NCBI GenBank assembly: GCA_030832085.1
Contig: JAURJU010000050.1
Location: 62,001 to 126,000, forward strand
Source of the DNA: Chitinophagales bacterium
GTDB lineage: Bacteria; Bacteroidota; Bacteroidia; Chitinophagales; Chitinophagaceae
DNA: 64,000 nucleotides
Direction of reading: 5' to 3'
In this document: positions 1 to 64,000 of the stretch, in pieces
Layout of the letters: every line of letters starts with the position of its first letter
Numbering within the stretch: the first letter of the stretch is position 1
Position numbers and translations under genes: made by a program
Notes under the pieces: model-generated
What the model was told of the DNA's origin: nothing
Databases searched by the model: none
Seen by the model: only the letters and a program-made list of their open reading frames with translations

Positions 1-837
1 TACCTCGTCCATGGTAAACTCATTTTCACCAAGACGGGAATTGATGTTGATCAGTACCCACTTTGCACCCCTGATGTCACTGTCGTTCAACAAGGGTGAA
101 TTGAGGGCCTGCTGAATGGCCACTTGTGCCCTGTCTTCACCATGTGCGCGGGCGCTACCCAAAATGGCCACACCACCATTGCGCATGACTGTACAGACAT
201 CGGCAAAATCCACATTGATCTGACCAGTGGTATTGATGACATCCGTTATGCACTTTGCAGCGGTTGCCAAAACATTATCCGCCGTTGACAATGCTGCGCT
301 CATGGTCAGGTTGCCAAACTGGTGACGCAATTTGTCATTGCTGATCACCAACAGGGTGTCAACCTGTGATTTCATTTGCTGAATGCCACTATCGGCATGC
401 AATGCCCTTTTCTTTCCTTCATAAGAAAAAGGAGTTGTGATGATGCCCACTGTAAGAATGCCCATGTCCTTGCAAATCTTGGAAATGATGGGTGCCCCTC
501 CAGTTCCTGTTCCACCACCCATGCCAGCTGTGACAAAGGCCATCTTGGTATTGACTTCAAGGATTCTTCGGATCTCATCAAGACTTTCTTCGGTAGCCTG
601 TCTTCCAATTTCAGGATTGGCGCCTGCACCCAAACCTTGCGTAAGTGAAGGCCCAAGTTGAATTTTATTGGGAACCTTGCTCAAGGCGAGTGCCTGCGCA
701 TCCGTATTGCAAACAATAAAATCCACGCCGTCAATGCCGAGGCTGTGCATGTAATTTACTGCATTGCTGCCGCCTCCGCCTACACCGATTACTTTGATGA
801 TGGATGATTGTTCTTTTGGCAAATCGAATTGTATCAT
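1..837 (-). CDS. ftsZ: Cell division protein FtsZ (partial, C-terminus outside window)
   Basis: Tubulin-like GTPase that polymerises into the cytokinetic Z ring at midcell. The visible 279 codons begin with ATG at 837 and contain the N-terminal GTP-binding fold: the GGGGSNAVN loop near residues 18-26, the tubulin signature GGGTGTGGAP near residue 107, and NTDAQAL near residue 44. Reading runs off the left edge in EFTMDEV, so the end of the GTPase core and the C-terminal FtsA-binding tail are missing. It is the last gene of the dcw cluster, 67 bases downstream of ftsA on the same strand. Identification is certain; only the 3' end is unknown. Confidence 0.97.
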   Translation of the reverse strand, partial: MIQFDLPKEQSSIIKVIGVGGGGSNAVNYMHSLGIDGVDFIVCNTDAQALALSKVPNKIQLGPSLTQGLGAGANPEIGRQATEESLDEIRRILEVNTKMAFVTAGMGGGTGTGGAPIISKICKDMGILTVGIITTPFSYEGKKRALHADSGIQQMKSQVDTLLVISNDKLRHQFGNLTMSAALSTADNVLATAAKCITDVINTTGQINVDFADVCTVMRNGGVAILGSARAHGEDRAQVAIQQALNSPLLNDSDIRGAKWVLININSRLGENEFTMDEV

Positions 838-904
838 ACTGATTGAATTTAATGTGTGTTAGTAAGTTTTTGGGTTTGTGTTTTTATTTATGCGAAGTGG
901 TTTT

Positions 905-2266
905 TTACAGGTCTCGATCACCTTCTTCCTTAAAGAGATCTATCAATCCTCCTTTGATGCTGTCCATGAATCCTTTCAGGGTTTTTCTTTCTGATATTGG
1001 GATTGCCTTGACCACCACTTCAACTGCAGGTTCATCCTCAACCACAGCATCAGGCTTGAGCGTTGTTCTGCGCTGATCAGGATTCAACCTGTTTTGGTTG
1101 TTCTCATACACATTGTATCCCTTCAGGATCAATCCAATGCACGTTGAATACATGGGTTTTTCCAATTCTGCAATATGGTTCGATGCCAAATGCTCATTCG
1201 GAAAACCAATGCGTGCATTCAATCCAGTGGCATATTCTGTAAGCTGAATAAGGTGCTTGAGCTGTGAGCCTCCCCCAGTTAGGACAATACCACCGTTCAA
1301 CATTTTGTTGTCGAGTCCAACTTGCTTGAGGTGAAAAGTTACAAATGCAAGGATCTCGCTCATCCTTGCCTGGATGATGGAAGCAAGATTTTTTACACTG
1401 ATTTCGCGGGAAGGCAAACCCCTGAGTCCGGGAATCTTGATGAATGCATTGTTTTGTGCAGCCTCCGAAAGTGCACTCCCGTATTGGACTTTCATGAGCT
1501 CTGCCTGCGTTTTCAATACACCCAATCCCATTTTGATGTCATTGGTGATGTTCTCTCCACCAAATGGAATGACCGCAGTATGTTTGAGTATCCCTTCATA
1601 GAAAACAGCCAGATCAGTGGTTCCACCACCGATATCCAAAATGGCAATGCCTGCTTCAATGTCTTGCTCACTCATTACTGCTGCTGAAGAGGCAAGCGGC
1701 TGTAGCATCAGGTCTTTTACCTTCAGCCCAGCTTTTTCAACGCTCCGGTTGATGTTGCGGATGGCATTCCGGTCTCCCGTAATGATATGAAAATTCGCAC
1801 CGACCTTTACCCCAGTGTAACCAATCGGATCTACGATATTTTGAATGTTATCAACGGTGTATTCCTGGGGTATGACGTCAATGATTTGATCACCAGCAGG
1901 AATATAGGTTTTGTATTGATCTGCAACGAGCTGATCAATTTCCAACTGCTTGATTTCATCGTCGGTTGAACGCCTCACAATGTCTCCCCGGGTTTGGAGG
2001 CTCTTGATGTGATGACCGGCAATACCAACATAGACTTCGTTGATTTCAAGTCCTGGATTGGAGGCATAGCAATTCTTCAAGGCAGTTTCAATGGCCTTGA
2101 TGGTTTGGTCAATGTTCAGTACCATGCCATGCTGCACGCCATTGCTGTTGGCCAAACCGAATCCAAGAATCTCAAGTTTTCCGAATTCATTTTTTCTGCC
2201 TGCAATCGCTGCAATCTTGGTGGTGCCAATGTCAAGGCCTACGATGATGGGTTGTTCATTTGTCAT
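905..2266 (-). CDS. ftsA: Cell division protein FtsA
   Basis: Actin-like ATPase that tethers FtsZ filaments to the membrane and recruits later divisome proteins. The 453-residue protein has the phosphate-1 motif GLDIGTTKIAAIAG near residue 10, an SHS2-type 1C subdomain after about residue 85, and the phosphate-2 motif ILDIGGGTTDLAV near residue 210. A charged, variable linker precedes a C-terminal amphipathic helix (TLKGFMDSIKGGLIDLF), the expected membrane anchor. The length is somewhat above the roughly 420 residues of E. coli FtsA because of the linker. The start overlaps the ftsQ stop by 4 bases (ATGA), indicating translational coupling. Confidence 0.97.
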   Translation of the reverse strand: MTNEQPIIVGLDIGTTKIAAIAGRKNEFGKLEILGFGLANSNGVQHGMVLNIDQTIKAIETALKNCYASNPGLEINEVYVGIAGHHIKSLQTRGDIVRRSTDDEIKQLEIDQLVADQYKTYIPAGDQIIDVIPQEYTVDNIQNIVDPIGYTGVKVGANFHIITGDRNAIRNINRSVEKAGLKVKDLMLQPLASSAAVMSEQDIEAGIAILDIGGGTTDLAVFYEGILKHTAVIPFGGENITNDIKMGLGVLKTQAELMKVQYGSALSEAAQNNAFIKIPGLRGLPSREISVKNLASIIQARMSEILAFVTFHLKQVGLDNKMLNGGIVLTGGGSQLKHLIQLTEYATGLNARIGFPNEHLASNHIAELEKPMYSTCIGLILKGYNVYENNQNRLNPDQRRTTLKPDAVVEDEPAVEVVVKAIPISERKTLKGFMDSIKGGLIDLFKEEGDRDL

Positions 2267-3171
2267 AACTTTCTGTTTACTGGGATTAGTGTCTGTACGT
2301 TATTTTTATTGTTTTTCAAGCTATCTATTGCCACTGCCTGGTTGAGCGAATCAACCAATGCTGTAGTATCGGCCACCTTATAAAGGCTGTTGCCTTTAAC
2401 ACAGATGACCTGATCTTTAAACTGCAAATCGATGGTGGAATATTTTGTCCATCCATTTTCATTGCTGATGCGGTTATACACCAACTTCAATTTTTGCAGC
2501 ATCGCCGACCAATCATTTCTTTTGCCCAACTGTATGGTTTGATCACCCACTTGGGTAATCAATTCAAAACTCTTGTCTGCATTGATGTTGATTTGCTCTA
2601 CCTGCGCCATCCAAAAAGGATCGGCAAGGATGTGTTTTGAAAGTCCTGTAACACGTTCCATCAAAATGGAATCTTCTGCATTGGCACCAGAGGGATTGAT
2701 GTAAAAATTACTGAACACCGGCAGTGTTACCACATCGCTGGGTTTGACTGGAAGAATGGTAAAATTTTCATCCATGTAAACAGAATTCCCCTCTGGAGTA
2801 AACAACCTGGCAACCGGAGTTCTTTGATTGACATGGATGAACAAAACATGGTGTTGGTCAAAAAACAGGTCAGCCGAAAGTATCCAGGGATTTTTTTCCA
2901 ACTGACGTTCCAGTGCAAACAGGTCAATCGAAACTGTTTTTTTCCCTTGCGGAAGTCCACTCTTGGCATCAGGCCACAATGCAGAAATGATTTCCGTCTC
3001 ATCCAACATCCTGAAGGGCTGTTGGTCCGTAAATACCACAACCACCTCCTTGCAGACCATTGCCCGCTCTTTTTTTACCGCACTCACCAAAAGCACAAGC
3101 ACTCCTGAGCTGATGAGCGTCCAGAGAATAATCGTCAAGACCTTGTACACTATTTTCATCTTGATTTTCAT
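2263..3171 (-). CDS. ftsQ: FtsQ/DivIB-type cell division protein
   Basis: Bitopic divisome protein that links early cytoplasmic and late periplasmic division proteins. The 302-residue product has a short cytoplasmic N-terminus, one transmembrane helix near residues 7-28 (VYKVLTIILWTLISSGVLVLLV), and then a periplasmic part with a POTRA-like region (VFTDQQPFRMLDETEII onwards) and the FtsQ beta domain. Sequence conservation in this family is low, so the call rests on topology and on its position between murC and ftsA. It overlaps both neighbours by 4 bases, the murC stop and the ftsA start. Confidence 0.88.
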   Translation of the reverse strand: MKIKMKIVYKVLTIILWTLISSGVLVLLVSAVKKERAMVCKEVVVVFTDQQPFRMLDETEIISALWPDAKSGLPQGKKTVSIDLFALERQLEKNPWILSADLFFDQHHVLFIHVNQRTPVARLFTPEGNSVYMDENFTILPVKPSDVVTLPVFSNFYINPSGANAEDSILMERVTGLSKHILADPFWMAQVEQININADKSFELITQVGDQTIQLGKRNDWSAMLQKLKLVYNRISNENGWTKYSTIDLQFKDQVICVKGNSLYKVADTTALVDSLNQAVAIDSLKNNKNNVQTLIPVNRKL

Positions 3172-4535
3172 CCTTTGAGCATGGCTTTTTTTAAAGGTTC
3201 AATCAATGTATCAATGTCCCCTGCACCTGCGGTCAACAACAGCTCAGGTCGTGATTCAAGCAGATAACCTTCCAACGCATCCATGCTTTTCAGTACAACA
3301 TTTCCTTTCATCCGTTCCATGATCATATTGCTGCTTACGCCATCAATGGGAAGTTCTCTTGCAGGATATATAGGAAGCAGAATGATCTCATCTGCAAGAT
3401 CCAGCGTCTCAGCAAATCCATCTACCAAATCACGGGTACGGGAATAAAGATGGGGTTGAAAAACAACCGTGCATTTTTTTCCGGGGAACATGGCCCTGGC
3501 TCCAAGAATCAATGCCCGCAGTTCTTCCGGATGGTGTGCGTAGTCATCGATAAAAACACAAGAATTGCTTTTCACGATATACTCAAACCTTCTTTTGACA
3601 CCCCTGAAGGAGGCAACTGCGTTTCTTATTTTTGCATCATCAATACCCAAATGCTTTGCAATGGCGATGGCAACAAGGCTGTTCTCAACATTGTGCATAC
3701 CTCCCATATTCAGCCGAAGTCCATCAATGCTCCAACCCGAACCTTGCACAGCATAAGTATAAGCGCCATTGTCTGTAGCCAGGGCCAATGAATGAACATC
3801 TGCGCCTGAATCCTGAAGTGCATAGGTAAAATGTCCATTCTTCTTGAATTCATGTTCTCGCTTCAATCCTTTGTGCGTCAACAGCAATCCGCCTTCCTTG
3901 AGATTTCCAGTAAACTGTATGAAGGCGTTTTCCATCTCTGTTGCTGTTCCATATATATCAAGGTGATCTTCATCCATGGAGGAAATGGAGATGATATTGG
4001 GATAGAGTTTCAAAAAGCTCCTGTCATATTCATCCGCTTCAATCACACAAACCGGATTGGGATCACTCCAGAAATTGGTATTGTAGTTGGTAGAAATGCC
4101 GCCAAGAAACGCATTGCATCCAAATCCGGCATCCCTTAAAATATGCGCAACCATTGTACTGGTTGTGGTTTTCCCATGGGTTCCTGCAATACATATATTG
4201 AAGGTTCCTTTGGAAATGATTTGCAGGATATCGCTGCGCTTCAACAGGTTCAACCCCATCTCCCTGCAGAATGTCATGATCTTGTTGCTGTGAGGGATGG
4301 CTGGCGTATAAACGATCACATCAGCATCTTTAGGACAATGTGCAGCATCATCAACATAATGCACTGAAATGCCTTCCTCTTCCAATGCTTGGGTAAGTGA
4401 AGTGGGTGTCTTGTCATAGCCAGAAACCTGCACACCGCGGCTTTGGAAGAAGCGTGCAATGGCACTCATTCCAATGCCCCCTATTCCAATGAAATAGGCT
4501 TTACGAATATCTGCTATGTTCAATTGCTCAACCAT
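3168..4535 (-). CDS. murC: UDP-N-acetylmuramate--L-alanine ligase MurC
   Basis: Cytoplasmic ATP-dependent ligase that adds L-alanine to UDP-MurNAc, the first amino acid of the peptidoglycan stem peptide. The 455-residue protein has the N-terminal UDP-binding GIGGIGMSAIARFF motif near residue 15, the Mur-ligase P-loop GTHGKTTTSTMVA near residue 118, and the central and C-terminal Mur ligase domains (DDYAHHPEE near residue 330). I start it at ATG 4535 rather than at an in-frame codon 17 codons upstream, because the extra residues lie inside murG and are not MurC-like. This gives an 8-base overlap with the murG stop. Confidence 0.96.
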   Translation of the reverse strand: MVEQLNIADIRKAYFIGIGGIGMSAIARFFQSRGVQVSGYDKTPTSLTQALEEEGISVHYVDDAAHCPKDADVIVYTPAIPHSNKIMTFCREMGLNLLKRSDILQIISKGTFNICIAGTHGKTTTSTMVAHILRDAGFGCNAFLGGISTNYNTNFWSDPNPVCVIEADEYDRSFLKLYPNIISISSMDEDHLDIYGTATEMENAFIQFTGNLKEGGLLLTHKGLKREHEFKKNGHFTYALQDSGADVHSLALATDNGAYTYAVQGSGWSIDGLRLNMGGMHNVENSLVAIAIAKHLGIDDAKIRNAVASFRGVKRRFEYIVKSNSCVFIDDYAHHPEELRALILGARAMFPGKKCTVVFQPHLYSRTRDLVDGFAETLDLADEIILLPIYPARELPIDGVSSNMIMERMKGNVVLKSMDALEGYLLESRPELLLTAGAGDIDTLIEPLKKAMLKG

Positions 4536-5634
4536 TTCTTTTTTCCAGTATTGTGATGATCTCATTTGCAATGACCATGTCCGCATCCTTTACATGTATT
4601 TTTGATGCCGCCACGGAAAATGCTGCACACTTTTCCTTGTCGGCAACCAAACCAATAACTGTACTTACAAGTTGGGGCTCAGCATCGTCATCGGCTACGA
4701 TCATTGCTGCGCCGGCATTCACCAATTGCATGGCATTGACAGTCTGGTGGTCTTCGGCCGCATGTGGGTAAGGCACCAACACAGACGGCTTTCCAAATGC
4801 ACATATTTCTGCCAATGCAATGGCACCAGCCCTGGAGACCACGAGATCTGCGGCGGCATATGCGTAATTCATTTTTGCTATGAATTCAGTTGCACAGATA
4901 TCTTTTCTTTGTTTCGTTTCGGCAGGCACCTTTTCAAGATTTCCCTTTCCTGTTTGCCATATCAACTGAACTCCAGCTTCAATAAATGCATTGATCTGCC
5001 GCGAAATCGCATTGTTGATGCTCCTTGCACCAAGACTTCCTCCCATGACAAGCACCGTTGGGCGCCCCTCTTTCATTCCAAAATGTTCAAGTGCCTCACT
5101 GCGCAACACGGTGGACTCAGCAATTTCTCTTCTTACGGGGTTTCCTGTCAGAACGATTTTGCTGGCTGGAAAGAATTTTTCCATTCCTGTGGTGGCCACC
5201 ATAACCAGGTCTGCCTTTTTCCCCAACAGGATATTGGATTTTCCTGCAAATGAATTGGCTTCATGAAGAAAACTTGCTATGCCCTTTTGTTGGGCATACT
5301 TGAGGACTGGAAAACTGGAGTAACCCCCAACACCAAAAACTGCATCAGGATGGAAAGCGTTGAATATTTTTTTCACCTGAAAAAAACTTCTCAACAACTT
5401 GAATGGCAAGTTCCAGTTTTTCAAAAGGGATGCCCTGTTGAAACCCGCAATGTCCAATCCTTCAATGCGGTACCCCGCCAATGGAACCTTTTCCATTTCC
5501 ATTTTACCCTTTGCACCAACGAATAAAATATCAACAGCAGGGTTGATCCTGCGCAATGCATTTGCAACTGCTATCGCAGGGAATATATGCCCGCCAGTGC
5601 CTCCGCCTGCTATGATGATTTTATTCAATTTCAT
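4528..5634 (-). CDS. murG: Lipid II synthase MurG (UDP-GlcNAc transferase)
   Basis: Membrane-associated GT28-family glycosyltransferase that transfers GlcNAc from UDP-GlcNAc to lipid I, giving lipid II on the inner face of the membrane. The 368-residue protein shows the GGTGGHIFPAIAVA loop at residues 10-23, a second glycine loop VMGGSLGARSIN near residue 195, and the C-terminal sugar-nucleotide site (RAGAIALAEICAFGKPSVLVPYPHA, given here in two overlapping parts: RAGAIALAEICAFG and KPSVLVPYPHA). The start overlaps the ftsW stop by 4 bases, so synthesis of lipid II and its polymerisation by FtsW are co-translated. Confidence 0.96.
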   Translation of the reverse strand: MKLNKIIIAGGGTGGHIFPAIAVANALRRINPAVDILFVGAKGKMEMEKVPLAGYRIEGLDIAGFNRASLLKNWNLPFKLLRSFFQVKKIFNAFHPDAVFGVGGYSSFPVLKYAQQKGIASFLHEANSFAGKSNILLGKKADLVMVATTGMEKFFPASKIVLTGNPVRREIAESTVLRSEALEHFGMKEGRPTVLVMGGSLGARSINNAISRQINAFIEAGVQLIWQTGKGNLEKVPAETKQRKDICATEFIAKMNYAYAAADLVVSRAGAIALAEICAFGKPSVLVPYPHAAEDHQTVNAMQLVNAGAAMIVADDDAEPQLVSTVIGLVADKEKCAAFSVAASKIHVKDADMVIANEIITILEKRNG

Positions 5635-6878
5635 TGTACACCTCCCTCCTTTTGTACTGCAGGTTGAATTTCCCCTTCCAGTTTTTCAACATTTCTTGCT
5701 ACACTTAAAATGATTCCAATCGATAGACAGGTAAACAGAAAAGAACTTCCCCCCATGCTGACAAGCGGCAAGGTTACCCCTGTCACAGGAAACAGATTGA
5801 CATTTACCGCCATGTTGGCGAGGGCCTGTATGACCAGTGTAAACCCAAGGGCAAGCGAAAGAAATGCACCAAAGGCATAAGGACACTTTCGCATGATCCT
5901 GATGCACCTGTAAAGAAAAAGCAGGTAAATCAGCAACATGGCCGCACCGCCCATCAGTCCATATTCTTCAATGATGATGGCATAAATGAAGTCAGAATAA
6001 GGATGGGGCAAAAAGTTTCTCGCTTGACTGTTTCCAGGTCCCATGCCCACCCAACTGCCTTTTGCAATGGCAATCTTTGCCTGTTGCACCTGATAAGATG
6101 ATTCTTTCTTATCAGAATACATGAAATCCTGGGTCCGATTAATCCAGGTTTCGATACGCCCCTTCGTGAGCATTTTGGGCAAAGGATCAGATTTTCCAGT
6201 TTCCTCGTTATGGTAGATTTTTGCACAAGCAATCAACATGACAACAGGGATGGCCGCCAAAAGAACAACCAATCCAATATGCCTGACGCTGGCCCTTCCA
6301 ATGAACAGAAGAAAAATACTGGTTGCACCGGTCAGGAGTGCAGTAGAAAGATTGGCTGGCGCAATAAGTGCACAGATGAGCAAAACCGGCAGGATTACAG
6401 GAAGAAATCCCGCCTTGAACTCCTTGATGGTATCTTGTCTTTTGCTCAACTGTCTGCTCAAATACATGAACAATCCAAGTTTGGCAAGGTCTGATGTCTG
6501 AAAAGTAAGGTTGATGATGGGAAGCTTTATCCAACGGCTGGCATCGTTGAGGTTTGTACCAAAAAGCAAGGTGTACATCAGCAATGGTATTGAGACTATG
6601 AACAGGATTTGTGCAACTTTGGAGTAAATGGTATAATTCATCAAATGCGCAAAATATATGATGGCAACACCAGCTGCTATGAACATGATCTGTTTGAACA
6701 AATAGGACTCTGTGCTCTTTGACAGTTTGTATGCCAATGTACCTGTACTGCTGTAGACTGCAAGAAGGCTCATCATGGTGAGCAACACCACAATTGCCCA
6801 GATGACCTTGTCACCACGGGTTCTACTGGAAATGCTTCCCAGTGAGTATTGCTTTATATTGAGTCCTTCCTCTTGCAT
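5631..6878 (-). CDS. ftsW: SEDS-family peptidoglycan glycosyltransferase FtsW
   Basis: Polytopic membrane protein that polymerises lipid II into septal glycan strands together with FtsI. The 415-residue product has about ten transmembrane helices beginning at VIWAIVVLLTMMSLLAVYSS, a large periplasmic loop after GRASVRH, and the SEDS signatures HPYSDFIYAIIIEEYG near residue 290 and FPVTGVTLPLVSMGGSS near residue 360. ATG 6878 is chosen because the longer reading upstream overlaps the murD 3' end and adds residues unlike the family; this leaves an 11-base gap to murD. It is part of the continuous dcw operon. Confidence 0.95.
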   Translation of the reverse strand: MQEEGLNIKQYSLGSISSRTRGDKVIWAIVVLLTMMSLLAVYSSTGTLAYKLSKSTESYLFKQIMFIAAGVAIIYFAHLMNYTIYSKVAQILFIVSIPLLMYTLLFGTNLNDASRWIKLPIINLTFQTSDLAKLGLFMYLSRQLSKRQDTIKEFKAGFLPVILPVLLICALIAPANLSTALLTGATSIFLLFIGRASVRHIGLVVLLAAIPVVMLIACAKIYHNEETGKSDPLPKMLTKGRIETWINRTQDFMYSDKKESSYQVQQAKIAIAKGSWVGMGPGNSQARNFLPHPYSDFIYAIIIEEYGLMGGAAMLLIYLLFLYRCIRIMRKCPYAFGAFLSLALGFTLVIQALANMAVNVNLFPVTGVTLPLVSMGGSSFLFTCLSIGIILSVARNVEKLEGEIQPAVQKEGGVQ

Positions 6879-6888
6879 TTTATTTATA

Positions 6889-8226
6889 TTAAAGTGCTTT
6901 GACTGCCTTTTTAAACTGTTCCCCCCTGTCCTCGTAATTTTTAAACAAATCAAAACTTGCACATGCAGGGCTCAGCAAGACCACATCACCCTTTTGGGAT
7001 ACTGCATATGCATGGCGCACAGCATCCTCTGCACTTGTGGTATCGATGATGGTAGCAACAACATTGTCAAATGCTGCGTGGATCTTAGCATTGTCGGTAC
7101 CCAGACAAATGATTGCCTTGACTTTTTCGGCAACCATCTCCTTGATCAGGTCATAGTCATTCCCTTTGTCAACACCGCCCAAAATCAAGGTCACCGGTTT
7201 GTCCATGCTCTCTAGCGCAAACCAGGCACTGTTGACGTTGGTGGCCTTGGAATCGTTGATAAAATCGATGCCCTTCACCGTCGCAACCTTTTCCATCCGG
7301 TGCTCAAGACTTTCAAAAGATGCAACAGCATCCCTGATTTTGTCCTTGCGAATGCCAACCACAGAAGATGCAACAGCAGCAGCCATGGTATTGTACTGGT
7401 TGTGTTTCCCTTTGAGTGCAAAATCAAAAATGCTCATGGCAAATGCATCGCCATTTTTCACGTTCATCTGTCCTTCCCTGATGAAGGCGCCTTTTGGCAA
7501 TTCTTTTTGCATACTAATAGGTAATGGTTTTGAATTGAATGGGTATTGGTCGAGGTAATGCACAGTTACAGCATCATCAGCATTGTAGATGAAAAAATCT
7601 TCCGCAGTTTGGTGTTTGACAATATTGAATTTTGCTGCAATGTATTTTTTGAAATCATGATCATACCTGTCAAGATGATCCTCCGTGATATTTGTCAGCA
7701 CAGCAATATCAGGCCTGAATGAAATGATATCATCCAATTGAAAGCTGCTGATCTCCACCACATATACCGGCTTGGGATCAGTTGCAATTTGACGCGCGAT
7801 AGAGTTACCAATATTTCCAACAATCGCACAATCAACTCCGGCAGATGCAAGGATCTGATAAATCAGTGAGGTTGTTGTGGTTTTTCCATTGCTACCGGTA
7901 ATGCCGATGATCTTGCTTTCCCCCTTGTGCCTGTATGCCAACTCCATTTCACTGATCACTGGAATATTGTTGCCAACCACCTGAAGCACCATGGGATTGT
8001 TGCCAGGTATTCCCGGACTCTTCATCACTTCATCTGCGCTGAGAATCTTGTCAGGTGTATGACCGCCAAATTCAAAATCAATCAAATTGGCCTCAAGCTC
8101 ACGCTGGTAATGGTCCTTTATGTTGCCGCCATCGGACAGAAACACCTCATAGCCCTGTTGCTTGCACAACAGCGCAGATCCTACTCCGCTTTCACCACCA
8201 CCCAATATGACAATTCTCTTGTTCAA
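6889..8226 (-). CDS. murD: UDP-N-acetylmuramoylalanine--D-glutamate ligase MurD
   Basis: Cytoplasmic ATP-dependent ligase that adds D-glutamate to UDP-MurNAc-L-Ala. The 445-residue protein has an N-terminal Rossmann-like UDP site (IVILGGGESGVGSALL at residues 5-20), the P-loop GITGSNGKTTTTSLIYQ near residue 108, NITEDHLDRY near residue 182, and the C-terminal ligase domain with LILGGVDKGNDYD and LLSPACASFDLFKNYEDRG near residue 415, a typical MurD signature. It sits 21 bases downstream of mraY and upstream of ftsW, the conserved dcw order. Confidence 0.97.
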   Translation of the reverse strand: MNKRIVILGGGESGVGSALLCKQQGYEVFLSDGGNIKDHYQRELEANLIDFEFGGHTPDKILSADEVMKSPGIPGNNPMVLQVVGNNIPVISEMELAYRHKGESKIIGITGSNGKTTTTSLIYQILASAGVDCAIVGNIGNSIARQIATDPKPVYVVEISSFQLDDIISFRPDIAVLTNITEDHLDRYDHDFKKYIAAKFNIVKHQTAEDFFIYNADDAVTVHYLDQYPFNSKPLPISMQKELPKGAFIREGQMNVKNGDAFAMSIFDFALKGKHNQYNTMAAAVASSVVGIRKDKIRDAVASFESLEHRMEKVATVKGIDFINDSKATNVNSAWFALESMDKPVTLILGGVDKGNDYDLIKEMVAEKVKAIICLGTDNAKIHAAFDNVVATIIDTTSAEDAVRHAYAVSQKGDVVLLSPACASFDLFKNYEDRGEQFKKAVKAL

Positions 8227-8247
8227 TCTTCTGATTTAAATATTTTA

Positions 8248-9519
8248 TTATCGCATTTTCAATGACATCACTGCAAATACCACGAAAAGCAAAGTGACAA
8301 TCCAGAATCGGACAGCGATTTTGCTTTCATGGTATCCTTTTTTTTGATAGTGGTGGTGCAATGGACTCATCAGGAAAATACGTTTGCCTTCACCATATTT
8401 TTTTCTAGTATACTTGAAATAACCTACCTGAATCACTACACTCATGTTTTCTATCAGAAAAACGGCACAGAAAAATGGAATCAACAATTCTTTTCTAACG
8501 ATGATGGCCAAGGCGGCAATGATGCCCCCGAGTGCAAGACTACCGGTGTCTCCCATGAATACTTGTGCTGGATACGCATTGTACCAAAGAAATCCAATAC
8601 AAGCACCAATCATGGCAGCGATGAATACTGAAACTTCACCCAAATTAGGGATGTACATGATGTTGAGGTAATCGGCAAAAATCAAGTTGCCACTGGCGTA
8701 GGCAAACAATGCCAGACAGGCACCAATCAACGCAGCAACACCAGTAGCCAATCCATCCAGACCGTCCGTTATGTTTGCACCATTGGAGACAGCTGTTACT
8801 ATGAAAATGATGACCAGCATGTAGACGATCCAACCATATTCACGCAAGGAAGCAGGGAGCAATTTTGCATAATTGAATTCATGGTCCTTGATGAAAGGAA
8901 TGGTCGTTACGGGTTCATTGGCCTTGACAAAATACCGAGAAACACCCTGGTATTTCACCTCAATCGCATTCGCAGGTTTTACCTTGCCTTTGTATTCCCG
9001 CATCACTTTCACATGATCATTGAAAAGTAGGGTGGCACTGATGATGATACCCAAGCCAACCTGCCCCAATACCTTGAACCATCCTGCAAGACCATCCTTA
9101 TCTCCTTTCTTGTATGGTGTCCCTTGCTTTTGTGCAATGCGTTTTGCACGGAGCTTCAAATAATCATCCACAAACCCAACAAGCCCTAACCAAATGGTGC
9201 TCAACAACAACAGTTTGATGTACACCTTGTCAAGGTTTGCAAACAAAAGTGTTGGTATCAATATTCCAAGCAAGATGATAAATCCTCCCATCGTAGGTGT
9301 TCCTTTCTTTTGCTCCTCTCCCTGAAGTCCAAGCTCCCTCACACTTTCACCCACCTGCATTTGCTGAAGAAACTGGATGATTTTCTTGCCATAAACCATT
9401 GTGATGAAAAGCGACAGCAAAACAGCCATCATCGCCCGAAATGTGATGAATTGAAAAAGTCCCATCCCCGGAAACCGAAGATGTTCACTTTGCAACCATT
9501 GGTAGAGTTGATAAATCAT
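8248..9519 (-). CDS. mraY: Phospho-MurNAc-pentapeptide translocase MraY (lipid I synthase)
   Basis: Integral membrane enzyme that transfers phospho-MurNAc-pentapeptide to undecaprenyl phosphate, making lipid I. The 423-residue protein carries KKGTPTMGGF near residue 71, the catalytic aspartate pair in GFVDDYLKLRAKR (near residues 118-119), NGANITDGLDGLA near residue 247, and the histidine motif MSPLHHHYQKKGYHE close to the C-terminus. It is about 60 residues longer than E. coli MraY; the extra segment (about residues 171-225) lies between two transmembrane helices. It lies 6 bases from murE and is cotranscribed with it. Confidence 0.97.
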   Translation of the reverse strand: MIYQLYQWLQSEHLRFPGMGLFQFITFRAMMAVLLSLFITMVYGKKIIQFLQQMQVGESVRELGLQGEEQKKGTPTMGGFIILLGILIPTLLFANLDKVYIKLLLLSTIWLGLVGFVDDYLKLRAKRIAQKQGTPYKKGDKDGLAGWFKVLGQVGLGIIISATLLFNDHVKVMREYKGKVKPANAIEVKYQGVSRYFVKANEPVTTIPFIKDHEFNYAKLLPASLREYGWIVYMLVIIFIVTAVSNGANITDGLDGLATGVAALIGACLALFAYASGNLIFADYLNIMYIPNLGEVSVFIAAMIGACIGFLWYNAYPAQVFMGDTGSLALGGIIAALAIIVRKELLIPFFCAVFLIENMSVVIQVGYFKYTRKKYGEGKRIFLMSPLHHHYQKKGYHESKIAVRFWIVTLLFVVFAVMSLKMR

Positions 9520-9525
9520 GCCGTT

Positions 9526-11001
9526 TTATTTGTCTAATTCATTGAAAGTCTTCACAAGAACATCCTTATCATCAAACGAAAACCGCTGCCCCTTGATTTC
9601 CTGGTACTTTTCATGACCCTTGCCAGCAACCAGTATGATGTCCTCTTCCCTTGCCATCATTACGGCGGTACGTATGGCCTCTTTCCTGTCTTCAATCACC
9701 AATACTTTTCGCAAGAGCAACGCGTCTACTCCCTCATGCATGTCGTTCAATATTGCCGATGGGTCTTCACTCCTGGGGTTGTCTGAGGTAAAGATGGCAC
9801 GGGTACTGAACTCAGCCGCTGCCGCTCCCATCAGCTTTCGTTTTGACTTGTCGCGATCACCACCACATCCCACAACAGTGATGATCTGTTCACCTCCTTT
9901 TTGGAATTTTTTTATGGTAGCGAGTACATTCAACAGTGCATCGGGGGTATGGGCATAATCCACAATGCCAATGATTCCCTGCTTTGGTGAAACCATATAA
10001 TCAAAGCGACCTTCTGCACCTGTAACGTTGCTCATGGCCTGGAGCACGTCCAGCCGGTCTTCACCCAAGCAGATTGCGGCTGCATATACGGCAAGTAAAT
10101 TGTAAGCATTGAACTCACCGATCAGCCTAAAATGCACTTCCTGCTCATTGATCAGCATTTGTAAACCATTGATGCTGTTATCGATGATCCTGCCTTTGAA
10201 GTCTGCAATGGACCGAAGACTATAATAAAACTTGTCGGCAGCAGTATTTTGCAACATGATGGCTCCATTTCTGTCGTCCATGTTGGATATTGCAAATGCT
10301 GATGAAGAAAGACCATCAAAAAAATTACGTTTTACCTTAATGTATGCGTCAAAAGTCTTGTGATAATCAAGGTGATCATGTGTGATGTTGGTGAATATTC
10401 CACCTGAAAATTCAAGCCCTGCAATTCGCTGCTGATGAATGGCGTGGCTGCTCACTTCCATAAATACATATTTGCAACCGGCATCCACCATGCGCTTCAG
10501 CAAAATATTCAGTGAAATCACATCCGGGGTTGTATGGGTGGATGGCAAAACCAATTCACCAATCATGTTGTTCACAGTGGATATCAGGCCACAGTTTGCA
10601 TCAAGTGAAGTAAACAATTTGTACAAAAGTGTTGCAACAGTTGTCTTGCCATTGGTTCCTGTTATGCCTACCAATTTCAGATGGTGGCTTGGTTCCCCAT
10701 AGAATGCATGTGCCATGATACCTGCAGCTTTTGCAGCATCATCTGTTTGAACATATTGTATACCGGGATGCAAAAGAGATGGGAGATTTTCACATACAAT
10801 GGCTACTGCACCATTTTCAATTGCGAGACCAATGTAATCATGTCCATCTTGGGATGTACCCTTCACGGCAATAAAACAACTGTTCTTTCCAACCAGCCTC
10901 GAGTCAATCTGCAGATCACTGATGAACACATCAGTTCTTCCTGCCAATGACCGGATCCTCACCTTGTATAATATGTCTTGCAACAATTGCATGCTCATCA
11001 T
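9526..11001 (-). CDS. murE: UDP-MurNAc-tripeptide synthetase MurE (meso-DAP type)
   Basis: Cytoplasmic ligase that adds the third residue to UDP-MurNAc-L-Ala-D-Glu. The 491-residue product has the N-terminal UDP-binding domain (SRLVGKNSCFIAVKG), the P-loop GITGTNGKTTVATLLYK near residue 113, and a C-terminal motif DNPRSEDP near residue 410. In characterised MurE enzymes the DNPR motif recognises meso-diaminopimelate, so a DAP-type peptidoglycan is inferred. Several ATGs occur in the first four codons (MMSM); ATG 11001 overlaps the ftsI stop by 4 bases and is taken as the start. murF, which often follows murE, is absent here. Confidence 0.96.
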   Translation of the reverse strand: MMSMQLLQDILYKVRIRSLAGRTDVFISDLQIDSRLVGKNSCFIAVKGTSQDGHDYIGLAIENGAVAIVCENLPSLLHPGIQYVQTDDAAKAAGIMAHAFYGEPSHHLKLVGITGTNGKTTVATLLYKLFTSLDANCGLISTVNNMIGELVLPSTHTTPDVISLNILLKRMVDAGCKYVFMEVSSHAIHQQRIAGLEFSGGIFTNITHDHLDYHKTFDAYIKVKRNFFDGLSSSAFAISNMDDRNGAIMLQNTAADKFYYSLRSIADFKGRIIDNSINGLQMLINEQEVHFRLIGEFNAYNLLAVYAAAICLGEDRLDVLQAMSNVTGAEGRFDYMVSPKQGIIGIVDYAHTPDALLNVLATIKKFQKGGEQIITVVGCGGDRDKSKRKLMGAAAAEFSTRAIFTSDNPRSEDPSAILNDMHEGVDALLLRKVLVIEDRKEAIRTAVMMAREEDIILVAGKGHEKYQEIKGQRFSFDDKDVLVKTFNELDK

Positions 11002-13136
11002 TCGGTTGTTTGACCAAGATTCAAATAAACGGTTTGCCCTTTTTGAACAACTGTACCGGCAGGGATGGATTGTGCAAGGACCTTGCCCTTTCCTGTAGCA
11101 ATCACCTGTAATTGCTGACGCTCCAGCAATTCCAAAGCATCCTTCAAGCCAAAGCCTTTCAGGTCAGGCATGTTCCCACGCTCTACACTCCAACTGCTTG
11201 ATGCCAATTTTTTTTCACTTGTGGTCACTTTGCTCCATTCTCCTTTGTTTCCAACACTGACCAACTGCTTTCCGATTCCTTTGGCGATGGTTTTGAAATC
11301 ATTGGAAGATCCAATCCACTCAGTCTTGCTGCTGTCTGCAAATTGTGGATGTCGATAGCTGGCATAGAGATCAGCATCGACCGTAAACAACTTGTTTGCG
11401 ATTTCAGTGAACACCGGGCCGGCAACAAGTGCACCATAATATTTCTGTGCAAATGGTTTGTTTTTGATCACCACAATACAGGAGTATTTGGGATTGTCGG
11501 CGGGAAAATATCCTGCAAAAGACGATTGGTAGATATGGTCAGTATACCCTTTGTTTCCATTCGCGACCTGCGCCGTTCCTGTTTTTCCTGCCAATGAATA
11601 GAATTGGTTCCGCATGCTCTTTGCAGTTCCCGCCAATACAACCCCCTCAAGACAGGATTTTACTTGCAACAAAGTGGATTTGCTGCAAATGGAGTCGCGA
11701 AGCACCGATGGTTTGAATTCCTGTATCGCCTTTCCATCTTTCATGATGGCATTGACCAAATAGGGTTTGAGCATTTTCCCATTGTTGGCAACAGCGTTAT
11801 ACACCATCAGCGTCTGCAAAGGACTTATTGAAATATTGTACCCAAAACTCATCCAGGGAAGGGTTACATTGCTCCAGTTTTTTCCGCTGGGGTTGGGTAT
11901 CATGGAAACAGATTCACCCAGCAATTCAATGCCAGAAGGCTTGTGAAGGTTCAACCTTTGAAGATGCGATATGAATTTTCTTGGATTTTTATTGTAGTGG
12001 TTTACTGCAAGTTTGGCCATTCCCACATTTGAACTCAACTCAAATGCCCGCTTGTAAGTAACCATGGTATGGGAGTGTCTTTCACTGTCCCAAACTGTTC
12101 TTCCGCCGAAATCCCACTTTCCACCTTCCAAATTGACCGGACTGTTCAAGTTGATGTATTGATCTTCAAGAGCAGCCAACATTGTAACCAGCTTAAATGT
12201 TGAACCGGGTTCAGAACGGGTGATGGCATAATTCATGTCTTCGGCATAGGAACCATCTTGCTGTCTTCCAAGATTTGCAATGGCCTTGATTTTACCAGTC
12301 TTGACTTCCATTACAATACAGGTACCATTCAAGCACTCATTGGACTGCATCATGTTCAAAAGCGCCTGCTCAGCAACATCTTGTATATTGATGTCGATTG
12401 TGGTGATGATATCCTTCCCATTTTCAGGCTCAATCTCAGATCCTTCAACCGGAACAAAAGCACCACCTGCAATTCTCCTTACCAAACGCTTGCCTGTAAC
12501 CCCCTTCAGCAGGCTATCATAGGTCTTTTCCAGCCCAACATTCTTGCTGATCAGTCTTCCCGTAGAATCCACATACTCGCGGGATAAGCCAATCGTCCTG
12601 TTGGCCAGCAAACCAAATGGTGCCATTCTTTTTTCCTTCTCGATAAAGATAAAACCGTTCTTGTTTCTGTTTGTCTTGATAAAGCTGATGTTTCTCAGCT
12701 GTTGATACTGTTTGAAATCAATATTTTTCTTCAACAGGTGATAACGGTCTTCACGGTTGAAGACGCCCAACAGTTCATGCTTGTAAGAGCCCGGTGTTCC
12801 ACCACCCAATATGTCAGAAAGCTGGATAGAAAGACTGTCCAATGCCTTTTTGAATTTAGCACCATTTTTTTCCTGTACACCTTCTGCTCCAAAATCGAGG
12901 TAAATGTCAAAAAACGGAATAGAGCTGCTCAGCATCCTGCCATCTTCACTGTAAATTGTTCCCCGCTCAGCGTCCATCTCGCGGTACTCAAGATGCAGGC
13001 TGTCGCTGAGCGACATCCAATAAGCACCTTCTGCACGCTGAATGAACAAGGCTTTACAGAATATACAAATGCCCAAGACAAGCATGAGCATGTACATCAG
13101 GTAACTGCGCCACAATATGTCTTTTTTTGTCTCCAA
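10998..13136 (-). CDS. ftsI: Septal penicillin-binding protein FtsI/PBP2x type with PASTA domain
   Basis: Class B penicillin-binding protein: DD-transpeptidase that crosslinks septal peptidoglycan and partners FtsW. The 712-residue protein has one N-terminal membrane anchor (about residues 13-32), a PBP dimerisation domain, the transpeptidase domain with SxxK (GSTFK, Ser312/Lys315), SSN (ELSSNVGMA) and KTGTA (Lys518), and a C-terminal PASTA domain from about residue 650. The start is TTG 13136: an in-frame TAG lies two codons upstream and the next ATG would remove the charged N-terminus. It begins 3 bases after the ftsL-like stop. Confidence 0.94.
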   Translation of the reverse strand: METKKDILWRSYLMYMLMLVLGICIFCKALFIQRAEGAYWMSLSDSLHLEYREMDAERGTIYSEDGRMLSSSIPFFDIYLDFGAEGVQEKNGAKFKKALDSLSIQLSDILGGGTPGSYKHELLGVFNREDRYHLLKKNIDFKQYQQLRNISFIKTNRNKNGFIFIEKEKRMAPFGLLANRTIGLSREYVDSTGRLISKNVGLEKTYDSLLKGVTGKRLVRRIAGGAFVPVEGSEIEPENGKDIITTIDINIQDVAEQALLNMMQSNECLNGTCIVMEVKTGKIKAIANLGRQQDGSYAEDMNYAITRSEPGSTFKLVTMLAALEDQYINLNSPVNLEGGKWDFGGRTVWDSERHSHTMVTYKRAFELSSNVGMAKLAVNHYNKNPRKFISHLQRLNLHKPSGIELLGESVSMIPNPSGKNWSNVTLPWMSFGYNISISPLQTLMVYNAVANNGKMLKPYLVNAIMKDGKAIQEFKPSVLRDSICSKSTLLQVKSCLEGVVLAGTAKSMRNQFYSLAGKTGTAQVANGNKGYTDHIYQSSFAGYFPADNPKYSCIVVIKNKPFAQKYYGALVAGPVFTEIANKLFTVDADLYASYRHPQFADSSKTEWIGSSNDFKTIAKGIGKQLVSVGNKGEWSKVTTSEKKLASSSWSVERGNMPDLKGFGLKDALELLERQQLQVIATGKGKVLAQSIPAGTVVQKGQTVYLNLGQTTE

Positions 13137-13139
13137 TTC

Positions 13140-13472
13140 CTACTTCGCTTTTGTCTGCGTTTTATTTGATGAATCAATCAGTGCTACAGGAGGCTCAAGA
13201 ATTTCCTTTATCCCAGAAACTGCAACCGATTTCACTACCTCAGATTGTTTTGTCATGAACATCCAATCCTTTCTTACCATCTTGAATTCATACTGCAAAT
13301 CCTTCAATTCTTTTGTCGTCCGGTTGATGTCCTTGATAGCCCTTTCAGCATGATGCCCGTTGTAGATATACGCCACGGCCAGTGCAGAGAGAAAAAGAAA
13401 AAATGGAACATTTTTCACCAACCATACCTGGTTGATAAAAAACCATTTGCCATCATTCTTTTTGACTTTCAT
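13140..13472 (-). CDS. FtsL-like divisome protein
   Basis: Small bitopic protein in the ftsL position of the dcw cluster. The 110-residue product has a basic cytoplasmic N-terminus (KVKKNDGKWFFINQ), one transmembrane helix (about residues 21-38, VPFFLFLSALAVAYIYNGH) and a predicted periplasmic coiled coil (RAIKDINRTTKELKDLQYEF) followed by a basic tail. This matches the FtsL-like family seen in Bacteroidota, which is expected to bridge FtsQ and FtsI/FtsW. Sequence conservation is weak, so topology and location carry the call. ATG 13472 is preferred over an upstream TTG at 13502 that would overlap rsmH. Confidence 0.82.
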   Translation of the reverse strand: MKVKKNDGKWFFINQVWLVKNVPFFLFLSALAVAYIYNGHHAERAIKDINRTTKELKDLQYEFKMVRKDWMFMTKQSEVVKSVAVSGIKEILEPPVALIDSSNKTQTKAK

Positions 13473-13485
13473 TCGACCCTGTTTT

Positions 13486-14430
13486 TTATTTTCTAATTCC
13501 AACCCTCAGCCTTGCACTTCTCGACCTTGGGTTGTTCCTGATTTCCTCTTCTGAAGGCTCAATCGGCTTTTTATTGAGTGGTTCGAAGGGAATGTCTTTT
13601 CTTGTACCATATACTGGATCAACCGCCCGCATGTCCTCATCTCCCGACTTGAAAAACTGCTTCACAATCCTATCCTCTATGCTATGAAAGGTAATCACCG
13701 CCATTCTGCCCCCCGGCCTGATCAGTGCTGCAGACTGAACCATCAGGTCCTTCAATGCTGCCAGTTCATCGTTTACTGCAATCCTCAGTGCCTGAAAAAC
13801 CTGGGCAAAATATTTTTTGGGATTTCCCTTTACCACCGGAGCCATCACGGCCTTCAATTCGTTGATGGTTCGGATTTGGCTCTTTTTACAGTGCTCACAA
13901 AGAAGCAAAGCCAGGGTCTTTGCATTTGTCACCTCACCATATTCCTGAAAAACCAGCTGAAGGGCTTCTGGAGAAGATTGTTGGAGGAAATCTGCTGCAG
14001 TCAATGCGCCAGATTGATCCATCCGCATGTCCAATGGTGCATCAAAGCGAATGGAGAAACCTCTCGATGCCTTGTTGAATTGGTGACTGCTGACGCCGAG
14101 ATCTGCCAAAATTCCATCAACTTCTGAAATGCCATGTAAACGAAGAAACCTGGCCAAGTGACGAAAATTGTGGGGGATGAAAACCAGGCGAGCATCTTCG
14201 ACCAGGTTGGCTTTTGCATCCTCATCTTGATCAAAGGCAAACAACCGACCTGAGGCATTGAGCCTAGAGAGAATTTCCAACGAATGTCCACCACCCCCAT
14301 ACGTACAATCAACATATGTTCCGGAAGGATTGATGTTCAGGCCATCAACCGCCTCCTTCAGCATGACAGGGATGTGATAGGCTTGTACCGCATGTTCAGC
14401 CACCTCATCCATGTTATGCGTTTCATTCAT
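13486..14430 (-). CDS. rsmH: 16S rRNA m4C1402 methyltransferase RsmH (MraW)
   Basis: SAM-dependent methyltransferase that modifies N4 of C1402 in the 16S rRNA decoding centre. The 314-residue protein has HIPVMLKEAVDGL near residue 19, the SAM-binding motif YVDCTYGGGGHSLEIL near residue 38, GILADLGVSSHQFN near residue 106, and the C-terminal VITFHSIEDRIVK and NPRSRSARLRV motifs, all diagnostic of MraW. It is the second gene of the dcw operon, 16 bases after mraZ, which is its near-universal position. Confidence 0.97.
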   Translation of the reverse strand: MNETHNMDEVAEHAVQAYHIPVMLKEAVDGLNINPSGTYVDCTYGGGGHSLEILSRLNASGRLFAFDQDEDAKANLVEDARLVFIPHNFRHLARFLRLHGISEVDGILADLGVSSHQFNKASRGFSIRFDAPLDMRMDQSGALTAADFLQQSSPEALQLVFQEYGEVTNAKTLALLLCEHCKKSQIRTINELKAVMAPVVKGNPKKYFAQVFQALRIAVNDELAALKDLMVQSAALIRPGGRMAVITFHSIEDRIVKQFFKSGDEDMRAVDPVYGTRKDIPFEPLNKKPIEPSEEEIRNNPRSRSARLRVGIRK

Positions 14431-14446
14431 GATTATACTCCTTTTT

Positions 14447-14905
14447 TCACGGTTGAACTTTCCTTGCCATCACTTCAGCAGCCAGGCCACTGAAGGACTC
14501 GGGAGAAAAATTGTCAAAGAACTGCTGATATTTGTTTTTATCCCATATCTCCAACTTGTTCATTGCCGAAACCAACACAATGTCTTTTTCAAGACCAGCA
14601 TGCTCCATCAGGCTTTTCGGCAACAACATTCTTCCAGCACTGTCCAGCTCAATCTGTGTGGCCCCATTTAAAAAATAACGCCTGAACTCACGGACCTTGG
14701 GATCAAAATCATTGAGCGCACTGATGTTCTCGTAAATCGGCTTCCAACTCTGCATTGGATAAACGGTAAGGCATTTCTCAAAGCCCCTGTTGATAACAAA
14801 CACAGGTTCTTCGGCTTCCGGCAGCTGTTTTTTTATGCCTGCCGGCAGAAGAAACCTACCTTTGCTATCGAGGGTAGCCTCATATTCGCCTATGAATCCG
14901 ACCAT
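14447..14905 (-). CDS. mraZ: Transcriptional regulator MraZ
   Basis: DNA-binding regulator of the dcw operon, built from two AbrB/SpoVT-like MraZ half-domains. The 152-residue protein starts MVGFIGEYEATLDSKGRF and has the paired motifs LDSKGRFLLPAGI (first repeat) and LDSAGRMLLPKSLMEHA (second repeat, near residue 88). MraZ oligomers bind short direct repeats in the promoter of their own operon; such repeats are present directly upstream at 14937-14976. It is the first gene of the operon, so it probably autoregulates the whole division and wall cluster. Confidence 0.96.
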   Translation of the reverse strand: MVGFIGEYEATLDSKGRFLLPAGIKKQLPEAEEPVFVINRGFEKCLTVYPMQSWKPIYENISALNDFDPKVREFRRYFLNGATQIELDSAGRMLLPKSLMEHAGLEKDIVLVSAMNKLEIWDKNKYQQFFDNFSPESFSGLAAEVMARKVQP

Positions 14906-14936
14906 TTACGCTGTTTTAGAAGAAAAATAACATTTA

Positions 14937-14976
14937 ATGACACAAATTAACACAATTTCCCACTTTCAAACACTGA
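14937..14976 (-). promoter_or_regulatory. MraZ-type operator: four GTG boxes at exact 10-bp spacing
   Basis: Read on the minus strand (the mraZ sense strand), GTG followed by G or T occurs four times in exact 10-base register: TCAGTGTTTG, AAAGTGGGAA, ATTGTGTTAA and TTTGTGTCAT. The second copy fits the published MraZ box AAAGTG(G/T)NNN perfectly. The array ends 31 bases before the mraZ ATG. A -7-like TTAATTTG (14943-14950) and an upstream TTTG (14967-14970) fall inside the array, so MraZ binding would block the promoter. Operator function is inferred from family knowledge. Confidence 0.75.
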
Positions 14977-14991
14977 TTTGAGATGCTATAT

Positions 14992-15101
14992 TTATGCACA
15001 GCCAAAAGCCAATACAGCAAAGGCTTTCAGGTGTTTTTACCCCTTACGCTGTGGATAGCCCCAAGATAGATGTGGATTACCTGTGAATTACATGTGAATA
15101 A
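14992..15101. other. Cluster of five DnaA-box-like 9-mers (candidate oriC or DnaA-regulated site)
   Basis: Five 9-mers with at most one mismatch to TTATNCACA lie in 110 bases: TTATGCACA (14992-15000, plus strand), and on the opposite strand CTATCCACA (15050-15058), TAATCCACA (15071-15079), TAATTCACA (15082-15090) and TTATTCACA (15093-15101). The last three share orientation and are spaced exactly 11 bases apart, about one helical turn. An AT-rich segment (14930-14995) flanks them. The cluster abuts the queA ATG. An origin, or DnaA control of queA or mraZ, is inferred and untested. Confidence 0.5.
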
Positions 15102-16337
15102 ATGAAAAAAGCAACCCCAATCCCCCATATCGAAATGGCAGCTTTCCAGTATGACCTGCCAAGTGACCGAATTGCAATGGCACCTGAAGCAGAAAGGGAT
15201 GCATCCCGGTTGTTGTTGAGAAAAAACAATGAACTGGTGCATGAATGGTATAAGAATCTTCCCAAACTTCTTCCAGCAAATGCACATTTGGTGTTCAACA
15301 ACACCAGGGTCATTGCAGCAAGAATGAAGTTCAGGAAATCAACTGGCGGGGAGATTGAAATCTTTCTCCTTGAACCTGCAGATGGCAACTATGCTTGTCT
15401 TCACCACACTGAAAGCACCACTTGGAAATGTCTTGTCGGGGGTGCTAAAAAATGGAAGAACAGTGAAATACTGAACACTGTTCTGGATCAGGAAAATAAT
15501 ATGTTGTATGCCAAATGCGTTGGAAAACAAGACGATTCATTCCTGATCAATTTTTCCTGGAACAGTGAAAAGAATTTTGAATCCATCATTTCAACTGCCG
15601 GAATGATTCCACTTCCGCCCTACATCAAAAGAGAGGCAAATGCAGAAGACAAAGAAAGATACCAAACGGTATTTGCAGCACTGGAAGGATCAGTTGCAGC
15701 ACCCACGGCAGGACTTCATTTTACAGAAAGCCTGATCAATGCGCTGTCGGAACAAAAGATTTCACATGGATTCGTGACCCTTCATGTAGGTGCAGGAACA
15801 TTCAAACCCGTGACAGCTGCAGTCATCAGCGACCACAGCATGCATGAAGAATTTTTCCAGGCAGACATTGGCTTGATCAGCCAATTGGCAGATGCAGAAA
15901 AAAAGATAATTGTTGTGGGAACAACATCGCTGAGGACATTGGAAAGCCTTTACTGGATTGCCGTAAAAGCCATGGAAAATGAGCACCATGATCTTTCATC
16001 CCATCAACACATTGGACAATGGGAGCACCTTGACATGTACAAGGAAAAGCTGCCCTCCAGGCACATCGCTTTCAATGCCCTCAAAGAAAAAATGTTGGTA
16101 AAAAACATTTCAATGGTACAGGGCTATACCGGAATATGCATTGCTCCGGGCTATTCCTTCAAAGTGGCGACGGCCCTGATTACCAATTTTCACCAACCCC
16201 AATCCACATTGTTGCTGATCATTGCAGCCATCATGGGTGATGAATGGAGAAGCATGTATGCGGCAGCACTGGAGGAGGGATACAGGTTTTTGAGCTATGG
16301 GGATGGATCACTGCTTTTCATCGAAGAAACAGCGTGA
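15102..16337 (+). CDS. queA: tRNA preQ1(34) S-adenosylmethionine ribosyltransferase-isomerase QueA
   Basis: Cytoplasmic enzyme of queuosine synthesis that transfers the ribosyl part of SAM onto preQ1 at the tRNA wobble position, giving epoxyqueuosine. The 411-residue protein shows FQYDLPSDRIAMAPEAERDASRLL at the N-terminus (here cited as DLPSDRIA), HLVFNNTRVIAARM near residue 65, the core motif TAGLHFTESLINAL near residue 206, HVGAGTFKPV near residue 228, and TNFHQPQSTLLLI near residue 362. A downstream Met12 is an alternative start. Its 3' end touches the stop of the convergent histidine kinase gene with no bases between. Confidence 0.96.
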   Translation: MKKATPIPHIEMAAFQYDLPSDRIAMAPEAERDASRLLLRKNNELVHEWYKNLPKLLPANAHLVFNNTRVIAARMKFRKSTGGEIEIFLLEPADGNYACLHHTESTTWKCLVGGAKKWKNSEILNTVLDQENNMLYAKCVGKQDDSFLINFSWNSEKNFESIISTAGMIPLPPYIKREANAEDKERYQTVFAALEGSVAAPTAGLHFTESLINALSEQKISHGFVTLHVGAGTFKPVTAAVISDHSMHEEFFQADIGLISQLADAEKKIIVVGTTSLRTLESLYWIAVKAMENEHHDLSSHQHIGQWEHLDMYKEKLPSRHIAFNALKEKMLVKNISMVQGYTGICIAPGYSFKVATALITNFHQPQSTLLLIIAAIMGDEWRSMYAAALEEGYRFLSYGDGSLLFIEETA

Positions 16338-17681
16338 TCAACACAAGGGCAAAGTAACGGTGAACGTACTTCCCCTACCTGGTTCACTTTGAACAGCAAT
16401 GGTGCCATCATGTGCTTCCACCATCTTTCGCGTGTAATTGAGGCCAAGCCCAAAACCCTTTACATTGTGGATGTTACCTGAATGTGCACGGTAAAATTTA
16501 TCAAAAATACGAGACACTGTTTCCCTGCTCATTCCAATGCCATTGTCCTCGACAGTTAATACAATGGTATTCTTCTGGTTTTTGGTGGTAATGGTGATGA
16601 TGGGGGCTACATCTTCTTTTGCATATTTCAAGGCATTATCAATGAGGTTGCTGATCATGTTCACAAAATGTACCGGATGGCCCATCACCTTGTCATTTTC
16701 AGCATGCAGTGCATATGCAACTGTAGCATTTTTTTCTGCCACTTGCAAGGCAAACTTGTCTTCCAATTTGTGCAGCACTTCATGAAGATGGAGCATTTGT
16801 TTGTCTTTCAATACCTGGTTGATGTCCAATTGTGCAGCCTGCAAAATCTGTTCTACCTGAACATTCATTCTGTTGTTTTCGGCTTTGATGATCTGACCGA
16901 TAGAAAGCAACTGCTCGCGGTTGCCAATTATTTTTTCATTTTTCAGGGTATCAACAGCAATGGCAATGGTTGCAAGGGGTGTACGCAATTCGTGTGTCAT
17001 GTTGTTGATGAAATCCGTCTTCATCTCACTCAGCTTTTTTTGCGTCAGAATGGTCCTGACCGTTACATAAAATGCAGCAATGATGATGAGCGTGAAAAGA
17101 AGCGCGGCAAGTATGACCCAACCCACGGAACGCAGCACAAAATCCTGCATTCCATAAGTAATGAGAATCAGGGTTTCATCAGGCAAAAAAACCATTTCCT
17201 GCTCTCCAGACAAGTTTACCAATGGCCAACTGTGGATAGAATAGTTGGTTGTATCTTTTGTACCGATATCATACAACTTCATGTAATCAGGTGTCTGCAG
17301 GTCTGGCCCACTGCCGTTGACATTGGACAATACTGCAAACTGAAAATGAGCCCCTTTCAATCCATTGGATTCAAATGATTTTTCAATTATTTTCCTGATT
17401 TCTTCAACCGTAAACCGTTCTGCCAGGGTTTGTGGATGAAGCATTTTCAGCAACTGTTCCTGGTTTTCCTTTGGCAAAGCTTCAATGGGCAATGCCGGTG
17501 CCATGCGCATTTTTTCTTCTACCAATGATTCTACTACCTCGTACTCCACTTCCTGGACCTTGAACCTTACCTGTTCCTTGCGGATGGCCACAACATTTTT
17601 CAACCAGGAATATTGTATGACAATGATTCCTACCAGTGAAATGGTGATGAGTACTGTGATAAGGGTAAATATGCGCTTCAT
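16338..17681 (-). CDS. Sensor histidine kinase (orphan, RprX-like)
   Basis: Membrane-bound two-component sensor kinase of 447 residues. An N-terminal helix (about 4-22) and a second one (about 184-206, VGWVILAALLFTLIIIAAFY) enclose a periplasmic sensing region of about 160 residues without a recognised domain. The kinase core has the H box MTHELRTPLATIA (His230), N box NLIDNALKYA, G1 DNGIGMS and G2 GFGLGLNYT. No response regulator is adjacent; the RprY-type regulator at 39708 is a plausible partner. ATG 17681 is chosen because a -7 box lies just upstream and MKRIF begins the first helix. Confidence 0.9.
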   Translation of the reverse strand: MKRIFTLITVLITISLVGIIVIQYSWLKNVVAIRKEQVRFKVQEVEYEVVESLVEEKMRMAPALPIEALPKENQEQLLKMLHPQTLAERFTVEEIRKIIEKSFESNGLKGAHFQFAVLSNVNGSGPDLQTPDYMKLYDIGTKDTTNYSIHSWPLVNLSGEQEMVFLPDETLILITYGMQDFVLRSVGWVILAALLFTLIIIAAFYVTVRTILTQKKLSEMKTDFINNMTHELRTPLATIAIAVDTLKNEKIIGNREQLLSIGQIIKAENNRMNVQVEQILQAAQLDINQVLKDKQMLHLHEVLHKLEDKFALQVAEKNATVAYALHAENDKVMGHPVHFVNMISNLIDNALKYAKEDVAPIITITTKNQKNTIVLTVEDNGIGMSRETVSRIFDKFYRAHSGNIHNVKGFGLGLNYTRKMVEAHDGTIAVQSEPGRGSTFTVTLPLC

Positions 17682-17688
17682 GAATAAA

Positions 17689-17696
17689 CAAAAATA
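17689..17696 (-). promoter_or_regulatory. Bacteroidota -7 box (TATTTTTG) for the histidine kinase gene
   Basis: TATTTTTG on the minus strand matches the Bacteroidota -7 consensus TAnnTTTG exactly and ends 7 bases before ATG 17681. A start of transcription at the usual distance would give a leaderless or nearly leaderless mRNA. Confidence 0.5.
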
Positions 17697-17747
17697 AGTT
17701 GAGCCAACCATGAAGTTACATATTGGTAGTTTATTTAACTTAGGTTT

Positions 17748-18299
17748 ATGAACAGCATTGAAAGGGGTATGCTACTCATTGCAGAACCATTTCTGAAAGA
17801 CCCAAACTTTCAGCGGGCTGTTGTATTGCTTTGTGAACACGAGGCAACCGGAAGCTTTGGAATTGCCATCAACAGAACCATCGATGACATTGCTGCCAAC
17901 TATCTTGAAGGAATCGGCAACCATGAAATCCCTTTGTTTGAAGGAGGGCCTGTGGGTTTGGATCATATGCACTTTCTGCACAGGCTGCCCTCCCAAATCC
18001 CCGGAGGTAAAAAAATTGCTGAAAACATTTATTGGGGTGGTGACCTTGAAGCGGCAAAATACCTCATCAACAGCGGACTTGTGGGCAACGATGCCATACG
18101 CTTTTTCATTGGTTATTCTGGCTGGGAGGCAGGGCAACTGAAACAGGAAATGAAAGAAAAAAGCTGGCTTTCAATACCAGCAATGGAAGAACTCGTATTC
18201 CATGAAAATCCAAGCCTTGTCTGGAAAGATGCTGTCAGACAACTGGGTAATGATTTCACCGCAATGATCAACTACCCATTGGACCCCTCATTCAATTGA
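17748..18299 (+). CDS. YqgE/AlgH family protein (UPF0301)
   Basis: Conserved cytoplasmic protein of 183 residues, in the size range of the YqgE/AlgH family. Family hallmarks seen are GMLLIAEPFLKDPNFQRAVVLLCEH at the N-terminus (cited as LLIAEPFLKDPNF and RAVVLLCEH), GSFGIAINR near residue 36, the glycine-rich PLFEGGPVGLDHMHFLHR near residue 62, and FFIGYSGWEAGQL near residue 119. The biochemical role is unknown; AlgH was linked to alginate regulation in Pseudomonas. It is divergent from the kinase gene, and its last 8 bases overlap the convergent MFS gene. Confidence 0.93.
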   Translation: MNSIERGMLLIAEPFLKDPNFQRAVVLLCEHEATGSFGIAINRTIDDIAANYLEGIGNHEIPLFEGGPVGLDHMHFLHRLPSQIPGGKKIAENIYWGGDLEAAKYLINSGLVGNDAIRFFIGYSGWEAGQLKQEMKEKSWLSIPAMEELVFHENPSLVWKDAVRQLGNDFTAMINYPLDPSFN

Positions 18300-19419
18300 T
18301 GTTGTCCGTTCTGACCCGAAGAGAAAGCACCCAAATCATCAAACCTAGAAAAGCAACAATAGAAAGCGCAATCCTTAGTCCGGTTTCTTGTGCAATAAAA
18401 CCAATGAGTGGAGGTCCAAAAAGAAATCCGGAAAATCCTATGCTGCTCACCGCAGCAATGGCTGCAGAAGGTGCCATGGATTTGCTTTTCGCAGACAACA
18501 TGTACACAAGCGGTATCACGGAAGACACGCCAAAACCTACCAATGCAAATCCTACGATTACAACGATTGGAGTGGGATATGAAAGCGCCACGGTCATGCC
18601 TGCCAAAATCAGCATGCCATTGAGTTTCAATACAAATGAATGGCTGAATGATTGGAGAAGCCTGTCTCCGAAAAACCTTCCCAGTGCCATACAAAGGGCG
18701 AAGGCTGTATAGCCAAGCGTACTCACTTTGTTCAACTGATGAACAACTTGCCGATAATAAAGCGAGCTCCAATCGGCCATTGCCCCTTCTGCCATGGCAA
18801 CACAAAAACACAATATTCCCAACAACAACAAACTTTTGTTGGGGAGGGTAAACACCTTCTGCATCACTGCATCCGTAGCATAATCCTTGACCAGGAAAAA
18901 TGAAAAACAAATAGCGATGATGGTGGTAGAAATGGAGATAATGGCAAAATGCGTTTGAATGGAGTGGCCGGCAGACATTGTCCATCCACTTATTCCCGCC
19001 GCTAGAAAAACGCCAAGGCTCCACATGGCATGCAATCCTGATAAAATTGGCCTCCCAAGCGCATGCTGCATGGAAATGCCTTGGGTATTCATGGCGATAT
19101 TGGTAAAATTTCCAATGACACCAAAAAAGAAAAGCAAGAGAGAAATGCTTGAAACCGTGTTGGCCATTGATATGGAATAAAGTACAACTGCATACAAGAA
19201 CAAGGCAGCCACTGAAATTATTTTGCTTCCCAAACGATGTACCACCCACCCAGCGATGGGCATGGTCAGTAAAGACCCCAACGGCAACATGAAAAGCATG
19301 GCACCCAGTTCAGCCTCATTCAGTCCAAACAGGTCCTTGACATCTGGAATCCTGGATGCCCAACTGGAAAAGACCAAGCCTGAGAAGAAAAAATACAAGG
19401 AAATGGCAACTCTGGGCAT
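18292..19419 (-). CDS. MFS transporter
   Basis: Twelve-helix major facilitator superfamily permease of 375 residues, somewhat short for the superfamily. The N-terminal half shows FFFSGLVFSSWASRIPDVKD and the loop 2-3 motif AGWVVHRLGSKII, an MFS motif A variant. The substrate cannot be told from sequence; the SRIPDVKD start is typical of a subfamily usually annotated only as MFS transporter. It lies 74 bases downstream of atpC on the same strand, beyond a strong terminator, so it is probably expressed separately. Its 3' end overlaps the convergent YqgE-family gene by 8 bases. Confidence 0.9.
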   Translation of the reverse strand: MPRVAISLYFFFSGLVFSSWASRIPDVKDLFGLNEAELGAMLFMLPLGSLLTMPIAGWVVHRLGSKIISVAALFLYAVVLYSISMANTVSSISLLLFFFGVIGNFTNIAMNTQGISMQHALGRPILSGLHAMWSLGVFLAAGISGWTMSAGHSIQTHFAIISISTTIIAICFSFFLVKDYATDAVMQKVFTLPNKSLLLLGILCFCVAMAEGAMADWSSLYYRQVVHQLNKVSTLGYTAFALCMALGRFFGDRLLQSFSHSFVLKLNGMLILAGMTVALSYPTPIVVIVGFALVGFGVSSVIPLVYMLSAKSKSMAPSAAIAAVSSIGFSGFLFGPPLIGFIAQETGLRIALSIVAFLGLMIWVLSLRVRTDNIN

Positions 19420-19443
19420 GGTTTACAAATGCGCTGTTGTGAT

Positions 19444-19467
19444 AAAAAAAGGGACCTGATGGTCCCC
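19444..19467 (-). terminator. Rho-independent terminator after atpDC
   Basis: On the minus strand a GGGACC/GGTCCC stem with a 4-base loop is followed by seven Ts (complement of the A run at 19444-19450). It lies 27 bases beyond the atpC stop codon and separates atpDC from the MFS gene. Confidence 0.85.
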
Positions 19468-19493
19468 TTTTGGTATGCGTTTTTGCAGATGGG

Positions 19494-19748
19494 TTACAGT
19501 GCTGTTGCACCTTCCACCAATACCGACACTTTGTTGTCCAGGACTTCAATGAATCCCCCTGATATGCTGTATCCATTGCTTTTGCCCGCTTTATCGAGCA
19601 ATATTTTTACAATGCCTGATCCCAGGGCGCTTACAATGGGTGCATGTTTTTCCAAGACTTCAAATGATCCGCTGACGCCGGGGAGCTGAACCCCATAGAC
19701 ATCTCCTGCGAACAATTTCTTTTCTGGCGTCAATATCTCTACCTGCAT
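19494..19748 (-). CDS. atpC: F-type ATP synthase epsilon subunit
   Basis: Epsilon subunit of F1: part of the rotating central stalk and an inhibitor of ATP hydrolysis. The 84-residue protein (MQVEILTPEKKLFAGDVYGVQLPG start) has only the N-terminal beta-sandwich domain, with SFEVLEKHAPIVSALGSG and GGFIEVLDNKVSVLVE. The C-terminal helical hairpin of the roughly 135-residue E. coli protein is missing. Such short epsilon subunits are usual in Bacteroidota. It lies 25 bases downstream of atpD and is followed by a terminator. Confidence 0.95.
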   Translation of the reverse strand: MQVEILTPEKKLFAGDVYGVQLPGVSGSFEVLEKHAPIVSALGSGIVKILLDKAGKSNGYSISGGFIEVLDNKVSVLVEGATAL

Positions 19749-19773
19749 GTGCTTGTCTTATTGTTAGAAATGG

Positions 19774-21282
<1,509 letters not shown>

Positions 21283-21312
21283 TTATTTTGGATAAAAGTC
21301 GATTTCCGGCCG

Positions 21313-21320
21313 CAAAGGTA
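21313..21320 (-). promoter_or_regulatory. -7 box (TACCTTTG) for atpDC
   Basis: TACCTTTG on the minus strand matches TAnnTTTG exactly and lies 39 bases upstream of the atpD ATG (21273), leaving a leader of about 30 bases. No clear -33 element was seen. Confidence 0.55.
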
Positions 21321-21381
21321 AGCAGGATGGGATGATTAGAAAAATTGCGTGCAAGAATTTTCTCATATTCCTTAAAATGGC

Positions 21382-22086
21382 TCAAAGCCAGCTATAAAGG
21401 AGTGCCGCCAATACAGCGCCAAGTACTGGTCCAACCACCGGAATGTGTGCATATTTCCAGTCACTCCCCCCCTTGTGGGGTATCGGCAACATTGCGTGCG
21501 CAATCCTGGGACCCAGGTCGCGGGCGGGGTTGATGGCGTACCCTGTTGGCCCCCCCATGCTCAAGCCTATCCCCAAAACCAACAAAGAAACCGGAAGAGC
21601 ATCCAAAGCGCCCAGCCTGACTTCACCCTTTTGGATGAAAAATATGGACAGCATGAAGACGAAAGTGGCAAGGGTCTCTGTGATCAAATTGCTCAAAGGG
21701 TTCCTGATGGCAGGTCCGGTTGAAAAGGTGGCCAACAACAAGGATGGATCTTTTGTTGCATCATAATGATCCTTGTAGGTGAGCCATGCAAGAACCGCCC
21801 CAATGAATGCACCCATGAGTTGTGCCAAGAGATATGAAGGCACTTCAGCCCAACTGAATTTGCCCGCGACTGCCAGACCGATGGTCACTGCTGGATTCAG
21901 GTGCGCACCGCTGGTATCTGCAGAAATATATACCCCAACAAAAACAGCAATTGCCCAGGCAAAGGCGATAACAATCAAACCTGAATTGTTGCCCTTTGTC
22001 TTGTCCAGCAGTACGTTGGCCACCACACCAGATCCCAATGTGATGAGTACAGCTGTCCCGGTGAGTTCAGCAATAAATGGAGTCAT
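21382..22086 (-). CDS. glpF: MIP-family aquaglyceroporin (GlpF-like)
   Basis: Six-helix channel for glycerol and perhaps water, 234 residues. It has both pore half-helix motifs: NPA in SGAHLNPAVTIGLAV near residue 66 and the second NPAR in YAINPARDLGPR near residue 188. The aspartate right after the second NPAR is the usual mark of glycerol facilitators rather than strict water channels. It is 45 bases downstream of glpD and glpK on the same strand, which strongly supports a role in glycerol uptake. Confidence 0.93.
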   Translation of the reverse strand: MTPFIAELTGTAVLITLGSGVVANVLLDKTKGNNSGLIVIAFAWAIAVFVGVYISADTSGAHLNPAVTIGLAVAGKFSWAEVPSYLLAQLMGAFIGAVLAWLTYKDHYDATKDPSLLLATFSTGPAIRNPLSNLITETLATFVFMLSIFFIQKGEVRLGALDALPVSLLVLGIGLSMGGPTGYAINPARDLGPRIAHAMLPIPHKGGSDWKYAHIPVVGPVLGAVLAALLYSWL

Positions 22087-22131
22087 GTGAATGTATTTGT
22101 GCGTAAAATAAGGAATTTTAGGTTCCTGTAC

Positions 22132-23712
22132 TCACCCAAGGTACTGTTCTGCCATTTCACAAAATCGCATTACCTGATCGGTCTTCCATGCCTCATCTTT
22201 CTGCAGCAATTCCGCCATCATTTTTGCAACCAATTCTGCTGAGCCAATGGCGGCCCTTGCATCCAAAAACAACATGCGCGACCTCCTTGCAAGTACATCC
22301 TCAATGGTCATCGCCATTTCATTTTCAACAGCCCAAACAAGTTCTGCTTTGCAGTAATCGAATGCCGGATGAATGCGTTCTGCCAATCCAGGTGCGTCAG
22401 AAATCATTTTTTTGATCCATGCAGCATCAGTTCCATAGGCTGAAAACGGGCTACCATACTTCACCAGAGGTGCATAGCCATGCAAACGCAACTTTCTTGT
22501 GCCACATTTGACCACCGGCAATTTCGCAACAAATGCCGCATTGTTGACTGCATCCTTGGCCATCTTTCTGTATGTGGTCCATTTTCCACCCGTAATTGTT
22601 ACCAGGTTGCTGGAAGATACCAAAATGGTATGGTCCCGGGAAGCCAGTGCAGTATTGCTTTTGTTGGACGTCTTCACCAACGGACGCAAGCCCGCAAAGA
22701 CCGACACCAAATCAGACCGGTCAATCTTTTTCTCGTTAAACGCATTGAAATGCGCAATGATAAAATCAATTTCCTCGTCCCTTGCAACGGGTTCTTCAAC
22801 AATCTGATCCATCGGGGTATCAGTGGTTCCAATGACCACTGCGTTGTTCCAGGGCAATGCAAACAAAACCCTTCCATCCTTTGTTTTGGGAATCATCAGT
22901 GCTGTGTCGCCAGGGAAAAAATGCTTCCCTACCACCAGGTGAACCCCCTGAGAAGGCATCACTGCAGCTGTTGATGTCGGGTCATCCAAGTCAAGAATAC
23001 TGTCTACAAATACACCTGTTGCATTGACCACAACCTTGGCCTTCAAATGATACACTGCTTTATCCAGCTCATCTTGTGCAGTCACACCAATCAGTTTTCC
23101 ATTTTCCTTGAGGAGTCCTGTAACATTAAAATGGTTCAACAAGGTGCCACCAAGATCGCTTGCCGTCCTTGCCAGGGCCATTGCCAGTCTTGCGTCATCA
23201 AATTGGCCATCTGCATAAACAACACCACCCTTGAGGCCTTGTTTATTGAGGGTTGGCAATCGTTTTATCACAGCTTTTTTACCCAGAACCCGGGGATGGC
23301 CAATGCTGTGCCGCCGCGCCAAGAGGTCGTACAGAAAAAGACCTATGCCATAAAACCATTTTTCGAACAATGAATAGGCGGGAATGATGAATTGTTGTAC
23401 CCGCGTGAGGTGTGGGGCATTGGCCAATAAAAAACTCCTTTCCCGAAGTGCTTCAACCACCAATTTAATATTGCCCTGGGCAAGGTAGCGGACACCCCCA
23501 TGAACAAGCTTGGTACTCCTGCTGGACGTACCCTTTGCGAAATCATTTTTTTCCAAGAGCAACACCTTGAATCCGCGCTGGGACGCATCAACAGCAGCAC
23601 CCAGGCCTGTAGCGCCTCCTCCAATCACAAGGATATCCCATTCCCCCTCTGACTTCAATTTGCCAATGGCAGTGTCTCTTTTCAAATGTATGTCTTGTAA
23701 CGTTAATGTCAA
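22132..23712 (-). CDS. glpD: Glycerol-3-phosphate dehydrogenase (FAD-dependent, GlpD/GlpA)
   Basis: Membrane-associated flavoenzyme that oxidises glycerol 3-phosphate to dihydroxyacetone phosphate and passes electrons to quinone. The 526-residue protein has the FAD Rossmann motif [19 protein letters not shown] near residue 26, [13 protein letters not shown] near residue 65, and the C-terminal DAO domain with [12 protein letters not shown] near residue 375. The start is TTG 23712: no ATG exists before the FAD motif and an in-frame stop lies three codons upstream. The TTG overlaps the glpK stop as TTGA, implying coupled translation. Confidence 0.95.
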
Positions 23713-25205
23713 TTGGGGTCATTCGACCATGCAAGCACTGCTTTTACAGCCCGCTGCCAGTTGCGGATATGGTTCATTTTTTCTGCATCGTCCATGGAAG
23801 GTGTAAAATGACCAGCAACTTTCCATTGTGATGAAATCTCCTCAATGCTTCCCCAAAAACCAACTGCAAGACCTGCCAGGTACGCTGCCCCCAGCGCAGT
23901 AGTCTCCACTACTGCCGGCCTCAGGACCTTGACGGACAGGATATCCGACTGAAATTGCATGAGCAAGTCATTGACGGTGGCGCCCCCATCTACACGGAGT
24001 TCCACAATGGGCAGTCCGGCATCAACTTCCATGGCCTTCAAAACATCATGTGTTTGGTAAGCAATGCTTTCCAATGTTGCCCTGGCGATATGTGCATCCG
24101 TGGTGCCACGGGTGATGCCAAAGACAGTACCACGTGCGTATGGATTCCAATGCGGTGCCCCTAACCCTGAAAATGCTGGAACAACAACGACACCTGCTGC
24201 GCTTTCCACTGAAGATGCAAGCGCTTGCACATCTGCTGAATGGCGAATGACCTTGAGCCCATCGCGCAACCACTGTACTGCAGCACCTGCGATGAAAACA
24301 CTTCCTTCCAGTGCATAGCTGGTCTTGCCATTGATTTGCCATGCAACTGTAGTAAGCAAATTATTGTTGGATTTGACAACAGCTGATCCGGTATTCATGA
24401 GCATGAAACAACCTGTTCCATAGGTGTTTTTTACCATGCCACCCCTGGTGCACATTTGCCCAAACAAGGCAGATTGCTGGTCCCCAGCCATACCGGCAAC
24501 TGGAATCTCTGGCATGCCAATGGCAGTCGCGTATCCATAAATTTCACTGTTGCTTTTAACAAGAGGAAGCACTGCCCTTGGTATGTTCAAGAGTTGAAGG
24601 AGTTCTTCATCCCAATCCAACTTCTGCAGGTCAAACATCATGGTCCTGGACGCATTGCTCACATCTGTGGCGTGTACTTTTCCTTCAGTGAGTTTCCACA
24701 ACAACCAGGTATCAACAGTACCAAAAGCCAACTCACCCTTTTCTGCCCTCTCCCTTGCTCCTGGCACTGTATCAAGCATCCATTTCAGCTTTGTTCCTGA
24801 AAAATAAGCATCCAATACCAAGCCTGTCTTTTCCTTGATGAGGTCTGCCTTGCCTTCTTTTTTCAGTTGGTCGCAATATGCTGCGGTACGTCTGTCTTGC
24901 CATACGATTGCATTGTACAAGGGTTCGCCTGTTTTCCTGTCCCATACCAAGGTGGTCTCCCGCTGGTTGGTGATGCCAATTGCGGCAATGTCTGCGGGTT
25001 TGAGACCAAGTTTAAGCATGACTTCCTTCGCAACAGATGCCTGGCTGACCCAAATCTCCATGGGGTCATGTTCCACCCATCCTGGCTGGGGAAAATATTG
25101 GGTAAATTCCTTTTGCGCAACAGCAGCAATTGCGCCATTGACATCAAACAAGATTGCACGTGAGCTGGTGGTTCCTTGGTCCAGGGATAGGATGTATTGG
25201 GTCAT
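23709..25205 (-). CDS. glpK: Glycerol kinase
   Basis: FGGY-family kinase that phosphorylates glycerol with ATP, trapping it in the cytoplasm. The 498-residue protein starts [18 protein letters not shown] (ATPase phosphate-1 motif) and shows [19 protein letters not shown] near residue 78, [13 protein letters not shown]-type sequence near residue 165 and the FGGY C-terminal signature [19 protein letters not shown] near residue 405. It is the first gene of the glpK-glpD-glpF operon. Its upstream region carries a heptamer tandem repeat that begins 6 bases before the ATG. Confidence 0.97.
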
Positions 25206-25210
25206 GGGGA

Positions 25211-25266
25211 TGAGGGATGAGGGGTGAGGGGTGAGGGATGAGGGAATAAGGGTGAGGGATGAGGGG
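25211..25266. repeat. Heptanucleotide tandem repeat (TGAGGGR, 8 units) upstream of glpK
   Basis: Eight consecutive 7-base units run from 25211 to 25266: seven are TGAGGGA or TGAGGGG and one (25246-25252) is ATAAGGG. Read in the glpK direction the unit is YCCCTCA. The array ends 6 bases before the glpK ATG. A near -7 box TAATTTAG on the minus strand (25285-25292, one mismatch) would place the whole array in the glpK leader. Confidence 0.9.
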
Positions 25267-25363
25267 TTACAGATTTTTGTCCTTCTAAATTACTTCAAAA
25301 AATCTAAACCGAATAAAGCCCAAAGCGATATGGCCCTAAACCATTTTCCTTAAATTGCACCCA

Positions 25364-27157
25364 ATGGAAAACTTTGTTGTTTCAGCAAGAAAATACAGAC
25401 CACAGCATTTTTCGACAGTAGTGGGTCAATCCCACATCACCACTACCCTTAAAAATGCCATTCTCCAGCAGCATCTTGCACATGCTTTCCTGTTCTGTGG
25501 GCCAAGGGGTGTAGGGAAAACCACCTGTGCCAGGATCCTGGCCAAGACCATCAATTGCGAAAACCTTGGCAAAGATGGTGAAGCCTGCGACAAATGCAAT
25601 TCTTGCCAGTCTTTCAACAACGGGGCCTCATTCAATATCCACGAATTGGATGCAGCGAGCAACAATTCAGTAGACGATATCAGGGACCTGATCGAGCAGG
25701 TTCGCTTTGCACCCCAGGCTGGTAAATACAAGATATACATCATCGATGAGGTGCATATGCTCAGTGCGAATGCATTCAATGCGTTCCTGAAGACACTGGA
25801 AGAACCACCCGCACATGCCATTTTCATCCTTGCCACCACTGAAAAGCACAAGATCCTCCCCACCATCCTCTCCAGGTGTCAGATATTTGATTTTAAGCGC
25901 ATTACCCCATCCGACATTTCAGCGCACTTGGATGAGATTGCAGCCAAGGAAAGCATCAATGCGGAACCCGCAGCCCTCCAGGTCATCGCCCAAAAAAGTG
26001 ATGGCTGTATGCGAGATGCACTGAGCATATTGGACAAGATCGTAAGTTTCACAAATGCCAACCTTACGTACAGCAATACCCTTGAACACCTCAATTTACT
26101 GGACGAAGACTATTACTTCAAATTGCTGGAGCTGTTGGACAATGAGGACCTCCCGGGCGTCTTGACAACCTACGATGAAATCGACAAAAAAGGCTTTGAG
26201 GGAGACATGGTACTGAACAACCTGTCTGAGTTTTTCAGGAACCTCCTGGTCAGTCGAGACCCCAGGTCCATCAACCTGCTCCAGGTGGTGGAAGGATTCA
26301 GAAACCGTTACATTGCTGCAGCATCAACCATATCACCGGCCTACATGATTGGTGCGCTCAATATCCTGAATGATGCTGAAATTGGATTCAAACAGGCAAG
26401 GAATAAAAAATTGCATGTTGAATTCCATCTCATCAGACTGACACACCTTAAGCAGGCAGTTACCCTTGTTGAAGAAGACGGCGCTGTAAAAAAAAAACAC
26501 ATTGACGACATCAAACCAGTAGCATTTAAACAAATCAGCTTTGTGGCCCAAAAACCAAGGCCGGGGGCAAAGCTGATCGTTGAAACAGCGAAGGTAAAAT
26601 TGCCTGATCAGCTGGAGCAACTTGCAACTCCCCCAAAACAACCTCTTCAACAAAAGCTGCCCCATGGCTCAACCGCTGTCGATACGCCCACTGCGCTCAG
26701 TTCGGGAGGAATCGGGTCGTTGAAAAAAATCAGGGAACAGATTCAAAACAGAAAGCAAGACCTTGCCCCGGTGCATGTATTGAATGAAACACTGCTTGCA
26801 GAAGCCTGGAATACATATTTGCAAAAATTACAGGAAAACAACCAGGTAACAAGCCTGAGCAACCTCAAGATGGCAAAGGTCAATATCATCGATGAATGTG
26901 TTTTTGAAATCCATGCAGACAGCAGGATTCAACAACAATTCATAGAAAGTGAGAAAGTTGGATTGCTCATCCACATGCAGGATTTTTTCAACAATCCAAA
27001 AGTCCAGTTTCAGGTTCAGCTGAACCCTGCCGCTGACATCGAAGAAGTGGGAATAGAACAACCACTCTCTCTTCGGGATCAATATTTCAAGATGATTGAA
27101 CGCTATCCCATCGTCAAAGAAATGCGGGATCAGCTCAATCTTGACCTTGATTACTAA
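25364..27157 (+). CDS. dnaX: DNA polymerase III subunit gamma/tau
   Basis: Clamp-loader ATPase subunit that loads the beta clamp and organises the replisome. The 597-residue protein has YRPQHFSTVVGQ near residue 10, the P-loop FCGPRGVGKTTCARILA near residue 44, a zinc-binding cysteine group (CENLGKDGEACDKCNSC, about residues 67-83), the DEVH box IIDEVHMLS near residue 127, and the sensor-1 region LATTEKHKILPTILSRCQ. The C-terminal third is a tau-like extension that is poorly conserved. ATG 25364 is preferred over a TTG three codons upstream because MENFVVSARKYRP is the usual family start. Confidence 0.96.
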   Translation: MENFVVSARKYRPQHFSTVVGQSHITTTLKNAILQQHLAHAFLFCGPRGVGKTTCARILAKTINCENLGKDGEACDKCNSCQSFNNGASFNIHELDAASNNSVDDIRDLIEQVRFAPQAGKYKIYIIDEVHMLSANAFNAFLKTLEEPPAHAIFILATTEKHKILPTILSRCQIFDFKRITPSDISAHLDEIAAKESINAEPAALQVIAQKSDGCMRDALSILDKIVSFTNANLTYSNTLEHLNLLDEDYYFKLLELLDNEDLPGVLTTYDEIDKKGFEGDMVLNNLSEFFRNLLVSRDPRSINLLQVVEGFRNRYIAAASTISPAYMIGALNILNDAEIGFKQARNKKLHVEFHLIRLTHLKQAVTLVEEDGAVKKKHIDDIKPVAFKQISFVAQKPRPGAKLIVETAKVKLPDQLEQLATPPKQPLQQKLPHGSTAVDTPTALSSGGIGSLKKIREQIQNRKQDLAPVHVLNETLLAEAWNTYLQKLQENNQVTSLSNLKMAKVNIIDECVFEIHADSRIQQQFIESEKVGLLIHMQDFFNNPKVQFQVQLNPAADIEEVGIEQPLSLRDQYFKMIERYPIVKEMRDQLNLDLDY

Positions 27158-27208
27158 AGCAATGGGCAAATCTTTGCAATCAGGCGTGCTGATTTCCCCA
27201 TTTTGCCG

Positions 27209-27216
27209 TAATTTCG
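27209..27216 (+). promoter_or_regulatory. Possible -7 box (TAATTTCG) for the E2 gene
   Basis: TAATTTCG has one mismatch to TAnnTTTG and lies 38 bases upstream of the ATG at 27255, in the 97-base gap after dnaX. No convincing -33 element was seen. Confidence 0.3.
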
Positions 27217-27254
27217 GCCTTCAAATTCTTTTATAACCTTAACATATTCAGGAC

Positions 27255-28868
27255 ATGGCCGAAGTGATCAGGATGCCTCTCCTCAGCGATACAATGACCG
27301 AAGGCAAGATCGTCAAATGGAACAAGAATGTAGGCGATACTGTTAAAAGTGATGATGTATTGGCAGATGTGGAAACGGACAAGGCTACCATGGAAGTGGT
27401 AGGCTATGCTGATGGGACATTGTTGTACGTGGGCATCAAAGAAGGCGAAGCAGCCAAAATAAATGAAATCATTGCCATTGTCGGCAAGCCGGGCGAAGAC
27501 ATCCAGGGATATTTGGCTGCGGAGACCGTCCAATCAGCTCCTGCTCCAGCCCCAGCGGGTGCAACAGCGGCTCCAGCACCTGTTCAACAGGCACCATCCA
27601 TAACTCCGGAGCAATTGGGTGTAACCGTCATTCGCATGCCGCTGTTGAGCGATACAATGACTGCCGGTAAAATCGTTCAATGGAACAAAAAAGTTGGTGA
27701 TGCAGTCAAAAGTGACGACAACCTGGCTGATGTGGAAACCGATAAGGCCACCATGGAAGTGGTGGGATATGCCGATGGAACCCTGCTCCATATTGGTGTT
27801 CCGGAAGGTGAGTCCGCCAAGATCAACGATATCATTGCAATAGTGGGAAAAGCTGGCACTGATATTTCAGGGCTCCTTGCTGCACTGAACAACAATACGC
27901 AAACAGCTGCTCCTGTTGCAGCCCCTGCACAGCGCACATCTCAAACAACAGTTGCTGCCAGCACAAGTTCACAAAATGACACTGTTGAAAGCAGTGACGG
28001 AAGGCTGAAAGCATCTCCCTTGGCCAAAATACTTGCAAAGGACAAAGGAATAGACCTTTCAAAGGTTACTGGTTCTGGTGATGGCGGAAGAATCATAAAA
28101 AAAGACGTGGATGATTTCAAGGCTGCTCCAGAAGCCACTGCTGCTGCATCCGCAGCTTCGCCTGTCAAAACAATTGTTGCAGGACAAGAGGGATATACAG
28201 ACACACAGCTTACCTCCATGCGCAAGACCATCGCAAGAAGGTTGGGTGAAAGCATGTTCACTGCACCACATTTCTACCTGACCATGGAGATCTGCATGGA
28301 CAATGCCATCAAGGCACGTGCACAGATGAATGAGGTCAGCCCTACAAAAATATCTTTCCAGGACATGCTCATCAAGGCCTCTGCCCTTGCCCTGAAAAAA
28401 CACCCTGCTGTGAACAGCAGTTGGATGGGAGAATTCATCAGAACCTATGATCATGTTCATATTGGCTCTGCCATTGCGCTTCCAGAAGGATTGATTGTTC
28501 CTGTGTTGAGGTTTGCAGACCAGAAAAGCCTATCACAAATAGCCCTCGAATCCAAGGAGCTTTATGACAAGGCCAGGAACAAGAAAATCCAACCACAAGA
28601 TTTCACTGGCAATACTTTCACCATTTCCAACCTTGGAATGATGGACATTGATGAATTCACTGCGATCATCAATCCGCCAGACAGCTGTATCCTTGCTGTT
28701 GGAAAGATCAAGGAAGTCGTGGTCAAGAAAGGCGAAGGTTTCACCACTACACAGATGATGAAACTCACTTTGAGTTGTGACCACAGGAGTGTCGACGGTG
28801 CGGTTGGAGCAGGTTTTCTGCAAACCCTTAAAAAATACATGGAGAATCCGGTAACCATGCTGGTTTGA
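27255..28868 (+). CDS. pdhC: Pyruvate dehydrogenase E2: dihydrolipoamide acetyltransferase with two lipoyl domains
   Basis: E2 core of a 2-oxo acid dehydrogenase complex, transferring acetyl groups from E1 to CoA via lipoamide. The 537-residue protein has two N-terminal lipoyl domains (about 1-80 and 122-205) with lipoylation sites DVETDKATMEVVG at Lys43 and Lys164, Ala/Pro-rich linkers, a peripheral-subunit-binding domain near residue 250 (KASPLAKILAKDKGIDLSKV), and the acyltransferase domain with the catalytic DHRSVDG motif (His510). E1 and E3 genes are not adjacent. Pyruvate is the likely substrate from overall similarity; another 2-oxo acid is not excluded. Confidence 0.93.
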   Translation: MAEVIRMPLLSDTMTEGKIVKWNKNVGDTVKSDDVLADVETDKATMEVVGYADGTLLYVGIKEGEAAKINEIIAIVGKPGEDIQGYLAAETVQSAPAPAPAGATAAPAPVQQAPSITPEQLGVTVIRMPLLSDTMTAGKIVQWNKKVGDAVKSDDNLADVETDKATMEVVGYADGTLLHIGVPEGESAKINDIIAIVGKAGTDISGLLAALNNNTQTAAPVAAPAQRTSQTTVAASTSSQNDTVESSDGRLKASPLAKILAKDKGIDLSKVTGSGDGGRIIKKDVDDFKAAPEATAAASAASPVKTIVAGQEGYTDTQLTSMRKTIARRLGESMFTAPHFYLTMEICMDNAIKARAQMNEVSPTKISFQDMLIKASALALKKHPAVNSSWMGEFIRTYDHVHIGSAIALPEGLIVPVLRFADQKSLSQIALESKELYDKARNKKIQPQDFTGNTFTISNLGMMDIDEFTAIINPPDSCILAVGKIKEVVVKKGEGFTTTQMMKLTLSCDHRSVDGAVGAGFLQTLKKYMENPVTMLV

Positions 28869-28884
28869 CCAATACCTTCATCCT

Positions 28885-28911
28885 AAAGCCGGTTTCCAAC
28901 CGGCTTTTTTT
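28885..28911 (+). terminator. Rho-independent terminator after the E2 gene
   Basis: A perfect 10-bp stem AAAGCCGGTT/AACCGGCTTT with a 3-base loop TCC is followed by a T run. It lies 17 bases after the E2 stop codon and just before the CoA-binding protein gene. Confidence 0.92.
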
Positions 28912-28924
28912 ATTTGTAAAACCC

Positions 28925-29290
28925 ATGTCAATAAAAAAAACACTTGTTCTTGGCGCATCCTCCAACCCAGCCCAATACAGTCATTTGGCGGTGAAAAAAT
29001 TATTGGCAGCAGGACATTCCGTTGAAGCCATCGGAAGAGATGTTTTCCAGATCGATGGAGTTCAGGTTGCCAATACCAAACAGCAGCACGAAGGCATTGA
29101 CACCATCACCATATACCTCAACAAGGACAGGCAAAAAGAATATGAGGCCTATCTGCTCTCGCTTCATCCCAAGCGGATCATCTTCAATCCTGGTGCTGAG
29201 AACCCCGCTTTTTTTGCAATGGCATCATCCGCAGGAATAGAAACCATCGAAGGCTGCACACTGGTCATGCTATCGGTTGGATCATTTTAG
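28925..29290 (+). CDS. CoA-binding (YccU/CoA_binding_2-like) protein
   Basis: Small cytoplasmic protein of 121 residues with a Rossmann-type CoA-binding fold. The N-terminus KKTLVLGASSNPAQYSHLAVKKLLAAGH is typical (cited as LVLGASSNPAQYS and LAVKKLLAAGH), with FNPGAENPAFFAMA near residue 86 and GCTLVMLSVG at the end. Family members resemble the CoA-binding domain of succinyl-CoA synthetase but have no settled function. ATG 28925 is used because longer in-frame readings run back through the terminator stem into the E2 gene. gltX follows closely. Confidence 0.88.
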   Translation: MSIKKTLVLGASSNPAQYSHLAVKKLLAAGHSVEAIGRDVFQIDGVQVANTKQQHEGIDTITIYLNKDRQKEYEAYLLSLHPKRIIFNPGAENPAFFAMASSAGIETIEGCTLVMLSVGSF

Positions 29291-29317
29291 GACATGCTGC
29301 CTACAGCCTTATCTGCT

Positions 29318-29325
29318 TATCTTTG
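29318..29325 (+). promoter_or_regulatory. -7 box (TATCTTTG) for gltX
   Basis: TATCTTTG followed by C matches TAnnTTTG exactly and ends 4 bases before the gltX ATG at 29330, so the transcript is probably leaderless. It also argues against the in-frame ATG at 29294, which would lie upstream of this promoter. Confidence 0.55.
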
Positions 29326-29329
29326 CACC

Positions 29330-30862
29330 ATGACAGCATCAAACATCAGGGTACGCTTTGCACCCAGCCCCACAGGAGGTCTCCATCTCGGGGGGGTCAG
29401 AACTGCTTTATTCAATTATTTGTTTGCCAAAAAAAACAAAGGAACATTCGTTCTCAGGATTGAGGATACCGACCAAGGACGTTTTGTTCCGGGTGCAGAA
29501 CAATATATTGTTGATTGCCTTGCATGGTGTGGCATTTCTCCTGACGAGGGTCCACACAAGGAAGGCAATTATGGACCCTATCGGCAAAGTGAAAGAAAAA
29601 GCAGCTACAGAGAATATGCTGAAATGCTGATTGAAAAGGGGTTTGCCTACTATGCATTTGATACTCCCGAAGAGCTGGAAAAAATGCGAGAAACATTCCG
29701 CTCCGAAACCAATCCATCCCCACAATATGACGGCAAGATTCGCATGAAGATGAACAACTCCCTCACCCTTTCAAAAGAAAGGGTAGACGAATTGTTGGAA
29801 CTGGGAACACCCCATGTTGTGCGCATCAAAATGCCTGGCGCTACTGAAATCATTTTGCGCGACATGATCAGGGGAGAAATAGCATTCAATACGGACTTGG
29901 TGGATGACAAGGTGCTGCTCAAGGCCGACGGGATGCCCACTTATCACCTTGCGGTGGTGGTGGACGATCATGCAATGGACATCACCCATGCCTTCAGGGG
30001 GGAGGAATGGCTTCCCTCAGCACCTGTACACCTGTTGCTATGGGATTATTTGGGATGGAAAAACAGCATGCCTGAATGGGCTCACTTTCCACTGATACTC
30101 AAACCGGACGGCCAGGGAAAATTGAGCAAAAGAGATGGCGACAGACTGGGCTTTCCTGTCTTTGCCATGGACTGGAAAGATCCGAAATCTGATGAGTTGA
30201 CCAGGGGCTTCAAGGAAATGGGGTTCTTGCCAGAAGCATTCATCAACATGCTGGCCATGTTGGGTTGGAATGATGGAACAGGTGAAGAGATCTTTGGCCT
30301 GGATCAACTCGTTGAGCGTTTTTCCATCGAACGCATCCACAAGGGTGGAGCAAAGTTTGATTTTGAAAAGGCCAAATGGTTCAACCAGGAATGGATTAAA
30401 AGAAGCGAAACAACACGTCTCTTGCCGCTGGTCAAAGAAATTTTGAACAAAAATGGCATCCATGCCAACGATGAGGTGCTCGAAAGACTTATCCCAATGG
30501 TGAAAGAAAGATGCCAATTGATCAATGATTTTATTCCACAACTCTCCTATTTTTTTAAAGATCCTGTAGAAATTGATATTGAGGCCGTCCAGTCGAAATG
30601 GGATCAAAAAAAACATTCATTTTTCATGGATTGGATTGCTACCCTCGATGCAATGGAAAGTTGGGAAATGGCGAACATAGAAAGCGCATTCAAAGAAGCT
30701 TCAGCCCTTGCCGGAATCAAACCCGGAGAGCTGCAACTTCCGTTGCGCATCATGCTGGTTGGAGCAAAGTTCGGTCCAACTGTATTTGACATTGCGCATC
30801 AAATTGGAAAGCAGGCAACCACCCGGAGAATAGAAAACAGCCTTAAGCTATTGGCACAATAA
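29330..30862 (+). CDS. gltX: Glutamate--tRNA ligase
   Basis: Class I aminoacyl-tRNA synthetase charging tRNA-Glu. The 510-residue protein starts MTASNIRVRFAPSPTGGLHLGG, where HLGG is the HIGH-type ATP motif, and has the KMSKS equivalent GKLSKRDGDRLGFPVF near residue 268. FRGEEWLPSAPVHLLLWDYLG near residue 222 (cited in part) is typical of GluRS. The C-terminal helical anticodon-binding domain is complete. ATG 29330 is chosen over 29294 because canonical GluRS starts 5-8 residues before RFAPSPTG and a -7 box lies directly upstream. Confidence 0.97.
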   Translation: MTASNIRVRFAPSPTGGLHLGGVRTALFNYLFAKKNKGTFVLRIEDTDQGRFVPGAEQYIVDCLAWCGISPDEGPHKEGNYGPYRQSERKSSYREYAEMLIEKGFAYYAFDTPEELEKMRETFRSETNPSPQYDGKIRMKMNNSLTLSKERVDELLELGTPHVVRIKMPGATEIILRDMIRGEIAFNTDLVDDKVLLKADGMPTYHLAVVVDDHAMDITHAFRGEEWLPSAPVHLLLWDYLGWKNSMPEWAHFPLILKPDGQGKLSKRDGDRLGFPVFAMDWKDPKSDELTRGFKEMGFLPEAFINMLAMLGWNDGTGEEIFGLDQLVERFSIERIHKGGAKFDFEKAKWFNQEWIKRSETTRLLPLVKEILNKNGIHANDEVLERLIPMVKERCQLINDFIPQLSYFFKDPVEIDIEAVQSKWDQKKHSFFMDWIATLDAMESWEMANIESAFKEASALAGIKPGELQLPLRIMLVGAKFGPTVFDIAHQIGKQATTRRIENSLKLLAQ

Positions 30863-30868
30863 CCGAAC

Positions 30869-31291
30869 ATGGAAAATCAACACAAAACCAGGCCCCTCCG
30901 CGTGCTCATTGCAAAAGTGGGATTGGACGGGCATGACAGGGGTGCAAAAGTAATTGCAACATCACTCAGGGACGCAGGAATGGAGGTGATTTATACTGGG
31001 CTAAGACAAACCCCAGAGATGGTGGTAGAGGCCGCCCTGCAGGAAGACGTTGATGCCATTGGCGTGAGTATTTTATCGGGCGCGCACATGACTGTTTTCC
31101 CGAGAATCATCGCACTGATGAAGGCAAAAAACATGCACGACGTATTGCTGACGGGTGGTGGAATTATACCCGAAGCGGATATGTTGGAGCTTGAATCCGT
31201 GGGTGTTGGAAAGCTTTTCCCGCCAGGAACACCTTCCACCCTCATCGCCGATTACATCAAAGACTGGACCAGCAAAAACAGGTCCTTTTAA
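30869..31291 (+). CDS. Stand-alone cobalamin (B12)-binding domain protein
   Basis: Rossmann-like B12-binding domain of 140 residues, resembling the C-terminal domain of methylmalonyl-CoA mutase. It has the base-off/His-on motif DxHxxG as DGHDRG (Asp20, His22 as axial ligand, Gly25), then [15 protein letters not shown] near residue 67 and [13 protein letters not shown] near residue 91. As a separate polypeptide it should pair with a catalytic mutase subunit encoded elsewhere; none is in this window. It starts 6 bases after gltX and precedes fumC. The mutase substrate cannot be told from the sequence. Confidence 0.9.
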
Positions 31292-31332
31292 TGGAGCAAC
31301 ATTCATTAATTTTATCCCACTAAATCAACTAC

Positions 31333-32733
31333 ATGGAATTCAGGATTGAAAAAGATACAATGGGCGAGGTAAACGTGCCTGTCAATGCCTATTTTGGAGC
31401 CCAAACCCAACGCAGCATCGACAACTTCAAGATAGCCCAGGACATCAACAGAATGCCCAAGGAAATCATTCATGCGTTTGCATACCTGAAAAAGGCAGCC
31501 GCACGCACCAACTTTGAGGCAGGTGTACTTTCTGAAGAAAAGTCAATGCTTATTGGTGAGGTATGTGATGAAATCCTGGAAGGAAAACTGAATGACTGTT
31601 TTCCGCTTGTCGTATGGCAAACAGGAAGTGGAACCCAAAGCAACATGAATGTCAATGAAGTCGTTGCCTACCGGGGCCATGTAAAAAAAGGAGGATCGTT
31701 GAGTGACAAGGAAAAATTCCTTCACCCCAACGACGATGTCAACAAATCACAATCGTCCAACGATACCTTCCCCACTGCCATGCACATCGCTGCATATAAA
31801 ATGCTGGTGGAAGTCACGCTTCCAGGAATTGAATTGCTAAGGGATACCCTTGCTGAAAAAAGCAAGGCCTTTATGCATGTGGTGAAAATTGGAAGAACCC
31901 ATTTCATGGATGCAACACCTTTGACGGTAGGACAGGAATTCAGTGGCTATGTTTCACAGCTCAACCATGGCATCAAGGCCATCAAGAACACCCTGGAGCA
32001 TCTTTCCGAACTGGCACTTGGAGGAACTGCTGTAGGTACAGGTATCAACACGCCTGAAAATTATGCTGTGCAGGTTGCCAAACACATTGCAGCACTGACA
32101 GGACTTCCCTTTGTTACCGCAGAAAATAAATTTGAGGCACTTGCAGCACACGATGCCATTGTTGAAGCACATGGTGCGCTCAAAACGGTAGCAGTAAGCC
32201 TGATGAAAATAGCCAATGATGTGCGCATGCTTTCATCCGGGCCCAGGAGTGGCATAGGAGAACTTTTTATTCCAGACAATGAACCCGGGTCATCAATCAT
32301 GCCGGGAAAAGTAAATCCAACTCAGTGTGAAGCACTGACCATGATTGCGGCACAAGTACTGGGCAACGATGTGGCCATCAACATCGGCGGAGCCAACGGA
32401 CACTTCGAATTGAACGTTTTCAAGCCCATGATGATTTACAATCTTCTCCACAGTGCAAGACTGATTGGAGACGGATGTACAAGCTTCAACAACAAGTGTG
32501 CCATTGGCATAGAGCCTTTGTACGACAATATAGACAAGCACCTCAACAATTCATTGATGTTGGTCACATCACTCAATACCAGGATTGGATACTACAAATC
32601 AGCTGAAATTGCACAAAAGGCACACAAGGAAGGCACAACGTTGAAAGAAATGGCAGTAAAGTTGGGCTACCTGACCGAAGCTGAATTTGATGCATGGGTT
32701 GTTCCATCCGACATGGTAGGAAAAATCAGCTGA
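31333..32733 (+). CDS. fumC: Class II fumarate hydratase
   Basis: Iron-independent TCA-cycle enzyme interconverting fumarate and malate. The 466-residue protein has the aspartase/fumarase superfamily regions: [13 protein letters not shown] near residue 96, [21 protein letters not shown] near residue 131 (cited in part), [16 protein letters not shown] near residue 184, and the signature [15 protein letters not shown] near residue 318. Length and motifs fit FumC rather than aspartase or argininosuccinate lyase. It lies 41 bases after the B12-binding gene on the same strand. Confidence 0.96.
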
Positions 32734-32739
32734 AGCTGA

Positions 32740-33732
32740 TCAACCCAGGTCAATTTCAGTATTGTCCCCAATGTTAAGGGTTCTCGTCTCCCCCTTGATT
32801 TCAGTATCAGAACCGATAAGGGAATCGTGAAGCACTACATCATACAACTTGGAAAAGGCTCCAACAATAGAGTCCTTGACGATGGCATACTGAATCAGTG
32901 TCTTCTCTCCAATGGAAACATTTGGACCGATGATGGAATTCTTGATCTGACAACCCGGAGCGATGCTCACTGGCGGAATGATGATGGTGTTTTCAAATGA
33001 ATGATCTTGGGGTAGGTCCCCGCCCCACTTTTTCAACAAGGTGGCATTCCCTTCCAGCAGCGTTTCCTTTTTGCCACAATCAAACCAATTGGAAACCTTG
33101 AAAGTGGTGAATTGGGTTCCACCAGCAATCATGCAATCCAAAGCAGGTGTCAAACCAAATTCTTCACCCTCCGTATTGGTCTTGCTCATCATCGTACCAA
33201 GGCAATCAAACAGCATTGCAGTATCCTTGATCTTGTAAATTCCCACCAAGGCATTGTTGGTTCTCGGTATCTGTGGCTTCTCGATCACCCGCATGACATT
33301 GCCTGATTCATCTGTTTCTGCCACACCGAAGTCGCGGGGGTCATCCACTTTCTTTACACCAAGGACCGATCCTTCACTGGCCAAGAATTCTGTTGCATTG
33401 TACTCACAAATCGTATCTCCCAATACGATGACTACTTCATCAGTGCCAACAACCTCTTTGCACAGGTAGACTGCATGTCCTAGCCCCTTTCGTTCATTCT
33501 GCTGGATGATTGTGATGTTAAGGTGGGGATAATGTGTCTTGGCATAATCCTGAATCTTGTCACCCAGATAACCCACCACAAGTATGAGGTCCCTGATGCC
33601 GCCATCAGCAAGCTGATCAATGATGATGCTCAGAATGGTCTTGCCTGCAAGAGGAATCAAGGCCTTTGGCTGTGTATAGGTATGGGGCCTCAGCTTTGTT
33701 CCGGCACCCGCAACTGGTATGATCGCTTTCAT
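32740..33732 (-). CDS. Sugar-phosphate nucleotidyltransferase with left-handed beta-helix tail
   Basis: NTP_transferase family enzyme of 330 residues. The N-terminal domain opens MKAIIPVAGAGTKLRP followed by QPKALIPLAGK, the nucleotide and magnesium site of glucose-1-phosphate thymidylyl/uridylyltransferases, with EVVIVLGDTI near residue 102. The C-terminal part has hexapeptide repeats (IIPPVSIAPGCQIKNSIIGP, cited in part), a LbH fold often used for acyl or acetyl transfer or oligomerisation. The sugar is not determinable. An in-frame extension 48 codons upstream is rejected because it lies in the ald 3' end and is not family-like. Confidence 0.9.
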   Translation of the reverse strand: MKAIIPVAGAGTKLRPHTYTQPKALIPLAGKTILSIIIDQLADGGIRDLILVVGYLGDKIQDYAKTHYPHLNITIIQQNERKGLGHAVYLCKEVVGTDEVVIVLGDTICEYNATEFLASEGSVLGVKKVDDPRDFGVAETDESGNVMRVIEKPQIPRTNNALVGIYKIKDTAMLFDCLGTMMSKTNTEGEEFGLTPALDCMIAGGTQFTTFKVSNWFDCGKKETLLEGNATLLKKWGGDLPQDHSFENTIIIPPVSIAPGCQIKNSIIGPNVSIGEKTLIQYAIVKDSIVGAFSKLYDVVLHDSLIGSDTEIKGETRTLNIGDNTEIDLG

Positions 33733-33749
33733 CTGATCTTGTTTTGGTT

Positions 33750-34961
33750 TTAACGCTGGCTTGCAATGAGCAGGTTCAGGTCGGTATATTTCAGGTTGAA
33801 GCGTTGACTGAGGTGAAAATTGGTGAGTGAACCCTTGAAAAGGTAAACACCATTGCGTATGTTCAACTGGTGCCATACCAGTTTTTCAAGTCCTCCTTCA
33901 TCTCCGATGGTCAGCAACAAAGGCATCAACACATTGCTGACGGCCTGTGATGCTGTTCTTGCGAACCCGGAGGGTATGTTGGGAACTCCATAGTGGATGA
34001 CCCCAAACTTTGAAACAACAGGTTCTTCATGAGAAGTCACTTCAGAAGTTTCGAAACACCCTCCCCTGTCGATGCTGACATCCACGATAACACTGCCCGG
34101 CCGCATCATGGACACCATTTCCTCGGTGACCACCACTGGTGTCCTTCCACCCGAGGAAGTGAGTGCACCAACGGCAACATCACAGGTTTTCAACTGTTTG
34201 GCAAGGATTTTGGGCTCCAGTACTGAAGTCCATAAGCGTACTCCAATGTTGTTTTGCAGCCTTTTCAATTTGTAAATGTTGTTGTCAAAAACCTTTACGC
34301 TTGCCCCCATGGCTAGGGCAGTTCTTGCAGCATATTCCCCTACTATACCGGCACCAATGATGATGACCTTTGTAGGGGGAATTCCGGAAATGCCACCCAA
34401 TAACATTCCTTTTCCATTGTTGGCGCTGCTGAGGTATTGGCCAGCAATGAGCATTACAGCGCTGCCTGCAATCTCACTCATGCTTCTCACAATCGGATTG
34501 TGACCAGCCTCATCTTTCAGGTTTTCAAAAGAAAGGGCTGTCACTTTTTTCTCCATCATCTTCTCCAGGATATGCGATTTCATTACGGGAAGGTGAATGG
34601 GAGAAATGATGGTTTGCCCAACTGCCAGCAACGGCAACTCCTCATCAGAAACAGGTGCGGATTTCACGATCAGCTCATTCCTGAAGATTTCTTTCTTATC
34701 GTAGACAATGCTGGCCCCAGCCTCGGCATAATCCTTATCAGAAAAATGGGCTCCTTCACCCGCATTGTGTTCAACTGCAACGGTATGACCATTGTTGACC
34801 AGAACACCTGCAGCGTCTGGAGTCAGGGCAATCCTGTTTTCCTGGAAGGCATTTTCCTTGGGGATGGCGATGGACAAGGAGGAAGCCAATGGTTTTACAT
34901 CAAGCGTTTCCTCAAGCGGCTCAAAACTGATTCCTGAACTGATAAAAGGTTTCCTTGGCAT
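33750..34961 (-). CDS. ald: Alanine dehydrogenase (AlaDH/PNT family)
   Basis: NAD-dependent enzyme interconverting L-alanine and pyruvate plus ammonia. The 403-residue protein has an AlaDH/PNT N-terminal domain (IPKENAFQENRIALTPDAAG near residue 34, cited in part) and an NAD-binding domain with VIIIGAGIVGEYAARTALAMGA near residue 196 (cited as GAGIVGEYAARTA), plus NIPSGFARTASQAVSNVLMP near residue 328. It is about 30 residues longer than the usual 370, mostly at the N-terminus. Confusion with transhydrogenase PntA is possible but the NVLMPL-type C-terminus favours AlaDH. It sits 25 bases after tsaE. Confidence 0.88.
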   Translation of the reverse strand: MPRKPFISSGISFEPLEETLDVKPLASSLSIAIPKENAFQENRIALTPDAAGVLVNNGHTVAVEHNAGEGAHFSDKDYAEAGASIVYDKKEIFRNELIVKSAPVSDEELPLLAVGQTIISPIHLPVMKSHILEKMMEKKVTALSFENLKDEAGHNPIVRSMSEIAGSAVMLIAGQYLSSANNGKGMLLGGISGIPPTKVIIIGAGIVGEYAARTALAMGASVKVFDNNIYKLKRLQNNIGVRLWTSVLEPKILAKQLKTCDVAVGALTSSGGRTPVVVTEEMVSMMRPGSVIVDVSIDRGGCFETSEVTSHEEPVVSKFGVIHYGVPNIPSGFARTASQAVSNVLMPLLLTIGDEGGLEKLVWHQLNIRNGVYLFKGSLTNFHLSQRFNLKYTDLNLLIASQR

Positions 34962-34986
34962 CGTGGATGAATAATGTCCAAGTTAA

Positions 34987-35427
34987 TCAATTTTTGCCGG
35001 ACACCACCCTGATGTGACGATGATCAATGTCTGGGGAATCCAACATCACATGAAGTGCATTGTCTGGAATGATTCCGGCTGCCCTTGCAGGCCATTCCAC
35101 CAGACAGAGATCACCGCTGAAGAAATGATCTTCTATCCCTGCAGCAATGGCCTCATCCTCCCCCTTCAAACGGTAAAGGTCGATATGGTAGATTTTTTTT
35201 CTGTTGCCAAGTTGGGATGCTTCATACTCATTTACAAGTGCAAAGGTTGGACTGCTTACCATCTCTGTTACGCCAAGCACCTGACAAAGGGCTTTTATCA
35301 ATGTTGTCTTTCCAGCTCCAAGGTCTCCCTCAAAAGTCACGACCTCGAAATGGCTTACCTGCTCGGCCAGCAGTGCAGCAATTTCGGGCAATGCTGCCAA
35401 ATCATAGGTTTTATCCATCAATTCCAT
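34987..35427 (-). CDS. tsaE: tRNA threonylcarbamoyladenosine synthesis ATPase TsaE
   Basis: ATPase partner of TsaB and TsaD in making t6A37 on ANN-decoding tRNAs. The 146-residue product has the Walker A motif GDLGAGKTTLIKAL near residue 34, the family motif VSSPTFALVNEY near residue 62, HIDLYRLKGEDEA near residue 83, and the Walker-B-like LCLVEWPARA near residue 112. Two starts are possible, ATG 35427 (MELMDK) and ATG 35418 (MDKTYD); the -7 box 6 bases before 35427 may favour the shorter. Longer readings upstream cross the divergent promoter region and are rejected. Confidence 0.95.
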   Translation of the reverse strand: MELMDKTYDLAALPEIAALLAEQVSHFEVVTFEGDLGAGKTTLIKALCQVLGVTEMVSSPTFALVNEYEASQLGNRKKIYHIDLYRLKGEDEAIAAGIEDHFFSGDLCLVEWPARAAGIIPDNALHVMLDSPDIDHRHIRVVSGKN

Positions 35428-35433
35428 ATACTG

Positions 35434-35441
35434 CAAAGATA
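35434..35441 (-). promoter_or_regulatory. -7 box (TATCTTTG) for tsaE
   Basis: Exact TAnnTTTG match on the minus strand, 6 bases before ATG 35427 and 15 before ATG 35418. The 36-base gap to the divergent P-type ATPase gene also holds TAAATTCG on the plus strand (35452-35459), two mismatches off a consensus box at most, so both promoters must overlap. Confidence 0.5.
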
Positions 35442-35463
35442 ATTTAATCAGTAAATTCGTAGT

Positions 35464-37602
35464 ATGGAAACAATTGAATGGAAAGTGGATGGGATGACCT
35501 GTGCAAACTGTGCCCTTGCCATCAACAAATACCTTGATAAAAAGGGTATGCAAAACATCAAGGTGAATCCCATCGATGGTGATGTTTCATTCGAAGTTGT
35601 TGAAGGGTCTAGCATAGATGTGCTCAAACAGGGAATCAATGACCTGGGTTACCATGTAGTGGAATCAAACACTTCAGTGGAATCTCCAAAAGTAAAATTC
35701 CTGTCTACCCAAACACACAGGTTGCTTTTTTGTCTTCCTTTTACCTTGGTGCTGATGCTGCACATGTTTGAAAGGTGGATTCACCTGCATTGGCTCATGA
35801 ATCCGTGGCTGCAACTGGCCTTGTGCATCCCTGTTTATGTGGTGGGCATGTCATTTTTTGGAAGAAGTGCCATCAGCAGCATCCGCAACCGCTTGCCCAA
35901 CATGAATGTGCTGGTTGCCCTGGGAGCATCGGCAGCCTTTTTCTATAGCCTCATCGGAACATTGATGGGGCAGGGCGAACAATACCTTTTCTATGAGACT
36001 GCTGCCACCATCATCACATTGGTCTTTTTTGGCAACTACCTTGAAGATGCTTCAATGCAGTCTACCCAAAGGGCGCTCAAGGCCCTGGTGAAATCACAAA
36101 AGGTCATGGCCAACATGATCGCATTTGATGAGCACCACCAGGAAGTGATATTTCCAATTGAAAACACACAGCTCAAGGTGGGTGATCTCGTTTTGGTAAG
36201 GAGCGGTGAACAGGTGCCCATTGACAGCAAGATTTTATGGGGTGATGCGCACGTCAATGAAGCCCTGTTGACAGGTGAAAGCATACCTGTCCACAAAAAG
36301 GCAAAGGATACCATCATTGGGGGCAGCATCATTGAATCGGGTTCCGTCAAGGCACAAGTTACCGCAACAGGCAAGGATACGGTACTTGCAGGCATACTGC
36401 ATCTTGTCAAACAGGCCCAGGGTGAAAAGCCACCCATCCAGCACTTGGCCGACAAAATCAGTGCAATTTTCGTTCCCCTGGTAATAGGCATTGGCCTGAT
36501 TACTTTTTTGGCAAACTATGTTTACCTGACCAACCTGCCGAATGCGGAAGATGTATTCACCCATGCACTCATGCGCAGCATTGCAGTACTGGTCATTGCA
36601 TGTCCCTGTGCCATGGGGCTGGCAACGCCTGCAGCAATTGCAGTGGGGATGGGAAGGGCTGCCAGGTCTGGGGTATTGTTCAGAAATGCGACAAGCCTTG
36701 AAAACTTCAGGAACATCACACAGGTGGTATTCGATAAAACGGGAACCCTCACCACAGGATCATTTGTTCTGTCAGAATACAAGGCCATTGGTATCGACGA
36801 ACAAGAATGGAAAAGCATTGTATTTTCTCTTGAAAAATATTCAAACCATCCTATTGCACAATGCGTGTCTGCCGCTTTCAAGACCAAGACAGAAATCAGA
36901 TGGAACAGCATTGAAGAGGTAAAAGGGATTGGAATGAAAGGAACTGACAGGGAGGGAAATGTTTTCTGGGCAGGATCGTACAAAATTGCCCAAGCCCTCA
37001 CGCAGGAAGCCAATCACAATGTATACCTCTTGAAGAACGATTCCCTGATTGGGTGGATGGATGTACAGGACGAGTTAAGGCCTGAGGCAAAAGAAATTAT
37101 CACTTACCTGAAAAACAGAAATCTGAAAACCATTTTGCTGAGTGGAGACAGAAAGGAAAAATGTGACCTGATTGCGCATCAACTGGGAATTGACCTTGTT
37201 ATTGCTGACCAAAGCCCAGAGGAAAAACTCTCCACCATAGACAACCTCAACAAAAGTACGCCCACTGCAATGGTGGGGGATGGCATCAACGATGCCCCAG
37301 CATTGGCAAAGGCAACCATTGGAATATCCCTGAGTGATGCATCCCAGCTGGCCATTCAAAGTGCACAGGTTGTATTGATGAACGCAGGGCTCAAGCAATT
37401 GCCGATTGCCTTGGGCCTGGGAAGGCATACCTATATTACCATCAAACAGAATCTTTTTTGGGCATTCTTCTACAATATCATTGCCATCCCGGTGGCAGCT
37501 TTTGGTTTGCTTACACCAACAGTAGGTGCCTTGGTGATGGGCCTGAGTGATGTTGTGCTGGCCATCAATTCTGTCAGGCTTTTCTTTAAAAAAGTGATCT
37601 GA
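35464..37602 (+). CDS. Heavy-metal P1B-type ATPase (CopA-like)
   Basis: Membrane ATPase that exports a soft metal ion, probably Cu+. The 712-residue protein has one N-terminal HMA domain with MTCANCA (Cys13, Cys16), about eight transmembrane helices, the actuator TGES motif, the intramembrane CPC motif (Cys380-Pro-Cys382), the phosphorylated DKTGTLT (Asp424), the SxHP motif (YSNHPIAQ) and GDGINDAPALA. Helix 7 has the Cu-class YN pair, but helix 8 reads MGLSD (692-696) where Cu-ATPases have MxxSS, so metal specificity is uncertain. recQ follows after 5 bases. Confidence 0.92.
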   Translation: METIEWKVDGMTCANCALAINKYLDKKGMQNIKVNPIDGDVSFEVVEGSSIDVLKQGINDLGYHVVESNTSVESPKVKFLSTQTHRLLFCLPFTLVLMLHMFERWIHLHWLMNPWLQLALCIPVYVVGMSFFGRSAISSIRNRLPNMNVLVALGASAAFFYSLIGTLMGQGEQYLFYETAATIITLVFFGNYLEDASMQSTQRALKALVKSQKVMANMIAFDEHHQEVIFPIENTQLKVGDLVLVRSGEQVPIDSKILWGDAHVNEALLTGESIPVHKKAKDTIIGGSIIESGSVKAQVTATGKDTVLAGILHLVKQAQGEKPPIQHLADKISAIFVPLVIGIGLITFLANYVYLTNLPNAEDVFTHALMRSIAVLVIACPCAMGLATPAAIAVGMGRAARSGVLFRNATSLENFRNITQVVFDKTGTLTTGSFVLSEYKAIGIDEQEWKSIVFSLEKYSNHPIAQCVSAAFKTKTEIRWNSIEEVKGIGMKGTDREGNVFWAGSYKIAQALTQEANHNVYLLKNDSLIGWMDVQDELRPEAKEIITYLKNRNLKTILLSGDRKEKCDLIAHQLGIDLVIADQSPEEKLSTIDNLNKSTPTAMVGDGINDAPALAKATIGISLSDASQLAIQSAQVVLMNAGLKQLPIALGLGRHTYITIKQNLFWAFFYNIIAIPVAAFGLLTPTVGALVMGLSDVVLAINSVRLFFKKVI

Positions 37603-37607
37603 CGCAA

Positions 37608-39518
37608 ATGAATCACAACAAGTCTACACCCAAAGAGATTTTATTTGACTATTGGGGGCACCGTCAATTTCGGCCATTACAGGAAGAAATCGTTGATGCA
37701 GTGCTTGAAAGCAAGGACACCCTTGCCATACTGCCCACCGGCGGTGGCAAATCGGTATGCTTTCAGGTGCCGGCCATGGCAATGGATGGTTGTTGTCTTG
37801 TCATTTCGCCCCTGATTGCATTGATGGAAGACCAAGTAAAGCGCCTCGGGGAAATGGGAATTCCTGCATTGGCCATTATGTCTGGCATGGGTTTTCAAGA
37901 TGCAGAGAAAGCGCTGGATGCATGCATGAATGATGAACTGAAATTCCTATATGTATCCCCAGAACGGCTGGAAACAAAAGCCTTTCTGAGCAGACTTGCA
38001 TCCCTCCCCATATCCCTCATTGCAATAGATGAGGCACACTGCATTTCGCAATGGGGATATGATTTTCGTCCATCTTATCTCCATATTGCAGCCATACGCC
38101 AATCGCTTCCAAACGTTCCCTTTATCGCGTTGACAGCCTCTGCAACTGCAAAGGTAAAAGACGATATTGTGCTTCAGTTGAAGATGAAAAGTCCAAAGGT
38201 TTTCATGGGCTCCTTTGCCAGAAAAAATCTTGCATATGCTGCTGAAAACTGCGACGACAAAATCAACAGGATCCTGGTCTTGTTGAAAGAGGTCGAAGGA
38301 TCGGGCATCATCTATTGCAGGACAAGAAGAAGGACCAAAGAAATCAGCGACCTGATCAGTCAACACGGTATCAACAGTGACTTTTACCATGCTGGGCTTG
38401 ATCAGGAAACAAGAAAAGAAAAACAAGCGCGTTGGATCCATGGAAAAACCAGGATCATTGCATGCACCAATGCTTTTGGCATGGGAATTGACAAGCCCGA
38501 TGTAAGGATTGTCATCCATGCGGATGTGCCAGATTGCCTTGAAAACTATTACCAGGAAGCTGGACGTGCAGGAAGGGATGGCAAGCACGCAAACGCCTAC
38601 CTGCTTTACAGGAAATCTGAATTGAATGACATGCAATTGCTTCCCAGCACTAGATTTCCAGAACTGAAGACCATCCGGAAAATTTACCATGCACTGGCCA
38701 ATTACCACCAGGTGCCTACAGGATTGGGGCAGGGACGCTATTTTGATTTTGACATGGAGGATTTCATGGAAAGGTTCAAGCTGAACATGAATGAAGTTGT
38801 CTACAGCCTGCAGGCGCTAAAACAAGAACATGTCATCTCCTACCTCGAACGGGTGTACATGCCCTCGACCGTACAGTTCACTACAGACAAATCATATCTC
38901 AATGATTTTGAAACCGGATACCCAGCACTGGAGCCACTGATCAAAGGCCTGTTGAGGAATTATGCTGGCATTTTTGACATTGCAGTACAGATCAGTGAAA
39001 CAAAACTGTCTTGGTTGTTGAAAAGAGACATGATGACCATCCATGAACAACTGGCCATCCTTCACCGCTCAGGAATTATCCGGTACCAACCCAAAAAAGA
39101 TACCCCACAGATATGTTATCTGCAAGACAGAATTAAGGCAGATGAACTGAACATCGATCATGCATCTTACCTCAAAAGAAAAAAGGAATTTATCCAGCGG
39201 ATTGATAACATGGTCTGTTATGCAACATCCACGGACTGCAGGGCCTCGTTCATTGGCAACTATTTTGGTGATGATGCCATAGAAGCATGTGGAATTTGTG
39301 ATGCGTGCGAGCACAAAAAAAATGTACAGCCGGGCATTGCAGCATTTTCGACAGCATCCCGAAAGATCATCCAATTGCTGAAAGAACAACCAAGCACATT
39401 TGCTGCAATTGTAAAAGAAACGGGAACAGATGAATGCACCGTGAAAGAAGTACTCAAGACAATGCTTGCTGAAGAAAAGGCATTCATGGACAAAACAGGA
39501 CTTTTTTCCATTCGGTAA
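37608..39518 (+). CDS. recQ: RecQ-family ATP-dependent DNA helicase
   Basis: 3'-5' DNA helicase acting in recombinational repair and fork restart. The 636-residue protein has motif 0 (FRPLQEEIV), Walker A LPTGGGKSVCFQ near residue 43, the DEAH box AIDEAHCISQWGYDFRP (Asp141), motif VI QEAGRAGRDG near residue 318, and a RecQ-Ct zinc site with cysteines in CYATSTDCR and ACGICDAC near residues 535-565. There is no clear HRDC domain, so it is a short RecQ; the end is a winged-helix-like region. It is 5 bases downstream of the P-type ATPase gene. Confidence 0.95.
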   Translation: MNHNKSTPKEILFDYWGHRQFRPLQEEIVDAVLESKDTLAILPTGGGKSVCFQVPAMAMDGCCLVISPLIALMEDQVKRLGEMGIPALAIMSGMGFQDAEKALDACMNDELKFLYVSPERLETKAFLSRLASLPISLIAIDEAHCISQWGYDFRPSYLHIAAIRQSLPNVPFIALTASATAKVKDDIVLQLKMKSPKVFMGSFARKNLAYAAENCDDKINRILVLLKEVEGSGIIYCRTRRRTKEISDLISQHGINSDFYHAGLDQETRKEKQARWIHGKTRIIACTNAFGMGIDKPDVRIVIHADVPDCLENYYQEAGRAGRDGKHANAYLLYRKSELNDMQLLPSTRFPELKTIRKIYHALANYHQVPTGLGQGRYFDFDMEDFMERFKLNMNEVVYSLQALKQEHVISYLERVYMPSTVQFTTDKSYLNDFETGYPALEPLIKGLLRNYAGIFDIAVQISETKLSWLLKRDMMTIHEQLAILHRSGIIRYQPKKDTPQICYLQDRIKADELNIDHASYLKRKKEFIQRIDNMVCYATSTDCRASFIGNYFGDDAIEACGICDACEHKKNVQPGIAAFSTASRKIIQLLKEQPSTFAAIVKETGTDECTVKEVLKTMLAEEKAFMDKTGLFSIR

Positions 39519-39707
39519 ATAAAGTCTGGAAAAAATCCAGGCAATTGTTATGCCGTTTGAAATTACCCATGCATGTTCAAGTTCATGTCCTTTGAAGCGC
39601 TGAAAACAATATTTCTTTTTTACATTTTCCCTGTTTAACAAAATTTTATTGGCCTCCAGTTGATTATATCCAACTTTAATATTTTTATTTGTTGAAAACA
39701 TACTCAT

Positions 39708-40412
39708 ATGACATCCCACACTAAACCTAGGATTCTTCTTTGCGAAGACGATCCAAACCTTGGAATTGTCTTGAAAAACTTTCTGGAACTCAATGAGTAT
39801 GAGGTCATACTGGAAAGGGATGGCAGGCTTGGACTTGCCGCGTTTCAGCGTGAGAAATTTGATATTTGTCTGCTGGATGTCATGATGCCCAAGATGGACG
39901 GCTTCATGTTGGCTGAAGAAATCAGGGACACCAATCCAGATATTCCGCTTTTCTTCCTATCAGCCAAATCCATGAAAGAAGATCAAATCAAGGGTTATAA
40001 GCTTGGTGCGGATGACTACATCACCAAACCTTTTGATTCGGAATTGTTGCTTTTCAAGATCAAGGCAATTCTCAAAAGAAATGAAGAACAAAACAGGGAG
40101 CAGGAAAATACAGAATATGACCTGGGGAAATACCACTTCATCCCAAAGCTTCGTGAACTCTCTGCAGGAGGCGCAAAAGTTACGCTATCACCAAAAGAGA
40201 ATGAGCTGTTGAAAATGCTCAGCGAATACAAAAATGACCTGCTTCAGAGGGAGTTGGCCCTGAAAAAAATATGGGGAAATGACAATTATTTCAATGGAAG
40301 AAGCATGGATGTTTACATCGCAAAACTCAGAAAGTACCTGAGGGATGATCCCAATGTTGAAATTGTCAACATCCATGGCAATGGATTCAGGTTGATTGTC
40401 AAGGAAGGTTAG
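39708..40412 (+). CDS. rprY: Response regulator, OmpR/RprY type
   Basis: DNA-binding two-component regulator of 234 residues. The receiver domain has the acidic pair in LLCEDDPNLG, phosphoacceptor Asp57 in CLLDVMMPKMDG, and the conserved lysine in GADDYITKPFDSE. A winged-helix trans_reg_C domain follows, with LSPKENELLKML and NGRSMDVYIAKLRKYLRDDPN. The order of residues and the ending IHGNGFRLI closely resemble RprY of Bacteroides. No kinase gene is adjacent; the orphan kinase at 16338 is a candidate partner. The 189-base gap upstream (39519-39707) is AT-rich with no gene and no exact -7 box. Confidence 0.93.
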   Translation: MTSHTKPRILLCEDDPNLGIVLKNFLELNEYEVILERDGRLGLAAFQREKFDICLLDVMMPKMDGFMLAEEIRDTNPDIPLFFLSAKSMKEDQIKGYKLGADDYITKPFDSELLLFKIKAILKRNEEQNREQENTEYDLGKYHFIPKLRELSAGGAKVTLSPKENELLKMLSEYKNDLLQRELALKKIWGNDNYFNGRSMDVYIAKLRKYLRDDPNVEIVNIHGNGFRLIVKEG

Positions 40413-40476
40413 GCGATCAGATTGATTTTTTTAGGGAGGGTTTCCACCCATCTGATGCTCAACACAAAACATGGCA

Positions 40477-41502
40477 TCAAAACAGCAAATTTTCATTTGA
40501 CCGCTGCGGAGTTCTTCCCAGGTGTTCGTATGCCCGTGCAGTAACTTCCCTTCCGCGCAAGGTCCTTTGAAGAAAACCTTCCTGTATCAAAAAAGGTTCG
40601 TACACATCCTCTATGGTTCCGGACTCCTCACCCACTGCGGTGGCAATGGTCCCCAGTCCAACAGGCCCACCTTTGAACTTGTCAATGATGGTGGTAAGTA
40701 TCCTGTTGTCCATTTCATCCAATCCATGTTCATCTACATTCAATGCTTTCAATGCGTGTTTTGTAATGTCCAAGGTGATTACACCATTGCCGAGCACCTG
40801 CGCAAAATCCCTGACCCGCTTGAGCAAACCATTGGCAATCCTGGGGGTAGCCCTGCTCCTTCGGGAAATCTCTCCTGCTGAATCTGATGTGATCTTTGTG
40901 TTCAAAATGCCCGCTGACCGGATGATGATCCTTTCAAGCACTTCATTGGTATAATACTCCAAGCGGGATTTGATGGCAAACCTTGAGAGCAATGGAGCAG
41001 TCAGCAACCCACTCCTTGTGGTTGCACCAATCAACGTGAAGGGATTCAGGTTGATTTGGATGGTTTTTGCACTGGGACCACTGTCAATCATGATGTCAAT
41101 CTTGTAATCCTCCATTGCAGAATACAGGTACTCTTCAACAACACTTCCCAATCTGTGGATTTCATCAATGAACAATACGTCATTGGTTTCCAGGCTTGTC
41201 AGCAGGCCAGCAAGGTCTGCGGGTTTTTCAATGACAGGACCCGATGTTTCCTTGATGTTCACCCCCATTTCCCTGGCAACAATTCGTGAAAGGGTTGTTT
41301 TACCCAAACCCGGTGGGCCATGAAACAATACATGGTCCAATGCCTCGGACCTCATCTGTGCGGCCTTGATGAAAATCCTAAGGTTTTCAATGATTCCCGG
41401 CTGTCCGGAAAAATCTTCCAGCTGTGAGGGTCGAATGGAGTTTTCAAACGCCGCATCCGGTGAAACGGAAGAATTGCCCAAGGGGTCTAAATGTGGATTC
41501 AT
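40477..41502 (-). CDS. ruvB: Holliday junction branch migration ATPase RuvB
   Basis: AAA+ motor that drives branch migration of Holliday junctions with RuvA. The 341-residue protein has [18 protein letters not shown] near the N-terminus, Walker [17 protein letters not shown] near residue 61, Walker [10 protein letters not shown] near residue 110, sensor 1 LIGATTRSG near residue 157, and a C-terminal winged helix ([17 protein letters not shown], cited in part). ATG 41502 (MNPHLD) is preferred over an upstream in-frame ATG, which adds 13 unusual residues. ruvC lies 9 kb away at 50489; ruvA is not in the window. Confidence 0.97.
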
Positions 41503-41576
41503 CGAAAGTGAATTTACGCCATTCAAATGGAAGGAAGTCAAAAGATTCCGTTAAGGAAAGCGTTGTATGGCAACGA

Positions 41577-44354
41577 CTACCCCAGTACCACATTGATCAT
41601 TTTATTTTTCACATAAATGATTTTCTTGGGGGCCTTTCCTTCCAGCCATTTGACAACGACCGGGTCCAACAATACCAAGGCTTCAACATCCGCCTGGCTT
41701 GCATCCGCATCAATCATCAGTGTTGTTCTTGTTTTGCCATTGATGGCCAATGGATATTCCCTGGATGTTTCAACCAGGTACTTTTCTTCGACCAAGGGAT
41801 AGCTTGCATCCAGGACCGATCCTGGCTGTCCTGTTGCCGCCCACAGCTCCTCGGCAATATGCGGCGCATATGGTGACAATACCACAAGAAACTTTGTCAG
41901 CAGGTCTTTTGAATGGCAATGCAGTTCTGTGAGGTCGTTCACTCCGATCATGAAACTGCTCACCGCGGTATTGAAGGAAAACCTTGCAGTATCATCCTCC
42001 ACCTTTTTAACCATTTTGTAGAACGCTTTCCAAGCAGCATCAGCAGCAGGAGTATCCACTACCATCAATCCCTTTTCTGTGTCAAAGAACAGGCGCCAGA
42101 ATTTTTTGATGAAACGGTGAACCCCCTCAATGCCCTTGGTATCCCAGGGTTTGTCCTGTTCAACCGGGCCAAGGAACATCTCATACATCCTGAAAGTATC
42201 TGCACCATATCGCTCTACAATGTCGTCGGGATTGACCACATTGAAATAGCGTTTGCTCATTTTTTCCAACCGGCTTCCACACTTGTACACGCCATCTTCG
42301 GTGATAAAAGTTGCATCAGCAAAATCGGGCTTCCATTGCTTGAAGGCTTCCATGTCCAGATCAAGGCCATCCACCATTGTCACATCCACATGCAATTCGT
42401 CGGTGTCATACTGGTCTTTCAATCCTGCGGAAACAAATTGTTTGGTTCCCCTGACCCTATAGACCAACCGTGAGTCACCGCCTATTTTGCCCTGGTTCAC
42501 CAGGCGTTTGAAGGGCTCGTCGAATCCAATATGCCCAAGGTCATACAGTGCCTTGGTCCACATCCGGCTGTACAACAAATGCCCAACAGCGTGTTCCGTT
42601 CCACCAATATAAAGATCAACCTGTCCCCAATAATCACTGGCCTCCCTGCTGCAAAAACTATCGGTATTTTTGGGATCCATGTAACGCAGAAAATACCAAC
42701 TGCTTCCGGCATATCCTGGCATGGTGTTCACCTCTCTGGTACCCCCATCAACAGCAGCCCATTCCGGAAGATTTGCCAAGGGCCCTTGGGCATCCGGCCC
42801 CGGTCTCAGGTCGGTCATGGGAGGGAGAACGACAGGCAATGAGGATTCAGGAAGGGGAACGGCCACATCATCCTTCCACACAATGGGAAAGGGCTCACCC
42901 CAGTAGCGTTGGCGGCTGAAGGCCGCATCACGCATCCTATAATTGGTCTGGCGCTTGCCGATGCCCAGCGCTTCCAACTGATCCAAAGCAACTGCCATTG
43001 CATCTGTCATGAGCAATCCATTGAGGAATCCACTGTTCTCGAGTGTGGCCTCCTTGGTTGGGTTGGCAGCAGTTCCATCATAGTACGACCCGATGATGTT
43101 TGTGATGGGAATATTGAAATGCTTGGCAAATTTAAAATCACGCTCATCACCACAAGGTACCGCCATGATGGCTCCGGTCCCGTAACCGGCCAAAACATAC
43201 TCACTGATCCAAACCGGGATGTTTCTTTCTTCAAAAGGATGTTTGCAGTATGCCCCACTGAATACCCCCGTTATCTTTTTTTCTGCCATTCTCTCCCGCT
43301 CACTCCTGCTGTTCACGTAGTCAAGATAAGCGGCAACACCAGCGGATTGCTGTGGCGATGTGATGTGTTCAACCAATGCATGTTCGGGAGCAATGACCAT
43401 GAAATCAATGCCAAAAAGGGTATCTGGTCGGGTGGTATAGACCTTTAATTTTTTGCCTTCGGCGGATGGATTTTCAGCAACAAGTTCAAAATCAATCTCA
43501 GCACCAAAACTTTTTCCAATCCAATTGGATTGCATTTCTTTCATGCTATCACTGAAATCCACGGTCTGGAGACCCGCAAGAAGGCGCTCTGCATATTCAG
43601 TGATCCTCAAGTACCATTGGCGCAGTTTCTTTTTAACCACGGGGTGCCCTCCACGTTCACTTACACCATTGATAACCTCATCATTGGCAAGCACTGTTCC
43701 CAATGCTTCGCACCAATTGACCTCACCGATTCCGCAAAAGGCTAGGCGGTAATGCATCAGCACTTCCGCCTTTCTATGCGCAGAAAACCCATTCCATTCC
43801 ATTGGTGCAAATGCAAGGTTTTTTTCGCCAGGGCATGGATGGTTCAGGTTTCCTTCCCTTTCAAAAATTTCGACCAATTCGTTCAGCTTTCGGGCCTTCT
43901 GTGCCGTGCGGTCCATCCAGCTGTCGAACAACTGAAGAAAAATCCATTGTGTCCATTTGTAGTATCCTTCGTCAGAAGTACGCACTTCACGTTCCCAATC
44001 ATAACAGAAGCCAATTTTATCCAGTTGTGAGCGGAAAGTGGCAATGTTCTGGTCTGTGGATACTGCCGGAGGAATACCATGTTCTATGGCATATTGCTCT
44101 GCAGGAAGCCCAAATGAATCGTAGCCCATGGGATGCAATACATTGAAACCTTTCAGCCGCTTGTACCGGCTGAAGACATCACTGGCAATGTATCCCAAAG
44201 GATGACCCACATGCAGGCCTGCTCCACTTGGATAGGGAAACATATCAAGCACATAATATTTGGGCTTTGCGCTCTGATTTGACACCCTGTACGCATTGCC
44301 CAACTTCCAATTCTCCTGCCATTTTCTTTCGATGTTCCTGAATGCGTATTCCAT
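41577..44354 (-). CDS. leuS: Leucine--tRNA ligase
   Basis: Class I aminoacyl-tRNA synthetase charging tRNA-Leu, with a CP1 editing domain. The 925-residue protein has the HIGH motif as FPYPSGAGLHVGHPLGYIA near residue 43, a zinc-like and editing insert, the editing-site TRPDTLFGIDFMVIAPEHAL near residue 311 (cited in part), and the KMSKS motif as EKMSKRYFNVVNPDDIV near residue 700. The KMSKR form differs from KMSKS at one position. It is longer than E. coli LeuS (860) because of insertions. It is upstream of ruvB on the same strand and divergent from ftsX. Confidence 0.97.
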   Translation of the reverse strand: MEYAFRNIERKWQENWKLGNAYRVSNQSAKPKYYVLDMFPYPSGAGLHVGHPLGYIASDVFSRYKRLKGFNVLHPMGYDSFGLPAEQYAIEHGIPPAVSTDQNIATFRSQLDKIGFCYDWEREVRTSDEGYYKWTQWIFLQLFDSWMDRTAQKARKLNELVEIFEREGNLNHPCPGEKNLAFAPMEWNGFSAHRKAEVLMHYRLAFCGIGEVNWCEALGTVLANDEVINGVSERGGHPVVKKKLRQWYLRITEYAERLLAGLQTVDFSDSMKEMQSNWIGKSFGAEIDFELVAENPSAEGKKLKVYTTRPDTLFGIDFMVIAPEHALVEHITSPQQSAGVAAYLDYVNSRSERERMAEKKITGVFSGAYCKHPFEERNIPVWISEYVLAGYGTGAIMAVPCGDERDFKFAKHFNIPITNIIGSYYDGTAANPTKEATLENSGFLNGLLMTDAMAVALDQLEALGIGKRQTNYRMRDAAFSRQRYWGEPFPIVWKDDVAVPLPESSLPVVLPPMTDLRPGPDAQGPLANLPEWAAVDGGTREVNTMPGYAGSSWYFLRYMDPKNTDSFCSREASDYWGQVDLYIGGTEHAVGHLLYSRMWTKALYDLGHIGFDEPFKRLVNQGKIGGDSRLVYRVRGTKQFVSAGLKDQYDTDELHVDVTMVDGLDLDMEAFKQWKPDFADATFITEDGVYKCGSRLEKMSKRYFNVVNPDDIVERYGADTFRMYEMFLGPVEQDKPWDTKGIEGVHRFIKKFWRLFFDTEKGLMVVDTPAADAAWKAFYKMVKKVEDDTARFSFNTAVSSFMIGVNDLTELHCHSKDLLTKFLVVLSPYAPHIAEELWAATGQPGSVLDASYPLVEEKYLVETSREYPLAINGKTRTTLMIDADASQADVEALVLLDPVVVKWLEGKAPKKIIYVKNKMINVVLG

Positions 44355-44406
44355 TTCTGTTGCTTTAATCGGGCATGTAAAAAATTAACCTTTCCTGAAG
44401 GAAGCG

Positions 44407-44414
44407 CAAAAATA
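44407..44414 (-). promoter_or_regulatory. -7 box (TATTTTTG) for leuS
   Basis: Exact TAnnTTTG match on the minus strand, 52 bases upstream of the leuS ATG (44354), giving a leader of about 45 bases. It lies back to back with a plus-strand box at 44435-44442, so the 132-base leuS-ftsX gap holds divergent promoters. Confidence 0.5.
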
Positions 44415-44434
44415 CACAAACGCTTTAAAATTGC

Positions 44435-44442
44435 TATTTTTG
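44435..44442 (+). promoter_or_regulatory. -7 box (TATTTTTG) for ftsX
   Basis: Exact TAnnTTTG match on the plus strand, 44 bases upstream of the ftsX ATG at 44487. No strong -33 element was recognised. Confidence 0.5.
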
Positions 44443-44486
44443 ACAGGATTACAACGGCAAATTGAGCAACAAAATCCAAACCGAAC

Positions 44487-45362
44487 ATGACATCACAGAG
44501 CAAGGCATCAATGAAACGCAGCAAACCTTCCTATTTCATGGCGATTTTAGGTGTGGCACTTGTGCTATTCATCCTGGGAATGCTGGGCTGGCTGATCATC
44601 AATGCCAGTAAACTGGAAACCTATTTCAAGGGCAGCGTTCAGGTCAATGCATTTGTACGCGACGGAAGCCCACAGAGGGAAATCGATGTGGTGATCAAAT
44701 CAATTGAGTTGAAGCCATTTGCTAGAAATGTTGAGTTCGTCACCAAGGAGGCTGCAAGGAAAAAGTTCATTGGGGAGGGAAATGAGGATTGGAACAAGGT
44801 GCTTGACTACAATCCCCTCCCAGCAAGTATCGACTTCTACCTCGAACCCGAGTTTGTGAACAAGGACAGTCTAAGAAAAATTACTGCTGAAATAAAAAAG
44901 AACTTCATTATCAGCGAGGTGAAATACCCCGATGCAGTGGTCAGCAACCTCAACAATATCGTAAAAAAAACAGGGTACTTTCTGCTCGCATTGGCAGGGG
45001 TTTTGGCATTGATTGTGATTGTCCTGATCGACAATACCATCAAATTGGCCATGTTCTCCAACCGATTTCTCATCAAGACCATGCAAATGGTCGGGGCGAC
45101 CAGGTGGTTCATATCAAAACCCTTTGACACCAAAGCTGTGTTGAATGGGTTTGCAAGCGCCATCATTGCCATCACTGCACTTGTCGTCATCATTTATGGC
45201 GTGGAAAACTGGTGGCTTCCCGAAATCAAGGCCTTGAGGGACAATGGCATGCTGGCACTGCTTTTCACTGGCCTCATCCTTATTGGAATTAGCATTACCT
45301 TCATCAGCACACACAGGAGTGTGACGAAGTACCTCAAAATGAAACTGGACGACCTATATTGA
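44487..45362 (+). CDS. ftsX: Cell division ABC-transporter-like permease FtsX
   Basis: Permease-like partner of the ATPase FtsE, which controls septal peptidoglycan hydrolases. The 291-residue protein has an N-terminal membrane helix (about 17-38), a large periplasmic loop starting LETYFKGSVQVNAFVRD, and a C-terminal FtsX domain with three further helices (ALAGVLALIVIVLIDNTIKLA, cited in part, then MVGATRWFI, an FtsX-typical motif). ftsE is not adjacent. It heads a plus-strand run with a DUF3098 gene, uppP, an MFS gene and an MBL gene, all tightly spaced. Confidence 0.92.
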   Translation: MTSQSKASMKRSKPSYFMAILGVALVLFILGMLGWLIINASKLETYFKGSVQVNAFVRDGSPQREIDVVIKSIELKPFARNVEFVTKEAARKKFIGEGNEDWNKVLDYNPLPASIDFYLEPEFVNKDSLRKITAEIKKNFIISEVKYPDAVVSNLNNIVKKTGYFLLALAGVLALIVIVLIDNTIKLAMFSNRFLIKTMQMVGATRWFISKPFDTKAVLNGFASAIIAITALVVIIYGVENWWLPEIKALRDNGMLALLFTGLILIGISITFISTHRSVTKYLKMKLDDLY

Positions 45363-45375
45363 TAAAATACAACAC

Positions 45376-45609
45376 ATGGAAACGAAGAACAACATGCTTT
45401 TTGGAAAGGACAACCTCAAATGGATGCTGATTGGACTGGTCATCATTGCCATCGGTCTTGTACTGATGGCTGGTGGAAAAGGAGATAATCCCAACGTATT
45501 TGCAGAGAACGAAGTCTATAGCATGCGGCGCATCACGGTTGCACCATTGTTGATCGTGACGGGACTGCTCATCGAGGTTTATGCCATCATGAGAAAGGGA
45601 AAGAAATAG
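45376..45609 (+). CDS. DUF3098 family small membrane protein
   Basis: Membrane protein of 77 residues with two predicted helices: LKWMLIGLVIIAIGLVLMAGG (about 15-35, cited in full at 20 or fewer residues as KWMLIGLVIIAIGLVLMAGG) and ITVAPLLIVTGLLIEVYAIM (about 53-72). The segment between them, KGDNPNVFAENEVYSMRR, is characteristic of the DUF3098 family in Bacteroidota, which is commonly encoded between ftsX and uppP. Function is unknown; the conserved location suggests a role in envelope growth or division. It lies 13 bases after ftsX and 24 before uppP. Confidence 0.87.
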   Translation: METKNNMLFGKDNLKWMLIGLVIIAIGLVLMAGGKGDNPNVFAENEVYSMRRITVAPLLIVTGLLIEVYAIMRKGKK

Positions 45610-45633
45610 CCTTCCGATTTTTACACACCTCCC

Positions 45634-46428
45634 ATGAATATATTTCAAGCCATTGCATTGGCAGTCATTGAGGGCATCACTGAATTTCTTCCGGTTTCCT
45701 CAACAGGACATATGGTCATTGCATCCGCCTTTTTCAATATTGGAAACGAGCCTTTCACCAAGCTGTTTGAGGTCGTGATTCAGTTTGGGGCAATATTGTC
45801 TGTAGTGGTGCTGTATTGGAAAAAATTCCTTGATTTCAAAAGGGCCACTTTCTACTTTAAACTTTTTGTAGCCATCCTTCCGGCATTGGCTTTCGGAGCT
45901 TTGTTTAAAAAACACATTGAAGCGGTGTTGGAAAAACCCCTCTTTATTTCCATTGTACTCTTTGCCGGCGGGGTTGTCCTGCTTTTTGTTGACAATTGGT
46001 TCAAGAATGGATCAGTCGAAAAAGAAGAGGAAATCAGTTACAGGAAGGCTTTTTTCATTGGAATCTACCAAGTGCTAGCTGTGCTGTTTCCGGGTTTAAG
46101 CAGAAGCGCTGCCACGATCATTGGAGGAATGCAACAAAAGCTCACCAGGTCATTGGCTGCGGACTTCTCCTTCTTTCTTGCAGTTCCCACCATGGCAGCT
46201 GCCACTTTCAAAAGCCTGTATGACATTTGGAAAGACGAGCCAGAACTCCTGAATACTGAAGGGCTCAATTATTTGATGTTTGGGAGTGCCGTTGCTTTTG
46301 TTGTGGCCCTTCTTGCCATCAGGTTTTTTATCCGCTTTCTGCAACAAAATGGGTTCAGGATTTTCGGCTGGTACAGAATTATACTCGGTACTGTCCTGAT
46401 TTTGCTTATCTTGATGGACAAGCTTTAG
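45634..46428 (+). CDS. uppP: Undecaprenyl-diphosphatase UppP (BacA)
   Basis: Integral membrane phosphatase that converts undecaprenyl diphosphate to the monophosphate, recycling the lipid carrier used by MraY and MurG. The 264-residue protein has the conserved [17 protein letters not shown] motif at residues 13-29 and the second active-site motif [14 protein letters not shown] near residue 151, with about eight helices. High UppP activity can give bacitracin resistance in other bacteria. It is in the ftsX-DUF3098-uppP cassette, 3 bases before the MFS gene. Confidence 0.96.
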
Positions 46429-46431
46429 CAC

Positions 46432-47763
46432 ATGAATGCAACAAAAAAAAAGATGCAGAATGCCTGGGCAATGTATGACTGGGCAAACAGCACCTACAAT
46501 CTTGTCATCACCTCCACGATTTTTCCAGCCTACTATGTTGCGGTGACCAGCAGTAAAATTCCATCTGAACTTTCCTATGTGAACTTCTTCGGAATAAAAA
46601 TCATCAACACCGCCCTGCAAAACTATGCACTGGCAATCGTTTTTTTTCTGGTTGCATTGATGTCTCCCATCATGTCGTCCATAGCAGACTACAGGGGAAA
46701 CAAAAAGGCTTTCATGCGAACCTTCACCACCATTGGCTCTCTTTCCTGTGTGGCCCTGTTTTTTTTCACACCCGAAAAGATTGAATATGGCATCATCTTT
46801 TTTTCACTGGCTGCCCTTGGATTCTGGAACAGCCTTGTGTTCTACAATTCCTATTTACCGGAAATTGCAACACCTGAAGAACGTGATGGGCTCAGCGCAA
46901 AAGGCTTTGCCATGGGATACATCGGCAGTGTGTTGCTTCAGCTGATTTGTTTTGTCATCATCCTTCAGCCCGGTTGGTTTGGATTGGACAACGGCGATAA
47001 AACACTTGGTCCAAGGATATCATTTTTACTGGTAGGCCTTTGGTGGTTTGGATTCTCACAGATCCCATTTCGCGTTTTACCCTCCAATACTGCCATCAAT
47101 AAAAAACTCAAAAAACACATTCTGGTCAATGGTTTTCACGAACTGCAGCTGGTTTGGAAGCAAGCCAAGCATATACCGGCATTGAAACGTTATCTGCTGG
47201 CTTTTTTCCTGCTCAGTGTAGGTGTTCAAACGGTCATGCTGGTAGCAGCAGGATACAGTAAAAAACAAATCTTCCCCAAAGACGAAGACGAGCCAAAACT
47301 TATCCTTACCATTCTTCTCATCCAGGTAGTGGCCATCTTTGGGGCTATAGCATTGAGTAAACTGTCCAAGAAAATAGGGAACATTCCCACCATGCTCTTC
47401 GGGATTGTGGTATGGGTGGCCATCTGCATATGGGGCTATTTTATCACATCACAAACTGAATTTTACATTTTGGCAGCATGTGTAGGATTGGTGATGGGAG
47501 GAATTCAATCCATGAGCAGAAGCACCTATGCAAAGCTGCTCCCCCCCACATCAGACAATACCTCCTTTTTCAGTTTTTATGATGTCACGGAAAAAATTGC
47601 GCTGACCATTGGATTGTTTCTTTTTGCCTATAATGAGGAACTCACCGGAAGCATGCGGAATTCCATCCTGGTATTGATGGTGTTTTTCATCCTTAGCTTT
47701 TTTGCGCTGCTCTATACCAAGGCTGTTGTTACAAGAGAAAAATATGCAAGTCTATTCCATTGA
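46432..47763 (+). CDS. MFS transporter, UMF1 (Atg22-like) family
   Basis: Twelve-helix permease of 443 residues. The N-terminal QNAWAMYDWANSTYNLVITSTIFP (cited as AMYDWANSTYNLVI) with the WAMYDWANS motif is a hallmark of the UMF1/Atg22-like branch, as are ADYRGNKKAFMRTF in loop 2-3 and NSYLPEIATPEERDGLSAKG near residue 141 (cited in part). Homologues in fungi export amino acids from the vacuole; the bacterial substrate is unknown. It overlaps the following MBL gene by 20 bases. Confidence 0.88.
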   Translation: MNATKKKMQNAWAMYDWANSTYNLVITSTIFPAYYVAVTSSKIPSELSYVNFFGIKIINTALQNYALAIVFFLVALMSPIMSSIADYRGNKKAFMRTFTTIGSLSCVALFFFTPEKIEYGIIFFSLAALGFWNSLVFYNSYLPEIATPEERDGLSAKGFAMGYIGSVLLQLICFVIILQPGWFGLDNGDKTLGPRISFLLVGLWWFGFSQIPFRVLPSNTAINKKLKKHILVNGFHELQLVWKQAKHIPALKRYLLAFFLLSVGVQTVMLVAAGYSKKQIFPKDEDEPKLILTILLIQVVAIFGAIALSKLSKKIGNIPTMLFGIVVWVAICIWGYFITSQTEFYILAACVGLVMGGIQSMSRSTYAKLLPPTSDNTSFFSFYDVTEKIALTIGLFLFAYNEELTGSMRNSILVLMVFFILSFFALLYTKAVVTREKYASLFH

Positions 47764-48592
47764 TACCGGTCTTTTCAAGTTGGATGGTGGCGCCATGTTT
47801 GGTGTTGTTCCCAAACAGATCTGGCAAAAACTGGTTCCGGCAGATGAAAACAACCTCTGCAGTTTTGCCATGCGCTGTCTGCTGGTGGTGGATGGTGAAA
47901 GAAAAATTCTCATTGATACAGGCATGGGAGAAAAACAGCCTGAAAAGTTTTTCAACCATTACCATCCGCATGGAAATGACAACCTCCTGGGATCCATCAA
48001 TGCAGTGGGTTTTCAGGCAGAAGAGATTACCGATGTGATACTGACACATTTGCACTTTGACCATTGTGGAGGCGCAGTATCCACCAAAAACGGGGAACCC
48101 GAACTGACCTTCCCCAATGCGACCTATTGGAGCAGTGAAGCACACTGGCAATGGGCCACAGCACCGAATGCAAGGGAAAAGGCATCCTTCCTGAAAGAGA
48201 ACATTTTGCCAATTGCAGAAAAAGGAAAGTTGCAATTCGTTGCAGAAATTCCCGGTAAAAGAACAAGGTTCAGTGAACACATTGAAATCATGTTCGTGAA
48301 TGGACATACCAGGTCCATGATGCTACCAATGATCAGCATCAATGGAAAAATCCTTGCATATATGGCAGACCTCATTCCAACAGTTGCACACATACCCCTT
48401 CCTTATGTAATGGCGTATGACATGTATCCCATGACCAGTTTGGAAGAAAAGGAAAAATACCTGAATGAAGCTGTTGAAGGGCAGCATGTTCTTTTCCTGG
48501 AGCATGATGCGACAACAATGTGTTGCACCGTGGAAAAGACAGAAAAGGGTTTCAGGAAAAAAGCGCTGATCAGGCTGGAAGATTTATTCTGA
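47744..48592 (+). CDS. MBL-fold metallo-hydrolase
   Basis: Metallo-beta-lactamase-fold hydrolase of 282 residues, cytoplasmic. The metal-binding motif HxHxDH appears as THLHFDHCGG near residue 104, with further histidines at VNGHTRSMM (near 185) and LEHDATTMC (near 252) and an aspartate in YMADLIP. The arrangement resembles the AHL-lactonase-like or quinolone-type MBL subgroup often annotated only as MBL-fold hydrolase; the substrate is not determinable. ATG 47744 lies inside the 3' end of the MFS gene. Its stop codon abuts the convergent DUF3108 gene stop with no gap. Confidence 0.88.
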   Translation: MQVYSIDTGLFKLDGGAMFGVVPKQIWQKLVPADENNLCSFAMRCLLVVDGERKILIDTGMGEKQPEKFFNHYHPHGNDNLLGSINAVGFQAEEITDVILTHLHFDHCGGAVSTKNGEPELTFPNATYWSSEAHWQWATAPNAREKASFLKENILPIAEKGKLQFVAEIPGKRTRFSEHIEIMFVNGHTRSMMLPMISINGKILAYMADLIPTVAHIPLPYVMAYDMYPMTSLEEKEKYLNEAVEGQHVLFLEHDATTMCCTVEKTEKGFRKKALIRLEDLF

Positions 48593-49393
48593 TCATTTGA
48601 AACTGATCATCGATTGCAAAGGATACCGGAGGTTCCTGTACCCCATCATGTCCACTTTGATGCTGCCCACGGTAATGGGACTTTCAATGCGCAATGGCAC
48701 ATGATTCGCATCATCAGATACCCATACACTCATCAATTCACCACCCGTGAATATGGTGCCACTGATGAGCATTGGCTTGAACTTGATGGCCCTGAATTTA
48801 CCGTAGCGGGTTTTGATGGTTTCCTTTCCCATATAACGGATATAAATATCGTGCACCTCATCATCCAGGAACATCTTGAATGGGATCTTTTCACCAACCT
48901 TGTATTTTGAAAAATTGATGTTGCGGGCGTAGTAAATGGAACTCAGTACATCCTGCATGCAATCGGCAATGGGGAAAGTCCCCTTTGTACTCACTGCCTT
49001 GTTTTCTGCATGGTTGAAGAGCACGAGTTCATCTTTCCTGAATCCGCCTTCTTCAACATGCCTTACGAACTTGTAGGGCTTCAGTGTGGCGGTATCAATA
49101 TAGGTTTCATAACGGTCCCGCACCTTGAAAATCCAATCGTAAGAAGGATTTGAACTGCCAAGGCTGACAACATGATAGACAGGTTTAGAATTCAGTTTTT
49201 CGCTGGAAACATTGAAGGAAGCGTTCCCTGCATCAACGTAAAGTCCAATCACATTGTAAAAAATCTTATAGGAAATCACCTCCCCTGAAGAAAAAGACAG
49301 GTTGCTTAAACCACAGAAATCGTTTCCGGCACTCAGCCTGACCAGACCAAGTGAAAAGATCGAAACCAATGCTATTTTAAGTAATGAACGCAT
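48593..49393 (-). CDS. DUF3108 domain protein (exported)
   Basis: Predicted exported protein of 266 residues. A signal peptide (MRSLLKIALVSIFSLGLVRLSAG) is followed by a DUF3108 region: FSSGEVISYKIFYNVIGLYVDAGNA (cited as GEVISYKIFYNVIGLYVDAG), then YETYIDTATLKPYKFVRHVEEGG and VWVSDDANHVPLRIESPITVG-type sequence typical of the family. DUF3108 proteins are thought to be periplasmic beta-rich proteins with unknown function. ATG 49393 is chosen because it starts the signal peptide and a -7 box lies 4 bases upstream. Confidence 0.85.
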   Translation of the reverse strand: MRSLLKIALVSIFSLGLVRLSAGNDFCGLSNLSFSSGEVISYKIFYNVIGLYVDAGNASFNVSSEKLNSKPVYHVVSLGSSNPSYDWIFKVRDRYETYIDTATLKPYKFVRHVEEGGFRKDELVLFNHAENKAVSTKGTFPIADCMQDVLSSIYYARNINFSKYKVGEKIPFKMFLDDEVHDIYIRYMGKETIKTRYGKFRAIKFKPMLISGTIFTGGELMSVWVSDDANHVPLRIESPITVGSIKVDMMGYRNLRYPLQSMISFK

Positions 49394-49397
49394 GCTA

Positions 49398-49405
49398 CAA
49401 ATATA
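49398..49405 (-). promoter_or_regulatory. -7 box (TATATTTG) for the DUF3108 gene
   Basis: Exact TAnnTTTG match on the minus strand, ending 4 bases before ATG 49393, which again predicts a leaderless transcript. Confidence 0.5.
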
Positions 49406-49480
49406 AAAAACATTGCAGCTTGGTTTTTGTTCTTCCACCAAGCAGAAGAATAATGTTTTCCTAAAAAATGAGTGGATGTT

Positions 49481-50455
49481 TTAGCGTTGCCGGTAGAAAA
49501 ACAGTACAATTGCTCCAACTGCAGCAGGAAGGATCAGGTTGATGAACCAAACCGCGGTTACTGAAATGGCAATACCCAATGTGTTACTTGTCAGTGAGGC
49601 CATCAACAGGATGGCAAATTCCCAGCGAAGCCCCAACTCCAAGAATGAAAAAGTGGGGATGATGGCAAGCCACAACAACATGATGGATACTGCTACAAAG
49701 GCATCCCGAAAATCAATGCCTGTTCCTGCGATGTCAAACAACAGCCAATATTGCAAAATGAATAAAAAAAAACGAAAGCCAGAGAGCAGCAAAACCCTCA
49801 ACAACACTGGATTTGAAACAGATTTCATTTCGGAAAGCCCATTCCCGAGCCTTTGCAACAACCGAAAAGACATGACCTTGTTAAAAATAGGCCCCGCCTT
49901 GAAATACAACAAAAGGAAGAAAACCATTGCCAAAGGACTAAGCCAAAGCAAAAGATACTGGACTTCCTCCATTCCCTTTTGGGCAATGCGGATGTGCTGA
50001 TCATGCCGCTCCATGACCAGTGCAATGCTTCCTGCCAAACAGGTTATGATCAACTGCGAAAAGTTTCCGATCACTGTACATGCCGTGCCCTGCAACCTTG
50101 TTCCACTGGGCAAATAAAGCACCCTGCCTGCAAATTCTCCCATCCTGTTGGGGGTGGCAATTGAAATGGCAATGCCTGAGAAAATCATCTTGAAAGCAGA
50201 CAGAAAAGAAATGTCATTTATGCCTTTTAACATGATTTGCCATTTTCTGGCTTCGAGCATCCATTGAAACAACATGATGGTCGCCACCAGGATCAGGATC
50301 CATTTTCCATTGCCGTCGAGAGAGGACAAAATCCCTGAAAAGTGGACGCCAATGTCCTTTTGCGAAATTATTTGCTTGTAAACACGGTACGACAACCACA
50401 GGAAGAGTATTGGTCCCAGCAGGTAATTGAGTAATATTTTAATACTTTTGTTCAG
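49481..50455 (-). CDS. Flippase-like integral membrane protein (lysylphosphatidylglycerol synthase TM / UPF0104 type)
   Basis: Polytopic membrane protein with about eight helices. Motifs typical of the LPG-synthase transmembrane (flippase-like) family are SIATPNRMGEFAGRVLYL near the middle and PTFSFLELGLRWEFAILLM near the end. The catalytic aminoacyl-transfer domain of MprF is absent, so lipid or glycolipid translocation is more likely than lysine transfer. The first helix is complete only if translation begins upstream of TTG 50395; the best candidate is CTG 50455 (324 residues), 12 codons... after an in-frame stop at 50465-50467 no ATG exists. Start uncertain. Confidence 0.78.
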   Translation of the reverse strand: MNKSIKILLNYLLGPILFLWLSYRVYKQIISQKDIGVHFSGILSSLDGNGKWILILVATIMLFQWMLEARKWQIMLKGINDISFLSAFKMIFSGIAISIATPNRMGEFAGRVLYLPSGTRLQGTACTVIGNFSQLIITCLAGSIALVMERHDQHIRIAQKGMEEVQYLLLWLSPLAMVFFLLLYFKAGPIFNKVMSFRLLQRLGNGLSEMKSVSNPVLLRVLLLSGFRFFLFILQYWLLFDIAGTGIDFRDAFVAVSIMLLWLAIIPTFSFLELGLRWEFAILLMASLTSNTLGIAISVTAVWFINLILPAAVGAIVLFFYRQR

Positions 50456-50473
50456 TGTGTTAGCTTATCCCTT

Positions 50474-50481
50474 CAAAAATA
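50474..50481 (-). promoter_or_regulatory. -7 box (TATTTTTG) for the flippase-like gene
   Basis: Exact TAnnTTTG match on the minus strand within the 33-base gap to ruvC. Transcription starting about 7 bases downstream would place the first usable codons at CTG 50455, supporting the longer N-terminus over TTG 50395. Confidence 0.45.
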
Positions 50482-50488
50482 AACCCAG

Positions 50489-51073
50489 TTGGCGCAGAAA
50501 AGTAAAATTATTTTGGGGATCGACCCGGGCACGGTGATCATGGGCTATGGAATCCTCGCTGTTACCGGTAACAAGATCAGGATGCTGGAGATGAATGTGG
50601 TCAAACTTAACGGCAAAAAAGACATGTTCGAACGCCTGGGAGCCATCAACCAAGTAATACAGGAAATCATTGAAAAATACAAGCCGGACGATATGGCCAT
50701 TGAAGCACCATTCTTTGGAAAAAATGTACAGAGCATGCTCAAACTTGGGAGGGCCCAGGGTGTTGCAATTGCAGTTGCCATGTCCAATGGACTTTCTGTT
50801 GCAGAATACTCTCCCAAAAAAGTAAAACAATCCATCACAGGCAATGGCAACGCCAACAAGGAGCAAATTTGGAAAATGCTGAACAGTATCATGCCATTGA
50901 CCAATACCATCAAGTACTTTGACGCTTCAGACGCCCTGGCAGTGGCTGTTTGTCACCACTTCAATGCGCATGGCTTGACAACTGCTGTTTCAACGACAAC
51001 AAAATCCAAAAAGAACAGGAAACAAAATGGTTGGGAGGATTTCATCAAGAACAACCCTGACAGGATTGGCTAA
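50489..51073 (+). CDS. ruvC: Holliday junction resolvase RuvC
   Basis: Dimeric endonuclease that cuts Holliday junctions symmetrically after RuvAB branch migration. The 194-residue protein has the catalytic acidic residues in ILGIDPGTVIMGYG (first Asp), AIEAPFFGKN (Glu) and DASDALAVAVCHH (C-terminal Asp pair region). A basic C-terminal extension (TKSKKNRKQNG) exceeds the usual length of about 175. The start is TTG 50489: an in-frame TAA lies 7 bases before it and the family begins only a few residues before GIDPGT. It is divergent from the flippase-like gene. Confidence 0.95.
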   Translation: MAQKSKIILGIDPGTVIMGYGILAVTGNKIRMLEMNVVKLNGKKDMFERLGAINQVIQEIIEKYKPDDMAIEAPFFGKNVQSMLKLGRAQGVAIAVAMSNGLSVAEYSPKKVKQSITGNGNANKEQIWKMLNSIMPLTNTIKYFDASDALAVAVCHHFNAHGLTTAVSTTTKSKKNRKQNGWEDFIKNNPDRIG

Positions 51074-51090
51074 ACTCCATGCGAGGATCC

Positions 51091-51420
51091 TTATTTGACT
51101 TTTTGGATAAAATAAAATGCAGGAATCAGCAACAGAAGCTTGGTGTATTCAAATGCACCAACGAAGAAGTCAAGCCCTATGTGAGACAACACAATTCCCA
51201 AAAACAACCATACTGACCAACGTTCTTTTGACCAGATGAAAGAAAGCGCAAGAAATAAAATGATGTTCAACAGGGCATGTGCAGAGGGATAAAGTATGCC
51301 AAACCTGGCATATGCCCCGGTAAATGCATATGCAATATCGAACAATCCCAATGCGAAGAGGCATCCGATCAGGATCATGAAAAAAAGGTCCTTGCTTTTT
51401 TCAGGTTGGTGTTCAGTCAC
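51091..51420 (-). CDS. Small multi-helix membrane protein of unknown function
   Basis: Unrecognised membrane protein of 109 residues. A short polar N-terminus (TEHQPEKSKD) is followed by four hydrophobic segments: about 12-32, 44-62, 68-87 and 91-106, with SHIGLDFFVGAFEY between the third and fourth. No catalytic motif is visible. The start is GTG 51420, immediately after the HIT gene stop (TAAGTG), so translation is probably coupled; an alternative is ATG at Met15. It is the last gene of a greA-HIT-membrane protein run. The call as a gene rests on its length, coding character and spacing. Confidence 0.68.
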   Translation of the reverse strand: MTEHQPEKSKDLFFMILIGCLFALGLFDIAYAFTGAYARFGILYPSAHALLNIILFLALSFIWSKERWSVWLFLGIVLSHIGLDFFVGAFEYTKLLLLIPAFYFIQKVK

Positions 51421-51816
51421 TTAGGTGAGTTGTGCGATAATTTTTTGTTGGGATTCAATCAGCTCTTCCTGGGTGGGTTTAAGCTTTGGTCGCGTAAAAT
51501 TGAGGTCGTCTGCAACATTGATGGGCACCAGGTGCACATGCGCATGTGGCACTTCCAATCCTACCACTGCAATACCACAACGCTGACAGGGAAAGGCACG
51601 TTCTATGGCCCTGGCGATGGGCTTGGCAAAACTCAAAATTGCAGCGAGTTCAGCATCATCAAGGTCGAAGAACTTGTCGGTTTCTTTCTTGGGAACAACC
51701 AGGGTATGACCTGCAACAAGTGGAAAAACGTCAAGGAATGCACAGAACATATCATTCTCCGCAATTTTGTAAGAGGGAATTTCGCCAGCAATGATTTTGG
51801 AAAAAATACTGGACAT
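51421..51816 (-). CDS. HIT-family hydrolase (Hint-like)
   Basis: Small cytoplasmic nucleotide hydrolase or transferase of 131 residues. The N-terminus SIFSKIIAGEIPSYKIAE is typical of HIT/Hint proteins, GHTLVVPKKETDKFFDLDD follows near residue 38, and the histidine triad appears as HAHVHLVP near residue 100. Hint proteins hydrolyse AMP-phosphoramidates or adenylated compounds; the natural substrate here is unknown. It lies 5 bases downstream of greA and directly before the small membrane protein gene. Confidence 0.95.
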   Translation of the reverse strand: MSSIFSKIIAGEIPSYKIAENDMFCAFLDVFPLVAGHTLVVPKKETDKFFDLDDAELAAILSFAKPIARAIERAFPCQRCGIAVVGLEVPHAHVHLVPINVADDLNFTRPKLKPTQEELIESQQKIIAQLT

Positions 51817-51821
51817 GGTGA

Positions 51822-52292
51822 TCAGACTGAAATGTTATCAATGGAAAATATCACCTTCCCATTGGGTGCTAAAATTTCAGCCTCATCACCCACTTTTTTA
51901 CCAAGCAAACCCTTGCCAATGGGGGAAGTGACTGATATTTTCTGCTGTTTCAAATCTGCTTCCTTTTCAGAAACAATTTGATAGGTTACAGACTTTTTTG
52001 TAGCCCTGTTGGTGATGGTGACTTTTGTCAAAATGGAGACTTTGCTCGTGTCGATGGTAGAAGCATCCAGGATGCGGGCACTGGCCAATTCAGTTTCCAT
52101 GCGGTTGATTTTTGCCTCCAGCAAACCCTGTGCTTCCTTTGCTGCATCGTATTCAGCATTCTCCTTGAGGTCACCCTTTTCCCTTGCCTCAGCAATGGCA
52201 CGTGAAGCAGCAGGACGTTCTACACTTTTCATGTGCTGCAGTTCTGCCTTCATCTGCTCCAAGGTTTCTTTGGTTACATACATTACGCTCAT
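51822..52292 (-). CDS. greA: Transcript cleavage factor GreA
   Basis: Transcription elongation factor that stimulates RNA polymerase to cleave backtracked RNA. The 156-residue protein starts YVTKETLEQMKAELQHMKSVERP, the N-terminal coiled coil with the acidic tip in GDLKENAEYDAAKEAQG near residue 40. The C-terminal globular FKBP-like domain ends SPIGKGLLGKKVGDEAEI, a GreA signature. ATG 52292 is taken as the start; a second ATG three codons later is possible. The upstream region contains a hairpin with a T run (52321-52359). Confidence 0.96.
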   Translation of the reverse strand: MSVMYVTKETLEQMKAELQHMKSVERPAASRAIAEAREKGDLKENAEYDAAKEAQGLLEAKINRMETELASARILDASTIDTSKVSILTKVTITNRATKKSVTYQIVSEKEADLKQQKISVTSPIGKGLLGKKVGDEAEILAPNGKVIFSIDNISV

Positions 52293-52320
52293 ATGGTAAA
52301 TCTTTCGGTTGGTCAGTTAG

Positions 52321-52359
52321 AAAAAAATAGCAACGCCCCAGATGGTTCTGAAGCGTTGC
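52321..52359 (-). terminator. Hairpin plus T run between the 2-hydroxyacid dehydrogenase gene and greA
   Basis: On the minus strand GCAACGC (52359-52353) pairs with GCGTTGC (52336-52330), with a possible inner CAG/CTG pairing, and is followed after two bases by seven Ts (52327-52321). It looks like a rho-independent terminator for the upstream genes. It also lies downstream of a -7 box at 52366-52373, so it could attenuate greA. Confidence 0.7.
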
Positions 52360-52365
52360 GTGATG

Positions 52366-52373
52366 CAAATGTA
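52366..52373 (-). promoter_or_regulatory. -7 box (TACATTTG) upstream of greA
   Basis: Exact TAnnTTTG match on the minus strand, 73 bases before the greA ATG. Transcription from it would begin at the base of the hairpin at 52321-52359. A weaker box TATTTTTT (52322-52329) downstream of the hairpin is an alternative. Confidence 0.4.
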
Positions 52374-52389
52374 AATAATTTTTGGAAAA

Positions 52390-53328
52390 TCAACCTGCAG
52401 ACAGCAAATCCAGCTTTCGAAGCAAATGGTCTGCCATCTTTACAAGCGCTTCGACGCTGCTACCGGCGATATGTGGTGTAACAATCACATTCGTCCGCAT
52501 GACCAGGTCTTGAAGCCTGGCCTTTTCTTCTGTTGAATATGTTGCAAGGTCCTCATTTTCAAGCACATCCAAACCTGCTGCTGCAATTTTGCGTTGATCA
52601 AGTGCGCTTATCAATGCAGCGGTATCCACCACTCCACCCCTGCTGACATTCAGGAAATAAGGCATTTTTTCAAGTCTTGAGAAAAAGAAGTCATTTGCAT
52701 AATGATGCGTTTCCTCATTCAATGGAAGGTGAAAACTGATCACATCTGCGTGCTTTAGTAGCGCTTCCAATGTTGACTCAACAACATGCCCTGCACCAAA
52801 TCCAGTCTTGTATTTGTCGTGTGCAAGCACCCTGACACCAAAACCGGAAAGCAGTTTCGCAAATGATGTACCAGTATGGCCCAGCCCAATGATGCCTACC
52901 GTCTTGCCCCCCAATTCCATTCCGCGGTTGGCTTCACGGATCCATTTACCTGCTGTCACCTCAATGGCAGAACTGTTAATCTTGTGCATGAGGGAAAGCA
53001 AAAGTCCGAGACAATGTTCTCCAACAGAGGAACAATTCCCTTCAGGGCTGCTCATGCAAACAATATTTTTTGCCTTTGCATGTGCAACATCGATGATCTC
53101 CATTCCACTCCCCAGGCGACCAATCCACTTGAGGGAATTTGCCTTGTCCAGCAAGGTTTTGTCAATGTTGATCCTGGTGCTCACAATCATCCCTTCATAT
53201 TGGTCAATAACATCCAGCAATTCGTTATGGCTGATTTTTTCATGCAGTTCAACAACATATCCCCTTTGTTCCAATCCCTGGGCAAGTGAAGAATGTGCGT
53301 ATGCGGTGATGATTACCTTGGGTTTCAA
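52390..53328 (-). CDS. D-2-hydroxyacid dehydrogenase (SerA-like)
   Basis: NAD-dependent dehydrogenase of 312 residues in the D-isomer-specific 2-hydroxyacid family. The nucleotide motif GIIGLGHTGTSFAKLLSGFG lies near residue 146, the catalytic arginine is in NVSRGGVVDTAALI, and the catalytic histidine in TPHIAGSSVEA near residue 290. No ACT regulatory domain is present, so it is shorter than many 3-phosphoglycerate dehydrogenases; glycerate or another hydroxyacid is possible. The start is TTG 53328, which overlaps the rsmA stop as TTGA; no ATG occurs before residue 45. Confidence 0.88.
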   Translation of the reverse strand: MKPKVIITAYAHSSLAQGLEQRGYVVELHEKISHNELLDVIDQYEGMIVSTRINIDKTLLDKANSLKWIGRLGSGMEIIDVAHAKAKNIVCMSSPEGNCSSVGEHCLGLLLSLMHKINSSAIEVTAGKWIREANRGMELGGKTVGIIGLGHTGTSFAKLLSGFGVRVLAHDKYKTGFGAGHVVESTLEALLKHADVISFHLPLNEETHHYANDFFFSRLEKMPYFLNVSRGGVVDTAALISALDQRKIAAAGLDVLENEDLATYSTEEKARLQDLVMRTNVIVTPHIAGSSVEALVKMADHLLRKLDLLSAG

Positions 53329-54077
53329 TTCATCCGATTTAAAAGTCCAACAAAATCCTGTACTGACAATTGTTCTGCACGCTTTGTGAAAATGGGATCC
53401 AGCAATGCTTCCTTGCTGAAATAAGGCTTTAAAGGGTTGCGCAATTGTTTTCTCCTTTGTCCAAATGCCGCTTTCACCAATACCATGAACTTTCTGTGGT
53501 TATTGATGCCAAAGGGATTGCCCATCGCCTCGAATTTGATTACACCACTTTTCACTTTGGGTGGCGGATTAAAACAATCCTCATCCACATCAAACAGGTA
53601 ACTGGTCTTGAAATAGGCTTGGGATATGACGCTAAGGATTCCATATTCCTTTGACCCGGGGCCAGAGCATATTCGGACCGCCACTTCCTTTTGAAACATC
53701 CCAACCATCTTTTCGATCTGTTCCCGCCAATCAATCACCTTGAAAACAATCTGTGTGGAAATATTATAAGGAAAGTTTCCTATCAATGTAAAAGGACCTT
53801 CGAAGGGAGCATTAACCTGCAGGATATCGGCTTCAATGATGTTGCCCCTGACCCCAGGATAGGCTTTATTGAGGAATTCAATCTTTTCCGTATCAATTTC
53901 CACCAGCTTAAAGTCAATCTCCTTGAATGCCAAAAGATGCTTGGTGATTGCACCCCCACCAGGTCCCACTTCCAGGAGTTGTCTGAATGGCTGGTCCTTG
54001 AGGGCCTCGACGATGCGCAGACAAACCTTTTCATCTTTGAGAAAGTGTTGACCGAGTGATTTTTTGAGGGTATACAT
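53325..54077 (-). CDS. rsmA: 16S rRNA dimethyladenosine transferase RsmA (KsgA)
   Basis: SAM-dependent enzyme that dimethylates A1518 and A1519 in helix 45 of 16S rRNA, a late ribosome assembly step. The 250-residue protein starts MYTLKKSLGQHFLKDEKV (GQHFL is a KsgA hallmark), has the SAM motif LLEVGPGGGAITKHL near residue 37, and the catalytic NFPYNIS motif near residue 102. ATG 54077 is chosen over an in-frame upstream start because the family begins just before KSLGQHFL and a -7 box lies 6 bases upstream. Confidence 0.96.
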   Translation of the reverse strand: MYTLKKSLGQHFLKDEKVCLRIVEALKDQPFRQLLEVGPGGGAITKHLLAFKEIDFKLVEIDTEKIEFLNKAYPGVRGNIIEADILQVNAPFEGPFTLIGNFPYNISTQIVFKVIDWREQIEKMVGMFQKEVAVRICSGPGSKEYGILSVISQAYFKTSYLFDVDEDCFNPPPKVKSGVIKFEAMGNPFGINNHRKFMVLVKAAFGQRRKQLRNPLKPYFSKEALLDPIFTKRAEQLSVQDFVGLLNRMN

Positions 54078-54083
54078 GTGCGC

Positions 54084-54091
54084 CAAAATTA
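54084..54091 (-). promoter_or_regulatory. -7 box (TAATTTTG) for rsmA
   Basis: Exact TAnnTTTG match on the minus strand, ending 6 bases before ATG 54077, predicting a nearly leaderless transcript. Confidence 0.5.
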
Positions 54092-54115
54092 AGACAAAGA
54101 TCCCCGTTTTCCTTG

Positions 54116-54123
54116 TACCTTTA
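54116..54123 (+). promoter_or_regulatory. Possible -7 box (TACCTTTA) for pdxA
   Basis: One mismatch to TAnnTTTG on the plus strand, 23 bases before the pdxA ATG at 54147 and divergent from the rsmA box. Confidence 0.3.
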
Positions 54124-54146
54124 CGACTCAAAAGAAAGCAGAAGAG

Positions 54147-55232
54147 ATGAGTGCCCAAAAAAGACCGGTTATTGGAATTTCAATTGGTGACCTGAACGGG
54201 ATAGGTATCGAGCTGATCCTCAACACCTTTTCAGACAGCCGCTTCATGGAGTTCTGCACACCTGTTGTTTTTGGCAACAACAAAGTGCTCAACTTTTACA
54301 GAAAATTGATGCCTGAGCTGAACATCAATTACAACAACATCAAGGACATTACAAAAGCAAATCCCAAGCAACTGAACGTGTTCACCGTTTGGGAAGAAGA
54401 CGTAGACATTCAACCCGGCCAGATGACAGATACGGGTGGATTGTATGGTGTGAAATCGCTCCAGGCTGCAGTTAAGGCGCTGAAGGAAAATAGCATTGAT
54501 GCCCTGGTTACTGCACCCTTGCACAAGTACACCATGCAAAGCAGTGAGTTCAACTTTACAGGACATACTCCTTACCTCAAGCAAGTATTCAATGCAGATG
54601 AGGTACTGATGCTCATGATTGCAGAAAACATGAAGGTTGCATTGCTTACTGAGCATGTCGCCATCGGGGAAGTTGCAAAAAACATCACAAAGGAACAGAT
54701 CATCAAAAAAATCAACCTCTTGAAGGGAAGCCTAAAAAAAGACTTCGGGATAGAGCGTCCAAAAATTGCTGTTCTGGGCCTCAACCCTCACGCAGGCGAT
54801 GAAGGATTGGTGGGAAGAGAGGAAAAAGAAATCATCCGCCCCGCGGTTTTGGAGTCCAAGAAAAATGACTGTGTGGTGATGGGCCCCTACAGTGCAGATG
54901 CATTCTTTGCAAGAGGAAGCCACGAAAAATTTGATGCAGTTCTGGCCATGTACCATGACCAGGGCCTGATTCCGTTCAAGTCACTGGCCTTGGGAGAAGG
55001 CACCAATTTTACAGCTGGTTTATCAGCCATCCGGACTTCACCAGACCATGGAACTGCCTTTGACATTGCAGGTAAAAATATTGCTGATGCATCCTCTTTC
55101 AGGGCTGCTGTATTTGCCGCTGTTGAAATTTTTGATACCAGGATGGAATTGGCAGACATGAAAAGGAATCCCCTCAGAAAAATTTCCTCAAAGGTACTGG
55201 CCAATGTGGTCGATGAAAAGATTGATGAATAA
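54147..55232 (+). CDS. pdxA: 4-hydroxythreonine-4-phosphate dehydrogenase PdxA
   Basis: NAD-dependent enzyme of the DXP-dependent pyridoxal phosphate pathway, oxidising 4-phosphohydroxy-L-threonine. The 361-residue protein shows GISIGDLNGIGIELIL near residue 10, TAPLHKYTMQ near residue 118, TGHTPYLKQVF near residue 134, and the metal-site histidines in NPHAGDEG and MYHDQGLIPFKSL near residue 270, with GTAFDIAGKNIAD near residue 305. It is divergent from rsmA, with which pdxA is often linked in other bacteria, here on the opposite strand. It converges with the LolA-like gene. Confidence 0.96.
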   Translation: MSAQKRPVIGISIGDLNGIGIELILNTFSDSRFMEFCTPVVFGNNKVLNFYRKLMPELNINYNNIKDITKANPKQLNVFTVWEEDVDIQPGQMTDTGGLYGVKSLQAAVKALKENSIDALVTAPLHKYTMQSSEFNFTGHTPYLKQVFNADEVLMLMIAENMKVALLTEHVAIGEVAKNITKEQIIKKINLLKGSLKKDFGIERPKIAVLGLNPHAGDEGLVGREEKEIIRPAVLESKKNDCVVMGPYSADAFFARGSHEKFDAVLAMYHDQGLIPFKSLALGEGTNFTAGLSAIRTSPDHGTAFDIAGKNIADASSFRAAVFAAVEIFDTRMELADMKRNPLRKISSKVLANVVDEKIDE

Positions 55233-55240
55233 CCCAATGT

Positions 55241-55939
55241 TCATTTCGTACCAAACAGTTCAAATCCCAGCCCCTTGTTGATTTCATAGGAAGTGTAGGA
55301 AATTTCAATCCGCCCTTGCTTGCTCAACGGCTTCTTGTCCTTTTGTTTTTTTGCTACGCTGGCATCGTATTCAAATGTTATTCCCTTGGGCAGCTTGTAA
55401 TCTTTTGTATTGAAAATCATGACCGCCTTGTCAGGCAACCCCCACTTGGCATATTTGCCGTATTCCATTTCCATTTCATAGGTGCCGTTGTCTTTTGTGG
55501 TTGTGATGGCACGTCTGATCAACATGGCCTTGTCATCGACATAAAGAGTGGTCAGGACAATCTCCGATGACTCCCCATTCGGAATCAATTTCAGCACTGA
55601 AAGGTCTGCTCCCTTCCAGGTGATCCTGCCGGCAGACAAGGAGGTATAATTGCCTTCCGTGATCAGCGAATTCATGTTGATCCTGATGCCTCCCTTGGGA
55701 AGTACTGAAATTCCCCCATCCTTCTTGATCCTGAACAAATCGGGGAATTTGTAAAAAATACGGACAGTGGATATGGGAAGCTTTAGGAATGCCACATCTG
55801 TTTTCAGCAAGCCTTTTGCTTCATAATCCTTGACGGAAACCAACTTGGTCCTGAGCTTGGAGACCACCTCATCAGCAGATTGCGAAAAGGAGCACTCAAC
55901 AGCAGTTGCACAGAGGATCAACAACACCAATTTCTTCAT
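55241..55939 (-). CDS. LolA-like outer-membrane lipoprotein carrier family protein
   Basis: Exported protein of 232 residues with a signal peptide (MKKLVLLILCATAVECSFS) and a beta-rich LolA-like fold: DEVVSKLRTKLVSVKDYEAKG, FYKFPDLFRIKKDGGISVLP and VDDKAMLIRRAITTTKDNGTYE-type sequence. Family members carry lipoproteins across the periplasm, but this branch is diverged and the assignment is by fold similarity only. ATG 55939 is taken because MKKLVLL begins the signal peptide. It lies 41 bases after the TIM-barrel gene on the same strand and converges with pdxA. Confidence 0.7.
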   Translation of the reverse strand: MKKLVLLILCATAVECSFSQSADEVVSKLRTKLVSVKDYEAKGLLKTDVAFLKLPISTVRIFYKFPDLFRIKKDGGISVLPKGGIRINMNSLITEGNYTSLSAGRITWKGADLSVLKLIPNGESSEIVLTTLYVDDKAMLIRRAITTTKDNGTYEMEMEYGKYAKWGLPDKAVMIFNTKDYKLPKGITFEYDASVAKKQKDKKPLSKQGRIEISYTSYEINKGLGFELFGTK

Positions 55940-55980
55940 CACATTAAAACAATGCCTCAGCATAAAAGTTCAAAATTGCA

Positions 55981-56898
55981 TTATAGAAATGCATCCGATT
56001 CCCTGTATGCCTTGATCAGTGCGAGTTCCCCATCTTTTCCAGGTTTTGAATTGCCATGTTCCATTCCCATCACACCCCTGTATCCCTTTTGGTGGATGTG
56101 TTTGAAAATGTTTTTGTAATTCATTTCACCAGTTGTTGGCTCTTTTCTGCCAGGGTTGTCGCCAATCTGGAAATATCCAATTTCATCCCAGGTACGGTTG
56201 ATGTTGGCGATGATATTGCCTTCATTGCGCTGCATATGGTACATGTCAAATAGAATCTTGCATGCAGGGCTGTTCACTGCCTTGCAGATCATATAGGTCT
56301 GGGTGGAATAGCGCAAAAACAAATCCGGGTTGTCGCTCAGGGGCTCAAGCACCATCACCAATCCATTTTTCTCCAGGACCCCGGCTCCGCCACGCAAAGC
56401 TTCAATCACATTAGCAGTTTGTATGTCCATGGGGAGTGTGCGGTCGAAATTACCGGGAACCACCGTCATGTGTTTTGCATTACAACGTTTTGCCACTTCT
56501 ACTGCCGTATTGCAGTCGCGCACGATCAAGTCCTTGAATTCCTGCTTTCCTGTAGCCAGGCTCATCTTCCAGTGCCAACCGTCGGTGGTGATCACAAAGA
56601 CACCCATTTGCATGCCCAATTTGGCAAGGGTATCTCCTATTTTGGCCTGCATTTCCGGAGTCCGGTTCATCATGCCATTGTCTTCGATTGACCTGAATCC
56701 CTGGTCATGGGCCCATTTGATCTGGTCAATGAAATCCTTTCCTGCATGCGCAGCAAACATGCCGTCATGAAAACCATAGTTGAGGTTGAAGGTTTTTTCT
56801 GCTGGCTTATCGTTTTGACCGAAAGAAAAAGCGGCCATACCGGGTATGAGTGCAGCACCTGCCATTGATGATCGTTTGAGAAAGCCCCTGCGTTCCAT
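55981..56898 (-). CDS. Sugar phosphate isomerase/epimerase-like TIM-barrel protein with Tat signal
   Basis: AP-endonuclease-2/xylose-isomerase-like TIM barrel of 305 residues, similar to hydroxypyruvate isomerases. The N-terminus MERRGFLKRSSMAGAALIPG carries a twin-arginine (RRGFLK) signal, so it should be exported folded. Metal-site candidates are VVPGN, VLEPLSDNPDL, ILFDMYHMQ and GYFQIGDNPGR, ending GVMGMEHGNS. The substrate is unknown. It is divergent from the FGE-fold gene and near an oxidoreductase and a sialate esterase, suggesting periplasmic sugar processing. Confidence 0.85.
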   Translation of the reverse strand: MERRGFLKRSSMAGAALIPGMAAFSFGQNDKPAEKTFNLNYGFHDGMFAAHAGKDFIDQIKWAHDQGFRSIEDNGMMNRTPEMQAKIGDTLAKLGMQMGVFVITTDGWHWKMSLATGKQEFKDLIVRDCNTAVEVAKRCNAKHMTVVPGNFDRTLPMDIQTANVIEALRGGAGVLEKNGLVMVLEPLSDNPDLFLRYSTQTYMICKAVNSPACKILFDMYHMQRNEGNIIANINRTWDEIGYFQIGDNPGRKEPTTGEMNYKNIFKHIHQKGYRGVMGMEHGNSKPGKDGELALIKAYRESDAFL

Positions 56899-56972
56899 TG
56901 TTATAGAAATTTAATTGTTTGAAATATGAATACTTAGAACAATTTAGTTAAAATTGCAGCAAATCAAATGCA

Positions 56973-57923
56973 TTGAAAAAAAATATCGCTTCATTGCTCT
57001 TTTTGTCCCTGTTTTTATCTAACCCAACATTCGCACAACCAACAGTGCCAAAGACCGAAGAGGTCAAAATGCCGATGTCCGAGCTCAAGATCAAATTGGT
57101 CTCAATACCTGAAGGCAGCTTTACCATGGGAAACAACGCATCTGCAAAACCCAATGAAAAGCCTGCAAAAAACGTAAAAATTTCGGCGTTCTGGATGGGA
57201 GCTTTTGAAATCACCCATGACCAGTTTGATGTTTTTTTCAAGGATGAAAATACATCGCAGGGTTCGAAAGTTGATGCGGTTACAAGGCCAACGCCACAAT
57301 ACATTGACCTGAGCTGGGACATGGGAAAAGGCGGTGGTTTTCCAGTGAACAGCATGAGTGTGGATGCTGCGATGATGTTTTGCAGATGGATGTACCACAA
57401 TACCGGGGTATTTTACCGGCTGCCAACTGAAGCGGAATGGGAATACGCTTGCCGGGCGGGAAGCAAGACCAACTATTATTACGGCAATGACCCTGCCCTT
57501 TTAGGACAATATGCATGGTACAAGGCCAACAGCAAGGAAAAATACCAGAAGGTCGGAACAAAAAAGCCCAATGCATGGGGCCTGTATGACATGCTTGGCA
57601 ATGTGTCGGAGTGGACCATGGACCAATATGCAGCTGATTACCTGAAGCAGATCAGCGAAGGGCAATTGGACCCTACCAATCCTCCAACAGCACGTTATCC
57701 CAGAAGTGTTCGGGGAGGTTCGTACATGGATATTGCAGCTGACCTGAAAGTCTTTACGCGAAAGTTTTCTGAACCCTTTTGGAACCAACGGGATCCGCAA
57801 ATTCCCAAGAGCAGGTGGTGGCTGACAGATGGAATGTTTGCCGGATTCAGAATAGTTCGTCCAGTAAAGCAACCAACTGCGGAAGAAGCCGAAAAATTTT
57901 ATAAATTGTATCTCGGTAATTAA
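56973..57923 (+). CDS. FGE-sulfatase fold (SUMF1-like) protein lacking the catalytic cysteines
   Basis: Exported 316-residue protein with a signal peptide (KKNIASLLFLSLFLSNPTFA) and a formylglycine-generating-enzyme fold: IPEGSFTMGNNAS near residue 45, YRLPTEAEWEYACRAGS near residue 153, WGLYDMLGNVSEWTMDQY near residue 205, and RGGSYMD (Arg247 on). True copper FGEs have two cysteines shortly after RGGS; this segment (247-270) has none, so sulfatase activation is unlikely and no sulfatase gene is nearby. The start is TTG 56973; an in-frame stop lies eight codons upstream with no ATG between. Confidence 0.87.
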   Translation: MKKNIASLLFLSLFLSNPTFAQPTVPKTEEVKMPMSELKIKLVSIPEGSFTMGNNASAKPNEKPAKNVKISAFWMGAFEITHDQFDVFFKDENTSQGSKVDAVTRPTPQYIDLSWDMGKGGGFPVNSMSVDAAMMFCRWMYHNTGVFYRLPTEAEWEYACRAGSKTNYYYGNDPALLGQYAWYKANSKEKYQKVGTKKPNAWGLYDMLGNVSEWTMDQYAADYLKQISEGQLDPTNPPTARYPRSVRGGSYMDIAADLKVFTRKFSEPFWNQRDPQIPKSRWWLTDGMFAGFRIVRPVKQPTAEEAEKFYKLYLGN

Positions 57924-57941
57924 AACCTTAAAACAACAACG

Positions 57942-59282
57942 ATGCAAAACAACATGCCTTTCTCCGGCAAGAGTCGACGTGACTTTGTCAAACAAACGGG
58001 CATCATTTCGGGTGGAGTGCTTGCTGCACCCTTGATGACCAACGCAAACTTTTATTCTGGGTCCAACGATGCGATCAAGGTTGCCTTGATTGGTTGCGGA
58101 GGACGTGGCACTGGCGCTGCAGTACAGGCCCTTCTCAGCAAACAGAATGTGAAACTCGTGGCCATGGCAGATGCATTCCGCGACAGGCTGGATGATGCAT
58201 ATAAAAGCATTACTGGGGATCTCACGGAAACAGGCATTGCCAGTGATATTAAAAAACTGATCGATGTCCCTGAAGAAAGGAAGTTCGTCGGATTTGATGG
58301 CTACAAGCGTGCAATCGCATTGGCAGATGTCGTCATCCTCACAACCCCTCCGGGTTTCAGGCCCATCCATTTTGAAGAGGCTGTAAAACAAGGCAAGCAC
58401 ATCTTCATGGAAAAGCCTGTTGCAACTGATCCTGAGGGCATAAAAAGGGTATTGGTGGCTGCAGAGGAAGCAAAGACAAAAAAATTGAATGTTGTAGTTG
58501 GACTTCAGCGTCACTACCAGAATTCTTACCGTGAATTGTTCAAAAGAAAGGACATGATTGGTGACATCACATCAGCACAGGCATGGTGGAACAATGATGG
58601 TGTTTGGGTCAGGCCAAGAACTGCTGGTCAAACTGAAATGGAATACCAAATGCGCAACTGGTACTATTTCAATTGGCTCTGCGGAGACCATATCACAGAA
58701 CAACACATCCACAACCTTGATGTGATCAATTGGTTCAAGGGAAGTTATCCTGTGAAGGCGCAAGGCTTGGGCGGAAGGGAAGTAAGAAAAGGAAAGGACC
58801 ATGGTGAAATCTTTGACCACCACTTTGTAGAGTTCACCTATGCTGACGGATCAATACTCAACAGCCAATGCCGCCACATTCCCAAAACATCAGCAAAGGT
58901 GGATGAGCTTTTGGTCGGAACCAAAGGTAAAATCTACTGTGGTGCTGCCAACATCAGGGATCACCAGGGCAATATCATGTACCAGTTTGACAAGAAGACC
59001 GAGAACAATGGATATCAAAATGAACACGTTGAGCTTTTTGCTGCCATCGCGAAAGGTGAATACAAGTTTGCAGATGCCGAGAACGGTGCAAAAAGTACCA
59101 TGACCTCCATACTCGGAAGAATGGCCACCTACAGTGGTCAGGTTGTTGAATGGGACAAGGCCCTCAACTGCGGCATGAACCTTCAACCTGCTGCATACAC
59201 ATGGGATACATTACCAAAATCACTTCCTGATGCTGACGGCAAATACAAGATTGCCGTTCCAGGCGTGACCAGGTTTTACTGA
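57942..59282 (+). CDS. Gfo/Idh/MocA family oxidoreductase with Tat signal
   Basis: NAD(P)-dependent oxidoreductase of 446 residues. A twin-arginine signal (KSRRDFVKQTGIISGGVLA) precedes the Rossmann motif VALIGCGGRGTGAAVQAL near residue 47 and the MocA signature EKPVATDPEGI near residue 157, with GDHITEQHIHNLDVINWFKG near residue 248. Export in folded form with bound cofactor is inferred. Substrate unknown; some Tat-exported family members are NAD-dependent glycosidases (GH109), which I cannot confirm here. It lies 18 bases after the FGE-fold gene and overlaps the convergent esterase gene by 7 bases. Confidence 0.88.
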   Translation: MQNNMPFSGKSRRDFVKQTGIISGGVLAAPLMTNANFYSGSNDAIKVALIGCGGRGTGAAVQALLSKQNVKLVAMADAFRDRLDDAYKSITGDLTETGIASDIKKLIDVPEERKFVGFDGYKRAIALADVVILTTPPGFRPIHFEEAVKQGKHIFMEKPVATDPEGIKRVLVAAEEAKTKKLNVVVGLQRHYQNSYRELFKRKDMIGDITSAQAWWNNDGVWVRPRTAGQTEMEYQMRNWYYFNWLCGDHITEQHIHNLDVINWFKGSYPVKAQGLGGREVRKGKDHGEIFDHHFVEFTYADGSILNSQCRHIPKTSAKVDELLVGTKGKIYCGAANIRDHQGNIMYQFDKKTENNGYQNEHVELFAAIAKGEYKFADAENGAKSTMTSILGRMATYSGQVVEWDKALNCGMNLQPAAYTWDTLPKSLPDADGKYKIAVPGVTRFY

Positions 59283-60658
59283 TCGGTCCTGAACAAGTTA
59301 ACGGGCAAACCCTCTGCACTGAAAAGATTGGGAATAGCAGTATTGCTGAATCCGAACCTGACGGCAGAGGGTTCTTTTATATCCTTGCTCGATACGAGAA
59401 TGGTTTTACCCTCGATTTTGGCAACTGCAGGAACAAATTTCTTGTCAGCACCGGCAATGTAAAATTCAGTTGGTGCACCGCCACTTGTCTTGAGTGTGGT
59501 GGGCAGATGATCAAAAGAAATCCTGATAGCGCCTTTTTCAACCTGATGTGATGCATAAACGGGGCTTTTATAAACGAACCCCTGCATGCCATAGGTCTCG
59601 GCAAGGGCATACTTTGCCAAGCGGCCGGCAACTTCTTTTTTAAGGGTAGGATGGATGTTTTTGACATCATCCACCAAATCACTGATGACGACCATGCCTG
59701 TCTTGGGGTGAGATGCTGCGCGAGTCTGTGCTTCCCGAAGCAATGCTCCATTGATATGGTCATCCCCATAGGCATATGGCGCAATCTGAACATAGTAGAA
59801 AGGGAAATCAATGTTCCAGGCTTTTCGCCAACTGTCAATCATGGAAGTAAACAGTTTTCTGTATGCATGGTGTGTACCAACATTGCTTTCCCCCTGGTAC
59901 CAGATGGCCCCGGCAATGCTGTAGTTGACAATGGGATAGATCATCGCATTGTAAGCCTCACCCTTTACATGTGGCCACCAAGCCGTGGGCTTCAGCTTGT
60001 CCGCAGCTTCCCTAAGGGCCATGTCGTTGTCGACCACCTCAGAAGGCGTCCACACTTCCGCAGGCGTGCCGCCCCAATTGCTGTTGATCAGGCCAACAGG
60101 TGAACCAGTTGCTGCATTGATATCTTTCCCAAAGAAATATCCAATGGTACTGAAATGAAGCATGTCCTGGGGATTGCAGACCACCCACCTTGCATGCACA
60201 TCATCCTGTGGTGTTGCAGAAGTGGACTTCGGAACATAAAAAAAACGGATTTTGTTTTGAACGGCGTTCGGCGACTCTTCCTTCGCCTGCTTTAAACCCT
60301 GATCAGCAGACCATTCCATGTTGCTTTGCCCCCCACAGATCCAAACCTCACCAATCAAAACATCATCCAACATGATTTCATTGTTACCCTTGATTTTAAT
60401 GGTATATGGACCACCTGCCGCAGGTGTTTGGATGGTTGCTGTCCAACGGGCACCGCGTCCTGCAACAACCGTATAGGTTGTGGTATCCCAGCTTGGCTGT
60501 ATGACGATTTTTTCTGCGGGCGCTGACCAACCCCAAAGCTTTACAGTAGATTTCTGTTGCAATACCATATGAGGCCCAATGATGGCGGGTAGGCGCACAG
60601 CTGAAAAAGTTGCGGTGGTTGAAAGCACAAGGGCAATGGACATCAGCATTCTTTTCAT
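59276..60658 (-). CDS. Sialate O-acetylesterase-type SGNH hydrolase
   Basis: Exported carbohydrate esterase of 460 residues. A signal peptide (MKRMLMSIALVLSTTATFSA) is followed by the catalytic serine motif GGQSNMEWSADQ near residue 108, INSNWGGTPAEVW near residue 180 and the second block YQGESNVGTHHAY near residue 247, all typical of the SASA/DUF303 family that removes acetyl groups from sialic acids or other acetylated sugars. ATG 60658 is used since it begins the signal peptide. The substrate could be acetylated xylan or rhamnogalacturonan as well as sialate. It is convergent with the oxidoreductase gene. Confidence 0.88.
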   Translation of the reverse strand: MKRMLMSIALVLSTTATFSAVRLPAIIGPHMVLQQKSTVKLWGWSAPAEKIVIQPSWDTTTYTVVAGRGARWTATIQTPAAGGPYTIKIKGNNEIMLDDVLIGEVWICGGQSNMEWSADQGLKQAKEESPNAVQNKIRFFYVPKSTSATPQDDVHARWVVCNPQDMLHFSTIGYFFGKDINAATGSPVGLINSNWGGTPAEVWTPSEVVDNDMALREAADKLKPTAWWPHVKGEAYNAMIYPIVNYSIAGAIWYQGESNVGTHHAYRKLFTSMIDSWRKAWNIDFPFYYVQIAPYAYGDDHINGALLREAQTRAASHPKTGMVVISDLVDDVKNIHPTLKKEVAGRLAKYALAETYGMQGFVYKSPVYASHQVEKGAIRISFDHLPTTLKTSGGAPTEFYIAGADKKFVPAVAKIEGKTILVSSKDIKEPSAVRFGFSNTAIPNLFSAEGLPVNLFRTDQ

Positions 60659-60781
60659 GGGAAATGATTTACCCATGAAAATAAGGAATTTATCTCAGCC
60701 TTCCCTTTTGGGACGACCTGTGCAGTGATGGCAGGCGCGTTGAAAAAGGCGTATTGCAATAAAGGTAACTGCTTTAAAATA

Positions 60782-61663
60782 CTAGGACATGATGTCCTTG
60801 CGCTTAAAGACGATGACAGAAGCAAGCAGGAAACCAATCACATGCAGGACCAATATCCCCGCCGAAAAAAGCACCGCTGGGAGGTTTTCAATGGATCCCA
60901 CAATTTGTTCGTTGCTCTCATTAACTGTTACATCAAAAAAACCCTTCCATCCCAGCATATGACTGGTGAAAAGATAAGGTTTGACAGCATTGAAGATGGG
61001 AAGATCGAGGGTGTTGAGGATGGTGAATACAATGATGATGCTCATGGTAGCCATGATGGGACCGATGGAATTTTCGGCAAACAGGCTCAGGAAAAAACTC
61101 AATGAGGATACAGTCAACATGGCCAATGCAGCAAATCCAAAAGCTGCCACATAACGCCACATCACATCTGAGGCAAGGATTTGGGTAACCATATCACTCT
61201 TGAGAATCAACATGTCATCCGCACCAAATATCATGATGGAGATGGCCAGTGCCCATACAGCCATCCAAAGCAACAGAACGATCGTGTATATTGCAGATGC
61301 AATGAATTTGCCTATGATCAGGTTTGCGCGGCTCACCGGCTTTGTCAACAACAGGCGAAGGGTGCCCTGGTTGGCTTCACCGGAAATCATGTCGCCAGCA
61401 ACCAAGGCAATCAACAGCGGCACATGCACCAACAAGGTTTGAAGGATGATAAACGCCATCAAGTAACCATTCATGATGTTCCCATTGACGTCAAATGAAT
61501 CAGAAAGGGATTGCATTCCAAACTTCATGTAACTTTCTCCATCTGCGTAAAAGCCCAGCTGGATCAGACCTACGATTGCAGCTATCGCACCAAATGCAAT
61601 GTAGGTCCTCGGCTTACGGAAGATTTTATACAATTCAATGTGTACAATATTGCTAAACTTCAT
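60782..61663 (-). CDS. ABC-2 type transporter permease
   Basis: Six-helix ABC-2 permease of 293 residues. The N-terminus VHIELYKIFRKPRTYIAFGAI leads into helix 1, then LVHVPLLIALVAGDMISGEANQGTLRLLLTKPVSR (cited as GDMISGEANQGTLRLLL), where the EAxxGTLRxLL-type sequence is a hallmark of this permease class; four more hydrophobic segments follow. It forms an exporter with the overlapping ATPase gene upstream (11-base overlap). The substrate is unknown; the pair could move lipid, peptide or small-molecule cargo. Confidence 0.88.
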   Translation of the reverse strand: MKFSNIVHIELYKIFRKPRTYIAFGAIAAIVGLIQLGFYADGESYMKFGMQSLSDSFDVNGNIMNGYLMAFIILQTLLVHVPLLIALVAGDMISGEANQGTLRLLLTKPVSRANLIIGKFIASAIYTIVLLLWMAVWALAISIMIFGADDMLILKSDMVTQILASDVMWRYVAAFGFAALAMLTVSSLSFFLSLFAENSIGPIMATMSIIIVFTILNTLDLPIFNAVKPYLFTSHMLGWKGFFDVTVNESNEQIVGSIENLPAVLFSAGILVLHVIGFLLASVIVFKRKDIMS

Positions 61664-62570
61664 TGCCGGATGTTAGGGATAGAAAATAAGCCTCAAGTGA
61701 ATTCATGGAGCGCAGGCTGAAAATGCCAATGTTATGCTCTACAAGGTACCTGGACAAGATGGGAACAGCATCGGCAGACGTATCTACAAGAATTTTTTGG
61801 TCGGGAGCATTCCTCAAACCTTTGGACCATGCTGAGTTGGCAATCAATTGTTTGGCCAGCATGTTGTTGTCTGTAATGATTTCTAATTGCACCTTGTCAG
61901 GATTCAACAATGCGTTTACCTTTCCTTCCACCAATTTTTTTCCCTTGTTGATGATGACCATGCTATCGGCTACTTGTTCCATTTCCGATAGAAGATGGGA
62001 TGAGACCAACAAGGTTTTTCCCTGCTCCTTGCTGAGCATAAGGATAAGGTTTCTTACGTCCGCAATACCCTGTGGATCAAGTCCATTGGTGGGTTCATCA
62101 AGAATGATCAACGATGGATTGTGCACCAGCGCAACAGCGATGCCCAGGCGTTGCTTCATGCCCTGTGAATATACCCTTACAGGGTCTTTTGCACGCTTGT
62201 CCAACCCAACCAACTCCAAACATTTCATCAATTCTGCCCTGGCGATTTTCTTGTTGCTGAGTTTGGCAAAAACATTAAGGTTTTCGTATCCTGTCATATA
62301 ACGGTAGAGATCGGGCTTTTCAACAACAGCTCCAACCTGATGCAAAATTTTTTCGCGTTCCTTTTCGATGGACATGCCGAAAATATTGATGCTTCCCCCG
62401 GTAGGACGAATAAGGGAAAGGATCATTCGGATTGTTGTAGATTTTCCAGCCCCATTTTGACCCAAAAACCCATAAACCTCACCTTCCTTCACAGAAAATG
62501 AAAGGTCATCAACAGCGGTGAAACTGCCGAATGATTTTGTAAGGTGGGTAACTTCGAGGAGCATGCTCAT
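61653..62570 (-). CDS. ABC transporter ATP-binding protein (CcmA/NatA type)
   Basis: ATPase of an ABC exporter, 305 residues. It has Walker A GQNGAGKSTTIRMIL near residue 38, the signature VYSQGMKQRLGIAVAL near residue 135, Walker B SLIILDEPTNGLDPQG near residue 153, and the H-loop SSHLLSEMEQVADS near residue 191. The C-terminal 80 residues form an extension typical of drug- or bacitracin-type exporters. Its stop codon lies inside the permease gene (11-base overlap), so the two are translated together. ATG 62570 is one of two near starts (MSM). Confidence 0.93.
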   Translation of the reverse strand: MSMLLEVTHLTKSFGSFTAVDDLSFSVKEGEVYGFLGQNGAGKSTTIRMILSLIRPTGGSINIFGMSIEKEREKILHQVGAVVEKPDLYRYMTGYENLNVFAKLSNKKIARAELMKCLELVGLDKRAKDPVRVYSQGMKQRLGIAVALVHNPSLIILDEPTNGLDPQGIADVRNLILMLSKEQGKTLLVSSHLLSEMEQVADSMVIINKGKKLVEGKVNALLNPDKVQLEIITDNNMLAKQLIANSAWSKGLRNAPDQKILVDTSADAVPILSRYLVEHNIGIFSLRSMNSLEAYFLSLTSGNEV

Positions 62571-62653
62571 TGAGGATTGACGCAGGGGGTTGAAAAGATT
62601 TTAATCACAACAAAGTGACAACAAAAATGCAATACCAATGGTTGGCAGAGTGG

Positions 62654-62691
62654 GCAAATAAAAAAGGTCCGAAAGATGTCTTCCGGACCTT
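62654..62691 (-). terminator. Rho-independent terminator after atpA
   Basis: On the minus strand AAGGTCCG (62691-62684) pairs with CGGACCTT (62671-62664) across a 12-base loop and is followed by a T-rich run (complement of 62654-62663). It lies 20 bases after the atpA stop and insulates the ABC transporter genes. Confidence 0.85.
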
Positions 62692-62711
62692 GGTATGGTG
62701 AAGTTTACAAA

Positions 62712-64000
62712 TTATTTGTACTGTGCCATCAGGCCTTGTGCAAGTTCAACCATTTGCTTGATTCCGTCTTCAGGAAGGTTGCCCTTTTTAAATTCGGCTA
62801 AAACATGGGGGAGCTTGTTTTCCATTTCAAGCAGAAAATGTTCTTCGAAATCCTTTACTGACCTGACAGCGACGTCCTTTAACAAGCCTTGGGTACCAAG
62901 ATAAATGATGGCTACCTGCTTCTCAACAGCAGAAGGCTGGTATTGACCTTGCTTGAGGATTTCAACATTACGGGCTCCCTTGTCGATCACCGACTTGGTC
63001 GCAGCATCAAGATCTCCACCAAATTTGGAGAATGCCTCAAGCTCGCGGTAGAGGGCCTGGTCAAGTTTTAAGGTACCTGAAACTTTTTTCATGGACTTGA
63101 TCTGTGCGTTACCACCTACACGGCTTACCGAGATACCAACATTGATGGCAGGACGAATACCTGCATTGAAGAGGTTCGACTCAAGGAATATCTGACCATC
63201 GGTAATCGAGATCACGTTGGTAGGAATATAAGCAGAAACGTCACCCGCCTGTGTTTCAATGATTGGCAATGCGGTCAGCGACCCACCACCTTTTACAAGA
63301 TGTTTGATGGAGTCAGGCAGGTCATTCATTTTGGCTGCAACCTCATCCTTGGCGATGACCTTTGCCGCACGCTCGAGCAAGCGGCTGTGAAGATAGAATA
63401 CATCACCTGGGTATGCTTCACGGCCTGGTGGGCGGCGAAGGAGCAGTGACACTTCACGGTAGGCTACTGCCTGTTTTGAAAGATCATCATATACAATCAA
63501 CGCTGCATTACCCGTGTCACGGAGGAACTCTCCAATTGCGGCACCGGAAAAAGGCGCATAGAACTGGAGTGGTGCAGGATCAGCGGCTGGAGCAGCTACT
63601 ATAATGGTATAATCCATTGCACCGTTGTCCTCCAGTGTTTTCATCACACCTGCAATGGTTGATGCCTTTTGACCAATCGCAACATATATGCAATAAACAG
63701 GCTTTCCGGCCTTGAAGAATTCCTTTTGGTTGATGATTGTATCTATCGCGATGGCAGTTTTCCCTGTTTGACGGTCTCCAATGATCAACTCACGTTGACC
63801 ACGGCCGATTGGAATCATGGCATCGATGGCTTTCAAACCTGTTTGCAAAGGTTCTTTCACAGGCTCACGAAAAATAACACCTGGCGCCTTGCGTTCCAAT
63901 GGCATTTCATAGAGTTCACCAGCGATCGGACCTTTTCCGTCGATGGGTTCTCCGAGGGTATTGATCACGCGGCCAACGAGCCCCATACCTGCCTTGATGG
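62712..64000 (-). CDS. atpA: F-type ATP synthase alpha subunit (partial, N-terminus outside window)
   Basis: Regulatory/structural nucleotide-binding subunit of F1. About 429 C-terminal residues are visible, running off the right edge at [11 protein letters not shown]. Present are the P-loop [16 protein letters not shown], the [10 protein letters not shown]-type region, [22 protein letters not shown] (cited in part) and the C-terminal [22 protein letters not shown]. The N-terminal beta-barrel is missing. It is 41 kb from atpD, so alpha and beta are in different operons. A terminator follows the stop codon. Confidence 0.97.

Follow-up and report, generated by a model that had tools for sequence, protein, structure and literature searches.

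In Caulobacter crescentus, the promoters of ftsZ, mipZ, gcrA, and hdaA are described as activated by DnaA, with one to six DnaA boxes each (PMC3193534). DnaA is also reported to bind the promoter region of ftsL in Bacillus subtilis, and three DnaA boxes are present in ftsQA of E. coli (PMC10532879). According to the same report, no effect of these E. coli boxes on ftsZ was found under the conditions tested, and this is counted here against a promoter role of the boxes analyzed below. The oriC of E. coli combines strong boxes with oppositely oriented arrays of weak ones, which the strong boxes flank and nucleate (PMC4285127). The R-box consensus of E. coli is given as TTWTNCACA (PMC4585315). 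Searches of one open-access library, judged mostly from their listings, revealed no description of DnaA boxes at mraZ for Bacteroidota.

The window, that is, the whole stretch of 64,000 nucleotides that was analyzed, is a part of contig C22 (405,785 bases) in a draft genome of 2.89 Mb in 111 contigs. On its minus strand, mraZ (14447..14905; Pfam MraZ, 3.2e-35) encodes a MraZ-family regulator and is the first gene of the dcw operon. The operon continues on the same strand with mraW/rsmH (13486..14430; Pfam Methyltransf_5), an ftsL-like gene (13140..13502; Pfam FtsL_2), a transpeptidase gene for a PBP with a PASTA domain (10998..13136; Pfam Transpeptidase, PBP_dimer, and PASTA), a Mur ligase gene (9526..11001; Pfam Mur_ligase domains), and a gene for a family 4 glycosyl transferase, which is mraY-like by its position (8248..9519; Pfam Glycos_transf_4). 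The divergent neighbor on the plus strand is queA (15102..16337; Pfam Queuosine_synth, 1.4e-95), with its ATG at 15102.

Between mraZ and queA, an AT-rich stretch (14906-14991, GC 0.28) coincides with the mraZ operator region. It includes a block of approximately 10-bp repeats on the minus strand, ACACAAATTAACACAATTTCCCACTTT (14940..14966), whose consensus over the 86 loci described below is aCACAAAaTAACAC.ttTTCCCACTTT. This block is regarded as a putative MraZ operator by comparison with the AAAGTG[T/G] repeats presented in PMC8475190. A pattern scan recognized five DnaA-box-like 9-mers at 14992-15101, each with at most one mismatch to TTATNCACA. The first, TTATGCACA (14992..15000, plus strand), is an exact match located 28 bp beyond the operator-like block, and is designated here as the R-box. 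After a spacer of 49 bp (15001..15049), a length among the common ones in the locus set, an array of four boxes follows on the minus strand, inverted relative to the R-box. The array consists of CTATCCACA (15050..15058), TAATCCACA (15071..15079, 21 bp from the preceding box), and TAATTCACA (15082..15090), with one mismatch each, and TTATTCACA (15093..15101), which is exact and abuts the start of queA; its last three boxes are placed at exact steps of 11 bp. The first-pass annotation had pointed out the five clustered boxes with three at 11 bp, the AT-rich stretch flanking them, and a lone copy at 17231, and all of these were found again.

Taken singly, box matches are not enriched: the window has 50, and shuffled sequences have 67 on average. 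Their clustering is unusual: when 67 matches were scattered randomly over 64 kb, five boxes fell into such a span in a fraction of 0.0002 of 20,000 trials. The DnaA protein of this genome contains GGRDHTTV near its C-terminus, presumably the box-reading motif of DnaA, and ordinary box reading is expected. A box grammar like that of oriC beside a promoter suggests a DnaA oligomer upstream of the MraZ operator that would adjust dcw transcription. The preferred reading is a DnaA nucleoprotein site that is adjacent to the MraZ operator and acts on the dcw promoter, with a probability of roughly 0.6.

Conservation was analyzed with 86 distinct upstream regions of mraZ, 74 from a search for MraZ in named genomes and 12 from earlier genome searches. 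The former was limited to the best 80 of 387 records. Among these 80, 53 are titled Chitinophagaceae or its genera, with the placement of three genera looked up, and the remaining 27 carry wider titles (Chitinophagales, Sphingobacteriales, Bacteroidetes, uncultured); one metagenome-assembled genome among the 80 is titled Streptomyces griseus. Loci with less than 250 bp upstream and copies identical over 150 bp were left out before counting, as were two loci without the operator pattern (L254 and L308), while near-identical copies were retained.

The R-box is conserved. When the best match to TTWTNCACA was taken 5-60 bp beyond the operator, it was exact in 81 of the 86 loci, with one mismatch in four and two mismatches in one. 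In 79 of the 85 loci with at most one mismatch, the R-box starts exactly 28 bp past the operator. Reading the sequence at this fixed place, with no choice of the best match, gives an exact TTWTNCACA in 77/86. Boxes of the R-box consensus are situated near the gene start, as would be expected for a DnaA-controlled division promoter, and mostly at one distance. Variability is the highest at position 3 (A/T), followed by position 5, which is slightly above position 9, and this pattern matches the R-box consensus of E. coli as given in PMC4585315. The base preceding the R-box (14991 in the window) is T in 86/86 loci, which extends the conserved motif to ten bases.

The inverted array is conserved as well. 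Over 85 loci, the 130 bp beyond the R-box contain a mean of 2.78 inverted boxes, compared with 0.22 in mononucleotide shuffles and 0.29 in the opposite orientation. Chains of at least two inverted boxes at steps of 10-12 bp are present in 68/85 loci (0.2% of shuffles), and chains of at least three in 32/85 (no shuffle); the loci are related and hence not independent, so these shuffle comparisons and the phase test below overstate significance. A two-box chain is absent from 17/85 loci, which is counted against the promoter-site reading. The spacings of array pairs are 10 (51 pairs), 11 (55), 12 (1), 20-22 (72), and 31-32 bp (35), with eight others in total at 27, 30, 33, 34, or 38 bp. The array also keeps its helical phase to the R-box: for boxes 40-100 bp beyond the R-box in a set of 80 loci, R was 0.58 at a period of 10.5 bp, and the maximum of 5000 null sets was 0.33.

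Such periodic repeats beside a MraZ operator could be auxiliary MraZ operators, and not DnaA boxes. In Mollicutes, the MraZ sites are described as direct repeats built around a GTG core (PMC8475190), and the array boxes also carry GTG at steps of 10-11 bp. Against this, the array shares the ATNCACA core of the R-box, with positions 1 and 2 relaxed, in boxes that were themselves selected by match. The adjoining operator repeats differ from the array in their 3' part and run in the opposite orientation. Auxiliary operators are considered improbable.

Of 19 loci that represent further families of this order, 6 have an exact R-box at most 28 bp from the final operator-like repeat, and 2 have a two-box chain. 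Judging from this difference, the R-box seems to predate the array. The spacer between the R-box and the array was inspected for a conserved hairpin, which was rejected since the structure was inconsistent with a mean fold z of -0.70 over the 85 loci; a few spacers fold strongly (L243, z -3.9), and most do not. A search against Rfam returned a single sub-threshold match, located inside mraZ.

The position of the last box, directly at the queA start in the window, would make a regulation of queA only conceivable. Chains of at least two boxes are, however, present in 39/45 loci that lack a queA match and in 29/40 that have one. When the former are restricted to loci with at least 1.4 kb upstream of mraZ, chains are found in 37/42. 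Control of queA only is largely refuted by these counts and is hardly credible. Since chains are present with or without queA, the module follows mraZ; as far as the sequences indicate, it belongs to mraZ and the dcw operon, and queA is no constant partner. The boxes stay with the presumed regulated gene, as would be expected at a DnaA-controlled division promoter, within a sample in which all 86 loci were reached via mraZ.

Genome-wide screening was performed on a set of 41 genomes, a "same genus" grouping that is seemingly broad. A search for the triple 11-bp array, allowing two mismatches, gave one copy in each of 11/41 genomes, and every copy is located just upstream of mraZ; a control with the reversed pattern yielded 0 matches. 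At this threshold the triple array is absent from 30/41 genomes, which is counted against the promoter-site reading. Two exact boxes within 25 bp were found 12 times in 9/41 genomes, with 1 match in the control. Because 8 of these 12 matches are elsewhere and 4 at mraZ, pairs of DnaA boxes are not confined to mraZ. In the genome of the window, the one-mismatch match to the two-box pattern and one of the two two-mismatch matches fall at this site, and the 20 three-mismatch matches elsewhere are at about the control level. Among nine named genomes, triple-array matches with up to three mismatches were seen in 5/9. By their coordinates, the three two-mismatch matches are all at mraZ, two overlapping ones in Ginsengibacter and one in Pinibacter. 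Six three-mismatch matches are away from mraZ, and the controls gave three. No triple array was found at mraZ in 7/9 of the named genomes, another count against the promoter-site reading.

Several other clusters were recognized in this survey. In G017 (contig C35, ~6281-6367; L226), five boxes with offsets 0, 11, 44, 66, and 77 lie ~1.1 kb upstream of a uracil-DNA glycosylase gene (Pfam UDG), with a 182-aa ORF between. In G007 (C4:215032-215060; L227), two boxes lie ~190 bp upstream of a uracil-DNA glycosylase gene (Pfam UDG). These are perhaps another place controlled by DnaA. In G020 (C49; L228, ~9988-10030), three same-strand boxes, two of them exact, sit between the genes for DnaB helicase and the phenylalanyl-tRNA synthetase beta subunit. 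In 13 dnaA loci (12 of ~3.5 kb and one of 11 kb; L058 and L157-L168), there were never more than two box matches per 150 bp, and one exact box was present in 2/13. Box-based autoregulation of dnaA is not evident in these 13 loci.

The first-pass annotation had considered the site as a possible chromosome origin and had proposed GC skew as a check. Box clusters were ranked on contig stretches of 173-406 kb from six genomes. The mraZ gap comes first in five of them and is tied for first in the sixth (G006); some of the one-mismatch matches counted in this ranking lie in or by the MraZ operator. Such a DnaA-box cluster is a feature of oriC, and the R-box with its inverted array and AT-rich flank resembles half an origin. 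As a candidate DNA unwinding element, however, this flank (GC 0.28) is the same stretch as the mraZ operator region. The skew does not agree with this identification. With the mraZ set on the minus strand, an origin at the site would require positive skew on its right side. Both whole-gene and fourfold-site skew were regressed on strand because the fourfold-site skew depends strongly on gene strand. The whole-gene GC skew after this gene-strand correction is negative on both sides in 6/6 genomes, and the sign is unchanged at the site. On the right side it is -0.027, -0.036, -0.009, -0.029, -0.025, and -0.031, and all six values differ from zero by two standard errors or more; on the left side it is within two standard errors of zero in 3/6 (G019 with 14 genes, G024, and G006). 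The fourfold-site skew is negative on the right side in 6/6 and on the left side in 4/6, the left sides of G019 and G006 being slightly positive, within about one standard error. On the mraZ contig of G015, which runs in reverse, the skew is positive in 19/19 windows for whole-gene GC and in 16/19 for fourfold sites.

Nearness to dnaA, which is usual and not universal for oriC, is not seen either: five of the six drafts have dnaA on a different contig from mraZ, and in the sixth (G006) the two are 47 kb apart. The module is probably not a replication origin, and the chance that the site is oriC is judged to be small. The earlier proposal of a chromosome origin is not supported, given the unchanged skew sign.

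The survey of skew and box clusters in these draft genomes did not locate the true origin. At ~463-500 kb of contig C1 in G015 (L199 and L221), a weak skew change from negative to positive was observed, and the skew is negative again beyond ~527 kb. No strong box cluster was found in this region, the best being three boxes within 183 bp. Its neighbors include gldD, a gene for a MutY-like glycosylase, and an RNase E/G gene. The boxes by ung, which form exact pairs in G017 and G007, were considered as the true origin and set aside. In G015, ung is on contig C4, where the three sampled windows show one sign. The ung gene was found in 8/11 genomes searched, and not in G000.

The remaining alternative, and the main rival to the promoter-site reading, is a DnaA sink or reset locus beside mraZ, which would act on replication timing instead of dcw transcription. 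The models for it are datA, DARS, and the DnaA-box clusters of Bacillus and Streptomyces. The module has several boxes remote from dnaA and from any skew switch, as datA and DARS have several boxes outside oriC, "outside oriC" being judged here from skew. DnaA-box clusters are mentioned for several bacteria in PMC4585315. The number and distance of the boxes vary between the loci of the present set, and such variation would suit a sink as well. A free-standing sink needs no fixed distance to an operator, and the constant 28 bp between the R-box and the operator in 79/85 loci argues against it. Because this distance is fixed, the promoter role is favored, and a sink is considered unlikely.

Under the promoter-site reading, DnaA would be nucleated at the strong R-box, which lies 28 bp from the MraZ operator on its far side from mraZ. 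The weaker inverted boxes, mostly two or three per chain and located ~50-85 bp further upstream in a shared helical phase, would let DnaA oligomerize or loop. The resulting complex would alter transcription from the putative dcw promoter with the level or ATP state of DnaA. Genes for division and the wall would thereby track the replication cycle, beside the autoregulation by MraZ. The layout of the cluster recurs in many relatives and may tie division to replication. The other proposal in the first-pass annotation, a DnaA control site through which replication may be coupled to the operon for division and the wall, is supported by the comparison, in which the module stays with mraZ in many relatives at a conserved position, orientation, and phase; the coupling itself is putative. 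A wider version is tentative and has somewhat less than an even chance. In it, the whole dcw operon would be gated across Chitinophagaceae by MraZ and an orisome-like DnaA complex, which is nucleated at the fixed R-box and extends along the phased array. If true, initiator activity would be hard-wired to division and to the synthesis of the wall. PMC10532879 calls it an open question whether division is triggered by DnaA directly, and also which function the boxes in the dcw cluster of E. coli have. A box module locked to the dcw promoter, with naturally varying box number and distance, would make this question testable in culturable species.

DnaA boxes at the promoters of division genes are already known, and the placement at mraZ and the head of the dcw operon with a phased array is what differs here. 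C. crescentus likewise has DnaA boxes at the promoters of division and cell-cycle genes (PMC3193534). The boxes described there are at ftsZ and mipZ, whereas the present ones, analyzed at the sequence level, are at the head of the dcw operon with a MraZ-operator-like block and a phased inverted array. In B. subtilis ftsL and E. coli ftsQA, DnaA binding or boxes are likewise found in or near division genes (PMC10532879). These sites are not at mraZ, and their family-wide conservation is not described in the relevant parts of that report. The module resembles E. coli oriC in combining a strong box with an adjacent array of weaker ones (PMC4285127); unlike oriC, the module shows no skew inversion, dnaA is not adjacent, and its position is tied to the MraZ operator. 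As with datA, DARS1, DARS2, and the DnaA-box clusters described in PMC4585315, conserved boxes are present outside oriC, but the module at mraZ, unlike these, keeps a fixed distance to the operator of a putative promoter.
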